From Hyphobacterium sp. CCMP332 (lineage in GTDB: Bacteria; Bacteroidota; Bacteroidia; Cytophagales; CCMP332), in assembly GCA_014323545.1 (NCBI GenBank), contig CP058647.1:626001-690000 (forward strand): DNA of 64,000 nt, written 5' to 3'. The stretch's first letter is position 1. The number at the start of each line of letters is the position of its first letter. The notes under the pieces were generated by a model. It saw only the letters and a program-made list of their open reading frames with translations, searched no databases and was not told the DNA's origin. Positions 1 to 64,000 of this stretch are shown one piece after another. A program made the translations under genes and the position numbers.

Positions 1-412
1 ATGAAGCCGTTCTATTGGTTGGGCCTATCGATCCCGCAACAAATCTGGGTTTTTCCGGTTCTTTTGCACTGAATTCGTTCGACACTTCTTTTGCAATTTT
101 TGCAGAAGCCAGATTCATTTTATAAACTTCGGATTCAAGCCCGTAGTCTGCCTGAGCCAGTCTGTTGCTGGTAAATGTATTCGTTTCGGCAATATCGGCA
201 CCAGCTTCAAAATATTTTGCGTGGATTTCCTTAATTATTTCCGGCTGTGTTAATGACAATAAATCATTATTGCCCTTTAAGGACATTGAATGATCTTTGT
301 AAATATGACCGCGAAAGTCCTCTTCCTCCAACTTGTATTGTTGTATCATAGTACCCATGGCACCATCTAAAACCAGTATTTTTCTTTTCAGAATATCTCT
401 TATATCTGTCAT
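1..412 (-). CDS. metH: Methionine synthase (cobalamin-dependent), N-terminal part
   Basis: The gene reads leftward off the window edge, so only the first 137 codons are present. Its product should transfer a methyl group from methyltetrahydrofolate to homocysteine. Visible motifs of the N-terminal homocysteine S-methyltransferase domain are [10 protein letters not shown] near residue 14, ETNTFTSN near residue 60 and [11 protein letters not shown] at the truncated end. The ATG at 412 follows the P1 helix of a SAM riboswitch by 13 nt, which supports both the start and the assignment, because S-box elements control methionine genes. The zinc-ligand cysteines and the folate and B12 domains lie outside. 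Whether the gene is complete or split (short MetH-type enzymes exist) cannot be seen. Confidence 0.93.
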
Positions 413-425
413 CTTATCTGTTTAG

Positions 426-559
426 CTTATTGAGAAAGTGTTTGGGAAGAGTCGCATCTTCACTCATCTTTCCCCATTAAAGGGGGTGGGAAGTAGCACC
501 CGACTAGCTCGGGTTGCTAAGACATCAACGGGCCCATTCCCTCAGTCTTTCTCGATAAG
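426..559 (-). promoter_or_regulatory. SAM-I (S-box) riboswitch upstream of metH
   Basis: On the minus strand the leader shows the S-box core in order: CTTATCgAGA, GAGGGA, GGGCCC, TGA, GCAACC, GGTGCTA, TTCC and AAAGATGAG. The P1 helix pairs CTTATCGAGAAAG (559-547) with CTTTCTCAATAAG (438-426). S-box aptamers bind S-adenosylmethionine and repress methionine genes when SAM is plentiful. P1 ends only 13 nt before the metH ATG, and no terminator hairpin with a T-run can be fitted between them, so control is probably not classical attenuation. Confidence 0.95.
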
Positions 560-651
560 TATTACAAAGAAAAAGATAAATCTTCATTTTTAATAATATA
601 TTTCGGTGAATAGTTCAGTTTGTGCATTTTTGGCAAAATCTTGATTAAAAT

Positions 652-1557
652 TTGAAATTAGCTGCAATTGACATTGGCTCCAACGCCATTCGCTTTCAAA
701 TATCCCGTGTCATAGAAGATGATGGCGAAATGAAAATTAAAAAGTTGGAATACGTGCGTTTTCCGCTTAGGCTCGGACAAGATGTATTCAACCTCAATGA
801 AATCAGTGAAAAGAATCAGGAAAAATTTTTTAAACTGATGAAAGCCTTCAAATTATTGATGGATTTATACGAAGTGGATCATTATATGGCTTGTGCTACC
901 TCTGCGATGCGCGAAGCAAAAAATGGTGTTGAAATTGCTCGTCAAATTGAACGAAAACTCGATTTTGACATCAATATTATCAATGGTGATGAAGAAGCAT
1001 GGCTGATCAACAAAGTTATTCTCAACAGCTTAAATGAAGAACATACAGTACACATTGATGTGGGTGGTGGCAGTACAGAGATTAATGTTTACAATGGGCG
1101 AAAAAAGGTCAATTCGGAATCTTTTAAAATAGGGTCTGTTAGAAATCTTCAGGGCAAGGATACACCTGAAATTTGGGAAATAATGGAAAAATGGGTCAAA
1201 AAAAATATTATGGGCCTTGATAACTTAGTTGCCATAGGAACCGGTGGAAATATCAATAAAATCTATGAATTGGGGAATACAAAAAGAGACAACTCTATAA
1301 CTATTAAAAATTTTCAAAAAACACTCAATGAGATTGAGAAGATGTCAATGGAATATCGAATGAATCATTTAATGCTCAACCCTGATCGGGCGGATGTGAT
1401 TGTACCGGCATCAAAGATTTATTTATCGATAATGAAATGGGCTAATGCCAAAAAAATTGTAGTTCCACAAGTTGGTTTAAAAGATGGAATGATGGCACTG
1501 TTGATTGACAAACATTATAAAGCCTGGCGAAAATCCAGAATTAATCAAATAGTCTAA
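652..1557 (+). CDS. Ppx/GppA family phosphatase (exopolyphosphatase type)
   Basis: A 301-residue single-domain member of the ASKHA-fold Ppx/GppA family, which removes phosphate from polyphosphate or from pppGpp. Visible motifs are the phosphate-1 loop AAIDIGSNAIRF at residues 4-15, GDEEAWLI near 113, the phosphate-2 loop IDVGGGSTEI near 135 and GTGGNINKI near 197. It lacks the C-terminal HD-like domain of the roughly 500-residue E. coli enzymes, as is usual for short family members. The start is TTG at 652, since an in-frame TAA lies at 646-648 and the residues after TTG match the family N terminus. It converges on ppk with a 17 bp overlap, which makes polyphosphate the likely substrate. A second paralogue lies at 41892. 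Confidence 0.85.
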   Translation: MKLAAIDIGSNAIRFQISRVIEDDGEMKIKKLEYVRFPLRLGQDVFNLNEISEKNQEKFFKLMKAFKLLMDLYEVDHYMACATSAMREAKNGVEIARQIERKLDFDINIINGDEEAWLINKVILNSLNEEHTVHIDVGGGSTEINVYNGRKKVNSESFKIGSVRNLQGKDTPEIWEIMEKWVKKNIMGLDNLVAIGTGGNINKIYELGNTKRDNSITIKNFQKTLNEIEKMSMEYRMNHLMLNPDRADVIVPASKIYLSIMKWANAKKIVVPQVGLKDGMMALLIDKHYKAWRKSRINQIV

Positions 1558-3655
1558 CTGAGTCAATGATGTTTCGGGTTACATCAAAAAATTCTTTGTG
1601 AATATCAAAAGATAGGCCTTCAAAAGTTTCAAGTTTTTCATAACTGCCATCTTCCAGCATTTCATAGGAATTGACGTTATCATTCAAATTATAAACCAAT
1701 ATATTTATAGCCTCTTTTTTGGCTTTGCGATCGTTAATCATGAATAGAGATTCTATTCTTCGGTCAAAACTTCTTACCATAATATCAGCACTTCCACCAT
1801 AAATTATTGGGTCGCCTTCATTATGAAAATAAAATATCCTCGAATGCTCAAGAAAATCACCTACAATCGATCGCACGGTAATATTTTCACTTAGGCCCTT
1901 TCTTCTAGGTCTTAAACAACATATTCCTCTAACAATCAAATGAATATTGACACCGGCCTGACTGGCTTCATAAAGTTCGTCAATTGTTCTACGATCCTCT
2001 AATGAATTTATTTTAATACAAATTCCTGATGGTTTCCCTTCTAAAGCATTCTCTTTCTCCTTATTAATAAGATCGATCAATGAATTTCTAAGATCTTTTG
2101 GAGCAGTTAAAAGCGATTTATAAATACTAGGTGCAGAATGGCCCGTAATTACATTGAAGAATTCAGAAACATCATTAGCATATAATTCATTGGTTGTCAA
2201 TAGACCCAAATCCGTATACAGCTTGGAAGTACTTTCATTATAATTGCCTGTACCCAAATGCACATATCTAATGACTTTATCTTCAGTTTTTCTAACTATG
2301 AGAAGCAATTTTGTATGCGTTTTTAATGCAGACATTCCGTAAATCACAAAAACACCGGCCTTTTGTAGTTTAGCGGCTTCTCTTAAATTATTTTCCTCAT
2401 CAAAACGGGCTTTTACCTCAAAGAGAACAGAAACGTGGATTCCATTTTCCGCGGCTTTTAACAATGCACTCGTCACTCTGCTCCCCTTTGCCAATCGATA
2501 AATTGTAATTTTTATGGCAAGAACATTAGGGTCGTCTGCTGCCGTTTCAAGGAGGTCAATAACCGGATGTATACTGTTATACGGATGATGAAGAAGTATA
2601 TCATTTGCTTCGAGATATTCCATAATATCCGTATCCTCTTCTTTTTCTACATGCCTGTAAGAGAGAGGTAGAACAGGCGATGGCAGTGTGGGTATTTTGT
2701 CCTTAAATTCATTATGATTTATAATCTGCCAAAGACTTGTAAAATCCAAAATTCTGTCAAACTCGAAAATTGCATCCTCCTCCAGCTCCCATCTTTCCTT
2801 AAGGATTCGTTTTAGTGATTCCAATGAACCCGATTCAATTTCAAGCCGAACCACCCTTCCTGTTTTTCTTTTTTTGAGTTTATGTTTTAACTCATCAATA
2901 AAATCCATTTCAAGATCATCACTTTCTTCGAGTGTAAAATCTCCATTTCTGGTGATCCTGATCAATTTCACATTTTCAATAAAGATATTGCGATACAATT
3001 TGTCTATTTCGGAACGAATAATTTCCTGAATAGGCACAAATACAATTTTGTTCCCCCTGTTGATTTGATAATACTTAGGTAAGTTTTGAGGAATCTGAAC
3101 AAAAGAGAGCTTTTTTCTTTCCCTACTTCTTCGACTGGGTTTAGTAACCACCGCAAAAACAGGAATAGCATTCATTAAAACCGGGAATGTATGATAATTA
3201 TCATACACCATCGGTGTTAGCATCGGAAATATTGTACCTCTGAAATACTCTTTGATTTCATCAATTTCCTCAGGCTTCAAAGAATTTACATCTGATATTT
3301 CAAATCCATTCTTATCAAAAAGAGGAACAAGTTGTTTGTAATAGCAATCGTATTGCCGGGCTACAAATTCCTGAGCCCTTGCCATAAGCATTTGTTTAAA
3401 AGGCCCCTCTCTTAAACCGGAATAATCAATTCTCTTTTTGCCGTAATCAATATAATTGTACAAACTGCCCACCCGAATCATAAAAAACTCATCCAGATTG
3501 GATTCGGTTATGGCTAAAAATTTCATCCTTTCAAAGAGAGTTCGATTGGCATCCAGTGCCTGATCTAATACCCGATGATTGAATTTTAACCAACTCAGGT
3601 CTCTAGAGATATATTTACTCGAATCTATCTTATTGACGACCTTCGCTTCCGGCAT
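1541..3655 (-). CDS. ppk1: Polyphosphate kinase 1
   Basis: A 704-residue protein of normal Ppk1 length that reversibly makes inorganic polyphosphate from ATP. The N-terminal domain starts with SRDLSWLKFNHRVLDQA near residue 18. The region IKITIYRLAKGS near 385 belongs to the first phospholipase-D-like C-terminal domain. The autophosphorylated histidine is expected in YVHLGTGNYNESTSKLYTD near residue 465, and KTHTKLLLIVRK lies just before it. The ATG at 3655 is 23 nt downstream of the gyrB stop, so the two may be cotranscribed. The 3' end overlaps the convergent Ppx/GppA gene, pairing synthesis and breakdown of polyphosphate in one locus. Confidence 0.96.
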   Translation of the reverse strand: MPEAKVVNKIDSSKYISRDLSWLKFNHRVLDQALDANRTLFERMKFLAITESNLDEFFMIRVGSLYNYIDYGKKRIDYSGLREGPFKQMLMARAQEFVARQYDCYYKQLVPLFDKNGFEISDVNSLKPEEIDEIKEYFRGTIFPMLTPMVYDNYHTFPVLMNAIPVFAVVTKPSRRSRERKKLSFVQIPQNLPKYYQINRGNKIVFVPIQEIIRSEIDKLYRNIFIENVKLIRITRNGDFTLEESDDLEMDFIDELKHKLKKRKTGRVVRLEIESGSLESLKRILKERWELEEDAIFEFDRILDFTSLWQIINHNEFKDKIPTLPSPVLPLSYRHVEKEEDTDIMEYLEANDILLHHPYNSIHPVIDLLETAADDPNVLAIKITIYRLAKGSRVTSALLKAAENGIHVSVLFEVKARFDEENNLREAAKLQKAGVFVIYGMSALKTHTKLLLIVRKTEDKVIRYVHLGTGNYNESTSKLYTDLGLLTTNELYANDVSEFFNVITGHSAPSIYKSLLTAPKDLRNSLIDLINKEKENALEGKPSGICIKINSLEDRRTIDELYEASQAGVNIHLIVRGICCLRPRRKGLSENITVRSIVGDFLEHSRIFYFHNEGDPIIYGGSADIMVRSFDRRIESLFMINDRKAKKEAINILVYNLNDNVNSYEMLEDGSYEKLETFEGLSFDIHKEFFDVTRNIIDSVRLFD

Positions 3656-3684
3656 AAAGTATTTGTTGTTTTCTTCTTTGAAAT

Positions 3685-5643
<1,959 letters not shown>

Positions 5644-5654
5644 TTATTTTTTAA

Positions 5655-5667
5655 GGCTGCTAAAATA
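5655..5667 (-). promoter_or_regulatory. Possible -7 element for gyrB
   Basis: On the minus strand TATTTTAG (5667-5660) is one mismatch from the Bacteroidota -7 consensus TAnnTTTG and is followed at once by CAGCC. No convincing -33 TTTG lies 19-21 nt upstream. The GCAGCC extension resembles that of the ribosomal promoters at 54006 and 63720. Confidence 0.35.
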
Positions 5668-5686
5668 CAATTTTAAACCGAAAATC

Positions 5687-5704
5687 CGGCATTTAAATGT
5701 GCCG
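5687..5704 (-). terminator. Weak hairpin after the LysE-type gene
   Basis: CGGCA (5704-5700) pairs with TGCCG (5691-5687) on the minus strand, about 43 nt past the stop of the LysE-type gene, and a short ATTTT follows. It could terminate that gene, but it also lies in the gyrB promoter region and could serve there instead. Confidence 0.3.
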
Positions 5705-5746
5705 TAAATTTCTGCGAAACTCTGCTTTTTAAGCCTAAAAATCAAG

Positions 5747-6388
5747 TTAAAAAATACCTTTCCAATCCAATAGTAAGCTGAAGAAAAAAAGGATCATTCT
5801 GGCACCGAGAATTATAAACAGAATGGCAAGAATTCTATTAACAATAATTAATATTTTATCCTTAATCAACAATCTTATTTTATTGGCAAAATAGCCTTTG
5901 AGTAAATCGGTAATAAGGATAGTTGCAAGCAATCCCGAAAAGAAAAATCTGAATTCCAAAGGGGAATAGGTCTGTCGAACTCCAACGGCGCCAATAACCC
6001 CGATCCAAATCATTAGGGTAAAAGGATTAACCCCATTAATTAACATTCCTTTGAAAAAATACCACAATATACGATGTCCTTTTTCAAATGAGATTTCATC
6101 TTTAATTTTAACTTTTTTATTAAAGCTTGTAATCCCTAAGCCTATTAACACCATTCCAGAAACAAGACTAAATGTCTGCTGAAATAAATTTGATTCCATT
6201 GCTCCTGAGAATCCAAAATATATCAGTGTTACAATTATCAAGTCACTTAATATGATGCCAAAGGCAAAAAATACTGCCGGCACAAAGCCACCTTCTAGGC
6301 TTACCTTTATCAAATAGAAAAAAGCAGGACCTACGAACAGGGCCAGAATTAAGCCCACAAAAAATCCATCCAGAATTATTTCAAACAC
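5747..6388 (-). CDS. LysE-type amino-acid exporter family protein
   Basis: A 213-residue integral membrane protein with about six hydrophobic segments, the size and layout of the LysE/RhtB translocator superfamily. The N terminus has GLILALFVGPAFFYLIKVSLEGG, cut here to its features: a glycine- and proline-bearing first helix at residues 11-33, where family members carry the conserved GPxF/GPG element. A later helix contains NGVNPFTLMIWIGVIG near 119. Substrate is unknown; family members export amino acids or small cationic solutes. The gene is divergent from the FabH gene at 6489 across 100 bp, and gyrB lies downstream after a weak hairpin. Confidence 0.78.
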   Translation of the reverse strand: MFEIILDGFFVGLILALFVGPAFFYLIKVSLEGGFVPAVFFAFGIILSDLIIVTLIYFGFSGAMESNLFQQTFSLVSGMVLIGLGITSFNKKVKIKDEISFEKGHRILWYFFKGMLINGVNPFTLMIWIGVIGAVGVRQTYSPLEFRFFFSGLLATILITDLLKGYFANKIRLLIKDKILIIVNRILAILFIILGARMILFFFSLLLDWKGIF

Positions 6389-6488
6389 AATTCAATTTTA
6401 AGAAAATTGATTTTAAGCGAGCCTTTAGCACAAAATAATATTCAATAATGATCAAATTTTGTAATATTGTTTAAAGACCTAAATCAAT

Positions 6489-7487
6489 ATGAGAAATTCC
6501 AAAATCGCCGGAATGGGCTTTTATGTGCCTGAAAAAGTTGTTAAAAACAGCGATCTTCAAAAATTTATGGATACCAATGATGAATGGATCCAGGAACGGA
6601 CCGGTATTAAAGAAAGAAGATTTTACGATAAGAAGAAAGATACCGTTGCCAATATGGGCGTAAAAGCTGCAAAAATTGCCTTAGAACGGGCAAATATTAA
6701 AGCCGATGATCTTGATTTTATCATTTTCGCAACCCTTAGTCCCGATTATTTTTTCCCGGGTTCAGGTGTATTGGTTCAAAAAGAACTAGGAGTAAAAGAG
6801 ATCGGTGCTCTTGATGTTCGAAATCAATGTTCGGGTTTTATTTATGCTCTATCCATTGCAGACAATTTTATTAAAACCGGTATGTATGACAATGTACTGG
6901 TAATAGGATCTGAAATTCATTCTTCGGGTCTCGACATGAGCACAAGAGGAAGAAATGTATCGGTTATATTTGGTGATGGTGCCGGTGCATGTGTGCTCAA
7001 ACCTGAAAAAGATAGTAACAAAGGTATTTTAACAACGAATTTACACTCTCAAGGTGAATTTGCCGAAGAACTTGCAGTAATACATCCGGGCTCAAGTGGT
7101 GATGAAAGACTTACAAAAGAAATGATCGATGATGCTAGAATCTATCCCTACATGAATGGCAATTTTGTCTTTAAGCATGCGGTTACAAGAATGCCTGAAG
7201 CTATTATGGAAGCATTGAATAAAACCGGTAAAAAAATTGAAGATGTAGATTTGGTCATTCCACATCAGGCCAATGCAAGAATTACGGAATTTGTAGCTCG
7301 AACCTTTAAACTGCCTCCTGAAAAAGTTGTAAGTAATATTCACAAATATGGAAATACAACTGCTGCATCCATTCCCATAGCCATGTGCGAAGCCTGGGAA
7401 GAAGGCCGATTCAAAGAAGGTGATTTGGTATGCCTTACAGCATTTGGTAGCGGCTTTACCTGGGCATCAGCGCTTGTTCAATTTTAA
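6489..7487 (+). CDS. fabH: 3-oxoacyl-ACP synthase III (FabH-type)
   Basis: A 332-residue thiolase-fold enzyme of the KAS III family, which condenses an acyl-CoA primer with malonyl-ACP to start fatty-acid synthesis. The N terminus has GMGFYVPEKVVKN and DEWIQERTGIKERRF. The catalytic cysteine is in DVRNQCSGFIYAL near residue 116, the histidine in VIPHQANARI near 258 and the asparagine in HKYGNTTAASIP near 288. No other fatty-acid genes are adjacent, so it may be one of several FabH paralogues and could have an accessory priming role. Its 3' end overlaps the convergent MATE gene by 32 bp. Confidence 0.9.
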   Translation: MRNSKIAGMGFYVPEKVVKNSDLQKFMDTNDEWIQERTGIKERRFYDKKKDTVANMGVKAAKIALERANIKADDLDFIIFATLSPDYFFPGSGVLVQKELGVKEIGALDVRNQCSGFIYALSIADNFIKTGMYDNVLVIGSEIHSSGLDMSTRGRNVSVIFGDGAGACVLKPEKDSNKGILTTNLHSQGEFAEELAVIHPGSSGDERLTKEMIDDARIYPYMNGNFVFKHAVTRMPEAIMEALNKTGKKIEDVDLVIPHQANARITEFVARTFKLPPEKVVSNIHKYGNTTAASIPIAMCEAWEEGRFKEGDLVCLTAFGSGFTWASALVQF

Positions 7488-8829
7488 TCAATCGTTTTGG
7501 TTTTGTTTTACGGAAAAAACGATAGCCCAATAATATGGCTGCCGAGCCCAAACCAATAATAAACCCATACCAAACGCCCTGAACACCCATATTGAGCCAA
7601 AAAGCAAAAATATATGAACAGGGAAGCCCTAAACCCCAATAGGAAAATACAGCTATCAAAGTGGGCCATTTTACATCGGAAAGGCCTCTTAGTGCTCCCA
7701 TTGCAGCAACTTGTAATCCATCAAAGATCTGGAATGCGGCAGAAATAATTATTAAACTCGATGCCATTTTTATAACGGAAATTTCTTCAACATATAAGGT
7801 TGGCAACCAGGTATTTAAAATAATAAATATCAATCCTGCAATGGCCATAAAAATTGCGGACATCTCCATGCCAATTTTGCCAACCGTTCTTACCATATCA
7901 AACTTCATAGCTCCGAGTTGATTTCCAACACGTATGGTTGAAGCAGCGCCCAAACCCGCTGCCATGACATAAGTTGCTGAGGCAATGCTTATTGCTATTT
8001 GATGGGAAGCTAATTCTCTGTAGCCAATCCAACCAACCATAATTGCTGATATAGAAAAAGCACCGGCTTCGAAAACCATTTGCATTCCACTAGGGCCACC
8101 TATATTTAGGATGTCGCGAATATTTGAAAGTCCAAGAGCCGAGCTTGAAACAACTTTTATCTTAAAATCTTTAAAGTCTCTTAAATATAATACTGCAAAC
8201 ATCATTCCCAGAGCCATTAATATTCTTGATATTAAAGTAGCATATCCCGCGCCCATTAATCCATATGCAGGAAAGCCAAGTTTGCCAAAAATGAGAATGT
8301 AATTGAGAATAATATTGAATGCATTGCCTAAGATACTAATGTACATGGCGGTTTTAGTAATGGAAACCCCATCTGCAAATTGTTTATAGTTTTGAAAAAC
8401 CATAAAGGGGATCATTGAAATTGCAATGACCTTTAAATAAGGAATTGCCAGTTCGACAATAAGAGTTTCCTGATCCAGGTATTGAAATATCCAGGTGCTG
8501 TAAAACATCAGCAAAAAAATCATCACTCCAATTCCTGTATTTACTAAAAGTCCGCTTTGTTGGAAGGTATTGATTCTGGAAATATTATTTTGTCCATGAG
8601 CATTTGCCACAAGCGGTGTCAGGCCAAATGACATACCTAATCCAAATACCATTGGCATAACCATAACAGTATTTGCAAGTGAAGAAGCAGCCAGTTTATC
8701 TGCTCCAATCTGACCTACCATTATATTATCTATCAGACCTGTCATGATATGACTCAAATAAGCCAGAGATACCGGATAAGCTAATAAAAATGTTTTTCGA
8801 TATTCTGAAAGTCTAGATTGAAGCTCCAT
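7456..8829 (-). CDS. MATE family multidrug/Na+ antiporter
   Basis: A 457-residue inner-membrane protein with about 12 hydrophobic segments in two similar halves, as in the NorM type of the MATE family. The first half contains LIDNIMVGQIGADKLAA near residue 31 and GLTPLVANAHGQNN near 66; the second contains IGYRELASHQIAISIAS near 268 and AASTIRVGNQLGA near 292, both characteristic. It should export cationic compounds using Na+ or H+. It is divergent from clpP and convergent with the FabH gene, so it is probably monocistronic. Confidence 0.92.
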   Translation of the reverse strand: MELQSRLSEYRKTFLLAYPVSLAYLSHIMTGLIDNIMVGQIGADKLAASSLANTVMVMPMVFGLGMSFGLTPLVANAHGQNNISRINTFQQSGLLVNTGIGVMIFLLMFYSTWIFQYLDQETLIVELAIPYLKVIAISMIPFMVFQNYKQFADGVSITKTAMYISILGNAFNIILNYILIFGKLGFPAYGLMGAGYATLISRILMALGMMFAVLYLRDFKDFKIKVVSSSALGLSNIRDILNIGGPSGMQMVFEAGAFSISAIMVGWIGYRELASHQIAISIASATYVMAAGLGAASTIRVGNQLGAMKFDMVRTVGKIGMEMSAIFMAIAGLIFIILNTWLPTLYVEEISVIKMASSLIIISAAFQIFDGLQVAAMGALRGLSDVKWPTLIAVFSYWGLGLPCSYIFAFWLNMGVQGVWYGFIIGLGSAAILLGYRFFRKTKPKRLIKIEQALMPR

Positions 8830-8891
8830 ATTGGGGGCGCAAATTTACTCAGATTTTCAAATGATTTTTATATACTATATAAATGTGTCAT

Positions 8892-8922
8892 TTTGTAATA
8901 CCAACGGAAGATTTTAGATTTG
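8892..8922 (+). promoter_or_regulatory. Bacteroidota-type promoter for clpP
   Basis: TTTG at 8892-8895 is separated by 19 nt from TAGATTTG at 8915-8922, an exact match to the Bacteroidota TTTG / TAnnTTTG consensus. Transcription should begin near 8928. This is inside a possible N-terminal extension of the clpP frame and argues for the internal ATG at 8943 as the true start. Confidence 0.7.
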
Positions 8923-8942
8923 ACCGCCTTAAAAAACAAACA

Positions 8943-9533
8943 ATGAATTCATCAGAAAAAAAAGACACAAAAGAAGAAGTAAAAGAGAAAAGCCTGCGTC
9001 AACAAATTGAGAAAACATTTCTCGATCAAAGGAAGGTCTTTCTTTGGGGAGCCGTAGATGATGAGTCTGCTGAAAAAATAGTTAATCAATTACTTTTTCT
9101 CGAAGCAAAAGAGCCAGGGAAAGTGATCAATTTTTATATTAACAGTCCCGGAGGAATAGTGACAAGCGGAATGGTAATAATGGATACCATGAAAATGATC
9201 AGCTCTCCGGTGCATACCATTTGCATGGGTATGGCGGCATCCATGGGTTCATTATTGTTATCTCAGGGAGAAAAAGGAAAGCGTACCATTTTCCCAAGTG
9301 GCAGGGTGATGATACATCAGCCGAGTATAGGAGGAATGCAAGGACGAGCATCAGACATTGAAATTACTGCTATTCAAATTCAAAAAACCAAGGAACTATC
9401 AGCAAAAATATTAGCAGATAATTGTGGCCAAAAATTTGAAAAAGTAATGGAAGATTTTGACCGCGACTATTGGATGGATGCTAAAGAAGCCATTGAATAT
9501 GGTATTGTAGATAAGGTTGAAAAATCTTTCTAA
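8943..9533 (+). CDS. clpP: ATP-dependent Clp protease proteolytic subunit
   Basis: A 196-residue serine protease that forms the tetradecameric barrel served by ClpX or ClpA/C unfoldases. The catalytic serine lies in [13 protein letters not shown] near residue 96, the histidine in RVMIHQPS near 121 and the aspartate in [13 protein letters not shown] near 171. FYINSPGG near 66 is also typical. The open frame reaches back to an ATG at 8883, but a promoter match at 8892-8922 lies inside that extension; starting at 8943, after an A-rich AAAAAACAAACA leader, gives the usual ClpP length. No clpX is adjacent. A second ClpP elsewhere in the genome is possible. Confidence 0.92.
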
Positions 9534-9545
9534 TCAATTCATGCT

Positions 9546-10454
9546 TTGAAATATATTTTTATAGTTGGAGTGGGCAGGTCAGGGACAACGCTTTTGCAAA
9601 GCATTCTGAATGCACACTCTGACATTGCTTTTACACCGGAAAGCCACTTCTTATATCACTATTTAAGTCCAAAATCAAATAAAAGGATTCCTAAAGACAA
9701 AGAAGAGTTAATCAATATCCTCGAAAAGGATGAGCATCTTAAAAGACTTCAACTTAACCTCAGCAATTTAACTCATGATTTAGAGTTGAATTCAAACATC
9801 TGGATCTATTTATTTAGGAGAATTCTCAATGCCTATGCCAAAAAAGAAAATGTCAATACCATTGGCGATAAGGATCCGATGAATTCCGGATTACTAAAAG
9901 TTATTAAAAAATATTTTCCTGAAGCATTGGTCATTCATATCATACGCGATCCCAGAGATGTTCTATTGTCAAGATTGAAATCTGACTGGGGAGCAAAATA
10001 CCCATTGTTAGCACATTTGGGAGATCATAAAGTTAGTCTCGAAAAAGCCATGACTGAAGGTCCCGAACTTTTTCAAGAAAATTATTTTGAAACACGCTAT
10101 GAAGACCTTATTGCTGATACTGAAAATGAAGTGAAAAAAATCTGCGGGTTTTTATCGGTTGATTTTGAATCTCAAATGCTCAACTTTTCAAAAAGTTCGG
10201 AAAAACTTGTGAGTAAAGAAGAGCGCCAATGGAAAGGAAATATTTTTGGTCAGATTATGACGAAAAATCAAGGTAAATGGAAAAAAGGCTTGAGCAATTT
10301 CCAAAAACAAATAAGTTCCTTAATTATAGGCAACCTGATTGTCAAATTGGGTTATGAAAAACCTGTTAAATACCCTCTTTACATGATAATCTTTAAATTA
10401 ATCTTTATTCCTATAGAAATTTATTTTAAACGTAAATACAAATTGCAGGATTGA
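9546..10454 (+). CDS. Sulfotransferase family protein
   Basis: A 302-residue PAPS-dependent sulfotransferase-fold protein, likely adding sulfate to a sugar of the surface polymer. The 5'-phosphosulfate-binding loop is GVGRSGTTLLQSILNAH at residues 8-24 and the 3'-phosphate-binding segment is HIIRDPRDVLLSRLKS near 134. The start is a TTG at 9546, because no in-frame ATG precedes the P-loop. The 3' end overlaps the next gene by 4 bp. It is the first gene of a plus-strand polysaccharide block and lies 12 nt after clpP, with no obvious promoter between them. A second sulfotransferase is at 18148. Confidence 0.85.
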   Translation: MKYIFIVGVGRSGTTLLQSILNAHSDIAFTPESHFLYHYLSPKSNKRIPKDKEELINILEKDEHLKRLQLNLSNLTHDLELNSNIWIYLFRRILNAYAKKENVNTIGDKDPMNSGLLKVIKKYFPEALVIHIIRDPRDVLLSRLKSDWGAKYPLLAHLGDHKVSLEKAMTEGPELFQENYFETRYEDLIADTENEVKKICGFLSVDFESQMLNFSKSSEKLVSKEERQWKGNIFGQIMTKNQGKWKKGLSNFQKQISSLIIGNLIVKLGYEKPVKYPLYMIIFKLIFIPIEIYFKRKYKLQD

Positions 10455-11509
10455 GTGTGCACAAATTGATATTGACCTCAGATTATGAAATTTATGGCAA
10501 TGGCAGCGGTGATGTTAATAATTGTCTGATAAAACCCACTGAGGAATTATTAAGCATTTGTGATACTCGCAATATACGCATGTGCTTTTTTGTTGATGTT
10601 TGTGAAATCTGGGCATTTGAATTGCTTGAAAAGCAAAATCCTAATTTCAATCACGCTTCTTCAATCAAAAATCAACTTATAAAAATTATTCAGTCAGGAC
10701 ATGACATTCAGTTGCATTTGCACCCTCAATGGATTGGTGCAAAATATGTTGAACAAAAATGGATCCTGAAATATCAATACTGGCGATTGTCAGAAACTTC
10801 TGCACTTGATTTTGGTGAATTTGGCAAAGGTATTTTCGGTCTCCTAAATAAAGGAAAGACCTGGTTGGAAAATTTAATTATACCTATTGATTCAAAATAT
10901 CAGTGTAAGTCATTTCGTGCAGGGGCATGGTGCATACAGCCTGAAGAAGATATTATTGAATCTCTTAAACGACTGGAATTCAAAAAAGAAAGCAGTGTGG
11001 CGAAGGGATTAAAATTTGAGGGTAGCTTAACCTTTTATGATTTTTCTTCATTGAAAGATTACCCAAACCAATGGCCCCTTGGATTAAATTTAATGGCAAT
11101 TGACAGTCAAAGCGGATTATTGGAGATTCCCATCGCTTCAGCTAAAGCAGGGCTCTTGGATCAGTTGAAGTTTGCTTACTTAAAACGAAAAAGAAAACAC
11201 CCGGTTTACCCGAACAAAAGTGGTGTAAGATTTTATCAAAAGGAAAGTTCAAGTCTATTAGAAAAAGTGAAAAGACACCTATTCCCCGGATATAGAATGT
11301 TAGATTTTGCCTCAGGAAGTACTTTTGAAGAACTGAAATTTATCACAGAATATCATATAAAAAAGCAAAGTGAAAACTCAAATATCATTGCAATTAGTCA
11401 TCCGAAAAACTTTGGGGTAAAAATCGAGTTTGAAAATTATCTAAATTGGTGTGATAAGAATGACAATATCACATTTGAATACAAAAACGAACCATATTTC
11501 TGGAGATAA
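10451..11509 (+). CDS. Polysaccharide deacetylase-like protein
   Basis: A 352-residue protein with elements of the NodB-type deacetylase barrel. LILTSDYEIYGNGSGD near residue 6 carries the first acidic position, CFFVDVCE near 44 the second strand, and HDIQLHLHPQW near 89 the histidine pair that normally holds the metal. The remaining sequence diverges, so catalysis is not certain. The frame opens at TTG 10451 and overlaps the sulfotransferase stop; GTG at 10457 is an equal alternative. It probably removes acetyl groups from an amino sugar of the polymer or its lipid-linked precursor. Two other proteins of this fold lie in the locus, at 17404 and 28673. Confidence 0.7.
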   Translation: MSVHKLILTSDYEIYGNGSGDVNNCLIKPTEELLSICDTRNIRMCFFVDVCEIWAFELLEKQNPNFNHASSIKNQLIKIIQSGHDIQLHLHPQWIGAKYVEQKWILKYQYWRLSETSALDFGEFGKGIFGLLNKGKTWLENLIIPIDSKYQCKSFRAGAWCIQPEEDIIESLKRLEFKKESSVAKGLKFEGSLTFYDFSSLKDYPNQWPLGLNLMAIDSQSGLLEIPIASAKAGLLDQLKFAYLKRKRKHPVYPNKSGVRFYQKESSSLLEKVKRHLFPGYRMLDFASGSTFEELKFITEYHIKKQSENSNIIAISHPKNFGVKIEFENYLNWCDKNDNITFEYKNEPYFWR

Positions 11510-11513
11510 TCAT

Positions 11514-12674
11514 ATGTCTGAAACGCAGAATTATGATTTTAAGAGTGGATTAGTAAAGTATATTACCTCTTTATACCCTAAAAAAAATGATATCTCACTG
11601 AGTGAACCTCTTATTTCAAAAGAAGACCAAAAAAAGGTATTGCGGGTTCTGGAAGATAATATGATTTCTAGTTTCGGCCCGGAAGTTTCTAAGTTTGAGG
11701 AATTACTTACAGATTATTGTGGCACACAAAATGTGATTGCGATTATTAATGGCACCGCTGCTTTACATCTTGCTCTCAAAGCTTTAGGAATAGGTGAAAA
11801 CGATGAAGTAATTACTCAGTCTTATTCCTACATCGCTGTTCCTAATGCCATTAATTATGCAGGTGCTGAACCGGTATTCATCGATAATGACCTTTCGACG
11901 CTTGGAATCAATCCTGAAAATTTAGAAAAGATCATCCAAGAACAGTATGGGTTGGATAAAAATCATTTAATAAATAAAAAAACAGGTAAAAAATTAAAAG
12001 CGGTAATTGCTGTTTATGCTTTTGGCCAGGCATATGATGTGTATGCTGTTAAATCCGTCTGTGATAAATACAAAATCAACTTAATTGAAGATGCCGCTGA
12101 AGCACTGGGCACTTATATTAATGGAAAGCATGCCGGGAGCTTTGGAAAATTAGGGGTTTTAAGTTTCAATGGAAATAAAATCTGTTCAAGTGGTTCAGGA
12201 GGTGCAATAATTTGCAATGATAATGATCTAAGTCAAAAAATTAAGCACTTGAGCACAACCGCCAAAACAGTGAGCAAAATGGGAATTGATTTTGATCAGT
12301 TGGGATATAATTATAGAATGGCCAATATCAATGCCGCATTGGGTTTATCACAGCTCAATGACATCGATAAAAAACTTAAGGCCAAAACGATGCTAAGAAG
12401 AGCCTATAAAAGGTTTTTAGATAATTATGATTATAAATTAATTGGGAATGAAAATACCAATAATTGGCTCAACAGTATCCTTTTAAATTCAAAAGAGGAA
12501 AAAAAAGAACTTATAAATTTGGCCAGGAAATTTAATATTCAAATGGAATCTTCATGGGTTTATCTCCCGGAAACCAGATTGTATAAGAATGCTCAAGTCT
12601 ATAATGCAGCAAATGCAAAAGATATTTCAGATCGTATCGTTCAATTACCTGGCAGCCTTGATTTTGAATTTTGA
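11514..12674 (+). CDS. DegT/DnrJ/EryC1 aminotransferase, LegC/PglE-like
   Basis: A 386-residue PLP enzyme that would aminate a keto-sugar nucleotide. NGTAALHLALKAL near residue 79 and EDAAEALGTYINGKHAGS near 196 are typical, and the PLP lysine is expected in LSFNGNKICSSGSGGA near 217. The N-terminal LSEPLISKEDQKKV and SSFGPEVSKFEELL read like LegC-type 4-aminotransferases. The frame also opens at 11451, but that would overlap the previous gene by 59 bp, and the ATG at 11514, 4 nt after its stop, is far more likely. The next gene overlaps by 1 nt and is a PglD/NeuD-like acyltransferase, so the pair may install a 4-acetamido group. Confidence 0.86.
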   Translation: MSETQNYDFKSGLVKYITSLYPKKNDISLSEPLISKEDQKKVLRVLEDNMISSFGPEVSKFEELLTDYCGTQNVIAIINGTAALHLALKALGIGENDEVITQSYSYIAVPNAINYAGAEPVFIDNDLSTLGINPENLEKIIQEQYGLDKNHLINKKTGKKLKAVIAVYAFGQAYDVYAVKSVCDKYKINLIEDAAEALGTYINGKHAGSFGKLGVLSFNGNKICSSGSGGAIICNDNDLSQKIKHLSTTAKTVSKMGIDFDQLGYNYRMANINAALGLSQLNDIDKKLKAKTMLRRAYKRFLDNYDYKLIGNENTNNWLNSILLNSKEEKKELINLARKFNIQMESSWVYLPETRLYKNAQVYNAANAKDISDRIVQLPGSLDFEF

Positions 12675-13264
12675 TGGATAAAAATTTTGTGATTTTTGGT
12701 TGTTCCGGGCATGCAAGAGTTGTACTTGAAAATATTATAAGCAATGGAGATGGCCATTTTTTAGGTTGGATTGACAATACTGTGAAAAAAGGAACAAAAG
12801 TCTTTGGTTTTCCTGTAATCGGAAATGATGAGGATTTAAAAAACCTGTATTCAACAGAAAAATTTTCTGGTATTGTCGGGATTGGAAATATCCTATCTCG
12901 GCAAAAGGTGGTAAGATATATTATAAAACAAATTCCCGAATTTGAGTTTATAAATTCAATACATTCGAGTGCCATCATCTCCCCAAGCGCCAATTTAGGT
13001 GACGGTATCGCTATTATGCCGGGAGCAATAATTAATTCGGAATCAAAAATTGGAAATCACAGCATAATCAATACCGGTGCTCAAATAGATCACAATTGTG
13101 AAGTTTCTGAGTATGTGAATATTTCACCGGCAGTTATAATTGGTGGTAATGTTAGAGTATCATCTAACTGTATTTTAGGTATGGGGGCTATAGTAATCAA
13201 TAATTCAATAATACCGGAAAACACTAAAGTCAAGGCGGGTTCAATTTTCCATAATTCAAATTAA
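12674..13264 (+). CDS. PglD/NeuD-type sugar O/N-acyltransferase
   Basis: A 196-residue protein with an N-terminal Rossmann-like half (VIFGCSGHARVVLENI at residues 5-20) and a C-terminal left-handed beta-helix of hexapeptide repeats from about residue 95. The catalytic base should be the histidine of AQIDHNCEVSEYVNI near 138. PglD acetylates UDP-4-amino sugars; NeuD acetylates sialic acid. ATG at 12674 shares one base with the TGA of the aminotransferase, so translation is probably coupled and the two enzymes likely act in sequence. The C terminus stops at KAGSIFHNSN instead of the usual GVPAK ending, a slight shortening. Confidence 0.84.
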   Translation: MDKNFVIFGCSGHARVVLENIISNGDGHFLGWIDNTVKKGTKVFGFPVIGNDEDLKNLYSTEKFSGIVGIGNILSRQKVVRYIIKQIPEFEFINSIHSSAIISPSANLGDGIAIMPGAIINSESKIGNHSIINTGAQIDHNCEVSEYVNISPAVIIGGNVRVSSNCILGMGAIVINNSIIPENTKVKAGSIFHNSN

Positions 13265-13324
13265 AAGCTGATTATAGACATTTTTGATTTAAGCTGATCG
13301 CTAAATAAGAAGGAAAATAATTCA

Positions 13325-13332
13325 TAGGTTTG
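13325..13332 (+). promoter_or_regulatory. Possible -7 element before the asparagine synthase gene
   Basis: TAGGTTTG is an exact TAnnTTTG match in the 128 bp gap between the acyltransferase gene and 13393. No clear TTTG lies 19-21 nt upstream, so it is only a candidate for an internal promoter of the polysaccharide block. Nothing else is recognisable in the gap. Confidence 0.35.
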
Positions 13333-13392
13333 AATCTCAAAGCATTTTTTACATCATAGTAATCTTAATTCAATCAGAGAAGTTAAAAATTA

Positions 13393-15288
13393 ATGTGCGG
13401 AATTGTAGGAATTTACCATTCGGATTCTAAAAGGATCGAAGAGTCGTTAATAAATAACATGACACAGAGCTTGTCGCATAGAGGGCCTGATGGGGATGGT
13501 ATATTCATCGATGGTCCTTTGGCTCTAGGACATCGAAGACTCTCTATTATTGACCTAAATCCAAGGTCAAATCAACCCATGATTTCTAGAAATAAAAATT
13601 GGGTTCTAATTTTTAATGGTTGCATTTACAACTTTAAAAAGTTAAAACAAGAATTAATTAAAAAAGGCGTAGTATTTAGTACAGAGAGTGATACAGAAGT
13701 AATACTTGAAGGAATTGCCTTTGAAGGACTTGGGTTTGTAAAAAAATTGGATGGGATGTTCGCTTTCGCCATCTGGGAAAAAAAGTCGCGAACCCTGCAT
13801 TTATGTAGAGATCGATATGGGGTTAAGCCACTTTATTATTGGAAAGGAAATGGAATTTTTGCTTTCTCTTCAGAAATCAAAGCATTTATGAAACATCCTG
13901 CGTTTAAGGTAGATGTAAATTATGAAGCGCTTAACGAATACTTTACTTTTCAAAATCTTTTCCAATATCACACCTTATTTAAAGATGTTTTTCTCATTCC
14001 GCCAGCCAATTTAATTAGCATTAAAAACCCGAGTCAATCCGTAACTCATAATCCATGGTGGGATTATAATTTCACTGAACCGGATTACAAAATGAGTTTT
14101 GAGGATTCAGTAGAGACAACAAAAGAGCTCATTGAAAAGGCCGTTAATAAACAGCTTGTTTCTGACGTGCCACTTGGGTCCTATCTTTCCGGAGGAATGG
14201 ATTCCGGTGCAATCACAGCTATCGCAAGCCAAAATATTAAAAGAATTCCAACTTTTACTGCAGGTTTTGACATGAACGAAGTAACTGGCGTCGAAACAAA
14301 TTATGATGAAAGAAGAGATGCCGAACTGACTGCAAACTATTATAAGACAGAGCATTATGAACAAGTAATAAATGCCGGAGATCTGGATTGGTCTTTGCCA
14401 AAAGTAATATGGCATTTGGAAGACTTAAAGGTGGGAATGAGCTATCCTAATTTTTATATATCAAGACTTGCTTCAAAATTTGTAAAAGTTTGTCTTCAGG
14501 GAACCGGAGGTGATGAACTCTTTGGAGGATACCCCTGGAGATATTATCGGGTTTTTCATTCACTTGACCAAAAACAATTTTTTGGAGAATATTTTGACTT
14601 TTGGCAAAGACTCGTAAAAGACGAAGACAAAAAGGCACTTTTCAATCAAAATGTGTTTTCGAGGATCAATATAAATAGGCCTAGAGAAGTATTTGAAAGG
14701 GTATTCACTTTTAACGAAAATTTAAAATATGAAAACCCTGAGCATCATATAGAGAATAGTTTATATTTTGAAATTAAAACTTTTCTTCCGGGACTATTAA
14801 TCATGGGCGATAAATTATCCATGGCACATGGCTTGGAAGAGCGGTTTCCATTTCTCGACAATGATCTGGTAGATTTTGCACAGAAAATACCTGTTAAATA
14901 TAAACTGGCTAACCTTGAGGACATGAAAAAATTTGATGAGAACCAGGTAAATAAAATAAACAGATACTATCGAGAATACGATGATGGCAAAAACGTATTG
15001 AGAAAAGCTATGCGTGATATTCTGCCTGATAAAATTGTAAATCGTAAGAAACAAGGATTTTCAGCACCTGATGAAAGTTGGTATAGAGGTGAAAATGCGG
15101 ATTATGTAAAAAATCTTTTGCTGAATAGTAAAACCATAAGTTCGGAATTTATCAATCCGGATTTTATAAGAAAAACATTGCATGAACACATAGATCAAAA
15201 AATAAATCATCGTTTATTAATTTGGTCATTGATGAGTTTTGAATGGTGGTGCAGACTGTTTTTAGACAATCAAAAAATACCTGATTAG
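13393..15288 (+). CDS. asnB: Asparagine synthase (glutamine-hydrolysing) family amidotransferase
   Basis: A 631-residue two-domain enzyme. The N-terminal Ntn-type glutaminase begins MCGIVGIY with the catalytic Cys2, followed by SHRGPDGDG near 30 and GHRRLSIIDL near 49. The synthase domain has the pyrophosphate loop YLSGGMDSGAITAIAS near 263 and GTGGDELFGGYPWRYY near 371. It would transfer glutamine ammonia to an ATP-activated carboxylate. Inside a polysaccharide cluster the acceptor may be a sugar uronate or a lipid-linked product instead of aspartate, as is often proposed for such AsnB paralogues; the sequence alone cannot decide. A glycosyltransferase gene starts immediately after its stop. 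Confidence 0.88.
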   Translation: MCGIVGIYHSDSKRIEESLINNMTQSLSHRGPDGDGIFIDGPLALGHRRLSIIDLNPRSNQPMISRNKNWVLIFNGCIYNFKKLKQELIKKGVVFSTESDTEVILEGIAFEGLGFVKKLDGMFAFAIWEKKSRTLHLCRDRYGVKPLYYWKGNGIFAFSSEIKAFMKHPAFKVDVNYEALNEYFTFQNLFQYHTLFKDVFLIPPANLISIKNPSQSVTHNPWWDYNFTEPDYKMSFEDSVETTKELIEKAVNKQLVSDVPLGSYLSGGMDSGAITAIASQNIKRIPTFTAGFDMNEVTGVETNYDERRDAELTANYYKTEHYEQVINAGDLDWSLPKVIWHLEDLKVGMSYPNFYISRLASKFVKVCLQGTGGDELFGGYPWRYYRVFHSLDQKQFFGEYFDFWQRLVKDEDKKALFNQNVFSRININRPREVFERVFTFNENLKYENPEHHIENSLYFEIKTFLPGLLIMGDKLSMAHGLEERFPFLDNDLVDFAQKIPVKYKLANLEDMKKFDENQVNKINRYYREYDDGKNVLRKAMRDILPDKIVNRKKQGFSAPDESWYRGENADYVKNLLLNSKTISSEFINPDFIRKTLHEHIDQKINHRLLIWSLMSFEWWCRLFLDNQKIPD

Positions 15289-16437
15289 GTGGATTCTGAA
15301 AACAAATTCAATATTCTTCACGGTCCTTATAATTTTTCCGGAATTGCTGGATTTCTATCAAAAGCTCAGAGAGATAGAGGTTTAAATTCCAGGTGTATTG
15401 TATATCATTCACGGAAAATATACCCTAATGAGGAAGAAAATTTAGAACTAGATAAAAAGAATATCATTCTGAGATTTGTCCTCAGCCTTAAATTTTTTAC
15501 TGAGGCTTTATGGAGGTTTAATATTTTTCATTTTTACGCCGGTAAATCATTTTTCTTTTTAAATGCTGACCTTCCGATACTAAAACTCTTTGGGAAGAAA
15601 ATCATAATGACCTATACCGGTAGCGATATTCGTCTTATTGAACTAGTTGAAAAAAAATACAATCCTTATTATCACTTATTTCAATTTGACTTTTCCGGTC
15701 ATAAAAAAAGAAAACGATTTCAAATAGATTTGATCGACCGTCTTAAGGATTTATTTGTTTTTTCATATAATCATCCAAAATACGATAGACGGAAAGTGAT
15801 AATGATGAAGTACCACAATCTGTGGGTTGATAAATTTGTCGCAATTAAAGGAAATTATTCGAATGCTTTATACGCTATACCCCAAGAGAAAATTATTAAA
15901 AATCTATATATTAATCACATCGCACTAACAGAATCACAAGCTGTTGGTGAAAATGAAATAAAAACAAAAAATCCACCTGTTATTGTTCATGCTCCAAACC
16001 ACCCTCTTGCTAAAGGCACAAATTTTTTTGAAGATGCCCTTGATGATCTGAAAAAAGAAGGTTTACAATTTGAGTATTTAAGAATTTCAGGAATTCCAAA
16101 TAATGAAGTTCAGGAAATATACAGAAACAAGGCCGATATAATGGTGGACCAGTTTATCGCAGGTGATTTTGGCACATTTTCACTTGAAGGAATGAAATAT
16201 GGAAAGGCAGTTATGTGTTACTTGAGAGATGATTTAATTGAAAATCATTTCCCGGATATTCCAATCTACAATACCAATATAGACAACATAAAGGAGAATC
16301 TTAAAGAACTTATTTTAAATGAAGAATTGAGATTGACCTTAGGAAAACAAGGACCTAATTTCGTAAACAAGTATGTCAGTATTGAAGAAATTCACACAAA
16401 TTTGGTCAAGATTTATAAGGATTTCAATATAAAATGA
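15289..16437 (+). CDS. Glycosyltransferase (GT4-like)
   Basis: A 382-residue protein with the two-domain GT-B layout. MTYTGSDIRLIE near residue 107 lies at the end of the first Rossmann domain, VIVHAPNHPLAKGT near 227 opens the second, and GTFSLEGMKYGKAVMCYLR near 293 contains the acidic residue of the donor-binding EX7E-like motif. It should add a sugar to the lipid-linked repeat unit on the cytoplasmic face. The GTG start at 15289 directly follows the TAG of the asparagine synthase gene with no spacer, so translation is likely coupled. Donor and acceptor are unknown. Confidence 0.78.
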   Translation: MDSENKFNILHGPYNFSGIAGFLSKAQRDRGLNSRCIVYHSRKIYPNEEENLELDKKNIILRFVLSLKFFTEALWRFNIFHFYAGKSFFFLNADLPILKLFGKKIIMTYTGSDIRLIELVEKKYNPYYHLFQFDFSGHKKRKRFQIDLIDRLKDLFVFSYNHPKYDRRKVIMMKYHNLWVDKFVAIKGNYSNALYAIPQEKIIKNLYINHIALTESQAVGENEIKTKNPPVIVHAPNHPLAKGTNFFEDALDDLKKEGLQFEYLRISGIPNNEVQEIYRNKADIMVDQFIAGDFGTFSLEGMKYGKAVMCYLRDDLIENHFPDIPIYNTNIDNIKENLKELILNEELRLTLGKQGPNFVNKYVSIEEIHTNLVKIYKDFNIK

Positions 16438-16444
16438 AACAGCT

Positions 16445-17407
16445 ATGAAGAAATATAATATATCAAACTATTTGGCATCCTTAAATGAAGTTGAATTTAT
16501 AGGTCAAAAAGAAACTTCAATTGAGAATATAATCTCTATTAATAATATTTATGATAATCCAGCTGAGACTAAAAAAGCACTTACTTGGGTTGGAGACTCC
16601 TACTTAAGTGCGGTTACCGAAAATATCGAGATTGCATGTATTATTTTAACAAAGAAAGGATATGAGAGATTAAAATATCTAAAATCCAATTTTATAATCA
16701 CCGACAACCCCCGAAGGGTATTTCAAAAAATTCTTTCTATATTTTATGCCCTCGAATACAGTTCGAAGGTCGAAAAGTCGGCTTTTGTTTATCAAAGCTC
16801 TAAAATTGGTAAAAATGCTTATATCGGACATAATGTAGTCATTGAAGAAGAATGTGAAATTGGCGACAATGTGACCATCCTGCACAATACAGTTATTTAT
16901 CGTGACACAAAAATAGGAAACAACGTAGTAATTGGTTCAAATTGCACGATTGGCAATTATGGTTTTGGTTATGAAAAAGATGAAGATGGCCAATATAAAA
17001 GACTTGAACATTTAGGTAATGTTGTGATTGGAAACAACGTGGAAATCCACAATAACACCTGTATAGACAGAGCTGTATTGGGAAGTACAATCCTGAGAGA
17101 CAATGTGAAGGTGGATAATCAGGTTCACATCGCCCATAGTGTTGATATTCATGAGAACGCACTTGTAATTGCCAATGCTGTTGTAGCCGGAAGTACCGTT
17201 GTAGGTAAGAACTCCTGGATTGGACCAACTGTTACTCTCAAAGATAAATTAACGATTGCCGAAAATACTTTGGTGGGAATTGGCACAGTTGTTACGAAAA
17301 ATACTGAACCCAATACTATAATGGTTGGTAATCCTGCCCTGAAAATAGAAGATTTTAAAAAGATACTAAGACATCAAAAATCAATTATTCAAAACGAGGA
17401 TCAATGA
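16445..17407 (+). CDS. LpxD-like UDP-sugar N-acyltransferase
   Basis: A 320-residue protein. The first 100 residues resemble the LpxD uridine-binding domain (WVGDSYLSAV near 46, CIILTKKGYERL near 62). From about 105 a left-handed beta-helix of hexapeptide repeats follows (SKIGKNAYIGHNVVIEE, TKIGNNVVIGSNCTIG). VDNQVHIAHSVDIHENALV near 223 holds the histidine pair expected for acyl transfer. LpxD acylates UDP-glucosamine in lipid A synthesis, but this copy sits among polysaccharide genes, without lpxA, lpxB or fabZ, and is probably a specialised acyl- or acetyltransferase of the polymer pathway. It starts 7 nt after the glycosyltransferase stop and overlaps the next gene by 4 bp. Confidence 0.78.
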   Translation: MKKYNISNYLASLNEVEFIGQKETSIENIISINNIYDNPAETKKALTWVGDSYLSAVTENIEIACIILTKKGYERLKYLKSNFIITDNPRRVFQKILSIFYALEYSSKVEKSAFVYQSSKIGKNAYIGHNVVIEEECEIGDNVTILHNTVIYRDTKIGNNVVIGSNCTIGNYGFGYEKDEDGQYKRLEHLGNVVIGNNVEIHNNTCIDRAVLGSTILRDNVKVDNQVHIAHSVDIHENALVIANAVVAGSTVVGKNSWIGPTVTLKDKLTIAENTLVGIGTVVTKNTEPNTIMVGNPALKIEDFKKILRHQKSIIQNEDQ

Positions 17408-18135
17408 TTTTTAAATATACAGATTATAAAAAGTTTCTAAATGAAATGAAAGGACTTGCGCCTGTTAAATCATTTGATGAATGGGAAGGTGAAAAGTGTT
17501 TTTTATTGAGACATGACGTTGACCTAAGTCTGCTTTCAGCTTTAAAACTTGCCGAGATAGAGCAAAGCGAAGGCGTAAATGCAACATTTTTTATATTGGT
17601 ATCCTGTCGAACTTATAATTGTCTTTCAAAACCCAGTGTAGAACTTATAAAGAAAATTCATTCATTAGGCCATGAAATAGGGCTTCATTTTGACCCGAGC
17701 ATTTACCCAGAGAATAATCTGGAAAAAGAAATGAAATTAGAAGCTCTTATTTTGGAGCGTATAATTGATAAAAAAATACAATCCATCAGTCTTCACAACC
17801 CAAGCGTGCACAATCAGTGGCCGGAATTCAAAGGATATTTAAATGCATATGATAAGAGAATTTTTAGTGATGATAGATATCTCTCAGACTCGAGAATGGA
17901 TTTCAGGGGCAAAAACCCTTTTGAATTTATTAAAAAGGTAAAAGACAGACCAATTCAGGTATTAACTCATCCCATGCATTACACTGAATCTGGTGAAAAC
18001 TATGATAAAATTATTCCAGAATATATTTCTGAACATATGGATTTCATTGAAGACTATTTCGTCAATGAATTTAAAAGTCAAAAATATATTGATGAAGTTA
18101 AACCCTCTTTAAGATACTTAGTTAAAAAAATTTAA
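17404..18135 (+). CDS. Polysaccharide deacetylase-fold protein
   Basis: A 243-residue protein with the beginnings of a NodB-like barrel. FLLRHDVDLSLLSALKLAE near residue 30 resembles the catalytic-Asp motif (HDVD), NATFFILVS near 59 the second strand, and LGHEIGLHFDPS near 87 the metal-binding His region. SISLHNPSVHN near 124 and VLTHPMHYTE near 179 could supply further ligands. It may deacetylate a nascent sugar chain. The ATGA overlap with the LpxD-like acyltransferase suggests that the two act on the same sugar position or in the same pathway. It is the last plus-strand gene before a minus-strand block and meets the sulfotransferase gene tail to tail with a 12 bp gap. Confidence 0.68.
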   Translation: MIFKYTDYKKFLNEMKGLAPVKSFDEWEGEKCFLLRHDVDLSLLSALKLAEIEQSEGVNATFFILVSCRTYNCLSKPSVELIKKIHSLGHEIGLHFDPSIYPENNLEKEMKLEALILERIIDKKIQSISLHNPSVHNQWPEFKGYLNAYDKRIFSDDRYLSDSRMDFRGKNPFEFIKKVKDRPIQVLTHPMHYTESGENYDKIIPEYISEHMDFIEDYFVNEFKSQKYIDEVKPSLRYLVKKI

Positions 18136-18147
18136 ATTCAATTTAGG

Positions 18148-18969
18148 CTACATATCCAAATCATAACCCCACTTCAATAAATAGTCTTTGAAATGGAAAT
18201 TGATATGATTTAAAACTTTTTGAGGCAATACATTTTTATAATTCCCATATCCTCCTTTTCTGAAATGACTTTTGGGAATCTGTTTACCCAGATTTATTTC
18301 CTTTCCTTTCTTAGAAAGTACTGAAATATCATTATTGCAAATCGCAGAATCAATTTTGGCTTCTTCGACCTCTATTCCAAGTTTTTTGAATAGAAGATGC
18401 ATCTCTTTCTTCGGATCATCCCATAAGGCTTCGTACCTCACCATTGGCAGGCCTGAACTCACATAGGTCTCCGGATGATTTAACCAATCATATTTAGGTA
18501 CAATCACATTCAAGAAATACTCAAAATAAAAGCGCTCTATATCTTCATAATGACAAAAAGGATCAATAAAATCTTGATGATATTCTTCTGTTTTGGAATA
18601 ATGAAAATAAGAAACCACAATATCTCTCACATCTCGAATCAGGTATACGCCACGTTTAATATCAGATCTCAATAAAATTCGTCGGTTTAATGCATCGTGG
18701 ATCATAGAAACTCCCGGTTTTGATTTGTGTTTTCGAAAGTCCACACGATTAATATCAAGGCTATCAGAGATAAGATTTAATAGCCACACGTTTCCTGATT
18801 TTGGCAAGCCGAATATGACAATTTTTGAATTTCCTTTTGGTCTGAAAGGTTTGAGCAGCGCTTTTCCGTAAAACTGACTTGCATCTTTAAATACTGATCC
18901 CCTATTTTTTTTAGGATAAATAAGTCTTCCAATCAAAGGGAAATTTGCAATTATAGTACGAGGCCTCAT
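18148..18969 (-). CDS. Sulfotransferase domain protein
   Basis: A 273-residue protein. The 5'-phosphosulfate loop is IVIFGLPKSGNVWLLNLI at residues 49-66, a variant of the PKSGTTWL signature, and the 3'-phosphate segment is GVYLIRDVRDIVVSYFHYS near 106. These match PAPS-dependent sulfotransferases of the Sulfotransfer_1 type, a different subgroup from the enzyme at 9546, so two positions or sugars may be sulfated. Asn-Val replaces the Thr-Thr next to the loop lysine, which may alter phosphate contacts. The ATG is 13 nt after the flippase stop, in an apparent YfhO protein, flippase, sulfotransferase operon. Confidence 0.83.
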   Translation of the reverse strand: MRPRTIIANFPLIGRLIYPKKNRGSVFKDASQFYGKALLKPFRPKGNSKIVIFGLPKSGNVWLLNLISDSLDINRVDFRKHKSKPGVSMIHDALNRRILLRSDIKRGVYLIRDVRDIVVSYFHYSKTEEYHQDFIDPFCHYEDIERFYFEYFLNVIVPKYDWLNHPETYVSSGLPMVRYEALWDDPKKEMHLLFKKLGIEVEEAKIDSAICNNDISVLSKKGKEINLGKQIPKSHFRKGGYGNYKNVLPQKVLNHINFHFKDYLLKWGYDLDM

Positions 18970-18982
18970 TTGTATGATTTCG

Positions 18983-20485
18983 CTATTTGCGATTTAAATA
19001 TTTCTTAAATTGATTTAAATTATTGTCGATTGTTTGATTAAAACCTCTTGAAAAATTGAAATAATAAGTGGGTATTACAAATAACAAACTAAAAATCAAC
19101 GAATTTAAAGCTATTGATAAAAATACATTTTCAATTTCCGGCAATTGATAAAACAAAGCAATTATCAATGCAAATAAAAAGAGTACTTTCAAGGTGGCCA
19201 CTTCAAAAGGATTTATTTTGAAAGCAATTTGTATTACTATAAGTTTTATTGAATTATAGATTATAACACTTAACATGGTTGCAAAACCTGCTCCTAAAAT
19301 TCCATACACAGGTATGAGGAAGTAATTTAACGAAACTGTCAGGACTACAAGTAAAATTGCCAATGGCAGGTTATAAATATAAAGTTTGGTTTGTGTCAAT
19401 ATGTTTGGGGAGATAGAACATGACATTTCAAACAACCTAGCCAGGAGTATAAATAAGACAACATTTATTCCTTTTATGTATAATTCTGAATTTGGGATTA
19501 ACTGATAAATAGATTCCAGATTGATCCATATTACACCAAAAATAAAGCAACCTATTATCAGACTATTAATTGATGTTTCCTTAAAAGCATCTTTAATTTT
19601 ATCCATGCTTCCATCAACCCAATATTCAGCAATCATTGGACCTGTTACCAAATTGATGATTCTACGGGGGATATCTAATGTAGAGCCTATAAAAAAAGCA
19701 ATTGTATAAATGCCCGTATCGGCCAGACCTTCTTTCGATAAAGCAGATATCATTAGCGAGTCTGCATTCATTATAATAATATTTGAAACACTTGCCAGAA
19801 ATGTTATTAAACTAAAATTGAGGGTATCTCTAATATCAATTCCTTTCAGGTTTTTAATTTTTAAGGATACTTCAAAAGGAACGAGTTTAATTGAATATAC
19901 AATGCCAATTAAAGTGATTGATAAATAGGCTCCGCATAAAAGCATAATGAAGCCTCGGAAATCAATAAATTCAAAACCCAGCAATATAATTGACCCCATT
20001 ATGATAAGTCTTAGGAACACGTCTTTTAAAAAGGCCGGAAATGCAATACGCTTGATTAAACGAACATTTGAGATAAATAGCACATATACGGCAAGTGAAA
20101 AGGCAATGAATACTGAGTAATAGTAGTATTCGCCAACTTCAGGAGACTTATCCTTAAAAAAAGAAATAACAACATTTTCTAATAAAAAAAGCAAGGTAAA
20201 GCTTATTAAAAGTGTAGTTAAAAACATTATTAGCAGCAAGCCATAAAATTCCTTTGCTTGTCCCTTTTTATTGAAAAATGGGAATTGCTTAATGATAGCC
20301 TGAGGGGTGCCCATATAGGCAATGGCAGCAAACATAGTTGCCATATTTATAATCACACGATATAAACCAAGTTCTTCAGGTGAGCAGAAATAGGGAAAAA
20401 GAATAGTGACATTAAGATATCCAAGCGCAACACCTACATAAGTCGCTGCACTGGCTTTAAAAAATTGTCTTTTGATTATGCCCAT
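18983..20485 (-). CDS. Oligosaccharide flippase (Wzx-type, MOP superfamily)
   Basis: A 500-residue inner-membrane protein with about 12-14 hydrophobic segments. The N-terminal region GIIKRQFFKASAATYVGVAL at residues 2-21 is typical of polysaccharide translocases of the MOP superfamily, and the glycine-rich segment VYGILGAGFATMLSVIIYNS near 402 is the usual late conserved helix. It would flip an undecaprenyl-linked repeat unit to the periplasmic side. It lies 18 nt downstream of the YfhO gene and 13 nt upstream of a sulfotransferase gene on the same strand. The matching polymerase (Wzy) was not recognised in the window. Confidence 0.86.
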   Translation of the reverse strand: MGIIKRQFFKASAATYVGVALGYLNVTILFPYFCSPEELGLYRVIINMATMFAAIAYMGTPQAIIKQFPFFNKKGQAKEFYGLLLIMFLTTLLISFTLLFLLENVVISFFKDKSPEVGEYYYYSVFIAFSLAVYVLFISNVRLIKRIAFPAFLKDVFLRLIIMGSIILLGFEFIDFRGFIMLLCGAYLSITLIGIVYSIKLVPFEVSLKIKNLKGIDIRDTLNFSLITFLASVSNIIIMNADSLMISALSKEGLADTGIYTIAFFIGSTLDIPRRIINLVTGPMIAEYWVDGSMDKIKDAFKETSINSLIIGCFIFGVIWINLESIYQLIPNSELYIKGINVVLFILLARLFEMSCSISPNILTQTKLYIYNLPLAILLVVLTVSLNYFLIPVYGILGAGFATMLSVIIYNSIKLIVIQIAFKINPFEVATLKVLFLFALIIALFYQLPEIENVFLSIALNSLIFSLLFVIPTYYFNFSRGFNQTIDNNLNQFKKYLNRK

Positions 20486-20503
20486 TAAGACATTAATAGA
20501 GGG

Positions 20504-22954
20504 TTAGGCTTCTCCATTTTCTTTATTGATTTTGGTACTTTTTCGCAAATGCATAAAAACTGCGCCCGCAATAAAAATGACTAAAGCAATCGAACTAAAT
20601 ATCGAAATCTGATTGCCAACTCTCCACGATTTGGGTTGAAATGTAAATATTATTTCATGTTCTCCTTTCGGAATGAGCATGCCCCGCAATAAATAATTCA
20701 CCCTAATATGATCGACTTTCTCTCCATCGATTGTAACTTTCCAGTCATTGTCTGATGCTTTGTAATAAATTTCAGAAAATACGGCAAAGGCATTTTCAGA
20801 ATTTACTTTGGCATTGTAAACCATCACATTAGGATTGTACTCAACTAAATCAATTTTATCAGAATTTTCCCGTGAAATAGATCTGGAATCAAAATATGGC
20901 GTAAATCTTTCATCAATCACTACTTCATTGGCAGGATCGAAATTAGAAAGTGAATTCATTTCCTCATCTGCATTTGAAGCCCATTTTATATTATTTACGA
21001 ACCAGGCATTTCCCAGCGCAGCAGGATTTCTTCTAACCTGGGGTTGATTTGTGTTTTTATCAGCTACAATAAAATATTTGGTGTTTAACATATTGAGTAC
21101 ATTCATATTGTTTTTACTCAAATGCTTTTCAATTAATTCCTGATATCTAAAAAGTTTCCCTGCATGATATCCACCAATCGACTTGTGATGATAGGATGTG
21201 ACTCCATCATTAAACGGGCTTCTCGTGAGGTTAAATACACGAAAGGATAAATCATCGTCTTCCATTATTTGTAAGTCAGCAGTTGTTGGAACTTTAAGGT
21301 TTTCAAACTTTCTTTCAGACTGAAAATTTTCTTTGTTAAGGTATCGCTTATCAACCAACCAGAGATCTCCTAACATAAGAATTCCCAAGAGTGCTATAAG
21401 TGCCAGTTCTTTAATTTTATCCTTCATATACAAGTAAATCAAACCTGCGGCCAAAGAAATAAGTATTAAGGAGCGAATGGCATCACCTCTAAGCAAACTA
21501 GCCCGATCATCTTTAAGGGCTTCCATCGGCCAGCCCTGGGCTTGTAATCTTGGATCAATTTGACCTTCATAGCTATATCCTCCACTTAGCAAAATTCCAA
21601 AAACAAAAACGACACCGCCAGTGATTGCAAATGCCAACAGCAATTTTTTCACTAAGTCCTGACCGCTATTCTTTTCGTCCAATACTTTCTGCAAAACCAA
21701 TGCAGAGGCAAATGGAAATGTAATCTGGAGGACACCAAGAAACATTGAGGGTGTTCGAAATTTATTGTACAATGGAAGATTATAAAAAAGGAAATCATTT
21801 AATGCTGAAAAATTGCTTCCCCAACTCAGGAGCAAAGCGAAGAAAGAATAAGCAGCCAACCACCATTTTATTGGTCCTTTTAAAAGGAGCATTGCAAGCA
21901 CAAAAAGAAAACAAAAAATTGCACCCAAATAAACCGGCCCACTGGTAAAAGGTTGATCACCCCAATAGGTTGGCACTTGTTTTAAAGCCTGTGCCGGAAA
22001 ACCCGGAGTCTTTGCTAAATTTGATTTTCTGTCTAAGGTTTCATTTGAAGCACCACCTTTAAAATATGGAATAACCACCGTAAAAGTCTCCATGACACCA
22101 TAGCTCCAGGACATGGCGTAATCTTTGTCCAGTCCGGTACTTCTAGCATCTGCTTCGGGCTTGGTTAATTCTGATTTTCCTCCCCTGATCGTTTCGTTGG
22201 CATATTCATAAGTGGTCCATAATCTACTCGTGTTTGGAACGGCAGCTAAAATAGCAGCAATAATTAAAAGTAATGTAGCATTTATAAATTGCTTGTAAGA
22301 CTTCTGCCTAATTACTTCATATAATTTAAAACCAAAATAAAATAGAAGAGCAAAAATCAGATAATAGGTTATCTGAAAATGATTAGATACCAAATGAAGA
22401 TTTAAGAATAGAGCTGCCAAGGCGGCTCCTAACCATAACCGGCCGTTGTAGCATAATATTACGCCTCCCAAAACACCGGGAAAATAAGCAAGCGCATTTA
22501 TTTTTGAATTGTGTCCTGCTTCTAAGCTTACCAGATTGAAAGTTGAAAAACCAAATCCAATGGCACAAATCAAACTTAGATAAGGATTCACACCCATTGC
22601 AATAAACAAAATATATGCACCCAGCATACATATAAAGACTATGCTTATTGGACCTTTAATAAGCCTTCTCAAAGCCCGATTAATGTGAAATCCAACATTA
22701 TTGGCATGTTCGATGGCCATTTGAAAGGTAGGCATACCACTAAACATTGTACCTGTCCATAAAGCCTCTTCACCTGTATTTTCACGATATTCGCTTAACT
22801 CTGAAGAACCCCCTCCTCCCTGTAAAATATCATTTTGATACAAGACCTTTCCTTCTAATACAGGGCTGGCATAAAAAAGTGGAAGTAAAATCATCACAAT
22901 AACTGCGATGACATGTGGTAAAAACTTTTGTATTATCTTTTGTTTATCCATCAT
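20504..22954 (-). CDS. YfhO-family large membrane protein
   Basis: An 816-residue protein with many hydrophobic segments. The first lies at about residues 13-29, a periplasmic loop follows with YQNDILQGGGGSSE near 39 and FSGMPTFQMAIEH near 71, and a transmembrane core runs to about 560. A soluble segment (about 565-780) then ends in a last helix before HLRKSTKINKEN. The WTGTMFSGMP region and the C-terminal WKVTIDGEKVDHIRVNYLLRG segment fit the YfhO (DUF6080/GT-C-like) group, whose characterised members help glycosylate lipoteichoic acid in Bacillus. In Bacteroidota such genes commonly sit beside surface-glycan genes. Start is one of two tandem ATGs at 22954 and 22951. Confidence 0.8.
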   Translation of the reverse strand: MMDKQKIIQKFLPHVIAVIVMILLPLFYASPVLEGKVLYQNDILQGGGGSSELSEYRENTGEEALWTGTMFSGMPTFQMAIEHANNVGFHINRALRRLIKGPISIVFICMLGAYILFIAMGVNPYLSLICAIGFGFSTFNLVSLEAGHNSKINALAYFPGVLGGVILCYNGRLWLGAALAALFLNLHLVSNHFQITYYLIFALLFYFGFKLYEVIRQKSYKQFINATLLLIIAAILAAVPNTSRLWTTYEYANETIRGGKSELTKPEADARSTGLDKDYAMSWSYGVMETFTVVIPYFKGGASNETLDRKSNLAKTPGFPAQALKQVPTYWGDQPFTSGPVYLGAIFCFLFVLAMLLLKGPIKWWLAAYSFFALLLSWGSNFSALNDFLFYNLPLYNKFRTPSMFLGVLQITFPFASALVLQKVLDEKNSGQDLVKKLLLAFAITGGVVFVFGILLSGGYSYEGQIDPRLQAQGWPMEALKDDRASLLRGDAIRSLILISLAAGLIYLYMKDKIKELALIALLGILMLGDLWLVDKRYLNKENFQSERKFENLKVPTTADLQIMEDDDLSFRVFNLTRSPFNDGVTSYHHKSIGGYHAGKLFRYQELIEKHLSKNNMNVLNMLNTKYFIVADKNTNQPQVRRNPAALGNAWFVNNIKWASNADEEMNSLSNFDPANEVVIDERFTPYFDSRSISRENSDKIDLVEYNPNVMVYNAKVNSENAFAVFSEIYYKASDNDWKVTIDGEKVDHIRVNYLLRGMLIPKGEHEIIFTFQPKSWRVGNQISIFSSIALVIFIAGAVFMHLRKSTKINKENGEA

Positions 22955-23042
22955 TTTGTGCTCTGAGCAATTCTAGGCAATATTACAATTAATATCGTTT
23001 TTGACGATTAAATTGAATGCTAGTTAATATGATTTTTAAGAA

Positions 23043-25154
23043 GTGATTGATTACTTGAAACATATATTCAGAAGTCTTAAAACGTTTGAAATAAGTATTT
23101 TTGTACTTTTTTTTCATTTTTTCAAAAGAGAAAAAAAAATTGACGCTTCCGAATACATCCAAAAAGGAGATTTTTCATCAAAAAACTTCAAATCCTGGTT
23201 AAAAATTGAATCTGATGTTTCAATTGAAGAAATCAAAGTTCAATTGGAATGGAATTCATCTCAATGGCTGAAACATAATTTTGACCTGCTCGGAACAGGA
23301 TGGTGTTCAAGAAATATTGGAGCCATACCAGTTGGTTTTTTAGGGTATACTAATCCTGAAACAAATAACAATAGGCCTGTTCAAAAAAGTATCCTTTCAG
23401 AAAGAGCATCTGCTTTAGTAGATGACAACTATATCTATCTTGATTGGCAGAGAGACATCAAGTCGGGGTATCTATGGGATATCAATCTAGATTCAAATTC
23501 ACAATCCAATTTTTTAAGTTTTCCTTATAGCGTGGATGTGAAAATTCCTTGGGAATTGGCAAGATTAAATCACTTGCCTTTGTTATTGCTGTCAGCTCAA
23601 CATGATTTAGTAAATCAGGAAGCTTGTTTAAAAGAATATAAAAATATTGTATGCGATTTCATTGCCAATAATCCCTACAAAAAGGGAGTTAATTGGTCTA
23701 ATGCAATGGAAGTCTCAATTAGAGCTGTTAACATTTTAGCTGCCTATGATATTTCTATGGGCATCGATGATTCAAATAAGATATTAGAATCAAATTTTCA
23801 AGCTATACTTTTTGATTCTCTTTTTGAACATACCCGATTTATACTAGAGAATTCTGAATTCAAGAAAGGGTATACCAATAATCACTATTATGCGAATATT
23901 TCTGCCTTGCTATTTATTGGAAATTATTTTTCTAAGTCAAAGAGCGGGAAAAACCTTTTAAATATTGCAGCCAGAGAAATTTTTGTGGAAACAAATAAAC
24001 AATTTCTTCCGGACGGAGGAAATTTTGAGTCTTCTACTCACTATCATAGATTAAGCACCGAAATGCTGATTTGGAATTGTATAATTCTAAGTGATAAAAA
24101 TACATCAGCTTTAATTGATGAAGATTTTGAATTAAAATGGAATAATAATTATAAGGTTTCTGAGAATTATGAAATCGAAAAAGACCAACTTCAGTTTAAG
24201 GCAATTAAAGCGCTGGAATTTAGTCATGCAATAACAAAAGGAAATGGAAATATTGCAGGATGTGGAGATCAGGATTCAGGAAGGTTTTTAAAATTTAACC
24301 TTGAAGGAAAATGGCAGTCTTTTAATGATCTGAAAAAATATGATCATCAAATACATCTTGGAAATTATCAATGGAATGAATCAGAACAACTTTGGGTTGA
24401 GAATGATTTAAGTCAAAATTGCATACAGGTTTTGGGAAAAGCCCTAAGCAAATTAGAGGTCGGGACTATTGAAAACTATCCATTTGAAGCGGTATTATCA
24501 AATCTTCTTATTCAGAATGAAATCGAAAAAATACCGATTTTAAAACCTAAGTCAGTAAAATTTGGAGATTTGCTTTACTGGCATACATCTACAATTTTCT
24601 ACCCTGGAGAAATTGAAAACTTAAAAAGAAATTTAGACTGGTATATTTTTCCTTTTTTCGGAATTTATATTGCAAGAACAAAACATTTCTTTTTATCCAT
24701 TAATGCCACTAATAATCATTTAAAGAAATATTGGAGCCACGGCAAAAACGATAAGTTATCATTTGAATTGAGAGCACTTGATAAGGATATAATTGTTGAT
24801 CCTGGAAGTTTTATATACACTCCGGATGAAAAACTTAGAAATAAGTTTCGGTCAACCTCTTCGCATTCAACGATTTCTGTAAAAAATAAGGAGCAAAACA
24901 GATGGCCAAAAGGCAAACGAAGTATTTTTAATCTTTACAATGAGTCACGTTGCAAATTTTTATCACAGACTGACAATAGAATATCTATTTTATGTGAATA
25001 TAGAGGTATCAAACACGTCCGTACATTTATAATTCATAATGATCATCTTGAAATTGTTGATGAATGCACGCATGAATTCAGTACACATTTTAATTATTTA
25101 AATCTTTACTCAGAGCATTACGGAAGATGGAGAAAGGCAAAAAAAGAGTCTTAA
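23043..25154 (+). CDS. Heparinase II/III family polysaccharide lyase-like protein
   Basis: A 703-residue protein with the (alpha/alpha) toroid and beta-sandwich layout of heparinase II/III and alginate lyases. The toroid has NWSNAMEVSIRAVNILAAYD near residue 219 and NNHYYANISALLFIGNYF near 279. FLPDGGNFESSTHYHRLSTE near 321 carries the likely catalytic Tyr/His. The beta-sandwich begins around 540 and contains DPGSFIYTPDEKLRNKFRS near 582. No signal peptide is apparent, so it may act in the cytoplasm or reach the periplasm another way. The start is GTG 23043 (or TTG 23055). The C terminus, EHYGRWRKAKKES, overlaps the next gene by 28 bp and seems shorter than usual for the final sandwich. Confidence 0.82.
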   Translation: MIDYLKHIFRSLKTFEISIFVLFFHFFKREKKIDASEYIQKGDFSSKNFKSWLKIESDVSIEEIKVQLEWNSSQWLKHNFDLLGTGWCSRNIGAIPVGFLGYTNPETNNNRPVQKSILSERASALVDDNYIYLDWQRDIKSGYLWDINLDSNSQSNFLSFPYSVDVKIPWELARLNHLPLLLLSAQHDLVNQEACLKEYKNIVCDFIANNPYKKGVNWSNAMEVSIRAVNILAAYDISMGIDDSNKILESNFQAILFDSLFEHTRFILENSEFKKGYTNNHYYANISALLFIGNYFSKSKSGKNLLNIAAREIFVETNKQFLPDGGNFESSTHYHRLSTEMLIWNCIILSDKNTSALIDEDFELKWNNNYKVSENYEIEKDQLQFKAIKALEFSHAITKGNGNIAGCGDQDSGRFLKFNLEGKWQSFNDLKKYDHQIHLGNYQWNESEQLWVENDLSQNCIQVLGKALSKLEVGTIENYPFEAVLSNLLIQNEIEKIPILKPKSVKFGDLLYWHTSTIFYPGEIENLKRNLDWYIFPFFGIYIARTKHFFLSINATNNHLKKYWSHGKNDKLSFELRALDKDIIVDPGSFIYTPDEKLRNKFRSTSSHSTISVKNKEQNRWPKGKRSIFNLYNESRCKFLSQTDNRISILCEYRGIKHVRTFIIHNDHLEIVDECTHEFSTHFNYLNLYSEHYGRWRKAKKES

Positions 25155-26440
25155 TTATTACCTATTACTGGCCACCTATGGGTGGAGGTGGTGTACAGCG
25201 TTGGTTAAAAATGGTAAAATACATGCGGGAATATGGCTGGGAACCGGTAATATTTACCTCAAAAAATGCTTCCAACCCTATACATGATGAAAGTTTGTTT
25301 GCGGATTTACCACCCAATCTTGAAATAATTCATCAGGAAATTTTTGAGCCATACAATCTTTATAATCAATTTCTAGGCAGAAAAAAAGATGAGAAAGTTT
25401 TTCAGGGCTTTGTGGATGAAAAAGGTCAAAAAAGTTTACTTAAAGAAATAGCGATATGGTTGCGTGGCAATATCTTTATCCCTGATGCCAGAATGTTTTG
25501 GATAAGGCCATCATTTAAAAAACTTAAAGAATATTTAAAGGAAAATCCCGTCAATGCTATAATTTCAACAGGGCCTCCTCATTCTACGCATGTAATAGCC
25601 TATAAAATCAAAAAAGAACATGGTCTCCCCTGGTTAGCTGATTTTAGAGATCCATGGACAAATATTGATTTTTATCAGCAACTAAAACTGACGAAAGTAG
25701 CTGATTTGATTCACAAAAAACTTGAAAACAAAATAATGTGTAAATCAGATGCCTTAGTTACGGTTACCTGGAATTGGGGAAAAGAAATGGAAGAAATTCG
25801 AGGCTCGGAGGTTGATGTTATAACCAATGGATTCGATCCTGCTGATTTTAAAAATGCAAATGGCAATCAACCTGCAAAATTTAGCATTCTTCATGCGGGT
25901 TCTTTAAATCGAGACAGAAACCCATTTGCTTTTTGGGTAGCCTTAGAAAAACTTTTAAAAGAAGAACCTGAGTTAAAAAATGAGTTAAGTATTGACCTGA
26001 TCGGACCACTGGATTTTTCTGTTTTGGAAAGTCTCAAAAAACACCAACTTGATACTTTCCTCCACCGCATTGAAAATCTACCTCACCGCGAGGTGGTAGA
26101 AAAAATGACAAATGCAGCAATACTTTTGCTTCCTTTAAATGATACGCCAAATATCAGTGGAGTTGTACCTGGTAAACTGTACGAATATATTGGCGCAAAA
26201 AGGCCAATATTAGCCATAGGAAGTCCATCTGGGGACAGTTCCAAAATTATACAAATGACAAATGCCGGATTAATTTCAGATTTTGGTAATAATGTACATG
26301 CTTTTGAAAATCTCAGGAATTATTACACACTTTTTCAAAAAGGTCAGTTAAAAGTGGATTCAAAAAATTCAGAACAATTTAGCCGAAGAAATCTGGTTGG
26401 TGATATTGTTTCTGTTTTAAACAGAATTTCAAAGAATTGA
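25127..26440 (+). CDS. Glycosyltransferase family 4-like protein
   Basis: A 437-residue GT-B protein. The N-terminal RVLIITYYWPPMGGGGVQRW at residues 7-26 is the classic acceptor-side loop of GT4 enzymes, and GPPHSTHVIAYKIKKEHG near 147 and WLADFRDPWTN near 167 follow. The donor domain starts at FSILHAGSLNRDRNPFAFW near 248, and DTPNISGVVPGKLYEYIGAK near 339 holds the acidic donor-binding residues. It likely transfers a sugar to a lipid-linked intermediate. Its ATG lies inside the 3' end of the lyase gene, so the two are translated in different frames over 28 bp. It converges with the epimerase gene, overlapping it by 12 bp. Confidence 0.85.
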   Translation: MEKGKKRVLIITYYWPPMGGGGVQRWLKMVKYMREYGWEPVIFTSKNASNPIHDESLFADLPPNLEIIHQEIFEPYNLYNQFLGRKKDEKVFQGFVDEKGQKSLLKEIAIWLRGNIFIPDARMFWIRPSFKKLKEYLKENPVNAIISTGPPHSTHVIAYKIKKEHGLPWLADFRDPWTNIDFYQQLKLTKVADLIHKKLENKIMCKSDALVTVTWNWGKEMEEIRGSEVDVITNGFDPADFKNANGNQPAKFSILHAGSLNRDRNPFAFWVALEKLLKEEPELKNELSIDLIGPLDFSVLESLKKHQLDTFLHRIENLPHREVVEKMTNAAILLLPLNDTPNISGVVPGKLYEYIGAKRPILAIGSPSGDSSKIIQMTNAGLISDFGNNVHAFENLRNYYTLFQKGQLKVDSKNSEQFSRRNLVGDIVSVLNRISKN

Positions 26441-27532
26441 CTCGGCAATGATATCCACTATTCTTTCTGTTGCCCTTCCATCCCATAGTGGCGGAATCTC
26501 ACCTTTTTTATTTTGTCCATTCTGAATTAGGTCAATTTCTTTTTTGATTAATTCAAGATCAAATTCAAGTAATTTATTGCTCCCCATACTAATGGTAATT
26601 GGTCGCTCTGTATTGGGCCTTAAAGTAAGGCATGGCACCTGTCTGTAAGTTGTTTCTTCCTGAATTCCACCGCTGTCGGTTACTACAAGTGAGGAATAAA
26701 GCACCAATTGTTGAAATGACAAATAATCCAATGGCTCCAATAAAATTAAATCATTTATAGTTTCCAGTTCATTTGAAAGTCCATATTTTTCGAAATTTTT
26801 AAGAGCCCTTGGGTGAATAGGAAATACAATTTTCTTATATCGACTGATGAATTTTATAAGTTCAATTATTTTTTTACATCCCATCTCATGATCAACATTT
26901 GAAGGCCTGTGCATGGTCATCAAGACGTATTCACCCTTTTTCAATGATTTAGATTCAAGAGCATCGGAATCGCGAATGTTTTGATCAAAAGCTACCAGGG
27001 TATCAATCATTGTATTACCAACAAAAAATAAACGTTCATTTTCAACACCTGCATGGCTTAAGTTTTTTAAACCACTGTCTTCAGTAATAAAATAATAGTC
27101 CGCTAAAACATCAGTTACAACACGATTGTGTTCTTCGGGCATAGTTCTGTCCATACTTCTCAAACCACTTTCCAAATGAGCCAGCTTGATAGCCAATTTA
27201 TTTGCAGCAATGGCGCCTGCCATGGTGCTGTTCACATCCCCAACCACAATCAACAAATCAGGGCGGTCTTTCAAAAAAACTTTTTCCAGTTCCAGAATTA
27301 TATTTCCAATTTGAGAATTTGGAGAACCGGAGGAAATGTTGAGATAATAATCAGGTTCTTTGATTTTCAATTGTTCAAAAAACACCTCAGACATATTCTT
27401 GTCAAAATGTTGACCGGTATGAATCAATTTATATTCTATTTTTCCGGAATAGCGTTTGAATTGTTTTTCAAATTGTGTGATCTTAATAAAATTCGGTCTG
27501 GTTCCTACCAGGATAAAGACTTTCTTAAGCAA
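26429..27532 (-). CDS. Non-hydrolysing UDP-HexNAc 2-epimerase (WecB/WbpI type)
   Basis: A 367-residue GT-B-fold epimerase. VGTRPNFIKITQFEKQF near residue 8, HTGQHFDKNMSEVFFEQL near 38, DVNSTMAGAIAANKL near 98, HLESGLRSMDRTMPEEHNR near 118 and TDSGGIQEET near 279 are family signatures with the active-site acids and histidine. WecB interconverts UDP-GlcNAc and UDP-ManNAc; WbpI does the same on UDP-2,3-diacetamido glucuronate. The gene follows a WbpE-like aminotransferase by 11 nt, which makes the WbpI role attractive, but homology alone cannot choose between them. Confidence 0.88.
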   Translation of the reverse strand: MLKKVFILVGTRPNFIKITQFEKQFKRYSGKIEYKLIHTGQHFDKNMSEVFFEQLKIKEPDYYLNISSGSPNSQIGNIILELEKVFLKDRPDLLIVVGDVNSTMAGAIAANKLAIKLAHLESGLRSMDRTMPEEHNRVVTDVLADYYFITEDSGLKNLSHAGVENERLFFVGNTMIDTLVAFDQNIRDSDALESKSLKKGEYVLMTMHRPSNVDHEMGCKKIIELIKFISRYKKIVFPIHPRALKNFEKYGLSNELETINDLILLEPLDYLSFQQLVLYSSLVVTDSGGIQEETTYRQVPCLTLRPNTERPITISMGSNKLLEFDLELIKKEIDLIQNGQNKKGEIPPLWDGRATERIVDIIAESIL

Positions 27533-27543
27533 TGCGATTGATT

Positions 27544-28671
27544 TTATTGATTGATAAGCTTTTTAAATGTTTCGCAAATATAGGATTGTTGATCTATATC
27601 CAATTCTGTGTGCATGGGAAGTGATATTACAGACTGAGATAGAGCTTCGGCGACTGGAAAATCACCATGTGAATAACCGTATTTTTTATAGGCATTGTTT
27701 AAATGAAGTGGTTTAGGATAATATATCATTGACGGTATCCCCGATTCACTTAATCCTTGCCTAATGGCATCTCGTTTTCCCGAATTCACTTTTAAAGTAT
27801 ATTGATGAAAAACATGAAATGAATTTTCCTCTCTTTTTGGAATTTGAACATCGTCCAAATCATTAAATTGTTTGTCATAAAATTCTGCAGCTTTTCTTCT
27901 CGCATCTATATAAACATCAAGTTTTTTGAGTTTCACATTTAAAAGCGCAGCCTGAAGGGTATCTAGTCTTGAATTAATTCCAACGGTATCGTAATTATAT
28001 TTTGTAACCTGTCCATGATTGGCAATTTGTTTCATTCTTAAATAAATACTTTCATGCTTTGTATATACCGCTCCACCATCGCCAAAACAACCCAGATTTT
28101 TTGATGGGAAAAAAGAAGTAGTACCAATATCTCCTATTAATCCATTGCTGATTTCATGGCCATTTAATTTATAACTGCCACCGATAGCCTGGGCGTTATC
28201 TTCTATTAGTATTATCCCCCTCTTTTCACAAATTTTAATGAGCTCTTCCATTTGAGAACTTTGACCAAATAGGTGCACTCCTATTATTGCTTTTGTATTT
28301 GGCCCAATAGAATCTTCAAGTTTTTTAATATCCAGATTAAACAAGTTTTCATCAGCATCAACAAAAACCGGTTTATACCCCATTAAAGCAATTACTTCAG
28401 CCGAAGCCACATAATTAAATGTGGGCACAATAATTTCTGCTTGTTTGGGTAAATCAATGGCCATCAATGCAATTTGAAGTGCATCTGTACCATTTGCACA
28501 AGGAACTACAAAAGCTGTATTCAAATATTTGCCCAATGATGCAGCAAAGGTTTTGACGGCCGGCCCATTAATGAATGCAGTATTTTGTATTACTTCATTC
28601 ATGGCTAAATCAACTTCTTCCTTGATCTTATTATACTGGCCTATTAAATCGACCATTCGGATTTCTTTCAT
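27544..28671 (-). CDS. DegT/DnrJ/EryC1 aminotransferase, WbpE-like
   Basis: A 375-residue PLP sugar aminotransferase. CANGTDALQIALMAI near residue 58, IEDNAQAIGGSYKLNG near 155 and the PLP lysine segment TTSFFPSKNLGCFGDGGAVY near 179 are clear, as is VGINSRLDTLQAALLNVKL near 220. From memory this pattern is closest to WbpE/WlbC, which aminates C3 of a 3-oxo UDP-glucuronate derivative; FdtB-type enzymes are an alternative. The frame extends 16 codons upstream to 28719, but ATG 28671 gives the expected MKEIRMVDL start and sits 1 nt after the upstream stop. It forms an operon with the epimerase gene. Confidence 0.87.
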   Translation of the reverse strand: MKEIRMVDLIGQYNKIKEEVDLAMNEVIQNTAFINGPAVKTFAASLGKYLNTAFVVPCANGTDALQIALMAIDLPKQAEIIVPTFNYVASAEVIALMGYKPVFVDADENLFNLDIKKLEDSIGPNTKAIIGVHLFGQSSQMEELIKICEKRGIILIEDNAQAIGGSYKLNGHEISNGLIGDIGTTSFFPSKNLGCFGDGGAVYTKHESIYLRMKQIANHGQVTKYNYDTVGINSRLDTLQAALLNVKLKKLDVYIDARRKAAEFYDKQFNDLDDVQIPKREENSFHVFHQYTLKVNSGKRDAIRQGLSESGIPSMIYYPKPLHLNNAYKKYGYSHGDFPVAEALSQSVISLPMHTELDIDQQSYICETFKKLINQ

Positions 28672-28672
28672 A

Positions 28673-30046
28673 TCAAATCTTGTAAAATGATTGCCAAAGT
28701 TCGAAATATTCCTCTTCATCTAACCAGAAAAAATTAGAATTATGGATCAAAAAGCTCCAATTTCCACCATTGACTTTTATTTGACTTTTAATCTCCTCAA
28801 TCTCCTGGAATTTCTCTGATATGGTTTTGGATTTATCATTAATAAGAGAGGTATCCATAGCAATTAACGGTCTTTCTTTTAAATCCAGACATTTCTTTGA
28901 ACTCAGATCAAAAACTTGATATTCATAAGAAGTACCCGATCTAAAACCCGGAAATTCCGGATAAGCAATGCTTGAATCTGTTTTTATTCCAACGGTCTCC
29001 AGGTTTTGAAAAGTTTCAGGAACTTTTACTCTTAAATAATGCTGTCTGGATTCAATAACACTATCACCTAACCAATCTTCTAATTTTTTCTTTTCGTTTA
29101 TTAATTCTGAAATATTCTGGCCACTAGAATAACTAGGGTGTAAACCAATATTATGTCCTCCTGAAATTATTTCATATTTATATTTTTCAGCTTCTTTTTT
29201 ATACTTATCGAAATGCCCAGAATCATATTTACTTTTTCTACCAACTAAAAAATAAAAAGAAGCAAAACTGTTAACCGCTTCTGACATCTTTACTAAATTC
29301 TGGATTTGATCAAATGGATTTTTCCTGTTCAAATATTCCTTTAAATAATGGGATGAGTGTTTTAGGGACGAGGCTCTGAACAGACCCCTCTTAACAGCTC
29401 CTCCTATTGATCTAAGATTATCTAATTTAGATAAGTGATCTAAGTCATGACTTGGCACTATTTTCACCTCTTTCTTTTTAATAGAAATATTTGGATTGAG
29501 TTTATTAAGGCAAAAATTCAAAAATCGTGCATAGACATCTACCACCGGAATTTTATAAAAATTCTCTTTTACAGCCAAAGAAGCAGATGCCGGAAAACGC
29601 TCATGCGCATCCAAAGCATCAACCAGCAATTCTTCCATACGGCTCAACATAAAAAAAGCCGATCCGATTATATCGATTCCAAGATAAATTTGATCACTAC
29701 TAATCTCAATACTGTCATTTCCATATAGCACGGCCAGGTCAAATTCCTCCTCTTCTATGCTCAATCTCTTTCGTCCTACAGAATTTGGAATGAGTTCTGC
29801 TTTTAAGTATGATTCATTTTTGAACAGCACATTATTTATGGTAAGTACCTTCCCATTTCCCGCATTCACTACATAGGAGTCAATATTATGATCCAAATGA
29901 ATTTCATATTCCAGATCAAGAAAATCTCCAATGATAGTTTTGAAAATGTATTCTTTTTCTACGCGATGCTCGGGTGATATTTTTACATCTAGCTTAATGA
30001 CTGATAATTTATATTGTTTAATGTTCAAAACTATCATAAAGCACAT
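28673..30046 (-). CDS. Polysaccharide deacetylase family protein with N-terminal extension
   Basis: A 457-residue protein in two parts. Residues 1-170 have no motif I can name but read like the N-terminal domain that precedes some Bacteroidota NodB proteins (LGIDIIGSAFFMLSRMEEL near 121, PVVDVYARFLNFCL near 165). From about 185 a deacetylase-type barrel follows: KIVPSHDLDHL near 191 for the catalytic Asp, SFASFYFLVG near 259, GGHNIGLHPSYS near 294 for the metal His, and SFLIHNSNFFW near 434. ATG 30046 or 30037 may be the start. It heads the minus-strand aminotransferase and epimerase operon and is divergent from pfkA across only 35 bp. Confidence 0.74.
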   Translation of the reverse strand: MCFMIVLNIKQYKLSVIKLDVKISPEHRVEKEYIFKTIIGDFLDLEYEIHLDHNIDSYVVNAGNGKVLTINNVLFKNESYLKAELIPNSVGRKRLSIEEEEFDLAVLYGNDSIEISSDQIYLGIDIIGSAFFMLSRMEELLVDALDAHERFPASASLAVKENFYKIPVVDVYARFLNFCLNKLNPNISIKKKEVKIVPSHDLDHLSKLDNLRSIGGAVKRGLFRASSLKHSSHYLKEYLNRKNPFDQIQNLVKMSEAVNSFASFYFLVGRKSKYDSGHFDKYKKEAEKYKYEIISGGHNIGLHPSYSSGQNISELINEKKKLEDWLGDSVIESRQHYLRVKVPETFQNLETVGIKTDSSIAYPEFPGFRSGTSYEYQVFDLSSKKCLDLKERPLIAMDTSLINDKSKTISEKFQEIEEIKSQIKVNGGNWSFLIHNSNFFWLDEEEYFELWQSFYKI

Positions 30047-30081
30047 TTATTTTACTTCTTTGTACTTTGGATTGAATAAAT

Positions 30082-31053
30082 ATGAAAAAAGTAGCAGTTT
30101 TTACTTCCGGTGGTGATGCCCCCGGAATGAATGCATGTGTTAGAGCAGCAGTTAGGGGAGCCATATATCATGGTGTTGAAATTTATGGCATTATGAAAGG
30201 ATACAATGGGATGATTCATGGTGAAATTAAACATCTCGCCGTGCGATCGGTAAGTAATATTATTCAAACCGGCGGAACAATTTTAAAGTCTGCACGATCC
30301 ATGGAATTCATGACAAAAGAAGGCAGGCAAAAGGCCTATGAAAACTTAAAAAAACACGAAATCGAGGGCTTAATTGCAATTGGTGGTAATGGAACATTTA
30401 CAGGTGCAAAAATATTTCACGAAGAATACGGGATTCCGACCGTCGGAGCACCGGGAACTATTGATAACGACCTTTATGGCACGGATTACACAATCGGTTA
30501 TGATACAGCGGTAAACACTGCTCTGGATGCCATTGATAAAATTAGAGACACGGCCAGTTCGCATGATCGTGTTTTCTTTATTGAGGTTATGGGTAGAGAT
30601 TCAGGATACATTGCAATATATACTGGTATAGGAGGTGGGGCTGAACTTATATTAGTACCAGAAACTGAAACCAGTATTGAAGATGTTAAAAATACACTTC
30701 AAAAGAGTTGGGACAAAAAAAAGTCCTCATCGATAATAGTCGTAGCCGAGGGTGACGAATTGGGAAATGCTAATGACGTTGCTGAAAAAGTTAAAAATGT
30801 CATGCCCAAGTTTGATTTTAGAGTGACTAACCTTGGTCATGTTCAAAGAGGAGGTACGCCAACTGCGGCAGACAGGGTTTTAGCGAGCAGACTTGGTCTT
30901 GGAGCTCTTGAAGGCTTAATTAGCGGCAAAACAAATGTGATGGCTGGCGTAGTTAACAATAAACTTGTTTATACGAATTTCGATGATGCCATAAATAAGA
31001 GCAAACCCATCAACCCAGAACTGCTGAGATTAAATACTATATTGAGTATCTAG
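30082..31053 (+). CDS. pfkA: 6-phosphofructokinase (PfkA type)
   Basis: A 323-residue enzyme of normal length that phosphorylates fructose 6-phosphate to the 1,6-bisphosphate, the committed step of glycolysis. FTSGGDAPGMNACVRAAVRG at residues 7-26 is the N-terminal nucleotide loop, APGTIDNDLYGTDYTIGYD near 124 has the catalytic aspartate, and VMGRDSGYIA near 171 and LGHVQRGGTPTAADR near 252 bind substrate. In the motif usually read as GGDG the sequence here is IGGNGTFTGA near 101, with Asn at the metal-binding Asp position. The glycine that follows favours ATP over pyrophosphate as donor. The gene is divergent from the deacetylase gene. Confidence 0.94.
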   Translation: MKKVAVFTSGGDAPGMNACVRAAVRGAIYHGVEIYGIMKGYNGMIHGEIKHLAVRSVSNIIQTGGTILKSARSMEFMTKEGRQKAYENLKKHEIEGLIAIGGNGTFTGAKIFHEEYGIPTVGAPGTIDNDLYGTDYTIGYDTAVNTALDAIDKIRDTASSHDRVFFIEVMGRDSGYIAIYTGIGGGAELILVPETETSIEDVKNTLQKSWDKKKSSSIIVVAEGDELGNANDVAEKVKNVMPKFDFRVTNLGHVQRGGTPTAADRVLASRLGLGALEGLISGKTNVMAGVVNNKLVYTNFDDAINKSKPINPELLRLNTILSI

Positions 31054-31976
31054 AAGTTATTTTTATTTCTTTCTACGAAATCTAGGTAGATAGATTTATA
31101 AAAATCCTCATTGGGATACTCAGTTAAAATTTCGTTATAACAAGAAAATGCATGAAGATAGAGCTTATTCTCTTCATAAAACATTGCTAAAATTAGTTTT
31201 TGAAGGGAGTGTTCCTCGTTTTGAATCTCAGTTTTTAACTTATTTAAATTTTGTTCAACTTTTTCTTTTTCTGCACCTGTTAACATTTCTATGGCATATG
31301 GTTGAGAATTGACTTCTTCCATCCCGGAGCCTGTTACCATGAGAAAAAGTCCCCCTTCTTCTGCAAGGTTTATTTGCAGTTTGGAAAGGTCATACCAGTT
31401 AGACTCCGTTTCTTTTCTCGCAACAGTTTCGCTATATAAATTTTGAATCTCAAGCTTATATGTACTTACATCATCAATGGATTTCCATTTTATAATTGCA
31501 TCATCAAAATTCAATACTCTTGAAGTTTTAGGAATAAACATTTGAATATCAGCATCATCTCCCGCAGCTCTTGAGACTGCTCCCGTAACATTTAAATTAT
31601 TGAGCTTGGAAGCACTTACATCACTATCATCGGATGTGCTCATTTTTGCGATTAAAAATTCTCCGTACTGACTAGCTACAGATGAACCCTTGGTTAAAAC
31701 ATTTTTTGATAATGCATCAATATCGTGAACCTGCGGAGTTTTAATTTCCATAGTCTTTCCTGATTTGTGCATCATTCCTATATATCCTCCTTCAGATAAT
31801 TTTATTTCAGATCCTGCAAAAAGAGTGCTTCCGGTACGAATTGGTTTCCATTCCGAGGTTCCTTTGGTTTTTACAGTATTATCACCGCGATTGGCAAGAA
31901 CTCTGAATTCAAAACTTTGAGCAAATGATTCCAGTGAAAAAACCAGAAAGAAAGCGATAAAAACTAATTGTCTCAT
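31050..31976 (-). CDS. Secreted FecR-like domain protein
   Basis: A 308-residue protein with an N-terminal signal peptide (MRQLVFIAFFLVFSLESFAQ, likely cleaved after SFAQ). Residues 20-90 look like a FecR-type beta domain: GDNTVKTKGTSEWKPIRTGS followed by ELKL-like and GYIGMMHKSGKTMEI strands. The C-terminal third (about 220-308) is helical, with EKVEQNLNKLKTEIQNEE and a TPR-like AFSCYNEILTEYPNEDFYKS. The start at 31976 gives the signal peptide at the true N terminus; the longer frame to 32018 runs into the upstream gene. It lies 1 nt after the CHASE2 gene, so the two are one operon and probably work together at the inner membrane and periplasm. Function unknown. Confidence 0.75.
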   Translation of the reverse strand: MRQLVFIAFFLVFSLESFAQSFEFRVLANRGDNTVKTKGTSEWKPIRTGSTLFAGSEIKLSEGGYIGMMHKSGKTMEIKTPQVHDIDALSKNVLTKGSSVASQYGEFLIAKMSTSDDSDVSASKLNNLNVTGAVSRAAGDDADIQMFIPKTSRVLNFDDAIIKWKSIDDVSTYKLEIQNLYSETVARKETESNWYDLSKLQINLAEEGGLFLMVTGSGMEEVNSQPYAIEMLTGAEKEKVEQNLNKLKTEIQNEEHSLQKLILAMFYEENKLYLHAFSCYNEILTEYPNEDFYKSIYLDFVERNKNNF

Positions 31977-31977
31977 T

Positions 31978-33198
31978 TTACTTACTTTTTTTAAAGATAG
32001 TACTTTCAATACTTCCATATAAATTTTTAATTACCCCCTGATATACCTCCAAAGCATCTCCGGCAAGCAATACAGCAACAATTCCAAGCGTGATATTTAG
32101 CTTGTATTGAAATTCATGAAAAATTACGATAATCAAAAACAGTATAAGGATAACTTCAACAATTTGAATCAATTTAGTCAATCCATCATACCATAATTGC
32201 TTTTTCATATAAATAATAGTAAATAAGTATACGTTGATAAAGCATAAAAAGATACCAGCTAATATACTTTGCCATTCACTCATTACATTTATATAATCCT
32301 CGTTGAGAATCATAGCGATTATATTTGCATGAATAGTTACACCAAACATATCCGGGTTTGTTCTTCCGGCATAATTTTCATTTAATGGTGTATAATATTT
32401 ATCCTCCCATGAATGATCTTCAAAATCATTCCCCAAAAAACCAAATATGACAATTTTATCTTTAATTATGCTGGGATCAAAATTCTCCATAAACACGTCT
32501 GAAACGTCCAAAGAGAAAAATTTTCCACCTAACCTTCCATAACCTCTATAATTGATAACTTCATAATTGTTATTCCGACTTAATAGCTTTTTTACTTTTT
32601 CCGGTTCATAATAATTCGCCAATTCAACTGAAAAAGCATTTTGAACCTCGCCTTTTACTTTTTCATTTGACGTAAATGTTCGGTTGGTTTTAAACTGATC
32701 CTGACTTTTAGCATCACTTATCAGATTTGCAAAGCCAAGCGAAGATGCATATTGAGTAAAAAAGGGATTTGAACCGATTAAGGTATCGCACTCCCCTTTC
32801 CCTTCGCCACATTCAGCAAGTTTACTCGCCAATACGATATTTTCAGTATTTGATATAGCGGCAGCTAGGAGGCTATCTCCTATCGGATCTTTGGGTTCAG
32901 CAAAAAAACAATCAAGCCCGATCACTTTGGGTTTATACTTATTTATAATATTAATTTGTTCTGCAATTCCGGCTCGCGGCAACAAACCTATATTTACCAA
33001 AACAATATTGTCATCTGCATTGGTTTCGCCTCGAAATTGAGAAAAAACTATGTCTGTGGTTTCTACATCTTTTAATGCATCCCCAATGGGATCCAGTACA
33101 TCAAAAATGCCAAATGCAGAAAATTGAAATACAACCCCAATCAGAAAAAAAATAAAGGTTGTCCCAAAAATCGAATCAAGTAAAATTCTTTTTCTCAT
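31978..33198 (-). CDS. CHASE2 domain membrane protein without output domain
   Basis: A 406-residue protein. A transmembrane helix at about residues 8-30 is followed by an extracytoplasmic CHASE2 domain (about 40-300): NIVLVNIGLLPRAGIAEQIN near 64, KPKVIGLDCFFAEPKDP near 89, DKIVIFGFLGNDFEDHSW near 247 and MFGVTIHANIIAMILNED near 285. Three helices then close the protein (about 313-332, 345-362, 368-385), and only about 20 residues follow. CHASE2 normally feeds a kinase, cyclase or GGDEF domain; none is present. The partner is the FecR-like protein encoded 1 nt downstream. It is divergent from meaB. Confidence 0.82.
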   Translation of the reverse strand: MRKRILLDSIFGTTFIFFLIGVVFQFSAFGIFDVLDPIGDALKDVETTDIVFSQFRGETNADDNIVLVNIGLLPRAGIAEQINIINKYKPKVIGLDCFFAEPKDPIGDSLLAAAISNTENIVLASKLAECGEGKGECDTLIGSNPFFTQYASSLGFANLISDAKSQDQFKTNRTFTSNEKVKGEVQNAFSVELANYYEPEKVKKLLSRNNNYEVINYRGYGRLGGKFFSLDVSDVFMENFDPSIIKDKIVIFGFLGNDFEDHSWEDKYYTPLNENYAGRTNPDMFGVTIHANIIAMILNEDYINVMSEWQSILAGIFLCFINVYLFTIIYMKKQLWYDGLTKLIQIVEVILILFLIIVIFHEFQYKLNITLGIVAVLLAGDALEVYQGVIKNLYGSIESTIFKKSK

Positions 33199-33270
33199 TT
33201 CAAAAGCTAAAGGCTAAAATTACAATTCTTTGATAATATTTAAATTCACAACAATTCTTAGATATAAACA

Positions 33271-34260
33271 TTGATAAAATATTCAAAAAAAGAACTAATA
33301 AAAGGAATTAAAAATTCTGAGCGGGTTTTATTAAGTCGTGCCATAACACTTGCTGAAAGTCAAAAGGAAGAACACAGAAGGTATATCCATGATATTATTG
33401 AAAAATTATTACCGGATACAGGTAAATCCTTAAGAATTGGAATAACTGGTGTTCCGGGTGTAGGGAAAAGCACATTTATTGAGTCATTTGGAGCATATCT
33501 AATCAATTTGGGCCATAAAGTAGCTGTTTTGACTATCGATCCAAGCAGCAAACAAAGTGGCGGAAGTATTCTCGGAGACAAAACCAGGATGCCTAAATTA
33601 GCCGTTGCAGATAATGCCTATATACGCCCCTCACCTGCTGGAATCTCTCTGGGTGGCGTTGCCGGCAAAACAAGAGAAGCCATGCTTCTATGCGAAGCCG
33701 CCGGTTATAATATCGTTTTAGTTGAAACCGTTGGTGTCGGTCAGTCTGAAACTGCAGTTAGTGAAATGGTAGATGTTTTTTTATTACTAATGCTTTCGGG
33801 TGCCGGAGACGAATTGCAAGGCATAAAAAAAGGAATAATGGAAAGTGCTGACATTATTGCAATAAACAAATGCGATGGCGACAACATTAAAAAATCTATG
33901 GAAGCGCAAATGGAATATAAAAGAGCAGTACAAATGTTTCCAAGAAAATTTGAGAACTGGATAACTGAAGTTTTGACTGTCTCTGCTCTGGAAAACGTGG
34001 GAATGGAAGAAATCTGGCAAAAATTATTGAAATTTGAATCCTTAAGTAAAAAATCAAATCATTTTGAAAGAAACCGATCAGGTCAATTGATAAATTGGTT
34101 TGAAACTGAACTTCATTTTTTACTTAATCATCACTTAATGAAAACAAAAGGTATTCAGGATAATGTGAAAAGAATGAAAAGTAAAATAAGCAAAGGCGAA
34201 ATTTCCTCATTCAGAGCGGCTGATATGATTTTTTACGAATTTCTAAGTAAAGTATCGTAA
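33271..34260 (+). CDS. meaB: MeaB/ArgK family G3E GTPase, methylmalonyl-CoA mutase chaperone
   Basis: A 329-residue P-loop GTPase. GITGVPGVGKSTFIESFG near residue 58 is the Walker A loop, LTIDPSSKQSGGSILGDKTR near 89 the Mg-binding segment, VETVGVGQSE near 151 the G3 region and AINKCDGDN near 197 the guanine-specificity motif. MeaB protects and reloads the B12 cofactor of methylmalonyl-CoA mutase. The start appears to be TTG 33271. The mutase genes are not adjacent, but a propionyl-CoA carboxylase beta subunit and a BtuF-like protein lie within 9 kb, fitting a propionate to succinyl-CoA route. Confidence 0.92.
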   Translation: MIKYSKKELIKGIKNSERVLLSRAITLAESQKEEHRRYIHDIIEKLLPDTGKSLRIGITGVPGVGKSTFIESFGAYLINLGHKVAVLTIDPSSKQSGGSILGDKTRMPKLAVADNAYIRPSPAGISLGGVAGKTREAMLLCEAAGYNIVLVETVGVGQSETAVSEMVDVFLLLMLSGAGDELQGIKKGIMESADIIAINKCDGDNIKKSMEAQMEYKRAVQMFPRKFENWITEVLTVSALENVGMEEIWQKLLKFESLSKKSNHFERNRSGQLINWFETELHFLLNHHLMKTKGIQDNVKRMKSKISKGEISSFRAADMIFYEFLSKVS

Positions 34261-34329
34261 ATAGAGAAAACAAGAGGTATACAAATGCGCTTGATGTATA
34301 AATAATACTAAGCAATATTTTAATAATCC

Positions 34330-35583
34330 ATGAAAGAGGTAAATGCCGAAATAATTACTATAGGCGATGAAATTCTTATCGGTCAAATAATAGATACCAA
34401 TTCACAATGGATTAGTTCAGAACTTGATTTAATAGGAATTAAAGTAAACAGGAAGACCAGCATTCGAGACGAGGAAAAAGCTATTCTCAACGAACTGGAA
34501 GATGCATTTAAAAGATCAAATCTAATTTTGATGACTGGTGGCCTGGGGCCCACCAAAGACGACATTACCAAAAAAACAATTGCTAAATTCTTTAATGTCG
34601 AATTGCAAAGAAATGAAGATATATTAAGTCATGTTAAGTCCTTGTTTGAAAAAAGAGGACGGAAAATGAACGATTTTAATTTGGGACAGGCTGATATTCC
34701 TTCAAATTGCACTCCTCTTATGAATTATTTTGGAACCGCTCCGGGGATGTGGTTTGAAAATGAAGGAAAAATACTGGTTTCAATGCCCGGAATACCTCTG
34801 GAAATGAAAAAACTGGTAAAAAATGACGTCATTCCGCGACTTAGAAAATTTTTTAAAACGCCAATTATTAAACATAAAACAATCAAAACCGTAGGTATTG
34901 GGGAATCTGATATGATGTCTTTGATTTCCGATTGGGAACATTCCTTACCTGAACATATAAAATTAGCTTATCTGCCGCGTTTAGGTCAGGTAAGATTAAG
35001 ATTGTCAGGCATTGGAAATAATGAATCAATGCTCGAAACCGAACTTAATAATTGGTCAGATAAACTCAATAATTATATACCAAAATTCATATTTGGCTAT
35101 GAAAATGATGAAATAGAAGAAATAATTGGGAAAAAATTAGCTTCAGCTAAACTTACTGTAGCTACAGCCGAAAGTTGCACAGGAGGCCAGGTGGCTTCAA
35201 AAATAACATCTGTTTCAGGAAGTTCTGCCTACTTTATCGGATCAGTAATTGCGTATTCCAATGATATAAAAATTTCAGAACTTAATGTAAATTTTAAAGA
35301 TCTTGAAGAGCAAGGAGCTGTAAGTGAGGTGGTTGTAAAACAAATGGCGGAGAATATAAGACTTAAATTTAATACCGATATTGGATTATCGACAAGTGGA
35401 ATTGCAGGTCCTGATGGAGGTACTAAAGAGAAACCAGTTGGTACAGTTTGGATTGCTTTATCTGACAAAAAGGGTACAATAGCCAAAAAACTTCAAATTG
35501 GACTCAATAGAGAAATGAATATTGAATTGAGCACACTTTCGGTGCTCAATTTGCTTAGGAAGAGATTAATGAATTGGATTTAA
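34330..35583 (+). CDS. cinA: CinA family protein, putative nicotinamide-nucleotide amidohydrolase
   Basis: A 417-residue two-domain protein. The N-terminal MoaB/MogA-like domain has EIITIGDEILIGQIIDTNSQ at residues 6-25 and LMTGGLGPTKDDITKKT near 71; the C-terminal CinA domain has ATAESCTGGQVASKITSVSG near 278, with the catalytic serine region, and STSGIAGPDGGT near 356. The C-terminal domain deamidates NMN, recycling NAD breakdown products; the N-terminal domain is linked to ADP-ribose pyrophosphatase activity. The ATG is 69 nt after meaB on the same strand, with nothing notable between them. Confidence 0.93.
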   Translation: MKEVNAEIITIGDEILIGQIIDTNSQWISSELDLIGIKVNRKTSIRDEEKAILNELEDAFKRSNLILMTGGLGPTKDDITKKTIAKFFNVELQRNEDILSHVKSLFEKRGRKMNDFNLGQADIPSNCTPLMNYFGTAPGMWFENEGKILVSMPGIPLEMKKLVKNDVIPRLRKFFKTPIIKHKTIKTVGIGESDMMSLISDWEHSLPEHIKLAYLPRLGQVRLRLSGIGNNESMLETELNNWSDKLNNYIPKFIFGYENDEIEEIIGKKLASAKLTVATAESCTGGQVASKITSVSGSSAYFIGSVIAYSNDIKISELNVNFKDLEEQGAVSEVVVKQMAENIRLKFNTDIGLSTSGIAGPDGGTKEKPVGTVWIALSDKKGTIAKKLQIGLNREMNIELSTLSVLNLLRKRLMNWI

Positions 35584-35602
35584 TATTCACGTTTAGATAT
35601 TT

Positions 35603-35610
35603 TATTTTTG
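35603..35610 (+). promoter_or_regulatory. Possible -7 element for the E2 gene
   Basis: TATTTTTG is an exact TAnnTTTG match 20 nt before the E2 start codon at 35631, in the only gap (47 bp) between cinA and that gene. A -33 TTTG at the usual distance is missing, so support is partial. Confidence 0.4.
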
Positions 35611-35630
35611 CGAGATAAATAATAATTCTA

Positions 35631-36920
35631 ATGGCACAGGTAGAAATGGTAATGCCCAAAATGGGAGAAAGTATTATGGAGGCGACGGTATTGTCCTGGC
35701 TCAAAAAAGAAGGCGATACTATTGAGCAAGACGAATCCGTATTAGAGGTTGCCACTGATAAGGTTGATACAGAAGTACCGGCAACGCATGCTGGTAAATT
35801 GGCAAAAATATTGGCCAAAGACGGAGATGTTGTTCCTGTAGGTAATCCAATAGCTATTATCGAAACTGAAGCAGTAATTGAGGAATCTGAAATAAAAGAT
35901 CCTGGGCCAAAATCCAAAGTTGACATACCTTCAGAAGTGAAGCAAGGCATTGAGGAAATGCAAAAGCAAACTGAAACTATCATAAAGCCATTAGAAAAGC
36001 CTCAATCAGGCCGATTTTATTCTCCTCTGGTCATGAGTATTGCCAAGGAGGAAAACATCAGCATGGATGAGCTGGAAACAGTACCAGGAACAGGAAAAGA
36101 AGGCCGTGTAAGCAAAAAAGACATTCTGGCTTATCTAGATGTCAGGAAAACAGGTAAAATCGTTGCAAAGGTTGCATCAGGTCAAACTGCAGGTGCTCAT
36201 AGCATGAATGGTCAAAATGAGATCATTGAAATGGATCGTATGCGTAAGATGATTGCAGATAGGATGTTGGAATCGAAAAGAACCTCACCGCATGTAACCT
36301 CTTTTGTTGAAGCAGATGTCACGAATATTGTTAATTGGAGAAACAAAAATAAAGCTCAATTTGAAAAGAAAGAAGGTCAAAAATTAACTTTCACACCAAT
36401 TTTTGTAGAGGCCATCGTTAAAGCAATTAAAGATTTCCCTATGATCAACATTTCAGTTGACGGTCATAAAATAATTAGGAAGAATAACATAAATATCGGT
36501 ATGGCTGTAGCATTGAGGGATGGCAATTTAATTGTCCCTGTGATTAAAAATGCCGATCAACTAAATCTAAAAGGGATTGCACTCAAAGTCAATGATTTGG
36601 CCGAAAGAGCAAGAATAAACAAACTTAATCCTGATGACCTTTCAGACGGTACATATACCATTTCAAATGTTGGTTCCTTTGGAAATGTTATGGGTACACC
36701 AATAATTGTTCAACCTCAGGTTGCAATCATGGCAGTGGGCTCAATAAAGAAAAAACCGGCAGTTATTGAAACAGAGCAAGGAGACCTTATTGGTATCAGG
36801 CATATGATGTTTCTTTCCCATTCTTATGATCATAGAGTCGTGGATGGTTCTCTTGGAGGAATGTTTGTTAGGAGGGTCGCCGATTACCTCGAGCAATTCG
36901 ATATCAATCAAAGTATTTAA
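35631..36920 (+). CDS. 2-oxo acid dehydrogenase E2 component (dihydrolipoyl acyltransferase)
   Basis: A 429-residue E2 with three domains. The lipoyl domain (residues 1-77) has MPKMGESIMEATVLSWLKKE and the lipoylated lysine in EVATDKVDTEV near 43. The E1/E3-binding domain lies at about 123-160 (YSPLVMSIAKEENISMDE). The CoA-dependent acyltransferase core spans about 195-425 and ends with LSHSYDHRVVDGSLGGMFV, which holds the HxxxDG active site. It transfers an acyl group from lipoate to CoA in a pyruvate, 2-oxoglutarate or branched-chain complex; the single lipoyl domain and no neighbouring E1 or E3 leave the substrate open, with branched-chain type my first guess. aroA starts at the next base. 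Confidence 0.9.
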   Translation: MAQVEMVMPKMGESIMEATVLSWLKKEGDTIEQDESVLEVATDKVDTEVPATHAGKLAKILAKDGDVVPVGNPIAIIETEAVIEESEIKDPGPKSKVDIPSEVKQGIEEMQKQTETIIKPLEKPQSGRFYSPLVMSIAKEENISMDELETVPGTGKEGRVSKKDILAYLDVRKTGKIVAKVASGQTAGAHSMNGQNEIIEMDRMRKMIADRMLESKRTSPHVTSFVEADVTNIVNWRNKNKAQFEKKEGQKLTFTPIFVEAIVKAIKDFPMINISVDGHKIIRKNNINIGMAVALRDGNLIVPVIKNADQLNLKGIALKVNDLAERARINKLNPDDLSDGTYTISNVGSFGNVMGTPIIVQPQVAIMAVGSIKKKPAVIETEQGDLIGIRHMMFLSHSYDHRVVDGSLGGMFVRRVADYLEQFDINQSI

Positions 36921-38168
36921 ATGAAAAGCCAATTTTGGCTTCAACATTCGGGCAATTTCAAAAATGATATTGGTATTAGTTTGCCCCTGTCAAAAAGTAT
37001 TAGTAACAGGGTACTAATTCTTGAGGCTATATCATTGGGGAGTATTTATTCCAAAAAATACAGCGATTCCTCTGATACCCATACACTTATTAGTTGTATA
37101 AAAAATATAAATTCAACCTTTTTGGATGCTAAAGATGCCGGTACAACTTACCGGTTTTTAGTGGCGCTTGCTTCTTTAAGTGATCATGAAATTACGATAA
37201 GCGGAACTTCCAGAATGAAATTGAGACCTGTGAAAGCTTTAGTCGAAGTATTGCAAAATATGGGTGCTGAAATACTTTACCTCGAAAAGAATGGATTTCC
37301 CCCTTTAAAAATTAAGCCTCCAAAAAATAGGCTAAGAACATATTCAGAATTGAAAATTCATGATACCAGCAGTAGCCAATTTATATCAGCATTAATGTTG
37401 ATTGCCCCTGTTGTTAAAAACGGCATTCATTTATCTTTTCCACGTTTTATGCCATCCTATTCTTATATAGAAATGACAGCAGAACTTTTTAAGAAAGCAG
37501 AAATTGAATTTGAATTAGGTGATGATTTTGTAAAAATACCCGAGCAGGATCTCAGTGAAAAGAAAATATGTATTGAGATAGAAAAAGACTGGTCAAGTGC
37601 TTCTTATTTCTTTTCAATGATGGCATGCGGTTCCTGGGAAAACATTTTTTTAAAAGAATTAACCCTTAAGTCAATTCAAAGAGACACAAAAATTATTGAA
37701 TATTTTAAACCATTGGGTATCAGCGCTGAAGAGAACAAAGAGGGAATTACTCTTAGAAAAGCGAAACCAAAAACAAATCCTAAGCTAATATTTGATTTTA
37801 AAGATAATCTGGATCTAAGCCTAACTGTTATTGTTGCCTACGCATTAAATAAAATAGATATAAAAGTTAAAGGAATTGAAAACCTGGTATTAAAGGAAAG
37901 CGATAGAATAGAATCCCTTAAGCTAGAATTGAGAAAAATCAATGTTAATTTTAACAAGTCAGGTAATTTTTGGCAATTGAGAACATCCGGACTAAATATC
38001 CCTAAATCTATTATTTTGAACACGTACAATGATCACAGAATTGCAATGGCTTTTTCAGTATTGGCAATTCACACAAAATTACAGATAGATAATCCGGAAG
38101 TTGTAAATAAGTCTTTCCCCGGTTTCTGGGATCAACTCACATTTCTTGGTTTAGCGCAGAGCTATTGA
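36921..38168 (+). CDS. aroA: 3-phosphoshikimate 1-carboxyvinyltransferase (EPSP synthase)
   Basis: A 415-residue enzyme that joins PEP and shikimate 3-phosphate in the pathway to aromatic amino acids. The N-terminal LPLSKSISNRVLILEAISLG near residue 21, DAGTTYRFLVALAS near 72, SRMKLRPVKALVE near 94, SSSQFISALMLIAP near 151 and ESDRIESLKLELR near 326 mark the two inside-out domains, with NDHRIAMAFSV near 370 near the end. DAGTTYRFL replaces the more common DAGTAMRFL, in keeping with a divergent Bacteroidota form. It begins directly after the E2 stop codon and is clearly cotranscribed with it, although the two pathways are unrelated. Confidence 0.92.
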   Translation: MKSQFWLQHSGNFKNDIGISLPLSKSISNRVLILEAISLGSIYSKKYSDSSDTHTLISCIKNINSTFLDAKDAGTTYRFLVALASLSDHEITISGTSRMKLRPVKALVEVLQNMGAEILYLEKNGFPPLKIKPPKNRLRTYSELKIHDTSSSQFISALMLIAPVVKNGIHLSFPRFMPSYSYIEMTAELFKKAEIEFELGDDFVKIPEQDLSEKKICIEIEKDWSSASYFFSMMACGSWENIFLKELTLKSIQRDTKIIEYFKPLGISAEENKEGITLRKAKPKTNPKLIFDFKDNLDLSLTVIVAYALNKIDIKVKGIENLVLKESDRIESLKLELRKINVNFNKSGNFWQLRTSGLNIPKSIILNTYNDHRIAMAFSVLAIHTKLQIDNPEVVNKSFPGFWDQLTFLGLAQSY

Positions 38169-38290
38169 GACATTATTCCAATGCTCAAAACAAGAAATCC
38201 AAACAATAATGCCGGATATACAATTCGAGCTAAAAAATTACTGTTGATTCTGTAAATAAATTTGTCAATGTGCTTTGTAATAGTAATCAT
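38162..38290 (-). CDS. Small hypothetical membrane protein (42 aa)
   Basis: A 42-codon frame with an ATG at 38290 and a TAG overlapping the aroA stop region by 7 bp. It opens with a polar, basic segment (MITITKHIDKFIYRINSNF) and then has one strongly hydrophobic stretch (about residues 23-40, LARIVYPALLF onward), the layout of a single-pass inner-membrane peptide. It starts 41 nt after the stop of the BtuF-like gene on the same strand and could be the last gene of that operon. I do not recognise the family. Length and overlap mean it could be spurious. Confidence 0.45.
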   Translation of the reverse strand: MITITKHIDKFIYRINSNFLARIVYPALLFGFLVLSIGIMSQ

Positions 38291-38331
38291 AATCTTGATT
38301 TTTTAGTTATAGTAAATCAAATTTAAGAATC

Positions 38332-39096
38332 CTATTCATTTATGCTTTTAAACAACAATTTAAAGTAGTTTGGAGCTTGTAACAATCTGCTTCCATACCA
38401 TGAAAACATTTCACCATTCACGAAATTAATGCTTGAATTTGGTGTCAATTCCTTTATTTTTTCTTTGTGTTTTGCTTTAAACGGAAATGGTTCTGAAGAC
38501 AGAAATACAAAATCTGGTTTGAGCCTATTAATTTGTTTATCAGTGAGTTGCGGATAACGTTGTATTCCCTGTAAAACATTTTTTAAACCTAATTTTTCTA
38601 AAATTGAGTTAATAAAAGTATTGGTTCCAACACCCATGTAAGGTTTTGACCATATAAGATAAAGAACAGTATGTCCATTAAAGTCAGGAATGCTGTTGAA
38701 TTGGAAAATTATTCTATTAATTAAATCATTTCCTTTACTACACTTTTCAAATAATTGCGAAACTGATTTTATCATGACCAGGGAATCTTCAAATGTGAGA
38801 ACATTACTTAACCATACTGGGTAAGATTTTTCAAGCTCCAGAATCAAGTCTTTTTTATTTTCTTCCTTGTTACCAATTATTAAATCAGGTTTTAAACTTC
38901 TGATTTTTTCGAGGTTAAAATTCTTAGACCCTCCTATGATGGGAATTCTAGAAACCGACTGCTTTGGATGAATACAAAACCTGGTCCTTCCTACGATTTT
39001 TGAAGCCAATCCAAGATCAAAGAGTAGCTCGGTCTGGCTAGGCACCAGTGATATTACCCTTTCTATAGGTGAGGAAATTTCAATTTCCCTACCCAT
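38332..39096 (-). CDS. BtuF-like helical-backbone metal/cobalamin receptor without signal peptide
   Basis: A 254-residue protein with the two-lobed fold of class III substrate-binding proteins. ERVISLVPSQTELLFDLGL near residue 12 is the typical first strand and helix, IIGGSKNFNLEKIRSLKPDLIIG near 51 the second region (read here as residues 51-73), and LKPDFVFLSSEPFPFK near 188 the second lobe. The family binds cobalamin or iron complexes for ABC importers. There is no signal peptide or lipobox, and an in-frame stop four codons before the ATG excludes a longer start, so it should be cytoplasmic. No permease or ATPase gene is near. It follows the M42 peptidase gene by 16 nt. Confidence 0.78.
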   Translation of the reverse strand: MGREIEISSPIERVISLVPSQTELLFDLGLASKIVGRTRFCIHPKQSVSRIPIIGGSKNFNLEKIRSLKPDLIIGNKEENKKDLILELEKSYPVWLSNVLTFEDSLVMIKSVSQLFEKCSKGNDLINRIIFQFNSIPDFNGHTVLYLIWSKPYMGVGTNTFINSILEKLGLKNVLQGIQRYPQLTDKQINRLKPDFVFLSSEPFPFKAKHKEKIKELTPNSSINFVNGEMFSWYGSRLLQAPNYFKLLFKSINE

Positions 39097-39112
39097 TTGA
39101 TCCTTTATTATT

Positions 39113-40192
39113 TTACTTGATGTAGCTGAAATCCTGACCCTTTTTAACTGATTTTAAAGACTCTAAAATTAATTGAATGACATTTTCGACATCATCCTTA
39201 TGAACAGTTTCAACCGTAGTATGCATGTATTTTAAAGGTAAGGATATAAGCGCTGAGGCCACACCTTCGTTGGAATAAGCAAAAGCATCGGTGTCAGTTC
39301 CGGTTGATCGCGATGCCGCCAATCGCTGAAATGGAATTTTCTTTTTCTCAGCTGTTTCAATTATTTGATTGAGTACATTATTATGGACAGCCGGACCATA
39401 AGAAACCACCGGTCCTTTTGCACATGAAATATCTCCCTGTTCTATCTTATCATAAAGAGGGCTATCAGTGTCATGTGTAACGTCAGTGATAATGGCGAGA
39501 TTCGGTTTAATCCTGGCTGCTATCATTTCAGCACCTCGCAATCCAATTTCTTCCTGGACTGAATTAACTATATAGAGTGAAAACGGTAATTTTACATTTT
39601 TCTCTTTAAGAAGTCTTGCAACCTCAGCAATCATAAAACCTCCTGCCCTGTTATCGAGGGCTCTTCCCACAATGAATTTATCATTGAGAACGGTCATCTC
39701 ATCTTGAAATGTAATGACACAACCCACATGAACACCCATTTTTTCAACTTCTTCCATTGATTCTGCACCAATATCAACAATTATATTTTTTAAAGATGGC
39801 GCCTGTTCTTTTTCTCTGTTTCTAACGTGAATCGCAGGCCAGCCAAACACGCCCTTTACTAGTCCTTTTTTTGTATGAATGTTTACACGCATAGAAGGGG
39901 CAATCTGATGATCCGAACCGCCATTTCTCTTTACATAAATATATCCTTCTTTAGTAATGTGACTAACAAACCATGAAATTTCATCGGCATGTGCTTCTAT
40001 TACAACTTTGTAATCCTGTCCCGGTTTTACTACCCCAACAGCTGTACCGTATGTGTCACAAAAATATTCATCGACATAGGGCTTGATGTAATCGAGCCAT
40101 AATTGTTGTCCCGGTGATTCAAAACCGGTTGGTGAAGCATTATTTAAATATTTTTTGAGAAATTCAAAGCTCTCTTTGCGCATTCCCTTCAT
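39113..40192 (-). CDS. M42 family metallopeptidase (glutamyl aminopeptidase-like)
   Basis: A 359-residue dinuclear-zinc aminopeptidase. Metal ligands are visible as H in EAHADEISWFV near residue 69, D in VGRALDNRAGGFM near 179, E-E in NSVQEEIGLRGAE near 213, D in IITDVTHDTD near 236 and H in YMHTTVETVHKDDV near 322. Family members form large dodecamers that trim peptides and are often misannotated as endoglucanases. The gene lies between propionyl-CoA carboxylase beta (33 nt upstream) and the BtuF-like gene (16 nt downstream) on one strand, so they likely share a transcript. ATG at 40192, or 40183 (MRKESFEF), may be the start. Confidence 0.91.
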   Translation of the reverse strand: MKGMRKESFEFLKKYLNNASPTGFESPGQQLWLDYIKPYVDEYFCDTYGTAVGVVKPGQDYKVVIEAHADEISWFVSHITKEGYIYVKRNGGSDHQIAPSMRVNIHTKKGLVKGVFGWPAIHVRNREKEQAPSLKNIIVDIGAESMEEVEKMGVHVGCVITFQDEMTVLNDKFIVGRALDNRAGGFMIAEVARLLKEKNVKLPFSLYIVNSVQEEIGLRGAEMIAARIKPNLAIITDVTHDTDSPLYDKIEQGDISCAKGPVVSYGPAVHNNVLNQIIETAEKKKIPFQRLAASRSTGTDTDAFAYSNEGVASALISLPLKYMHTTVETVHKDDVENVIQLILESLKSVKKGQDFSYIK

Positions 40193-40225
40193 AGTAATCT
40201 TTTAGTTTAAATTAGTAATCGAAAT

Positions 40226-41791
40226 TTATAATGGAAGATTTCCATGTTTCTTTTTTGGAATCTTGTCCACTTTGTTTTCAGCCATTTTAAAAGCCTGTAA
40301 AAGCTTAATTCTTGTATTTCTTGGTAGAATAACCTCATCAATATATCCTCTGGCAGCAGCTCGATAAGGGTGTGCAAATTTATCGGTATATTCTTTTTCT
40401 TTTTCCTTCAATTTTTCTTCAGGGGATTCTGATTCAGCAATTTCTTTTCTGAATATTATTTCAGCAGCACCCTTTGCACCCATTACTGCAATTTCAGCAC
40501 TTGGCCACGCAAAATTCATGTCTGCACCAATGTGTTTTGAATTCATCACATCATAAGCCCCTCCATATGCTTTTCTGGTAATGACGGTAATTCTTGGAAC
40601 AGTTGCTTCGCTAAAGGCATAAAGCAATTTAGCACCATTTGAGATTATTCCATTCCATTCCTGATCTGTGCCGGGAAGAAAGCCTGGAACATCCACCATT
40701 ACCAATAAGGGTACGTTAAAACAATCACAAAAGCGTACAAATCTCGCCGCTTTTTTACTTGAATTAATATCCAGGACACCTGCAAGCACTGCAGGTTGGT
40801 TGCCAACTACACCGATGCTTCTACCTCCTAGCCTGGCAAATCCAACCACCATGTTTTCAGCATAATCCTTATGAATTTCAAAGAATGAATCTTTATCTAC
40901 AATTCCATTTACAACATCTCTCATATCATAGGGTTGAGATGTGCTTTCTGGAATTATCGAATCTAAATCGGGGCGTGATTCGTCCTGAGCTTCATAGGGA
41001 TAAATAGGAGCATCTTCCTCACAATTTTGAGGAATATAAGACAATAGTGTTTTGATATTTTCAATACAAACTTTTTCATTTTCGCAAGAAACATGAGTGA
41101 CACCACTTTTTACCGCATGTGCGCTTGCACCTCCCAAATCCTCGGAACTCACATTCTCACCGGTCACTGTTTTAACAACATGAGGACCTGTTACGAACAT
41201 ATACGATGTTTCCTCAACCATCAAAATGAAATCTGTAATTGCAGGTGAATATACTGCACCTCCTGCACAAGGGCCCATGACGGCAGAAATTTGCGGTACC
41301 ACTCCTGAAGCCAAAGTATTTCTATAAAAAATATCTGCATAGCCACCCAATGAAACAACACCTTCCTGAATACGTGCTCCTCCAGAATCATTTAAACCTA
41401 TTAATGGTGCTCCATTTTTCATTGCAAGGTCCATGATCCGAACAATCTTTTCAGCGTGTGCTTCTGAAAGTGAACCACCGAATACCGTGAAATCCTGTGC
41501 AAATACATAAACCAACCGGCCTGAGATATTCCCATAACCTGTAATTACCCCGTCGCCGAGGAAATGTTGTTTGTCAAGCCCAAAATCCTTACTCCTATGG
41601 GTGACGAATTTTCCAATCTCCTGAAAACTTTCTTTGTCCAATAGAAGCTCAATTCTCTCTCTTGCCGTTAATTTACCTTTCTTGTGTTGAGATTCAATTC
41701 TTTTCTCTCCACCTCCAAGTAAAGCCTCTTCATTCTTCTCTTTTAACCTTTCAAATCTTTTAATTTGTAATTCAGATAATTTCTTAGTCAT
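40226..41791 (-). CDS. pccB: Propionyl-CoA carboxylase beta (carboxyltransferase) subunit
   Basis: A 521-residue biotin-dependent acyl-CoA carboxyltransferase of normal length. [21 protein letters not shown] near residue 40 (first 20 residues of that run), [20 protein letters not shown] near 104, [14 protein letters not shown] near 131 and [14 protein letters not shown] near 168 form the first crotonase-like half, with [16 protein letters not shown] near 378 and [15 protein letters not shown] near 415 in the second, the acyl-CoA side. The MmdA decarboxylase subunit is a close alternative. It would feed methylmalonyl-CoA to a B12-dependent mutase, in line with meaB at 33271. The alpha or biotin-carrier subunits are absent from the window. 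Confidence 0.9.
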
Positions 41792-41811
41792 TCCTCATGA
41801 TTTTGGGATGC

Positions 41812-41819
41812 CAAATATA
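41812..41819 (-). promoter_or_regulatory. Candidate -7 element for pccB operon
   Basis: On the minus strand TATATTTG is an exact TAnnTTTG match, ending 20 nt before the pccB ATG at 41791. A TTTTC stands about 20 nt upstream in place of TTTG. The element would drive pccB, the M42 peptidase and the BtuF-like gene. Confidence 0.5.
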
Positions 41820-41891
41820 GCATGCTAATATTGCAATTTGAAAAGTACGAACAATTATTAATCCTTATTTTAACTTAATATAATTAAACGC

Positions 41892-42812
41892 TTGAAGGCA
41901 TTTATAGATCTGGGGACTAATACATTTCATTGTAAAATCGTGTCATTCGAGGACACCGGTTTCAATGAAATCTATTACCATAAAATCTTTGTTAAAATCG
42001 GTGAAGGAATTTCAAAAAATATCCTTACAGCCAAAGCAATTCAAAGAGCGAAAATAGCTTTAATGTATTTTCAGGAAAAAATTGAATTCTACGAAGTAAA
42101 GGAAGTTTTGGCTGTAGGCACAAGCGCATTGCGAAATGCCAACAACAAACATGAGCTTGTAGACCAGATGAAAGATTGGAACTGGAATGTTGAAATAATA
42201 GGAGGAGAGAGAGAGGCTGAATTAATTTTTAAAGGAATTTTACTTGATTCAAAAATACCAGATTCTCAGGTTTCATTGACGATGGATATTGGAGGTGGCA
42301 GTGTGGAATTTATCATTGCAGATCAGGACAAAATAAAATGGTCACAGAGTTTTGAAATTGGAGCGCAAAGGCTAAAAGATCAATATCATTCCGAGGACCC
42401 GATAAATAATAATAACATCAAGGCACTTTTTGAGTATCTTGAAACTATCCTCAAACCATTAAAAATCGCCATTCAAAATTACCAGCCTCAAATTCTAATA
42501 GGTAGTTCCGGCACATTTGATACACTACTAAGCATTAGCAGACAAACCGAAAAAACAAGAGATAATTTCCTAAAGAATTCAGATTTTTTAAAAATTAATC
42601 ACACATTTATCAATTCAAATTTAAGTCAGAGGCTCAAAATAAAGGGCATGGTTCGCGATAGAGCAGAAATGATAGTAACCGCCAGTTTATTGGTCGATTT
42701 TGTATTAAAAATACTTCCGGTTGTTGGATTCTATGTATCCTCAAATTCACTTAAAGAGGGATTGATTTATGAAGAAATTCAATTAATTAAGGCAAATGGA
42801 AAAGCTATTTAA
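41892..42812 (+). CDS. Ppx/GppA family phosphatase, second paralogue
   Basis: A 306-residue single-domain ASKHA phosphatase similar in layout to the protein at 652. AFIDLGTNTFHCKIVSF at residues 3-19, GGEREAELIFKGIL near 110, TMDIGGGSVEFII near 130 and LIGSSGTFDTLLSI near 194 are the nucleotide and phosphate loops. An in-frame stop at 41871-41873 leaves TTG 41892 as the best start. The catalytic acid should be the Glu in the GGEREAE segment. It overlaps the Ldh-type dehydrogenase gene by 17 bp. No polyphosphate gene is adjacent, so pppGpp or another phosphate ester is equally possible as substrate. Confidence 0.82.
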   Translation: MKAFIDLGTNTFHCKIVSFEDTGFNEIYYHKIFVKIGEGISKNILTAKAIQRAKIALMYFQEKIEFYEVKEVLAVGTSALRNANNKHELVDQMKDWNWNVEIIGGEREAELIFKGILLDSKIPDSQVSLTMDIGGGSVEFIIADQDKIKWSQSFEIGAQRLKDQYHSEDPINNNNIKALFEYLETILKPLKIAIQNYQPQILIGSSGTFDTLLSISRQTEKTRDNFLKNSDFLKINHTFINSNLSQRLKIKGMVRDRAEMIVTASLLVDFVLKILPVVGFYVSSNSLKEGLIYEEIQLIKANGKAI

Positions 42813-43878
42813 AGATGGTGAATTAAAGCAATTCTGTAAAGAAGTGTTTTTATACATGGGCTGTTCAGAAAATGATGCTGAACTATCTTCTGATGTCTTA
42901 ATTTCAGCGGATCTTCGCGGCGTTGACTCTCATGGAGTGGCAAGACTCTCAGGTTATTTTCGACTTTGGGAAAGCAATCGCATTAATACCAAACCGGAAA
43001 TTAAAACTATTTGGGAAACACCCAGCACTGCAAGTATAGATGCAGACAGAGCATTGGGATTGGTTTCATCACCATTTGCGATGGATATAGCTATTAAAAA
43101 GGCAAAAGATGTAGGTACGGGTTGGGTTTCCGTACAAAATTCAAATCATTTTGGTATCGCTGCCTATCACGCAATGAGAGCATTAAAAGAGGACATGATT
43201 GGAATCGCCCTTACTAATGCAAGTGCCTTGGTATCTCCGACGTTTTCAAAAGACCGATTGTTGGGGACCAATCCCATCTGCGTCGTTATTCCCGCCAATA
43301 AGGAGAATGCCTTTGTTGCGGATATGGCTACAACAACTGCAGCAAATGGCAAGCTTGAAATATTACAAAGAAAAAAAATAAATGCTCCAGAAGGATGGAT
43401 GCAAGACAAAGACGGGAATCCTTCGATCGATCCCAATGAATTGAAAAACGGAGGTGCTATGTTGCCGCTGGGAGGAGATAGAATACACGGCAGTCATAAG
43501 GGATATGCTTTGGGAGCCATAGTTGATATTTTTTCTGCAGTTTTATCAGGGGCAAATTACGGGCCTTGGGTGCCTCCTTTTGTAAGCTTCCTTCCAGTAC
43601 CCGATAATCCTGTTGGAAAAGGCATTGGACATTTTTTTGGTGCAATGAGAATTGACGCATTTAGGGCACCTGATGAGTTCAAAAATCACATGGATAATTG
43701 GATTAGAACTTTTAAAAATTCTTCGCGTATCAATGAAAATCAGGAAGTAATTATACCCGGAGAACCCGAAATTGCTTTGGAAAAAGAGAGGAAAGAAAAA
43801 GGAATTCCTTTATTATATAAAGTTATTGAGGATTTAAAAGGGATTTCAGCAAAAAGCAAAGTAGCCTTCCCTGATTAA
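42796..43878 (+). CDS. Malate/L-lactate (Ldh2) family oxidoreductase
   Basis: A 360-residue NAD(P)-dependent oxidoreductase of the type II malate/L-lactate dehydrogenase family, unrelated to Rossmann-fold MDH. ADLRGVDSHGVARLSGYF near residue 35 holds the catalytic histidine region, VSVQNSNHFGIAAYHAMRA near 112, LLGTNPICVVIPA near 154 and HGSHKGYALGAIVDIFSAVL near 232 follow. Related enzymes act on malate, sulfolactate, ureidoglycolate or 2,3-diketogulonate, so the substrate is open. Its ATG lies inside the 3' end of the Ppx/GppA gene. The 3' end overlaps the convergent DivIC-like gene by 4 bp. Confidence 0.88.
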   Translation: MEKLFKDGELKQFCKEVFLYMGCSENDAELSSDVLISADLRGVDSHGVARLSGYFRLWESNRINTKPEIKTIWETPSTASIDADRALGLVSSPFAMDIAIKKAKDVGTGWVSVQNSNHFGIAAYHAMRALKEDMIGIALTNASALVSPTFSKDRLLGTNPICVVIPANKENAFVADMATTTAANGKLEILQRKKINAPEGWMQDKDGNPSIDPNELKNGGAMLPLGGDRIHGSHKGYALGAIVDIFSAVLSGANYGPWVPPFVSFLPVPDNPVGKGIGHFFGAMRIDAFRAPDEFKNHMDNWIRTFKNSSRINENQEVIIPGEPEIALEKERKEKGIPLLYKVIEDLKGISAKSKVAFPD

Positions 43879-44168
43879 TTTTCGGGAATTATTACATAAA
43901 GATCCTCGGATTCTTTTTTCATGAGATATCGTTCTCTTGCAAATCTTTCAAGAAGTTCAGAATCACTAAGTAGCTCTTCCCTATCCTTTTTGACCTCATC
44001 AATTTTTTCTATGTAGTAATTCTTATCTGATTCAAGATCACTAATTTTCTTATTCAGACCGTATAAAGTAAAGAAATCATTAGAGTCAAAAAAGCTCATC
44101 CAAACTATAAATGCAGCAGATGCAAGAAAATAAAAATTCTTAAATATCGGGGGAATTTTGTCGAGCAT
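43875..44168 (-). CDS. DivIC/FtsB-like septum formation initiator
   Basis: A 97-residue bitopic membrane protein: a short cytoplasmic N terminus, one transmembrane helix at about residues 10-25 (FYFLASAAFIVWMSFF), and an extracytoplasmic coiled coil at about 36-75 (LNKKISDLESDKNYYIEKID). It ends with SELLERFARERYLMKKESED, where FtsB/DivIC proteins carry a conserved short motif. These proteins form the FtsQLB/DivIB-DivIC-FtsL division subcomplex. It starts 22 nt after the enolase terminator, so it is probably expressed by readthrough or from a promoter lying in that terminator. Confidence 0.82.
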   Translation of the reverse strand: MLDKIPPIFKNFYFLASAAFIVWMSFFDSNDFFTLYGLNKKISDLESDKNYYIEKIDEVKKDREELLSDSELLERFARERYLMKKESEDLYVIIPEN

Positions 44169-44190
44169 GTAACTTTGTTTTAGCTAAAAT

Positions 44191-44221
44191 AAAAAAAACT
44201 CCTTCGAAAATGAAGGAGTTT
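44191..44221 (-). terminator. Rho-independent terminator after eno
   Basis: On the minus strand AAACTCCTTC (44221-44212) pairs with GAAGGAGTTT (44205-44196) around a six-base loop, followed by an unbroken T-run to 44191. The stem sits 8 nt past the enolase stop. The T-run ends 22 nt before the DivIC-like ATG. Confidence 0.88.
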
Positions 44222-44228
44222 CTTAAAA

Positions 44229-46609
<2,381 letters not shown>

Positions 46610-46623
46610 AATATTTTTGACAC

Positions 46624-46653
46624 AAAAAAAGGGATATTCATTGAATATCCCTT
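46624..46653 (-). terminator. Rho-independent terminator after rplQ
   Basis: On the minus strand AAGGGATATTC pairs with GAATATCCCTT around a three-base loop (stem arms 46653-46643 and 46639-46629), followed by seven Ts at 46630-46624. The hairpin closes the ribosomal superoperon 24 nt after the rplQ stop. Confidence 0.88.
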
Positions 46654-46677
46654 AAAGTTTTTATGATTTATGATATA

Positions 46678-47433
46678 TTATTTTTTATCACTTTCATCTT
46701 TGGAATCACTTGGAGAATTGTCTTCCTTTTTTGATTCTTCCTTAGATTCAGACTTTGCTTCAGCTTTGTCATCCGCATCAGGCTTAGATTCTATTTTTGA
46801 ATCTACTTTTTCTTCTTTTGCCTTATCATCGGTCTTTGCTTCAGGTTCTGTTGGAGCTTTGGCTTCTTCTTTTGATTCAGGTTTTACTTCTGCTTTTGGC
46901 TCAGCTTTCTCTGAAACTTTAGCTTCAGTTTTTACTTCTTTAACTTCAGAAGTTTCTTTTTTAGCCTCAACTTTCTCCGTATTCTCATCCTGAACTGCAT
47001 CGCTTTTCTTCTTACCGCCTCTTCTACTTCTACGAGATTTCCCTGAAGATTTAGAAGTGTCCTTTAACAAGTTATCATTAAAGTCGACTAATTCAATGAT
47101 GCACATATCCGCATTATCGCCGGCTCTGTTACCAACCTTAATGATTCTGGTATATCCACCTGGTCTTTCTGCGACTTTTCCAGCTACTACGGCAAATAAT
47201 TCCTTGACAGTATCTTTATCCTGTAAGTGAGAAAATACAACTCGTCTTGAATGAGTTGTGTCCTCTTTGGATTTGTTGATAATTGGCTCAACATAACTTC
47301 TCAATGCCTTTGCCTTAGCAACAGTTGTAGATACTCTTTTATGCTTAATCAAAGAGGAAGCCATATTTGCAAGCATAGCTTTCCTATGTGCAGTAGTTCT
47401 ACTTAAATGATTAAATTTTTTGCCGTGTCTCAT
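46678..47433 (-). CDS. rplQ: Ribosomal protein L17 with long charged C-terminal tail
   Basis: The L17 core occupies about residues 1-118 ([20 protein letters not shown], then [15 protein letters not shown] and [20 protein letters not shown]). A basic linker [15 protein letters not shown] follows near 128, and then about 105 residues of low-complexity sequence rich in Lys, Glu, Ala, Ser and Asp. Total length is 251, twice that of a typical bacterial L17 (about 120-130). The tail reads in a single open frame to a stop just before the terminator and is not a frameshift artefact in this sequence. L17 sits near the exit tunnel, so the tail could project into solvent. It follows rpoA by 2 nt. Confidence 0.94.
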
Positions 47434-47435
47434 TT

Positions 47436-48425
47436 TTATTCGTCGTCCAAATTGTATTTAGATAGGTCCATACCAAATGTAAGACCTTTGTCAGCGATTA
47501 ACTGCTCAAGTTCAGCCAATGATTTTTTACCGAAATTTCTAAATTTCATCATATCGGAAACTTCCAGAGAAGCCAAATCCCCAAGTGATTTTACATTCGC
47601 TGCTTTAAGACAGTTATAGGCTCTCACAGAAAGATCGAGATCTGCAAGAGATGTTTTTAATAACTTTCTCATTTTAAGGATTTCCTCATCTACTGTTTCC
47701 TCTTCTTCAGGTTTTGCCGTATCAAGAGCAATTGTTTCCTTAGAGAAAAGCTGGAAATGATAAATCAATATTTTAGCTGCTTCCTGTAAAGCATCTTCAG
47801 GGTTTATCGATCCATCAGTTTCGATATCCAAAATTAATTTTTCATAATCTGTTTTTTGCTCAACCCTTGTGTTTTCTACTTTGTACTTTACATTTTTAAT
47901 AGGTGTAAAAATAGCATCAGTAGTGATATAACCCGCGACCTGTTCAGCCGGTTTATTATCATCAGCAGCAACATAGCCTCTTCCTTTTTCAATGGTAAGT
48001 TCTAATTCCAAACTTACTTTGCTTTCCATATGGCAAATAATCTGCTCAGGATTTAAAATTTCAAAAGATGACGTAGCACCGCTTAAATCACCTGCTTTTA
48101 ATTCAGTTTTACCTGAAACCATCAATTTAATTTTAGTTTCCGGTTCATCGACTACTTTTTTAAACCTTACCATTTTAAGGTTTAGTATAATTTCGTTTAC
48201 ATCTTCGACAACGCCTTCCACAGTAGAAAACTCATGCAATACACCAGGAATTCTAATTCCGGTAATGGCATATCCTTCTAAAGATGAAAGAAGAATTCTT
48301 CTTAATGCGTTACCTATTGTTACACCATATCCCTTTTCAAGTGGTCGGAATTCAAATAATCCATGGAAATCTGTATTTTTTTCCATTACCACCTTTTCGG
48401 GCATTTGAAATGATATTAAAGCCAT
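47436..48425 (-). CDS. rpoA: RNA polymerase alpha subunit
   Basis: A 329-residue subunit that dimerises to nucleate RNA polymerase assembly. The N-terminal domain (about 1-235) has [20 protein letters not shown] at residues 28-47 and [12 protein letters not shown] following. An acidic linker ([12 protein letters not shown] near 243) leads to the C-terminal domain with the helix-hairpin-helix [20 protein letters not shown] near 291, which in other bacteria contacts UP elements and activators. It lies between rpsD and rplQ, the standard order. The leader before ATG 48425 is A/T-rich with no Shine-Dalgarno sequence. Confidence 0.98.
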
Positions 48426-48444
48426 AATAATGCTCTGTGTTTAA

Positions 48445-49047
48445 TTATTTAGAGTACAATTCAACTATTAGTTGTTCCTCGATATTCTCAGGAATCTCAT
48501 CACGCTGAGGAAAGTTTACAAACTTTCCGGAGTGATTCACAGAATCCCATTCTAACCAGGAATAATTTTTTTGTGGTCTTCCTAAAGACTCGGTAACAGC
48601 TTCAAGTGATTTTGATTTTTCTCTTACAGAAATAACATCACCTGGTTTTACCGAATAAGAAGGAATATTGACAATGTGGTTGTTTACCAAAATGTGTTTG
48701 TGGGATACAAGTTGTCTTCCTCCTCTTCGAGTCGGAGCAATTCCCAACCTGTAAACAACATTGTCCAATCTCGATTCCAATAATTGCAATAGGTTTTCAC
48801 CGGTAATTCCGTCTTTTCTGGCTGCTTTGTGGAAGGCATTTGCAAATTGTTTTTCCAATACACCATAGATGTATTTTGCTTTTTGCTTCGCCATAAGCTG
48901 AATCGCATATTCCGATTGCTTACGTCTTCTACCTTTGCCATGCATTCCCGGAGGGTAGTTCTTTTTTGAAAGAGCCTTTGTGTTTCCCTCAATCGGTTCT
49001 CCGTATCTTCTTGCAATTTTTGCTTTTGGTCCTGTATATCTTGCCAT
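48445..49047 (-). CDS. rpsD: Ribosomal protein S4
   Basis: A 200-residue primary rRNA-binding protein that starts 16S 5'-domain assembly. The N-terminal [20 protein letters not shown] lacks the four-cysteine zinc knuckle of the C+ form. The S4 RNA-binding domain has [19 protein letters not shown] near residue 90 and [20 protein letters not shown] near 114. It sits between rpsK and rpoA, where autoregulation by S4 is known in other bacteria; no leader structure was sought here. Confidence 0.98.
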
Positions 49048-49058
49048 TTAAATATCTT

Positions 49059-49451
49059 TTAGACTCTTCTTCTTTTTGGAGGTCTGCAACCATTATGTGG
49101 CAATGGAGTCACATCTTTAATTGCAGTAATCTCGATTCCTGTATTTTGAACTGTTCTTATCGCAGATTCTCTTCCTGCACCGGGTCCTTTAACAAAAACC
49201 TCAGCTTTTCTCAAACCTAACTCATATGCGGTCTTGGCACATTCAGAAGCAGCAACCTGGGCTGCATATGGCGTATTCTTTTTCGACCCCTTAAATCCCA
49301 TTTTACCTGCACTTGCCCATGAGATCACCTGACCTGCGGTATTGGTTATCGAAATGATGATGTTGTTAAATGATGCTTTAATATGCACCTGGCCGATCGG
49401 CTCTACAACAACAACACGCTTTTTAGCTTTATCTTTTCTCTTTTCAGCCAT
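49059..49451 (-). CDS. rpsK: Ribosomal protein S11
   Basis: A 130-residue platform protein of the small subunit, near the mRNA exit site and the 3' end of 16S r[23 protein letters not shown] near residue 23, [20 protein letters not shown] near 43 and the C-terminal [16 protein letters not shown] are standard. In Bacteroidota this region is of interest because the anti-Shine-Dalgarno segment is reported to be sequestered by platform proteins. Gaps to rpsM and rpsD are 8 and 11 nt. Confidence 0.98.
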
Positions 49452-49459
49452 GTTAAATA

Positions 49460-49837
49460 TTATTTGGTTGCTTTTTTCTTATTAGCAACAGTCTTTCTTT
49501 TACCTTTTCTCGTTCGACAGTTATTTTTAGTTCTCTGACCGCGAACCGGAAGTCCTCTTCTGTGTCTTAAACCTCTGTAACACCCAATGTCGAGTAATCT
49601 TTTAATATTGAGTTGAACTTCAGATTTTAATTCACCTTCAGTTTTAAATTCATTGGCTATGATGTCACGAATGTTTTTTGCTTCATCATCTGTCCAATCC
49701 ACTACTTTTTTATCTTTATCCACACCGGCTTTATCAAGTACTAATGCAGCTCGGCTGTTTCCTATACCAAAGATGTAAGTCAAACTAATGACTCCTCTCT
49801 TGTTATCCGGAATATCGACTCCTTGAATTCTGGCCAT
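49460..49837 (-). CDS. rpsM: Ribosomal protein S13
   Basis: A 125-residue head protein of the small subunit that contacts P-site tRNA through its basic C terminus and bridges to L5. [20 protein letters not shown] at the N terminus, [20 protein letters not shown] near 22 and [20 protein letters not shown] near 86 are diagnostic. The tail [20 protein letters not shown] is slightly longer than in E. coli. It starts 2 nt after rpmJ. Confidence 0.98.
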
Positions 49838-49839
49838 AA

Positions 49840-49956
49840 TTAACCTTGTCTTTGTTTAAACTTGGGATTCTTTTTATTTATGACGTACAAGCGCCCTTTT
49901 CTTCTTACAATTTTGCAATCCGCGCTTCTTTTTTTTACGGAGGCTTTTACTTTCAT
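49840..49956 (-). CDS. rpmJ: Ribosomal protein L36
   Basis: A 38-codon gene between infA and rpsM, its usual place. The product reads [20 protein letters not shown] and continues [18 protein letters not shown]. It has one cysteine and lacks the other zinc ligands of the C+ form (CxxC and CxxxxH), so it is the zinc-independent C- type. The ATG at 49956 and TAA ending at 49840 leave gaps of 6 nt to infA and 2 nt to rpsM. Confidence 0.97.
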
Positions 49957-49962
49957 AATATT

Positions 49963-50181
49963 TTATTTATAGCGATAAACTATTCTTCCTTTTGATAAAT
50001 CATATGGAGACATCTCCAATTTAACTTTATCACCAGGTAATATTTTGATATAGTGCATTCTCATTTTCCCTGAAATATGCGCAACTACCTGATGACCATT
50101 TTCTAGTTCAACTCTGAACATAGCATTTGATAATGCTTCTACAATTGTACCGTCTTGTTCTATGGACGCTTGTTTTGCCAT
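49963..50181 (-). CDS. infA: Translation initiation factor IF-1
   Basis: A 72-residue OB-fold protein that binds the A site of the small subunit during initiation. [20 protein letters not shown] near residue 11, [20 protein letters not shown] near 32 and [11 protein letters not shown] at the C terminus are typical. Its start overlaps the secY stop by one base (TAATG). No map (methionine aminopeptidase) gene lies between secY and infA, where many bacteria have it. Confidence 0.98.
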
Positions 50182-51503
50182 TACGCTACTGCCATGTTTT
50201 GAGTTCTACCTTTCATCTTTCCTGATTTCATCATTCCCTCATAATGTCTCATAAGGAGATAACTTTCAATTTGCTGAAGGGTATCTAAAATCACACCAAC
50301 CATAATTAATAAAGATGTTCCACCATAAAACTGGCTAAACTCTCTACCTACTCCTGCAATACTCGCAAAGGCAGGAAGTATGGCTACAATTGCCAGGAAT
50401 ACCGATCCTGGAAATGTTACTCTGGTTAATATCGTATCCAGGAAATTACTTGTGTCACGGCCAGGCTTAATACCCGGAATGAAACCACCATTTCTCTTCA
50501 TATCATCTGCTATCTGATTTGGATTTACCGTAATAGCTGTATAAAAGAAAGTAAATGCTATTATCAGGAATGCAAAGAGTAAATTGTATTGCCAGGATGT
50601 AAAATCTGAAAATGTAGTACCTATATAAACTGCAATGTCGCTTTCATTGCTTTCAGCCCAAAATTGAGCAATCATTGCAGGTAAAAACATTAAAGATTGT
50701 GCAAAAATAATTGGCATTACACCGCTGGAATTAACTTTTAGAGGAATAAATTGACGTTGTCCTCCATATATTTTAGATCCTAATACCTGTTTAGCGTATT
50801 GAACCGGCACCCTTCTTACAGCCTGGGTCAACATTACAGTACCCATTACTACAAAAAACAATGCTAAAATTTCAAGTATGAATAAAAGCGCACCGCTCAT
50901 TCCTTTCGTAGTAGCTTCAGCCAGAATGGCTCCGGGAAATCTCGAGATGATTCCAACCATTATTAACATGGAGATACCATTACCTATACCCTTTTCTGTT
51001 ATTCTCTCACCGATCCACATTGTAAAAATGGTACCGGCAGTTAAAATAATCATTGAGGAAATAGTAAAGAATGTCTGATCTACCATAATAGCTTCAGCAG
51101 GAATAGTTGCTGTCACATATCCTATAGATTGGAACAAGGTTATGGCTATCGTAAGCAATCGGGTAATTTGATTGATTTTTCTACGCCCTGATTCTCCTTC
51201 TTTTTGTAATTTCTGGAAATAAGGAACAGCAACAGTCAACAATTGCAATACAATCGAGGCCGAAATATAAGGCATAATACCCAACCCAAAAATAGACGCG
51301 TTGCTAAATGCTCCTCCCAGGAAAGTATCGAGTAAACCGAAAATTCCGGTTGCTTCTCCAGATAATTTATCTGGATTTACACCGGGAAGAACTACAAATG
51401 AACCAAGTCTGAAAATAAGCAACAGACCCAGAGTTGTTATAATTCTATTTCTAAGCTCCTCAATTGAGAAAATGTTCCTTATGGTAGTTATGAATTTCTT
51501 CAT
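50181..51503 (-). CDS. secY: Preprotein translocase subunit SecY
   Basis: The 440-residue channel of the Sec translocon, with ten predicted transmembrane helices. [19 protein letters not shown] near residue 35, [20 protein letters not shown] near 73 (plug region), [20 protein letters not shown] near 166 and [20 protein letters not shown] near 234 are hallmark segments; [20 protein letters not shown] near 399 and the C-terminal [18 protein letters not shown] follow. Its start overlaps the rplO stop by 4 bp, so translation is coupled. Confidence 0.98.
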
Positions 51504-51949
51504 GAGATGACTGTGACTTTGCCTCCCGCTTTTTCAATTAATTCCTGTGCTTTTTTAGAGAACTTGTGAGCGCTAATATTTAGTGCTTTGGCTAGTTCTC
51601 CATCTCCAAGAATTTTAACTTTATCTTTTTTACTTGCCAATCCGGAAGAAATCAAATTCTCAATTGTAACTTCTTTCCATTTATTTTTTTCAGCGAATTC
51701 ACTTAAAGTGTCTAAATTGATCACGCGGTATTCAACTCTATTTGGATTTCTAAATCCAAATTTTGGTACTCTTCTTTGTAATGGTTGCTGGCCACCTTCA
51801 AATCCAATTTTTCTTGAGTATCCGGATCTTGATTGTGCACCTTTATGACCACGCGTAGCTGTTCCGCCTTTGCCAGATCCCTGACCGCGACCAACTCGCT
51901 TTGAATTTTTTGTTGAACCTTTTGCAGGTTTTAAAGAGTGTAATTCCAT
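51500..51949 (-). CDS. rplO: Ribosomal protein L15
   Basis: A 149-residue large-subunit protein. The basic N-terminal extension (LKPAKGSTKNSKRVGRGQGS, then GKGGTATRGHKGAQSRSGYS) threads into 23S rRNA, and GFEGGQQPLQRRVPKFGF near residue 49 is the family signature. The globular C-terminal domain spans about 75-149. It overlaps rpmD by 1 nt and secY by 4 nt. Confidence 0.98.
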   Translation of the reverse strand: MELHSLKPAKGSTKNSKRVGRGQGSGKGGTATRGHKGAQSRSGYSRKIGFEGGQQPLQRRVPKFGFRNPNRVEYRVINLDTLSEFAEKNKWKEVTIENLISSGLASKKDKVKILGDGELAKALNISAHKFSKKAQELIEKAGGKVTVIS

Positions 51950-52125
51950 TATTCTACAACTTTTACTAAGTGGTGAACTTTACTTATCATACCTTGAATC
52001 TGAGGAGTTAACTCAACTTCAACCTGACGATTTATCTTACCAAGACCCAATGCCTGGATTGTTTTCTTCTGGTAGCTAGGCCTGTTGATGGTACTTTTTA
52101 CCTGTTGTATTTTAACTTTAGCCAT
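51949..52125 (-). CDS. rpmD: Ribosomal protein L30
   Basis: A 58-residue large-subunit protein. AKVKIQQVKSTINRPSYQKK, QALGLGKINRQVEVELTPQI and GMISKVHHLVKVVE match the bacterial L30 length and signature. The open frame extends 17 codons upstream to 52176, but that would overlap rpsE by 47 bp; ATG at 52125, 4 nt after the rpsE stop, is the credible start. Confidence 0.97.
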   Translation of the reverse strand: MAKVKIQQVKSTINRPSYQKKTIQALGLGKINRQVEVELTPQIQGMISKVHHLVKVVE

Positions 52126-52129
52126 TTTT

Positions 52130-52648
52130 TTATCCGTTGAATACTTTTTCAAGTGAAATTCCTCTGTCTTGCGCAATTGTATAAGGATCCCTCATATTTT
52201 CAAGCGCCTTAATCGTTGCTTTTACAACATTATGAGGATTAGATGACCCTTTCGATTTGGCCAAGACGTCTTTAACTCCGGCGCTTTCCAATACTGCACG
52301 CATCGCTCCACCAGCTATAACTCCAGTACCTTCAGCAGCAGGTTTCATAAATACATGGCCACCGGAATATGTCGCTTCCACATCATGAGGTATGGTTCCT
52401 TTAACTACAGGAACTCTTATGAGACTTTTCTTAGCATCATCAATACCTTTGCTGATAGCATCAGTTACTTCATTGGCTTTTCCCAGTCCATATCCAACTA
52501 CACCGTTTCCATCACCAACTACAACAATAGCCGCAAAACTGAATCGACGTCCACCTTTAACAACCTTAGCAACCCTTTTAATGGCCACTACCCTTTCGGT
52601 TAATTCAATTTCGCTTGCCTTAACAGCTTTTACGTTTCCTTGTATCAT
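52130..52648 (-). CDS. rpsE: Ribosomal protein S5
   Basis: A 172-residue protein at the mRNA entry channel involved in decoding fidelity. The double-stranded-RNA-binding-like domain has [20 protein letters not shown] near residue 24 and [20 protein letters not shown] near 50; the second domain has [20 protein letters not shown] near 102. Length and order (rplR, rpsE, rpmD) are standard. Confidence 0.98.
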
Positions 52649-52653
52649 TCTAT

Positions 52654-53004
52654 TTAGAATTTTAAGCCACCTTCTCTTGCTCCAGCTGCTAAAGCTGCTA
52701 CTCTTCCGTGGAATAAATATCCACCTCTGTCAAAGACCACAGATTCAATACCCGCTTCTTTTGCAACTTTTGCCAATTCAAGACCAACTTTCTTGGCTAT
52801 TTCTGTTTTATTTCCTTTATCGTCAAGACTTCTTGAAGTGAAAGAGGCCAATGTCTTTCCTTCATTATCATTTATAATTTGAGCGTAAATCTGCTTATTA
52901 CTTCTGTAGACACTTAATCTTGGTCTCTCAGCAGTTCCACTGATTTTCGATCGAATACTCTTTCTGAGTCTTCTTCTTCGATTTAATTTCTTTATCTCGC
53001 TCAT
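52654..53004 (-). CDS. rplR: Ribosomal protein L18
   Basis: A 116-residue 5S-rRNA-binding protein that works with L5 and L25. The basic N terminus ([20 protein letters not shown]) and [20 protein letters not shown] near residue 27 precede the RNA-binding core, and [20 protein letters not shown] near 92 closes the protein. Gaps to rplF and rpsE are 8 and 5 nt. Confidence 0.98.
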
Positions 53005-53012
53005 CTTACGAA

Positions 53013-53564
53013 TTATTTAGCAGCTGCTTTTCCAGCTTTTCTTCTTATTTGTTCTCCTTTAAATCTTATTCCTTTGCCTTTATATGGCTCAACTTTCCGC
53101 AACTCTCTCACTTTAGCCACAATCTGACCCAAAAGTTGCTTATCAAAAGATTCCAATTTCAGAATAGGATTTTTACCTTTTTCAGCGGTCACTTCTGCTT
53201 TAACTTCCGGAGGAAGCACAAACAGTATATTGTGACTATAACCAAGACTAAAATCAATTTTACTCCCGGAAACCGTTGCTCTAAATCCAACCCCTACTAA
53301 TTCCAATTCAGTGCTAAAACCTTTTTCCACACCTTCAACCATATTATTGATCAATGACCGATACAAACCGTGCATTGCTTTATGGCGTTTTTGTTCCGTA
53401 GCTCTGCTTACAAGAAGTTCATTTCCTTCTTGCTTAACAGTAATTCCCGGATCTACTTGTTGCTTAAGCTCACCTTTTGGACCTTTTACTACAACGAGTC
53501 CATTGGTATTGCTTACCTGCACTGATTCCGGAACGACGATTGGTTGATTTCCTATTCTTGACAT
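53013..53564 (-). CDS. rplF: Ribosomal protein L6
   Basis: A 183-residue large-subunit protein with two similar domains, near the factor-binding site. [20 protein letters not shown] starts the first, [20 protein letters not shown] near residue 72 leads into the second, and [20 protein letters not shown] near 157 is the signature 23S-binding end. It lies 9 nt after rpsH. Confidence 0.98.
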
Positions 53565-53573
53565 CTTCTTTAA

Positions 53574-53966
53574 TTAATAAACGCGACATAAAATCTCGCC
53601 ACCCAAATTCTCTCGAACTGCATGCTTGTCTGTCATAATACCTTTAGAAGTTGATAAAATTGCAATTCCAAGTCCGTTCAAAACTCTTGGCATTTTATCA
53701 ACACTTGTATACTGTCTTAAACCAGGAGTACTTACCCTTTCAATATTTGTTATTGCAGATCTTTTAGTAACAGGATTGTACTTTAAAGCCATTTTAAGGA
53801 CTTTTTTATACCCTTCACCCTCTTCCTTGAAATTCTGTATATAACCGTTTTCCAAAAGAACTTTTGCTATTTCCACTTTCATTTTAGAAGATGGAACTTC
53901 AAGAATTCTATGATTCGCACCTATGGCGTTTCGTACCCTCGTTAAAAAATCTGCAATTGAATCCAT
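53574..53966 (-). CDS. rpsH: Ribosomal protein S8
   Basis: A 130-residue protein that binds the central 16S domain and, in E. coli, represses the spc operon. DSIADFLTRVRNAIGANHRI at residues 2-21 and the C-terminal GIMTDKHAVRENLGGEILCR are typical. The 68 bp gap before it is the longest inside the spc gene order and contains a hairpin and a -7 match, so this gene may have its own promoter. Confidence 0.98.
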   Translation of the reverse strand: MDSIADFLTRVRNAIGANHRILEVPSSKMKVEIAKVLLENGYIQNFKEEGEGYKKVLKMALKYNPVTKRSAITNIERVSTPGLRQYTSVDKMPRVLNGLGIAILSTSKGIMTDKHAVRENLGGEILCRVY

Positions 53967-53982
53967 TTTAACAAAAAATTAA

Positions 53983-54013
53983 CAGCCCCAAAAAAATTCG
54001 GGCTGCAAAGATA
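53983..54013 (-). promoter_or_regulatory. Internal promoter-like element and leader hairpin before rpsH
   Basis: On the minus strand TATCTTTG (54013-54006) matches TAnnTTTG and is followed at once by CAGCCC (54005-54000), which pairs with GGGCTG (53988-53983). A -33 TTTG is missing. Alternatively the hairpin with the downstream TTAATTTTTT is a weak terminator after rpsN. Confidence 0.5.
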
Positions 54014-54034
54014 AAAAATTATATTTTAAAAATA

Positions 54035-54304
54035 TTACCAGCTGGCTTTTGTTACACCGGGAATTTTCCCATCCGAAGCCATCTCTCTAAAGGTCACTCT
54101 GTTAATGCCAAATTTTCTCATATAACCTTTAGGTCTACCGGTAATTAAACACCTGTTATGCAACCTAACCGGACTTGAATTTTTTGGCAACTTATCAAGA
54201 CCTTGCCAATCCCCAGCTTCTTTTAAAGCCTTCCTCTTTTCGGCATAGCGCTCCACAAGTCTTTGTCTTTTTCGCTCTCTGGCAATTACTGCTTTTCTAG
54301 CCAT
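54035..54304 (-). CDS. rpsN: Ribosomal protein S14 (zinc-free type)
   Basis: An 89-residue small-subunit head protein. [20 protein letters not shown] at the N terminus, [20 protein letters not shown] near residue 39 and [20 protein letters not shown] near 59 are standard. There is a single cysteine and no CxxC pair, so it is the longer C- type that binds no zinc. It lies between rplE (2 nt) and rpsH (68 nt). Confidence 0.98.
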
Positions 54305-54306
54305 AA

Positions 54307-54858
54307 TTAGTTTTTATTTTGAAAAGGCATACCAAATGCCTTTAGTAATTCATAACTTTCTTCATCAGTATCTGCGGATGTTACAAAAGTGATATTCATC
54401 CCACTGATTTTATTCACCTTATCAATGCTTATTTCAGGAAAAATAATTTGTTCCTTAATTCCAAGCGTATAATTACCTCTTCCATCAAATCCTTTATCAT
54501 TCACTCCTCTAAAGTCTCTTACCCTTGGAAGTGATACAGACATCAATCGGTCAAGGAACTCATACATTTTTGCCCCTCTCAAAGTAACTTTTGCTCCAAT
54601 AGGCATTCCTTCTCTTAACTTAAAGTTAGAAACGGACTTTTTGGCAATTGTCATTACTGCTTTTTGACCAGTAATCATGGTAAGTTCTTCAACACCGGCT
54701 TCCAGCGCTTTTTTATCAGATACTCCTTCACCAATACCTTTATTGATAGCAATTTTCTTGAGCTTAGGTACTTGCATTGCTGAAGTATATTTAAATTTAT
54801 CCTTCAGTACAGGTACAATCTCCTCTTTATACTTGTTAAATAATCTTGGACTATTCAT
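54307..54858 (-). CDS. rplE: Ribosomal protein L5
   Basis: A 183-residue 5S-rRNA-binding protein in the central protuberance. [20 protein letters not shown] near residue 22, [20 protein letters not shown] near 69 and [20 protein letters not shown] near 112 are the family signatures. Its start overlaps the rplX stop by 8 bp. Confidence 0.98.
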
Positions 54859-55174
54859 CTTTTATAAATTCACCAGTTGTTTTTGAATACCTCTGCAATT
54901 TACCTTTGTCGTTAAGCTTTCGCCCAACTCTGCTTGGGTTTCCCGCATCATCAAGTAACATTACATTGCTTATATTAATAGGTGCTTCTTTTTCAATAAT
55001 TCCACCATTGGGATTTTCAGCAGAAGGTTTGGTATGTTTTGAAACCATTCTTACACCTTCGATAATTACCCTGTTCTTATTTCTTTCAACAAGAAGAACT
55101 CTCCCGGTTTTGCCTTTATCATTACCGGCAATGACCTTTACATTATCTCCTTTTCTTAACTTAATCTTTGTCAT
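54851..55174 (-). CDS. rplX: Ribosomal protein L24
   Basis: A 107-residue assembly initiator of the large subunit. The KOW motif is [20 protein letters not shown] at residues 5-24, and [20 protein letters not shown] near 34 and [13 protein letters not shown] near 65 follow. The last codons overlap rplE by 8 bp, which suggests translational coupling. Confidence 0.97.
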
Positions 55175-55184
55175 TACAATATCT

Positions 55185-55553
55185 TTATACGACTTCAGGA
55201 GCCAACGAAACTATTTTCATAAATTGCTTTTCCCTCAACTCTCTTGCCACAGGTCCAAAAATCCTTGTACCTCTTGGCTCGTTCAAATTGGTAATTAAAA
55301 CCGCAGCATTCTCCTCGAATCTGATATAAGAACCATCAGATCTTCTAACTTCTTTTTTGGTTCTCACCACAACGGCACGGGAGACAGTTCCTTTTTTCAT
55401 TGAACTTGAGGAAAGTGCATTTTTGACGGTAACAACTATTTGATCGCCAACAGAAGCATATCTTTTTTTAGTACCACCTAAAACACGAATGCAGAGCACT
55501 TCTTTTGCTCCGCTATTATCAGCAACCGCTAATCTACTCTCTTGTTGTACCAT
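55185..55553 (-). CDS. rplN: Ribosomal protein L14
   Basis: A 122-residue, highly conserved large-subunit protein at the bridge to the small subunit. [40 protein letters not shown] near residue 67 and [20 protein letters not shown] near 97 are typical. Its first base overlaps the rpsQ stop. Confidence 0.98.
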
Positions 55554-55813
55554 TATTTTGCTCTTTCTATAATTTCAACCATTCTCCACCTTTTTGTTTT
55601 GCTCAAAGGCCGAGTCTCAGCAATTCGCACCGTATCCCCTGGCTTACAGTCGTTTTTCTCATCGTGAGCAGTAAATTTTTTACTTTTCTTAACGAACTTA
55701 CCGTAGATCGGGTGCTTAATTTTTCTTTCTACTTCAACGACAATGGATTTCTCCATTTTGTCGCTTACTACTTTACCTACTCTTTCTTTTCTAAGATTTC
55801 TTTCCATTGCCAT
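55553..55813 (-). CDS. rpsQ: Ribosomal protein S17
   Basis: An 86-residue OB-fold 16S-binding protein. [20 protein letters not shown] near residue 8, [20 protein letters not shown] near 34 and [20 protein letters not shown] near 56 are signatures. ATG 55813 overlaps rpmC by 23 bp; ATG 55807 (MERNLRKE) would overlap by 17 bp. Both starts are plausible. Confidence 0.97.
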
Positions 55814-56009
55814 TTATTTCAGCAAGTTCTCTTGCGTGTAATTCAGTTTTCAGTCTGGCCAAAATCCTTCTGGTTTGACGAATTTTCATTGGATTCTCAA
55901 TAGGAGAAATTGCATGAGAAAATTTCAACTTTTGAAGCATACCTTGTTCTCCAGCGATCATCTCATTGATCTCTTCTACTGTCATTCCTTTTATATCTTT
56001 TGCGTCCAT
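55791..56009 (-). CDS. rpmC: Ribosomal protein L29
   Basis: A 72-residue helical protein at the exit tunnel rim and trigger-factor docking site. [20 protein letters not shown] near residue 9, [20 protein letters not shown] near 28 and [20 protein letters not shown] near 48 are typical. It lies 2 nt after rplP, and its 3' end is shared in another frame with rpsQ. Confidence 0.96.
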
Positions 56010-56011
56010 CT

Positions 56012-56434
56012 TTATTGAGGTATATGATCTCTACGTACGACAAATTTTGTTTTAACCGGAAGCTTTTGAGCGCCAAGACGCATTGCTTCCTGAGCCAATT
56101 CCTGGCCAACTCCACCAATTTCAAACATGATAGTTCCAGGTTTTACTACAGCGACCCAATATTCTGGTGCACCTTTACCTTTTCCCATTCGAACTTCAGC
56201 AGGCTTTTTTGTTATAGGCTTATCAGGAAAAATTCTAATCCAGACCTGACCTTCTCTTTTTAGATATCTGGTTATGGATATCCTGGCTGCTTCTATCTGG
56301 CGACTAGTGATAAATCCCGGTTCAAGGGATTTAAGACCAAAGGCACCAAATGCCAATGTAAATCCTCTTCCGGCAATACCTTTAACTCTGCCTTTCTGCT
56401 TTTTTCTAAACTTGGTTCGTTTCGGTTGTAACAT
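56012..56434 (-). CDS. rplP: Ribosomal protein L16
   Basis: A 140-residue large-subunit protein that helps form the A-site tRNA cradle. [40 protein letters not shown] near residue 32 and [20 protein letters not shown] near 81 are signatures. Its length is normal. It starts 12 nt after rpsC. Confidence 0.98.
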
Positions 56435-56446
56435 CTTTTACCGATT

Positions 56447-57169
56447 TTATTTTTTTCTTCTTTTAGATTCTCTTTTACCTGGTCTTCCACCACCTCCGCC
56501 GCTTTGAGTACTACCCATACCAACGTTTGGAGAAAGATCGCGTTTGCCATAGATTTCTCCTTTAAAAATCCATACTTTAATTCCGATTTTACCATATACC
56601 GTTTCTGCTTCGGAAACTGCATAATCAATATCAGCTCTTAATGTATGTAATGGAGTTCTACCTTCTTTATACATTTCGGTTCTTGCCATTTCAGCACCAC
56701 CCAAACGTCCTGCAACTTTTATTTTAATTCCTTCTGCTCCAACACGCATTGCAGATGCAATTGCCTGTTTCATCGCTCTTCTATGTGAAATTCTTCCTTT
56801 TAGTTGTTGTGCTATACCGTCTCCAACTAATTTGGCATCAAGCTCTGGCCTTTTAATCTCAAAAATGTTAATCTGAACATCCTTACCTGAGATTTTTTTT
56901 AATTCTTCCTTAAGCCTGTCAACTTCCGCTCCACCTTTACCAATAACTACTCCGGGTCTGGCTGTGTGAACAGTTATCGTGATTCTTTTAATCGTTCTTT
57001 CTATAATTATTTTTGAAATACCGCCTTTAGGAATTCTGGCTAAAATATACTCACGGATTTTCTCATCTTCAACCAATTTACTGGCAAAGCTTTTACCACC
57101 ATACCAGTTGGATTCCCAACCTCTTACAAGCCCTAATCGAAATGCTACCGGATTAACTTTCTGTCCCAT
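56447..57169 (-). CDS. rpsC: Ribosomal protein S3
   Basis: A 240-residue protein at the mRNA entry with two KH-like domains. [40 protein letters not shown] near residue 61 (GxxG loop), [20 protein letters not shown] near 122 and [12 protein letters not shown]-like text near 177 follow the family. The C-terminal tail is glycine- and basic-rich ([20 protein letters not shown]). It overlaps rplV by 1 nt. Confidence 0.98.
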
Positions 57170-57576
57170 TATTTCTTAGTTTCTTTTTTTTCTTTTTGAT
57201 CGGCTTCTTCTATTTCCACCTCTTCCGCTACAGCTACACTAGGTTCCAGTTTAATAGTAATATGACTGGATCTTTTTCTAATTCTGTGAGCTCTTCCCTG
57301 AGGTGCCGGTTGAATTCTTTTAAGCATTCTCGCACCGTCAACAAAAATTTCTTTGATGTATAAATCAGCCTCTTCGACATCCATATCCTCATATTTGTTG
57401 GACCAGTTTGAGATAGCAGAAAGCAAAAGTTTTTCCATATATGGAGATCCTGCTTTTGAGTCAAACTGAAGAACACCTAAGGCATAATTTACCTTCTGAC
57501 CTCTGATAAGGTCTGCTATCATCCTCATTTTACGAGGTGCGATAGGGAAGTTTCGTAATTTTGCTACTGCCTCCAT
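57169..57576 (-). CDS. rplV: Ribosomal protein L22 with short acidic tail
   Basis: A 135-residue protein whose hairpin lines the exit tunnel. [20 protein letters not shown] near residue 7, [20 protein letters not shown] near 50 and [20 protein letters not shown] near 78 are typical, the last being the tunnel hairpin. About 20 charged residues ([16 protein letters not shown]) extend the usual end. The stop codon of rpsS directly precedes its start. Confidence 0.97.
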
Positions 57577-57855
57577 TTATCTTTTTGCTTTATCTTTTTT
57601 ACCTGCATGTCCTCTGAAATTTCTGGTTGGGGCAAATTCGCCCATTTTATGTCCTACCATGTTTTCAGTTACATACACCGGTATAAATTTATTTCCATTG
57701 TGTACCGCAAATGTATGACCTACGAAATCCGGAGAAATCATAGAACGTCTCGACCAAGTCTTAATTACAGACTTTTTACCAGACTCATTCATTGCTTCAA
57801 CTTTCTTCTCTACCCTGAAATCTATATAGGGTCCTTTTTTTAATGATCTTGCCAT
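57577..57855 (-). CDS. rpsS: Ribosomal protein S19
   Basis: A 92-residue small-subunit head protein. [40 protein letters not shown] near residue 32 and [20 protein letters not shown] near 62 are the standard signatures. Gaps are 3 nt to rplB and 0 nt to rplV. Confidence 0.98.
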
Positions 57856-57858
57856 TAA

Positions 57859-58686
<828 letters not shown>

Positions 58687-58692
58687 TTCTTA

Positions 58693-58980
58693 TTAGATTT
58701 CGCTGTAAAAATCAATTATCTCACCTTCTGCGACAGTGACGATCGCTTTCTTGTAAGAAGGAGTTCTTCCTGAAATAATCTGCGATTTAGTATATCTTGT
58801 CTTAGGTTTGCTGGAAGCGAGGATGGTATTAACCTTTATAACATTAACGCCATACATTTGCTCTACTGCTCTCTTTATTTCAACCTTATTTGCCTTTTTA
58901 TCAACGACGAAAGCGTATTTGTCTTTCTCGTTTAAATCGGTCATTTTTTCGGTTACTATAGGTTTCTTTAATACGCTCAT
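58693..58980 (-). CDS. rplW: Ribosomal protein L23
   Basis: A 95-residue exit-tunnel-rim protein that docks trigger factor and SRP. VLKKPIVTEKMTDLNEKDKY at residues 3-22 and VDKKANKVEIKRAVEQMYGV near 31 are the signatures. It starts 1 nt after rplD and ends 6 nt before rplB. Confidence 0.97.
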   Translation of the reverse strand: MSVLKKPIVTEKMTDLNEKDKYAFVVDKKANKVEIKRAVEQMYGVNVIKVNTILASSKPKTRYTKSQIISGRTPSYKKAIVTVAEGEIIDFYSEI

Positions 58981-58981
58981 C

Positions 58982-59608
58982 TTAATTAATATTTTCAGCT
59001 ATCGCCTTAAGACCTGATTCTGTAAAAATCAATGAATTACAATTCATCAAGGTATAAGTAGTCACCTCAGATGCGGGGATTACTTTTGTATTAGGAATAT
59101 TTCTTGATGATTTGTAAAGATTTGAATCACTCTTCTCAGTAATTATCAGTGACTTAGAATCTGATTTACCAAGATTATTAAGGATAGTAATAAAATCCTT
59201 GGTTTTTGGTTGCTTGAGAGTAAAGTCTTCGAGGATTGTAATACCCTTATCTTTTGCTTTTTGGCTCAATACAGACTTTCTCGCTAAAATTCTTTCTTTT
59301 TTATTAAGCTTAAAACCATAGTTCCTTGGCCTTGGACCGAATACAGTACCCCCACCTTTAAGAATTGGTGATTTGATGCTACCCTGGCGAGCCGTACCTG
59401 TACCTTTTTGACGTTTTAGTTTTCTAGTTGATCCGGTAATTTCAGCTCTTTCTTTCGATTTTGCCGTTCCTTGTCTCTGGTTATTCAGATAATTTTTAAC
59501 GGCAAGATAGACTACATGCTCATTTGGCTCAATCTGAAATACTTCCTTAGCCAGTTCTGCCTGTTTACCTGTTTCTTTACCTTCGATATTGTAGATTGGT
59601 AATTTCAT
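58982..59608 (-). CDS. rplD: Ribosomal protein L4
   Basis: A 208-residue protein with a long loop into the exit tunnel. KLPIYNIEGKETGKQAELAK opens it; STRKLKRQKGTGTARQGSIK near residue 63 and GGGTVFGPRPRNYGFKLNKK near 86 form the tunnel loop. The frame extends four codons upstream to 59620, but ATG 59608, 1 nt after the rplC stop, gives the usual start. Confidence 0.97.
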   Translation of the reverse strand: MKLPIYNIEGKETGKQAELAKEVFQIEPNEHVVYLAVKNYLNNQRQGTAKSKERAEITGSTRKLKRQKGTGTARQGSIKSPILKGGGTVFGPRPRNYGFKLNKKERILARKSVLSQKAKDKGITILEDFTLKQPKTKDFITILNNLGKSDSKSLIITEKSDSNLYKSSRNIPNTKVIPASEVTTYTLMNCNSLIFTESGLKAIAENIN

Positions 59609-59609
59609 C

Positions 59610-60224
59610 TTATTTCTCAATAATTACGAATGAATTATTTGCCCCCGGAATTGATCCACTGAGGACCATCAAATTTTTCTCGGGCATTATTTTTAATACT
59701 CTTAGGTTTTGAATTTTTGTTCTGTCATTACCCATTCGACCAGCCATTCTAAGACCTTTAAAAACTCTGGCCGGATAAGAAGCTCCACCAATTGAACCAG
59801 GTGCCCTCATTCTGTTGTGTTGACCGTGGGTAGATTGTCCTACACCGCCAAAACCATGTCTTTTAACTACGCCTTGAAATCCCTTTCCCTTGGAAATACC
59901 AACAACATCAACAAATTCTCCTTCTTCAAAGACCTTATCAGGGGTCACTTCATCACCTAAATTCCATTCATTCTCTGGTAAAAATTCTGCTAGCTTACTT
60001 TTAGGTGTAGTCTTGGCTTTTTTGAAATGCCCAAGTAGTGCATTGGGTGTATTTTTTTCTTTGCGCTCACCAAAAGCAAGTTGTATAGCTTCATAGCCAT
60101 CCTTCTCTTTGGTTCGCACCTGAGTGACCACGCAAGGACCGGCCTCTATTATCGTACAAGCAACGTTTTTACCGTCTTCGAACATGCTTGTCATCCCTAT
60201 TTTTTTCCCAATTATTCCTGACAT
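59610..60224 (-). CDS. rplC: Ribosomal protein L3
   Basis: A 204-residue large-subunit assembly initiator. [20 protein letters not shown] at residues 3-22, [20 protein letters not shown] near 120 and [20 protein letters not shown] near 142 are typical, the last two reaching toward the peptidyl-transferase centre. It is the first gene after a new promoter (60274-60304) and heads the long operon down to rplQ. Confidence 0.98.
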
Positions 60225-60253
60225 TATCTTTATTCTTTTAACTAGCCCATTGG

Positions 60254-60268
60254 CTTTTTCGCAAAAAG
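60254..60268 (-). promoter_or_regulatory. Leader hairpin of the rplC transcript
   Basis: On the minus strand CTTTTT (60268-60263) pairs with AAAAAG (60259-60254) around GCG. It lies just after the CAGTCC that follows the promoter, so it would be at the extreme 5' end of the mRNA. Confidence 0.5.
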
Positions 60269-60273
60269 GACTG

Positions 60274-60304
60274 CAAAGTTAGCGTTTTTAATAATATTTC
60301 AAAA
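60274..60304 (-). promoter_or_regulatory. Bacteroidota-type promoter for rplC operon
   Basis: On the minus strand TTTTG (60304-60300) is followed after 18 nt by TAACTTTG (60281-60274), an exact TAnnTTTG match. The bases directly after it are CAGTCC. It stands between the str-operon terminator and rplC, so it should start the S10/spc transcript. Confidence 0.72.
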
Positions 60305-60312
60305 GGCATCAT

Positions 60313-60347
60313 AAAAAAAAGAGAGACCGATTCGCAACCGACCTCTC
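60313..60347 (-). terminator. Rho-independent terminator after rpsJ
   Basis: On the minus strand a 12-pair stem (60347-60336 with 60332-60321, three-base loop) is followed by eight Ts (60320-60313). Three of the pairs are G-U wobbles that exist only on this strand, which fixes the direction. It lies 22 nt past the rpsJ stop. Confidence 0.85.
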
Positions 60348-60368
60348 CTTTTTGAAAATGCAATGATT

Positions 60369-60674
60369 TTATACTTTTATTTCAACCTCAACTCCACTTG
60401 GAAGCTCAAGTTTCATTAGTGCATCCACAGTTTTAGTACTAGTTGAATAAATATCAACAAGTCTTTTATATGTGCAAAGCTGAAATTGCTCTCTTGACTC
60501 CTTGTTTACATGAGGCGATCTCAAAACAGTAAAAATCTCCTTTACAGTTGGCAAAGGAATCGGGCCACTAACTACGGCTCCGGTAGACTTTACCGCTCTT
60601 ACAATCTTCTCCGAAGATTTATCGACCAAATTGTGATCGTATGATTTGAGCTTAATTCTGATTTTCTGATTCAT
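60369..60674 (-). CDS. rpsJ: Ribosomal protein S10
   Basis: A 101-residue small-subunit head protein, also known as NusE in antitermination. [20 protein letters not shown] at residues 2-21, [20 protein letters not shown] near 32 and [20 protein letters not shown] near 57 are typical. The frame opens at a TTG 39 nt upstream inside fusA, but ATG 60674, 10 nt after the fusA stop, matches the family start. Here rpsJ ends the str transcript instead of heading the S10 operon. Confidence 0.97.
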
Positions 60675-60684
60675 GTTTATAAAT

Positions 60685-62817
60685 TTAAGCGAGAGCTCCT
60701 TTTTCGGATGCAATTACTTCTTCTGCAATATTTTGTGGTACGAAATCATAATGTGAGAATGTAAGAGATGCAGATGCTCGACCTGAAGTAAGCGTTCTTA
60801 AATCTGTTACATAACCAAATAATTCACTAAGAGGAACATCTCCTTTTATTATTTGAGCACCACCTTTTGAATCCATGCCTTTCATAATACCCCTTCTCTT
60901 ATTCAGGTCTCCGGTTACAGATCCTGTAAACTCATCTGGGGTAACAACTTCTACAGCCATGATTGGCTCCATTAATCTCGGGCCACAATTTTTTGCTGCT
61001 GCTTTAAAACCAAGTTTTGCTGCAACTTCAAATGACAATGCATCTGAATCCACATCGTGGAAAGAACCGTGGTATAATCTCACTTTCAAAGAATCAATTG
61101 GATATCCTGCAAGAATACCATTCTTCATTGCTTCTTTAAAACCTTTTTCTACTGATGGAATAAATTCTCTAGGAATAGCACCACCTACAATTTCGTTGAC
61201 AAATTGCAAACCTTCTTTCTTTTCGTCATCCGCTGGACCAACTTCAAATACGATATCTGCAAATTTACCTCTACCACCTGTTTGCTTCTTGTAAACTTCT
61301 TTATGTTCTGTACTCGAAGTCAATGCCTCTTTATAAGCAACTTGTGGAGCACCCTGATTGATTTCAACTTTAAATTCGCGCTTCAATCGGTCGATGATAA
61401 TTTCAAGGTGAAGTTCACCCATACCTTTAAGTACGGTTTGCCCCGTTTCGTGATTGGTCTCAACTACAAGTGTAGGATCTTCTTCAACAAGTTTTGAAAT
61501 TGCTACACCGAGTTTGTCTACATCTGCCTGTTTTTTAGGTTCGATAGCATAACCAATTACCGGCTCCGGGAATGACATTTCTTCGAGAATGATTTTCTTT
61601 TTCTCGTCACTTAAAGTATCACCGGTTTTAATGTCCTTAAATCCAACGGCTGCACAAATATCTCCCGCTTCTACAAAATCAATCGGATTTTGCTTGTTGG
61701 AGTGCATTTGCATTAGCCTTGAAATTCTTTCTTTCTTTTGAGTCCTATTATTGAAAACGTATGAGCCTGCATCCAGTCTTCCTGAATAAACTCTCATAAA
61801 GCAGAGTCTACCTACGAAAGGGTCAGTCATAATTTTAAAGGCCAAAGCAGAGAATGGTTCGCTAGCTTCTGGTTTTCTTTTTTCTTCCTGCTCTGTATCC
61901 GGATTTGTTCCTGTTACAGGAGGTAATTCCATAGGAGAAGGCAAATAAGAAATAACAGCATCCAATAAAGCCTGAACTCCTTTGTTTTTAAATGCCGATC
62001 CGCAAAGAACCGGAGAAAAAGACATGTCAATTACTGCTTTTCTCACAGCTGCCATAACTTCTTCAGCTGTTATAGAATCGGGATCTTCATCAAATTTCAT
62101 GAAGAGTTCCTCATCGTAAAGCGCCACGTTTTCAATTAATTCAGTTCTCCATTGAAGAACATCTTCTTTTAAGTCTTCAGGTATGTCAACTACTTTATAG
62201 GTCATTCCAAGATCTTCATCATTCCAGATGACGGCCTTGTTTAATACCAGGTCAACAACTCCTTTAAACGAATCTTCTGCTCCTATTGGAACCTGAAGAG
62301 GAACCGGGTTTGCACCTAATTTCTCTTTAATTTCTTTAACAACATTGAAAAAATCAGCCCCTACTCTATCCATTTTGTTAACAAAACAGATTCTTGGAAC
62401 ACGATATTTATCGGCCTGACGCCAGACTGTCTCAGATTGTGGTTCAACTCCGGATACTGCACAGAATAGTGCGACAGCACCATCAAGCACACGCAAAGAA
62501 CGCTCTACTTCAACTGTAAAGTCAACGTGGCCGGGAGTGTCAATAATATTTACTTTATAGTCCTCAGTCTCAGCCGTAGCTTGTCCCTGTTGTGTCGGGT
62601 ATTTCCAGAATGTAGTTGTGGCAGCACTGGTAATCGTAATTCCTCTTTCCTGCTCCTGCTCCATCCAGTCCATGGTAGCGGCACCATCATGCACTTCACC
62701 AATTTTATGAGTTAGTCCGGTATAATACAGTACTCTTTCTGTTGTGGTTGTTTTTCCGGCATCAATGTGTGCCATGATACCGATATTTCTCGTATGTTTT
62801 AAATCGACTTTAGCCAT
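60685..62817 (-). CDS. fusA: Elongation factor G
   Basis: A 710-residue translocase GTPase. The G domain has [19 protein letters not shown] near residue 16 (P loop), [11 protein letters not shown] near 59, [20 protein letters not shown] near 92 and [10 protein letters not shown] near 146. Domain II has [18 protein letters not shown] near 343, and [16 protein letters not shown] near 462 lies in domain III. The later [20 protein letters not shown] near 582 belongs to domain IV. Length, context and intact motifs favour a functional housekeeping EF-G. It lies 6 nt after rpsG. Confidence 0.98.
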
Positions 62818-62823
62818 TATTAA

Positions 62824-63291
62824 TTAGAATCTAAAATGAGAAAATGCTTTGTTTGCTTCAGCCATACGATGTGTATCATCTTTTTTCTTCACCGCAGAAC
62901 CTTCGCCTTTTGAAGCAGCAATAATTTCACCTGCAAGTCTTTCGGTCATTGTTTTTTCATTCCGGGCTCTTGCAAATTTTATCATCCACTTCATCCCTAA
63001 TGCTACTTTTCTTGAAGGTCGAACCTCGATAGGCACCTGGAATGTGGCCCCTCCTACTCTTCGGCTTTTCACTTCAACTGAAGGCATGATATTATTCAAT
63101 GCTTTTTTCCAGGTTTCCAATCCGTTCTCACCTGTTCTTTCTTCAATTAGTTCACAAGCGTCATAGAAAATTGCATATGAAACATTTTTCTTGCCTCCCA
63201 ACATCAAGTTGTTTACAAATTGAGTGACCAATTCATCTTTGAATTTAGGATCCGGAAGGAGTGGTCTTGCTTTTGGTTTTAATTTTCTCAT
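62824..63291 (-). CDS. rpsG: Ribosomal protein S7
   Basis: A 155-residue initiator of 16S 3'-domain assembly. [20 protein letters not shown] near residue 21, [20 protein letters not shown] near 74 and [20 protein letters not shown] at the C terminus are typical. It starts 13 nt after rpsL. In E. coli S7 autoregulates the str operon; no such leader was identified here. Confidence 0.98.
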
Positions 63292-63304
63292 TTCCCTTTA
63301 GAAA

Positions 63305-63679
63305 TTATTTTTTGGGTCGTTTTGCGCCGTATTTTGATCTTCTCTGAAGCCTACCGTTTACACCCGCTGTATCCAATGCACCACGGATAATGTGATATCT
63401 CACACCCGGAAGATCCTTAACTCTTCCACCTCTGATTAAGACAATAGAGTGTTCCTGAAGATTGTGTCCTTCACCAGGGATATAAGCATTCACTTCTTTA
63501 CCGTTTGTCAACCTCACCCTTGCTACTTTTCTCATTGCAGAGTTAGGCTTCTTAGGTGTAGTTGTATATACTCTGGTACATACCCCTCTTCTTTGAGGAC
63601 ATGAATCCAAAGCCGGAGACTTAGATTTTGAAATCAAAGTCTTTCTTCCTTTTCTTACAAGTTGCTGAATTGTAGGCAT
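63305..63679 (-). CDS. rpsL: Ribosomal protein S12
   Basis: A 124-residue decoding-centre protein. [40 protein letters not shown] near residue 27 with the lysine whose substitution gives streptomycin resistance, and [20 protein letters not shown] near 92 are standard. The TPKKPNS region is wild type in appearance. The gene heads the str operon behind a consensus promoter. Confidence 0.98.
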
Positions 63680-63699
63680 TTATAATAATATTTTTGTTT

Positions 63700-63719
63700 C
63701 AGCCAAAATTTTTGGACTG
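63700..63719 (-). promoter_or_regulatory. Leader hairpin of the rpsL transcript
   Basis: On the minus strand CAG-T-CCAAAA pairs with TTTTGG-CTG around a single A or AA, with the first T of the left arm bulged. It starts at the base after the promoter's TTTG, so it would be the 5' end of the str mRNA, about 20 nt before the rpsL ATG. Confidence 0.55.
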
Positions 63720-63750
63720 CAAAACTATTTAAAAACTTAATATTTACCAA
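63720..63750 (-). promoter_or_regulatory. Bacteroidota-type promoter for rpsL (str operon)
   Basis: On the minus strand TTG (63750-63748) is followed after 20 nt by TAGTTTTG (63727-63720), an exact TAnnTTTG match. It lies in the 95 bp gap between the DUF3467 gene and rpsL and is followed directly by the leader hairpin. Confidence 0.72.
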
Positions 63751-63774
63751 TCGATTTTAGAATTAATATTGAGA

Positions 63775-64000
63775 TCAGGCCTCACCAACTGGTCCACCAA
63801 AATTCATTGGAATCTTCATTTCACCGTCAGCCTGCTTGATCTCTCCAAAATTTTCTTCGTATTTGCGAATATTATCATTTAAAGCACGCATTAATCTTTT
63901 GGCGTGTTCGGGTGTGATTACGATTCTAGATTTAACCTTGGCTTTCGGTGTACCCGGCATCATTTTAATAAAATCAATCACAAATTCGCTCGAAGAATGA
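63775..64000 (-). CDS. DUF3467 domain protein, C-terminal part
   Basis: The gene begins beyond the right edge of the window. Its last 74 codons read HSSSEFVIDFIKMMPGTPKA and then KVKSRIVITPEHAKRLMRAL, followed by NIRKYEENFGEI and a short tail ending GGPVGEA. This matches the conserved core of DUF3467, a small protein family of unknown function frequent in Bacteroidota. The in-frame GTG at 63981 is unlikely as a start because the family signature continues upstream of it. It is in line with the str operon but separated by a promoter. Confidence 0.78.
   Translation of the reverse strand, partial: HSSSEFVIDFIKMMPGTPKAKVKSRIVITPEHAKRLMRALNDNIRKYEENFGEIKQADGEMKIPMNFGGPVGEA

Follow-up and report, generated by a model that had tools for sequence, protein, structure and literature searches.

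An output-less CHASE2 protein and its secreted partner form a conserved gene pair in Cytophagales, possibly an envelope receptor

The closest described relatives of the locus analysed here are CHASE2 receptors that carry an output domain and are encoded beside a secreted protein. For instance, MtxA is encoded beside a CHASE2-adenylate cyclase in magnetotactic bacteria (PMC4439547). The BiofilmReg operon comprises a response regulator, a LysM-FecR protein and a CHASE2-PAS histidine kinase (PMC5192318). A Campylobacterota cluster associates a CHASE2-adenylate cyclase with a FecR outer-membrane protein, a TPR protein and a phosphodiesterase, which its authors infer to form one pathway (PMC9239204). 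A caspase-CHASE2 fusion is also reported from Trichodesmium (PMC2853523).

The window, i.e. the whole stretch of 64,000 nucleotides of Hyphobacterium sp. CCMP332 that was analysed, carries two adjacent genes on the minus strand. The first one (P0002, 406 aa, 31978..33198) encodes a CHASE2 protein and the second one (P0001, 308 aa, 31050..31976) a secreted protein called FecR-like by the first-pass annotation. As this annotation had stated, the two open reading frames are 1 nt apart, counted from the CHASE2 stop to the likely partner ATG at 31976. An alternative partner start lies 14 codons upstream and overlaps CHASE2. Two genes of the plus strand provide the context: the convergent pfkA (30082..31053; PF00365, E 1e-109), which overlaps the end of the partner gene by 4 nt, and the divergent meaB (33271..34260; PF03308, E 1.9e-95), which lies outside the module. 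With these neighbours, the secreted protein was rightly named the only partner at this locus. No kinase or cyclase, whose linkage had been regarded as an argument against the initial reading, adjoins the pair in the window. Furthermore, the window ORFs gave no match to local caspase, CHAT and papain profiles, and no protease gene of these three types is located within about 8 kb of the pair.

In the window as in the MtxA system, the gene of a CHASE2 receptor adjoins that of a secreted protein whose C-terminal part combines an Ig and a TPR-like fold. The gene order differs, since CHASE2 is the second gene and has a fused cyclase in the MtxA system, whereas it comes first and has no output in the window. 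As in BiofilmReg, the gene of the secreted partner adjoins that of a receptor whose CHASE2 domain is followed by three helices, but the window pair has neither kinase part nor response regulator, its flanks are pfkA and meaB, and the partner lacks LysM and Pfam FecR domains. The Campylobacterota cluster also combines CHASE2 with a FecR-type secreted protein; unlike it, the window pair has no adjoining cyclase or phosphodiesterase.

The CHASE2 protein conforms to what was announced, i.e. a domain without output followed by three helices and a short tail, according to its single Pfam family, its hydropathy and its structure model (mean pLDDT 92). Residues 73-321 (32236..32982) match PF05226 (E 3.1e-27, 96.2 bits for a cut-off of 26.3), and no second Pfam family was found at E<=1, leaving no output domain at either end. 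One hydrophobic segment precedes the domain (residues 5-23, 33130..33186; helix 2-27 in the model). Three membrane helices (about residues 308-390, 32029..32277), which include the conserved W336, Y337, Q345, E384 and Y386, come after it and before a tail of ~20 residues. The protein would span the inner membrane, and most of its sensing domain would face the periplasm. Comparison of the model with the PDB gave no match at E<=0.001; a second comparison gave a best Z of 5.2 for a helix pair and about 4.5 for the domain, values that exclude no family. A search of PDB sequences with the CHASE2 alignment found nothing significant, and no NCBIfam family was found for P0001 or P0002.

Relatives with a fused output carry Guanylate_cyc, Sigma54_activat or SpoIIE. 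In the tree, the output-less rows are separate from the cyclase and sigma54 clades and form a phylum-wide group. The lack of any output domain could be viewed as the mark of a decayed receptor that is disappearing. However, this is highly improbable and largely refuted by conservation: complete output-less frames from the named loci have a narrow length range (396-474 aa), residues are conserved, the group spans the phylum and the partner is kept.

The partner is predicted to be secreted and to end in a helical tail, two points on which the initial description holds. Its signal peptide (residues 1-19, 31920..31976), supported by hydropathy, ends with the family consensus AQ and is presumably cut before Q20, which is nearly invariant across the family. 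It is followed by a beta domain (residues 20-97, 31686..31919), which VIA-align superimposes on 5ix9 (Z 11.9, rmsd 2.6 over 75 residues), and by a conserved linker motif, TGAVSR (residues 131-136, 31569..31586). The family form of this motif, GSVxR, occurs in 167 of 191 members; G132 and R136 are invariant in the 74 alignment rows, and the pLDDT of the model falls to about 51-63 just around it. The structure model and fold comparison further indicate an Ig-like domain (residues 141-232, 31281..31556) and a TPR-like helical tail (residues 234-303, 31068..31277). The tail is also found by profile searches: with the partner alignment against PDB sequences, the only matches below 0.01 are of TPR type and all fall in it.

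By contrast, the FecR-type domain attributed to this protein did not withstand comparison. At E<=0.01, PF04773 has no match in any of the 74 members of the family. Nor does a profile built on 18 FecR domains of the source and related genomes align with it (hhalign probability 0.5%); the two FecR matches of the source genome are both away from the pair. FecR anti-sigma systems comprise a cytoplasmic anti-sigma part, a membrane helix and an adjoining sigma-factor gene. Such a system was rejected here, as the partner has only an N-terminal signal peptide and the neighbours are pfkA, CHASE2 and meaB. In the model, the second half of the partner instead resembles the MtxA C-terminal domain: residues 143-308 align to 4z29_B with a Z of 8.8 over 147 of 169 residues (rmsd 3.6). 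Since many Ig domains reach a Z of about 8, it is the long coverage and not the Z that marks out this match. PF22121 (MtxA_C) is weakly matched by four of the 74 members (best E 0.0049), P0001 itself having no match.

The deposited description of 5ix9 is that of a cell surface anchoring domain, and the resemblance of the beta domain to it raises another view of the pair: a non-signalling module for envelope structure or assembly, with CHASE2 as anchor and the secreted protein as scaffold or surface-retention element. OmpA/PD40 proteins, found in some loci, would suit it. We consider this quite unlikely: relatives with CHASE2 have been described as receptors, function does not follow from a fold match and the beta domain is small.

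The window pair is no local oddity, adjacency being widespread both in the order and outside it. The first-pass annotation had named the adjacency count as a check beforehand, and pairing proved to be the rule. Of 93 order-wide loci, 80 have the partner beside CHASE2, 11 do not and 2 are truncated at a contig end; for the 80 named loci, the figures are 73, 5 and 2, these two sets sharing genomes. Reichenbachiella agariperforans (L225) and Marivirga atlantica (L191) are examples of species with the pair. The 93 loci are what is left of 103 stretches after removal of 10 in which the family CHASE2 is weak or absent (L037, L093 and L118-L125); among those removed, L093 and L124 do carry the partner. 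Outside the order, with all reading frames kept, including those of GC-rich stretches, the pair is found in 15 of 16 CHASE2-holding stretches, and the partner lies upstream in the 16th. For instance, the partner directly follows CHASE2 in L152 and both genes are present in L150. Four of the 20 stretches from outside the order have a partner-like gene without CHASE2. When the phylum was sampled, a partner match below 1e-10 was found in 25 genomes, of which 24 also have some CHASE2, versus 111 of all 296. The pairing is beyond chance by these adjacency counts.

Moreover, one genome carries a natural fusion of CHASE2 and partner in a single 750-aa frame without start codon at the junction (L157, 7133..9385). 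The distances of the two proteins are correlated (r 0.75, and 0.74 after removing meaB distances, 93 triples), a value that none of 2000 permutations reached. meaB is a weak control, with an r of only 0.23 with either protein. The correlation indicates that the two genes are inherited together, but not that their products touch. Members of the meaB family are present in 41 loci of the order set and adjoin CHASE2 on the opposite strand in 40 of them; the next commonest neighbour families are found in 16, 14 and 12 loci, in most cases on the opposite strand. No same-strand third gene recurs beside the pair in this set.

The first-pass annotation had suggested a signal that goes outward or to an unlinked protein; both the proteases found in some related loci and the polar residues conserved in the membrane helices, described below, bear on this. 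We tentatively favour the view that the two genes encode one envelope receptor with a separate output protein. The pairing, the spread over the phylum, the lack of a fused output, the correlated evolution and the natural fusion were all observed. The secreted partner, with its beta domain, GSVxR linker and MtxA-like Ig and helical half, would bind the CHASE2 domain in the periplasm, and what is sensed may be the envelope and its state. The CHASE2 protein bears no enzyme at either end. The output would be a separate protein, and the target of the window pair would be encoded away from it.

The signal could also run inward. The CHASE2 membrane bundle would then pass it to a cytoplasmic or membrane protein encoded elsewhere, by way of a conserved patch that comprises the helix 2-3 loop and the last part of helix 4, and the role of the secreted partner would be limited to aiding sensing, as in published CHASE2-kinase and CHASE2-cyclase operons. 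We regard this as possible but somewhat less likely. Among 32 output-less rows, E or D is found at 384 in 26, Y337 in 27, Q345 in 21, W336 in 20 and Y386 in 27. In 13 cyclase-type rows, these residues are not among the three commonest letters at 384, 336, 337 and 345 (several being gaps), and Y386 occurs in 5. Such membrane-helix conservation in the output-less clade fits an inward route equally. Output-bearing relatives carry cytoplasmic enzymes, both here and in published accounts (PMC5192318, PMC9239204), and in Calothrix 336/3 an output-less CHASE2 lies 29 nt after a separate TIR-CHAT gene. However, helix 4 is followed by only a short tail of low conservation, and the order set offers no recurrent same-strand third gene as a linked recipient.

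For several loci related to the window pair, the separate output of the envelope receptor would most likely be a secreted cysteine protease, with a caspase or papain fold, whose control takes place outside the cytoplasm. Some related loci hold caspase-fold, papain-like or CHAT proteases. CHASE2, partner, papain and caspase genes stand in a row in two genomes. In another related locus, beside an output-less CHASE2, one protein combines the partner beta domain and linker with a caspase domain and a barrel. The second locus of the source genome, L003, with a divergent CHASE2, has the order OmpA/PD40, WD40-caspase, partner-like, CHASE2, which places a protease within about 8 kb. Of 36 atypical stretches, 8 have caspase-fold genes next to the pair for 0.25 expected (an expectation that takes into account the L003 and L093 genes, found by hmmscan or local profile), a contrast inflated since these stretches were chosen as atypical or outside the order. 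Against a protease output, none is linked to the window pair, canonical pairs hardly ever have a caspase-fold gene beside them, and a caspase gene is present in only 2 of 100 order stretches (L093 and L124).

The data do not support CHAT as a general effector. Five of 100 order stretches contain a CHAT gene (L044, L048, L060, L085 and L119, whose CHASE2 is weak). CHAT genes are found in 77 of 80 CHASE2-positive genomes searched among the 122 of the order, mostly several in each, with up to 25 or more matches; given this abundance, the five stretches show nothing. The figure for CHASE2-negative order genomes is 8 of 20, a comparison uncorrected for kinship and tiny genomes and unused as evidence. 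The 80 named loci hold 13 CHAT matches, mostly as a convergent neighbour in related genomes.

In cyanobacterial plasmid loci (L291, L296, L298, L300, L301 and L303), CHASE2 is followed by a DUF928 gene, from overlapping it to 109 nt downstream. Two of these CHASE2 proteins have only 409 and 439 aa, without output, and some bear an N-terminal CHAT or AAA domain; a CHAT gene is annotated beside DUF928 in L291, L294, L295, L300 and L301. DUF928 (PF06051) matches one of the 74 partner members (E 7.1e-4), but direct comparison of the partner alignment with a DUF928 protein is not significant. A G-x-V-x-R pattern, located elsewhere in the chain, is present in most of 11 aligned DUF928 proteins, which we provisionally take as coincidence.

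Cyanobacterial caspase homologues are reported to prefer Arg or Lys at P1. A bolder and rather unlikely proposal is that CHASE2 and partner form a receptor controlling proteases beyond the membrane, an envelope caspase switch, with the GSVxR linker as contact or cut site and with unlinked lineages using a protease encoded elsewhere. CHASE2 is likewise tied to a caspase-fold protease in Trichodesmium (PMC2853523), but in one fused protein, whereas the related loci have separate genes and the window has no such protease.

The pair had been proposed as a possible undescribed system. This holds in part, since for output-bearing forms the association of CHASE2 with a secreted protein of FecR type or with MtxA has been published (PMC5192318, PMC9239204, PMC4439547), and only the output-less, protease-linked form looks undescribed. 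Our literature searches found no account of the latter, and the main text of a paper on conflict systems mentions neither CHASE2 nor FecR (PMC7159879).

We know of no controller for secreted caspase-fold proteins of Bacteroidota. With a sensor without enzyme, a secreted partner and proteases in related loci, such a receptor in Cytophagales may act outside the cell membrane. The ligand sensed by CHASE2 domains is not known, according to PMC5192318. The pair, in which the sensing half and the partner persist throughout a phylum with no output fused to them, offers a clean system in which to address this question. Furthermore, CHASE2 receptors with a secreted partner occur in four phyla, i.e. Bacteroidota and Cyanobacteria in our data and Pseudomonadota and Campylobacterota in the published accounts cited above, which makes the partner the obvious place to seek the ligand.

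The window, at C1:626001-690000 of the 3.33 Mb genome (G000), carries on the minus strand a gene encoding a 406-aa CHASE2 protein (31978-33198), followed after 1 nt by a gene encoding a 308-aa secreted partner (31050-31976). Since meaB is divergent, 72 nt upstream of the pair, and pfkA is convergent with it, with a 4-nt overlap, the two genes form a unit closed on both sides. The CHASE2 domain reaches 96.2 bits versus a cut-off of 26.3, and no further domain was found on this chain, a form hereafter called output-less. An AlphaFold2 model built with 80 relatives as input (mean pLDDT 92) predicts one helix, an alpha/beta domain and three helices.

PF05226 is present in 122 of the 291 genomes of the order Cytophagales. 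The order was sampled by 102 DNA stretches (L numbers), part of the PF05226 places listed; including the window and dropping 10 stretches in which no CHASE2 of the family fell below 1e-60 gave 93 loci. The partner is next to CHASE2 on the same strand in 80 of the 93, within 100 nt in 59 of these 80; two loci stop at a contig edge and 11 have no partner. Furthermore, it is present in 73 loci (two cut, five without) of a second set, the best 80 of 379 with record titles, whose genomes overlap the first set and which includes Marivirga, Fulvivirga, Imperialibacter, Reichenbachiella, Ekhidna, Chryseolinea, Hymenobacter and others. Among 20 stretches outside the order, selected by partner match, 16 carry CHASE2, with the partner directly downstream in 15 (one being a fusion, L157) and upstream in one (L158); four (L141, L146, L148 and L160) carry a partner-like gene without CHASE2. 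In the phylum sample (Bacteroidota), some CHASE2 occurs in 24 of the 25 genomes with a partner match below 1e-10, versus 111 of 296 overall; in the exception (G520), a CHAT gene adjoins the partner-like gene. Several loci carry tandem output-less CHASE2 genes, either ahead of one partner gene (L038, L107, L112 and L142) or at a contig end (L079), and others two to three successive partner genes behind one CHASE2 gene (L046, L050, L051, L114, L115 and L133). On a 602-kb Bernardetia plasmid (L292, 4568-8446), the same gene order recurs with meaB, CHASE2 and a gene for an unnamed 322-aa protein.

As a unit, this conserved two-protein envelope receptor has good support. Over 93 triples, CHASE2 and partner distances are correlated (r 0.75; 0.74 with meaB distances removed), a value matched by 0 of 2000 permutations; meaB is a weak control, since its correlation with either protein is only 0.23. 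This correlation is evidence of common inheritance, not of contact. Moreover, one draft genome (G493) provides a single case in which both proteins form one 750-aa frame, with no in-frame start codon at the junction. Its hydrophobic segment 408-426, located after the CHASE2 helices (the fourth being below the hydropathy threshold used), is the former signal peptide and would return the partner part to the periplasm.

The first-pass annotation had attributed a FecR-type domain to the partner. It is not a FecR protein: with Pfam FecR, 0 of 74 relatives match at E<=0.01, the two FecR matches of the genome are both elsewhere, and the partner family fails to align with a profile made from 18 FecR domains of this genome and related ones. 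In the partner model (pLDDT 88, pTM 0.70), the signal peptide precedes a small beta domain, after which a loose stretch containing helices leads to an Ig-like domain followed by four helices. Residues 143-308 match 4z29_B, the C-terminal domain of MtxA, over 147 of 169 residues (Z 8.8, rmsd 3.6). This coverage is the criterion here, as many proteins reach Z about 8 with the Ig part alone. For residues 20-97, the match is 5ix9 (Z 11.9, rmsd 2.6, 75 residues). PF22121 (MtxA_C) weakly matches 4 of 74 family members. PMC4439547 describes an MtxA gene followed by a CHASE2-cyclase gene; therefore, resemblance and neighbour concur. The most telling spot of the partner is GSVxR in the loose linker, found in 167 of 191 members, with G132 and R136 invariant across 74 rows. 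It is retained in the CHASE2-partner fusion, becomes ASVDR in a caspase fusion and is kept, more loosely, in most of the distant members.

Output-less CHASE2 is old, not decayed. In a 54-row tree, most output-less proteins separate from the cyclase clade (98/97) and from the sigma54 clade (100/100), which holds six of the seven sigma54 rows. Thirty output-less rows cluster at 93/93, under the tool's star; several long rows, including the second CHASE2 of the genome and the output-less L121, lie outside this group. Ten relatives were tested for output domains, giving Guanylate_cyc (five), Sigma54_activat (two) and SpoIIE (one). Fusion of CHASE2 to sigma54-activator AAA domains is assigned by Pfam in L251 and L253, and from tree position only in L252 and L254-L257. 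In the membrane part, 32 output-less rows share E/D384 (26), Y386 (27), Y337 (27), Q345 (21) and W336 (20). As 5 of 13 cyclase rows share Y386 and many are gapped in this region, the contrast with cyclases is firmest for 384 and 345.

Some pairs are located beside proteases, to which the signal may go, and the layout of these loci is telling. Caspase-fold genes occur in 8 of 36 stretches (L003, L093, L124, L143, L147, L149, L151 and L159) where genome counts would give 0.25 (Poisson 3e-10), these stretches having been picked as atypical or outside the order, a selection that favours the excess; only 2 of 100 order stretches carry one. Caspase genes also accompany output-bearing CHASE2 in 2 of 20 surrounding stretches (L248 and L260). 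In L143 and L149, the order is CHASE2, partner, papain-like protease, small protein and caspase. L147 encodes a fusion of the beta domain and linker of the partner with a caspase domain (Peptidase_C14, E 2.8e-16) and an outer-membrane barrel. L158 carries a papain-like gene and L144 a TPR-CHAT gene 5 nt upstream. In the window's genome, L003 (G000:C1:538000-552000) encodes at 4720-10509 an OmpA/PD40 protein, a WD40-caspase, a partner-like protein and then the second, divergent CHASE2. Judged by eye, these linked proteases start with signal peptides. The window's own pair has no caspase, papain-like or CHAT neighbour. Published reports indicate that cyanobacterial caspase homologues favour Arg or Lys at P1 (PMC7475262) and that most Bacteroidetes signal-peptidase-I substrates expose an N-terminal Gln (PMC5837995). 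In L260 (G517:C1:3480000-3491000, 1-7054), a CHASE2 whose output is a SpoIIE phosphatase is preceded by two genes of caspase type and one papain-like gene. CHAT was not supported as a general output, its genes being too common in these genomes to count; some Cytophagales genomes (G003, G046 and G101) carry at least 25.

Cyanobacterial plasmids often carry a DUF928 gene after CHASE2 (L291, L296, L298, L300, L301 and L303), and CHAT genes are annotated beside DUF928 in five of the records examined. Two of the CHASE2 proteins there, of 409 and 439 aa, likewise lack an output, one being encoded after a TIR-CHAT gene. Comparison of DUF928 with the partner gave no significant homology. On a Calothrix 336/3 plasmid (L300, 333-6585), TIR-CHAT, output-less CHASE2, DUF928 and convergent CHAT genes succeed one another.

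The association of CHASE2 with a secreted partner is already known in forms with outputs; as far as literature searches show, the output-less, sometimes protease-linked form is new. It is most likely a receptor with a separate output protein.
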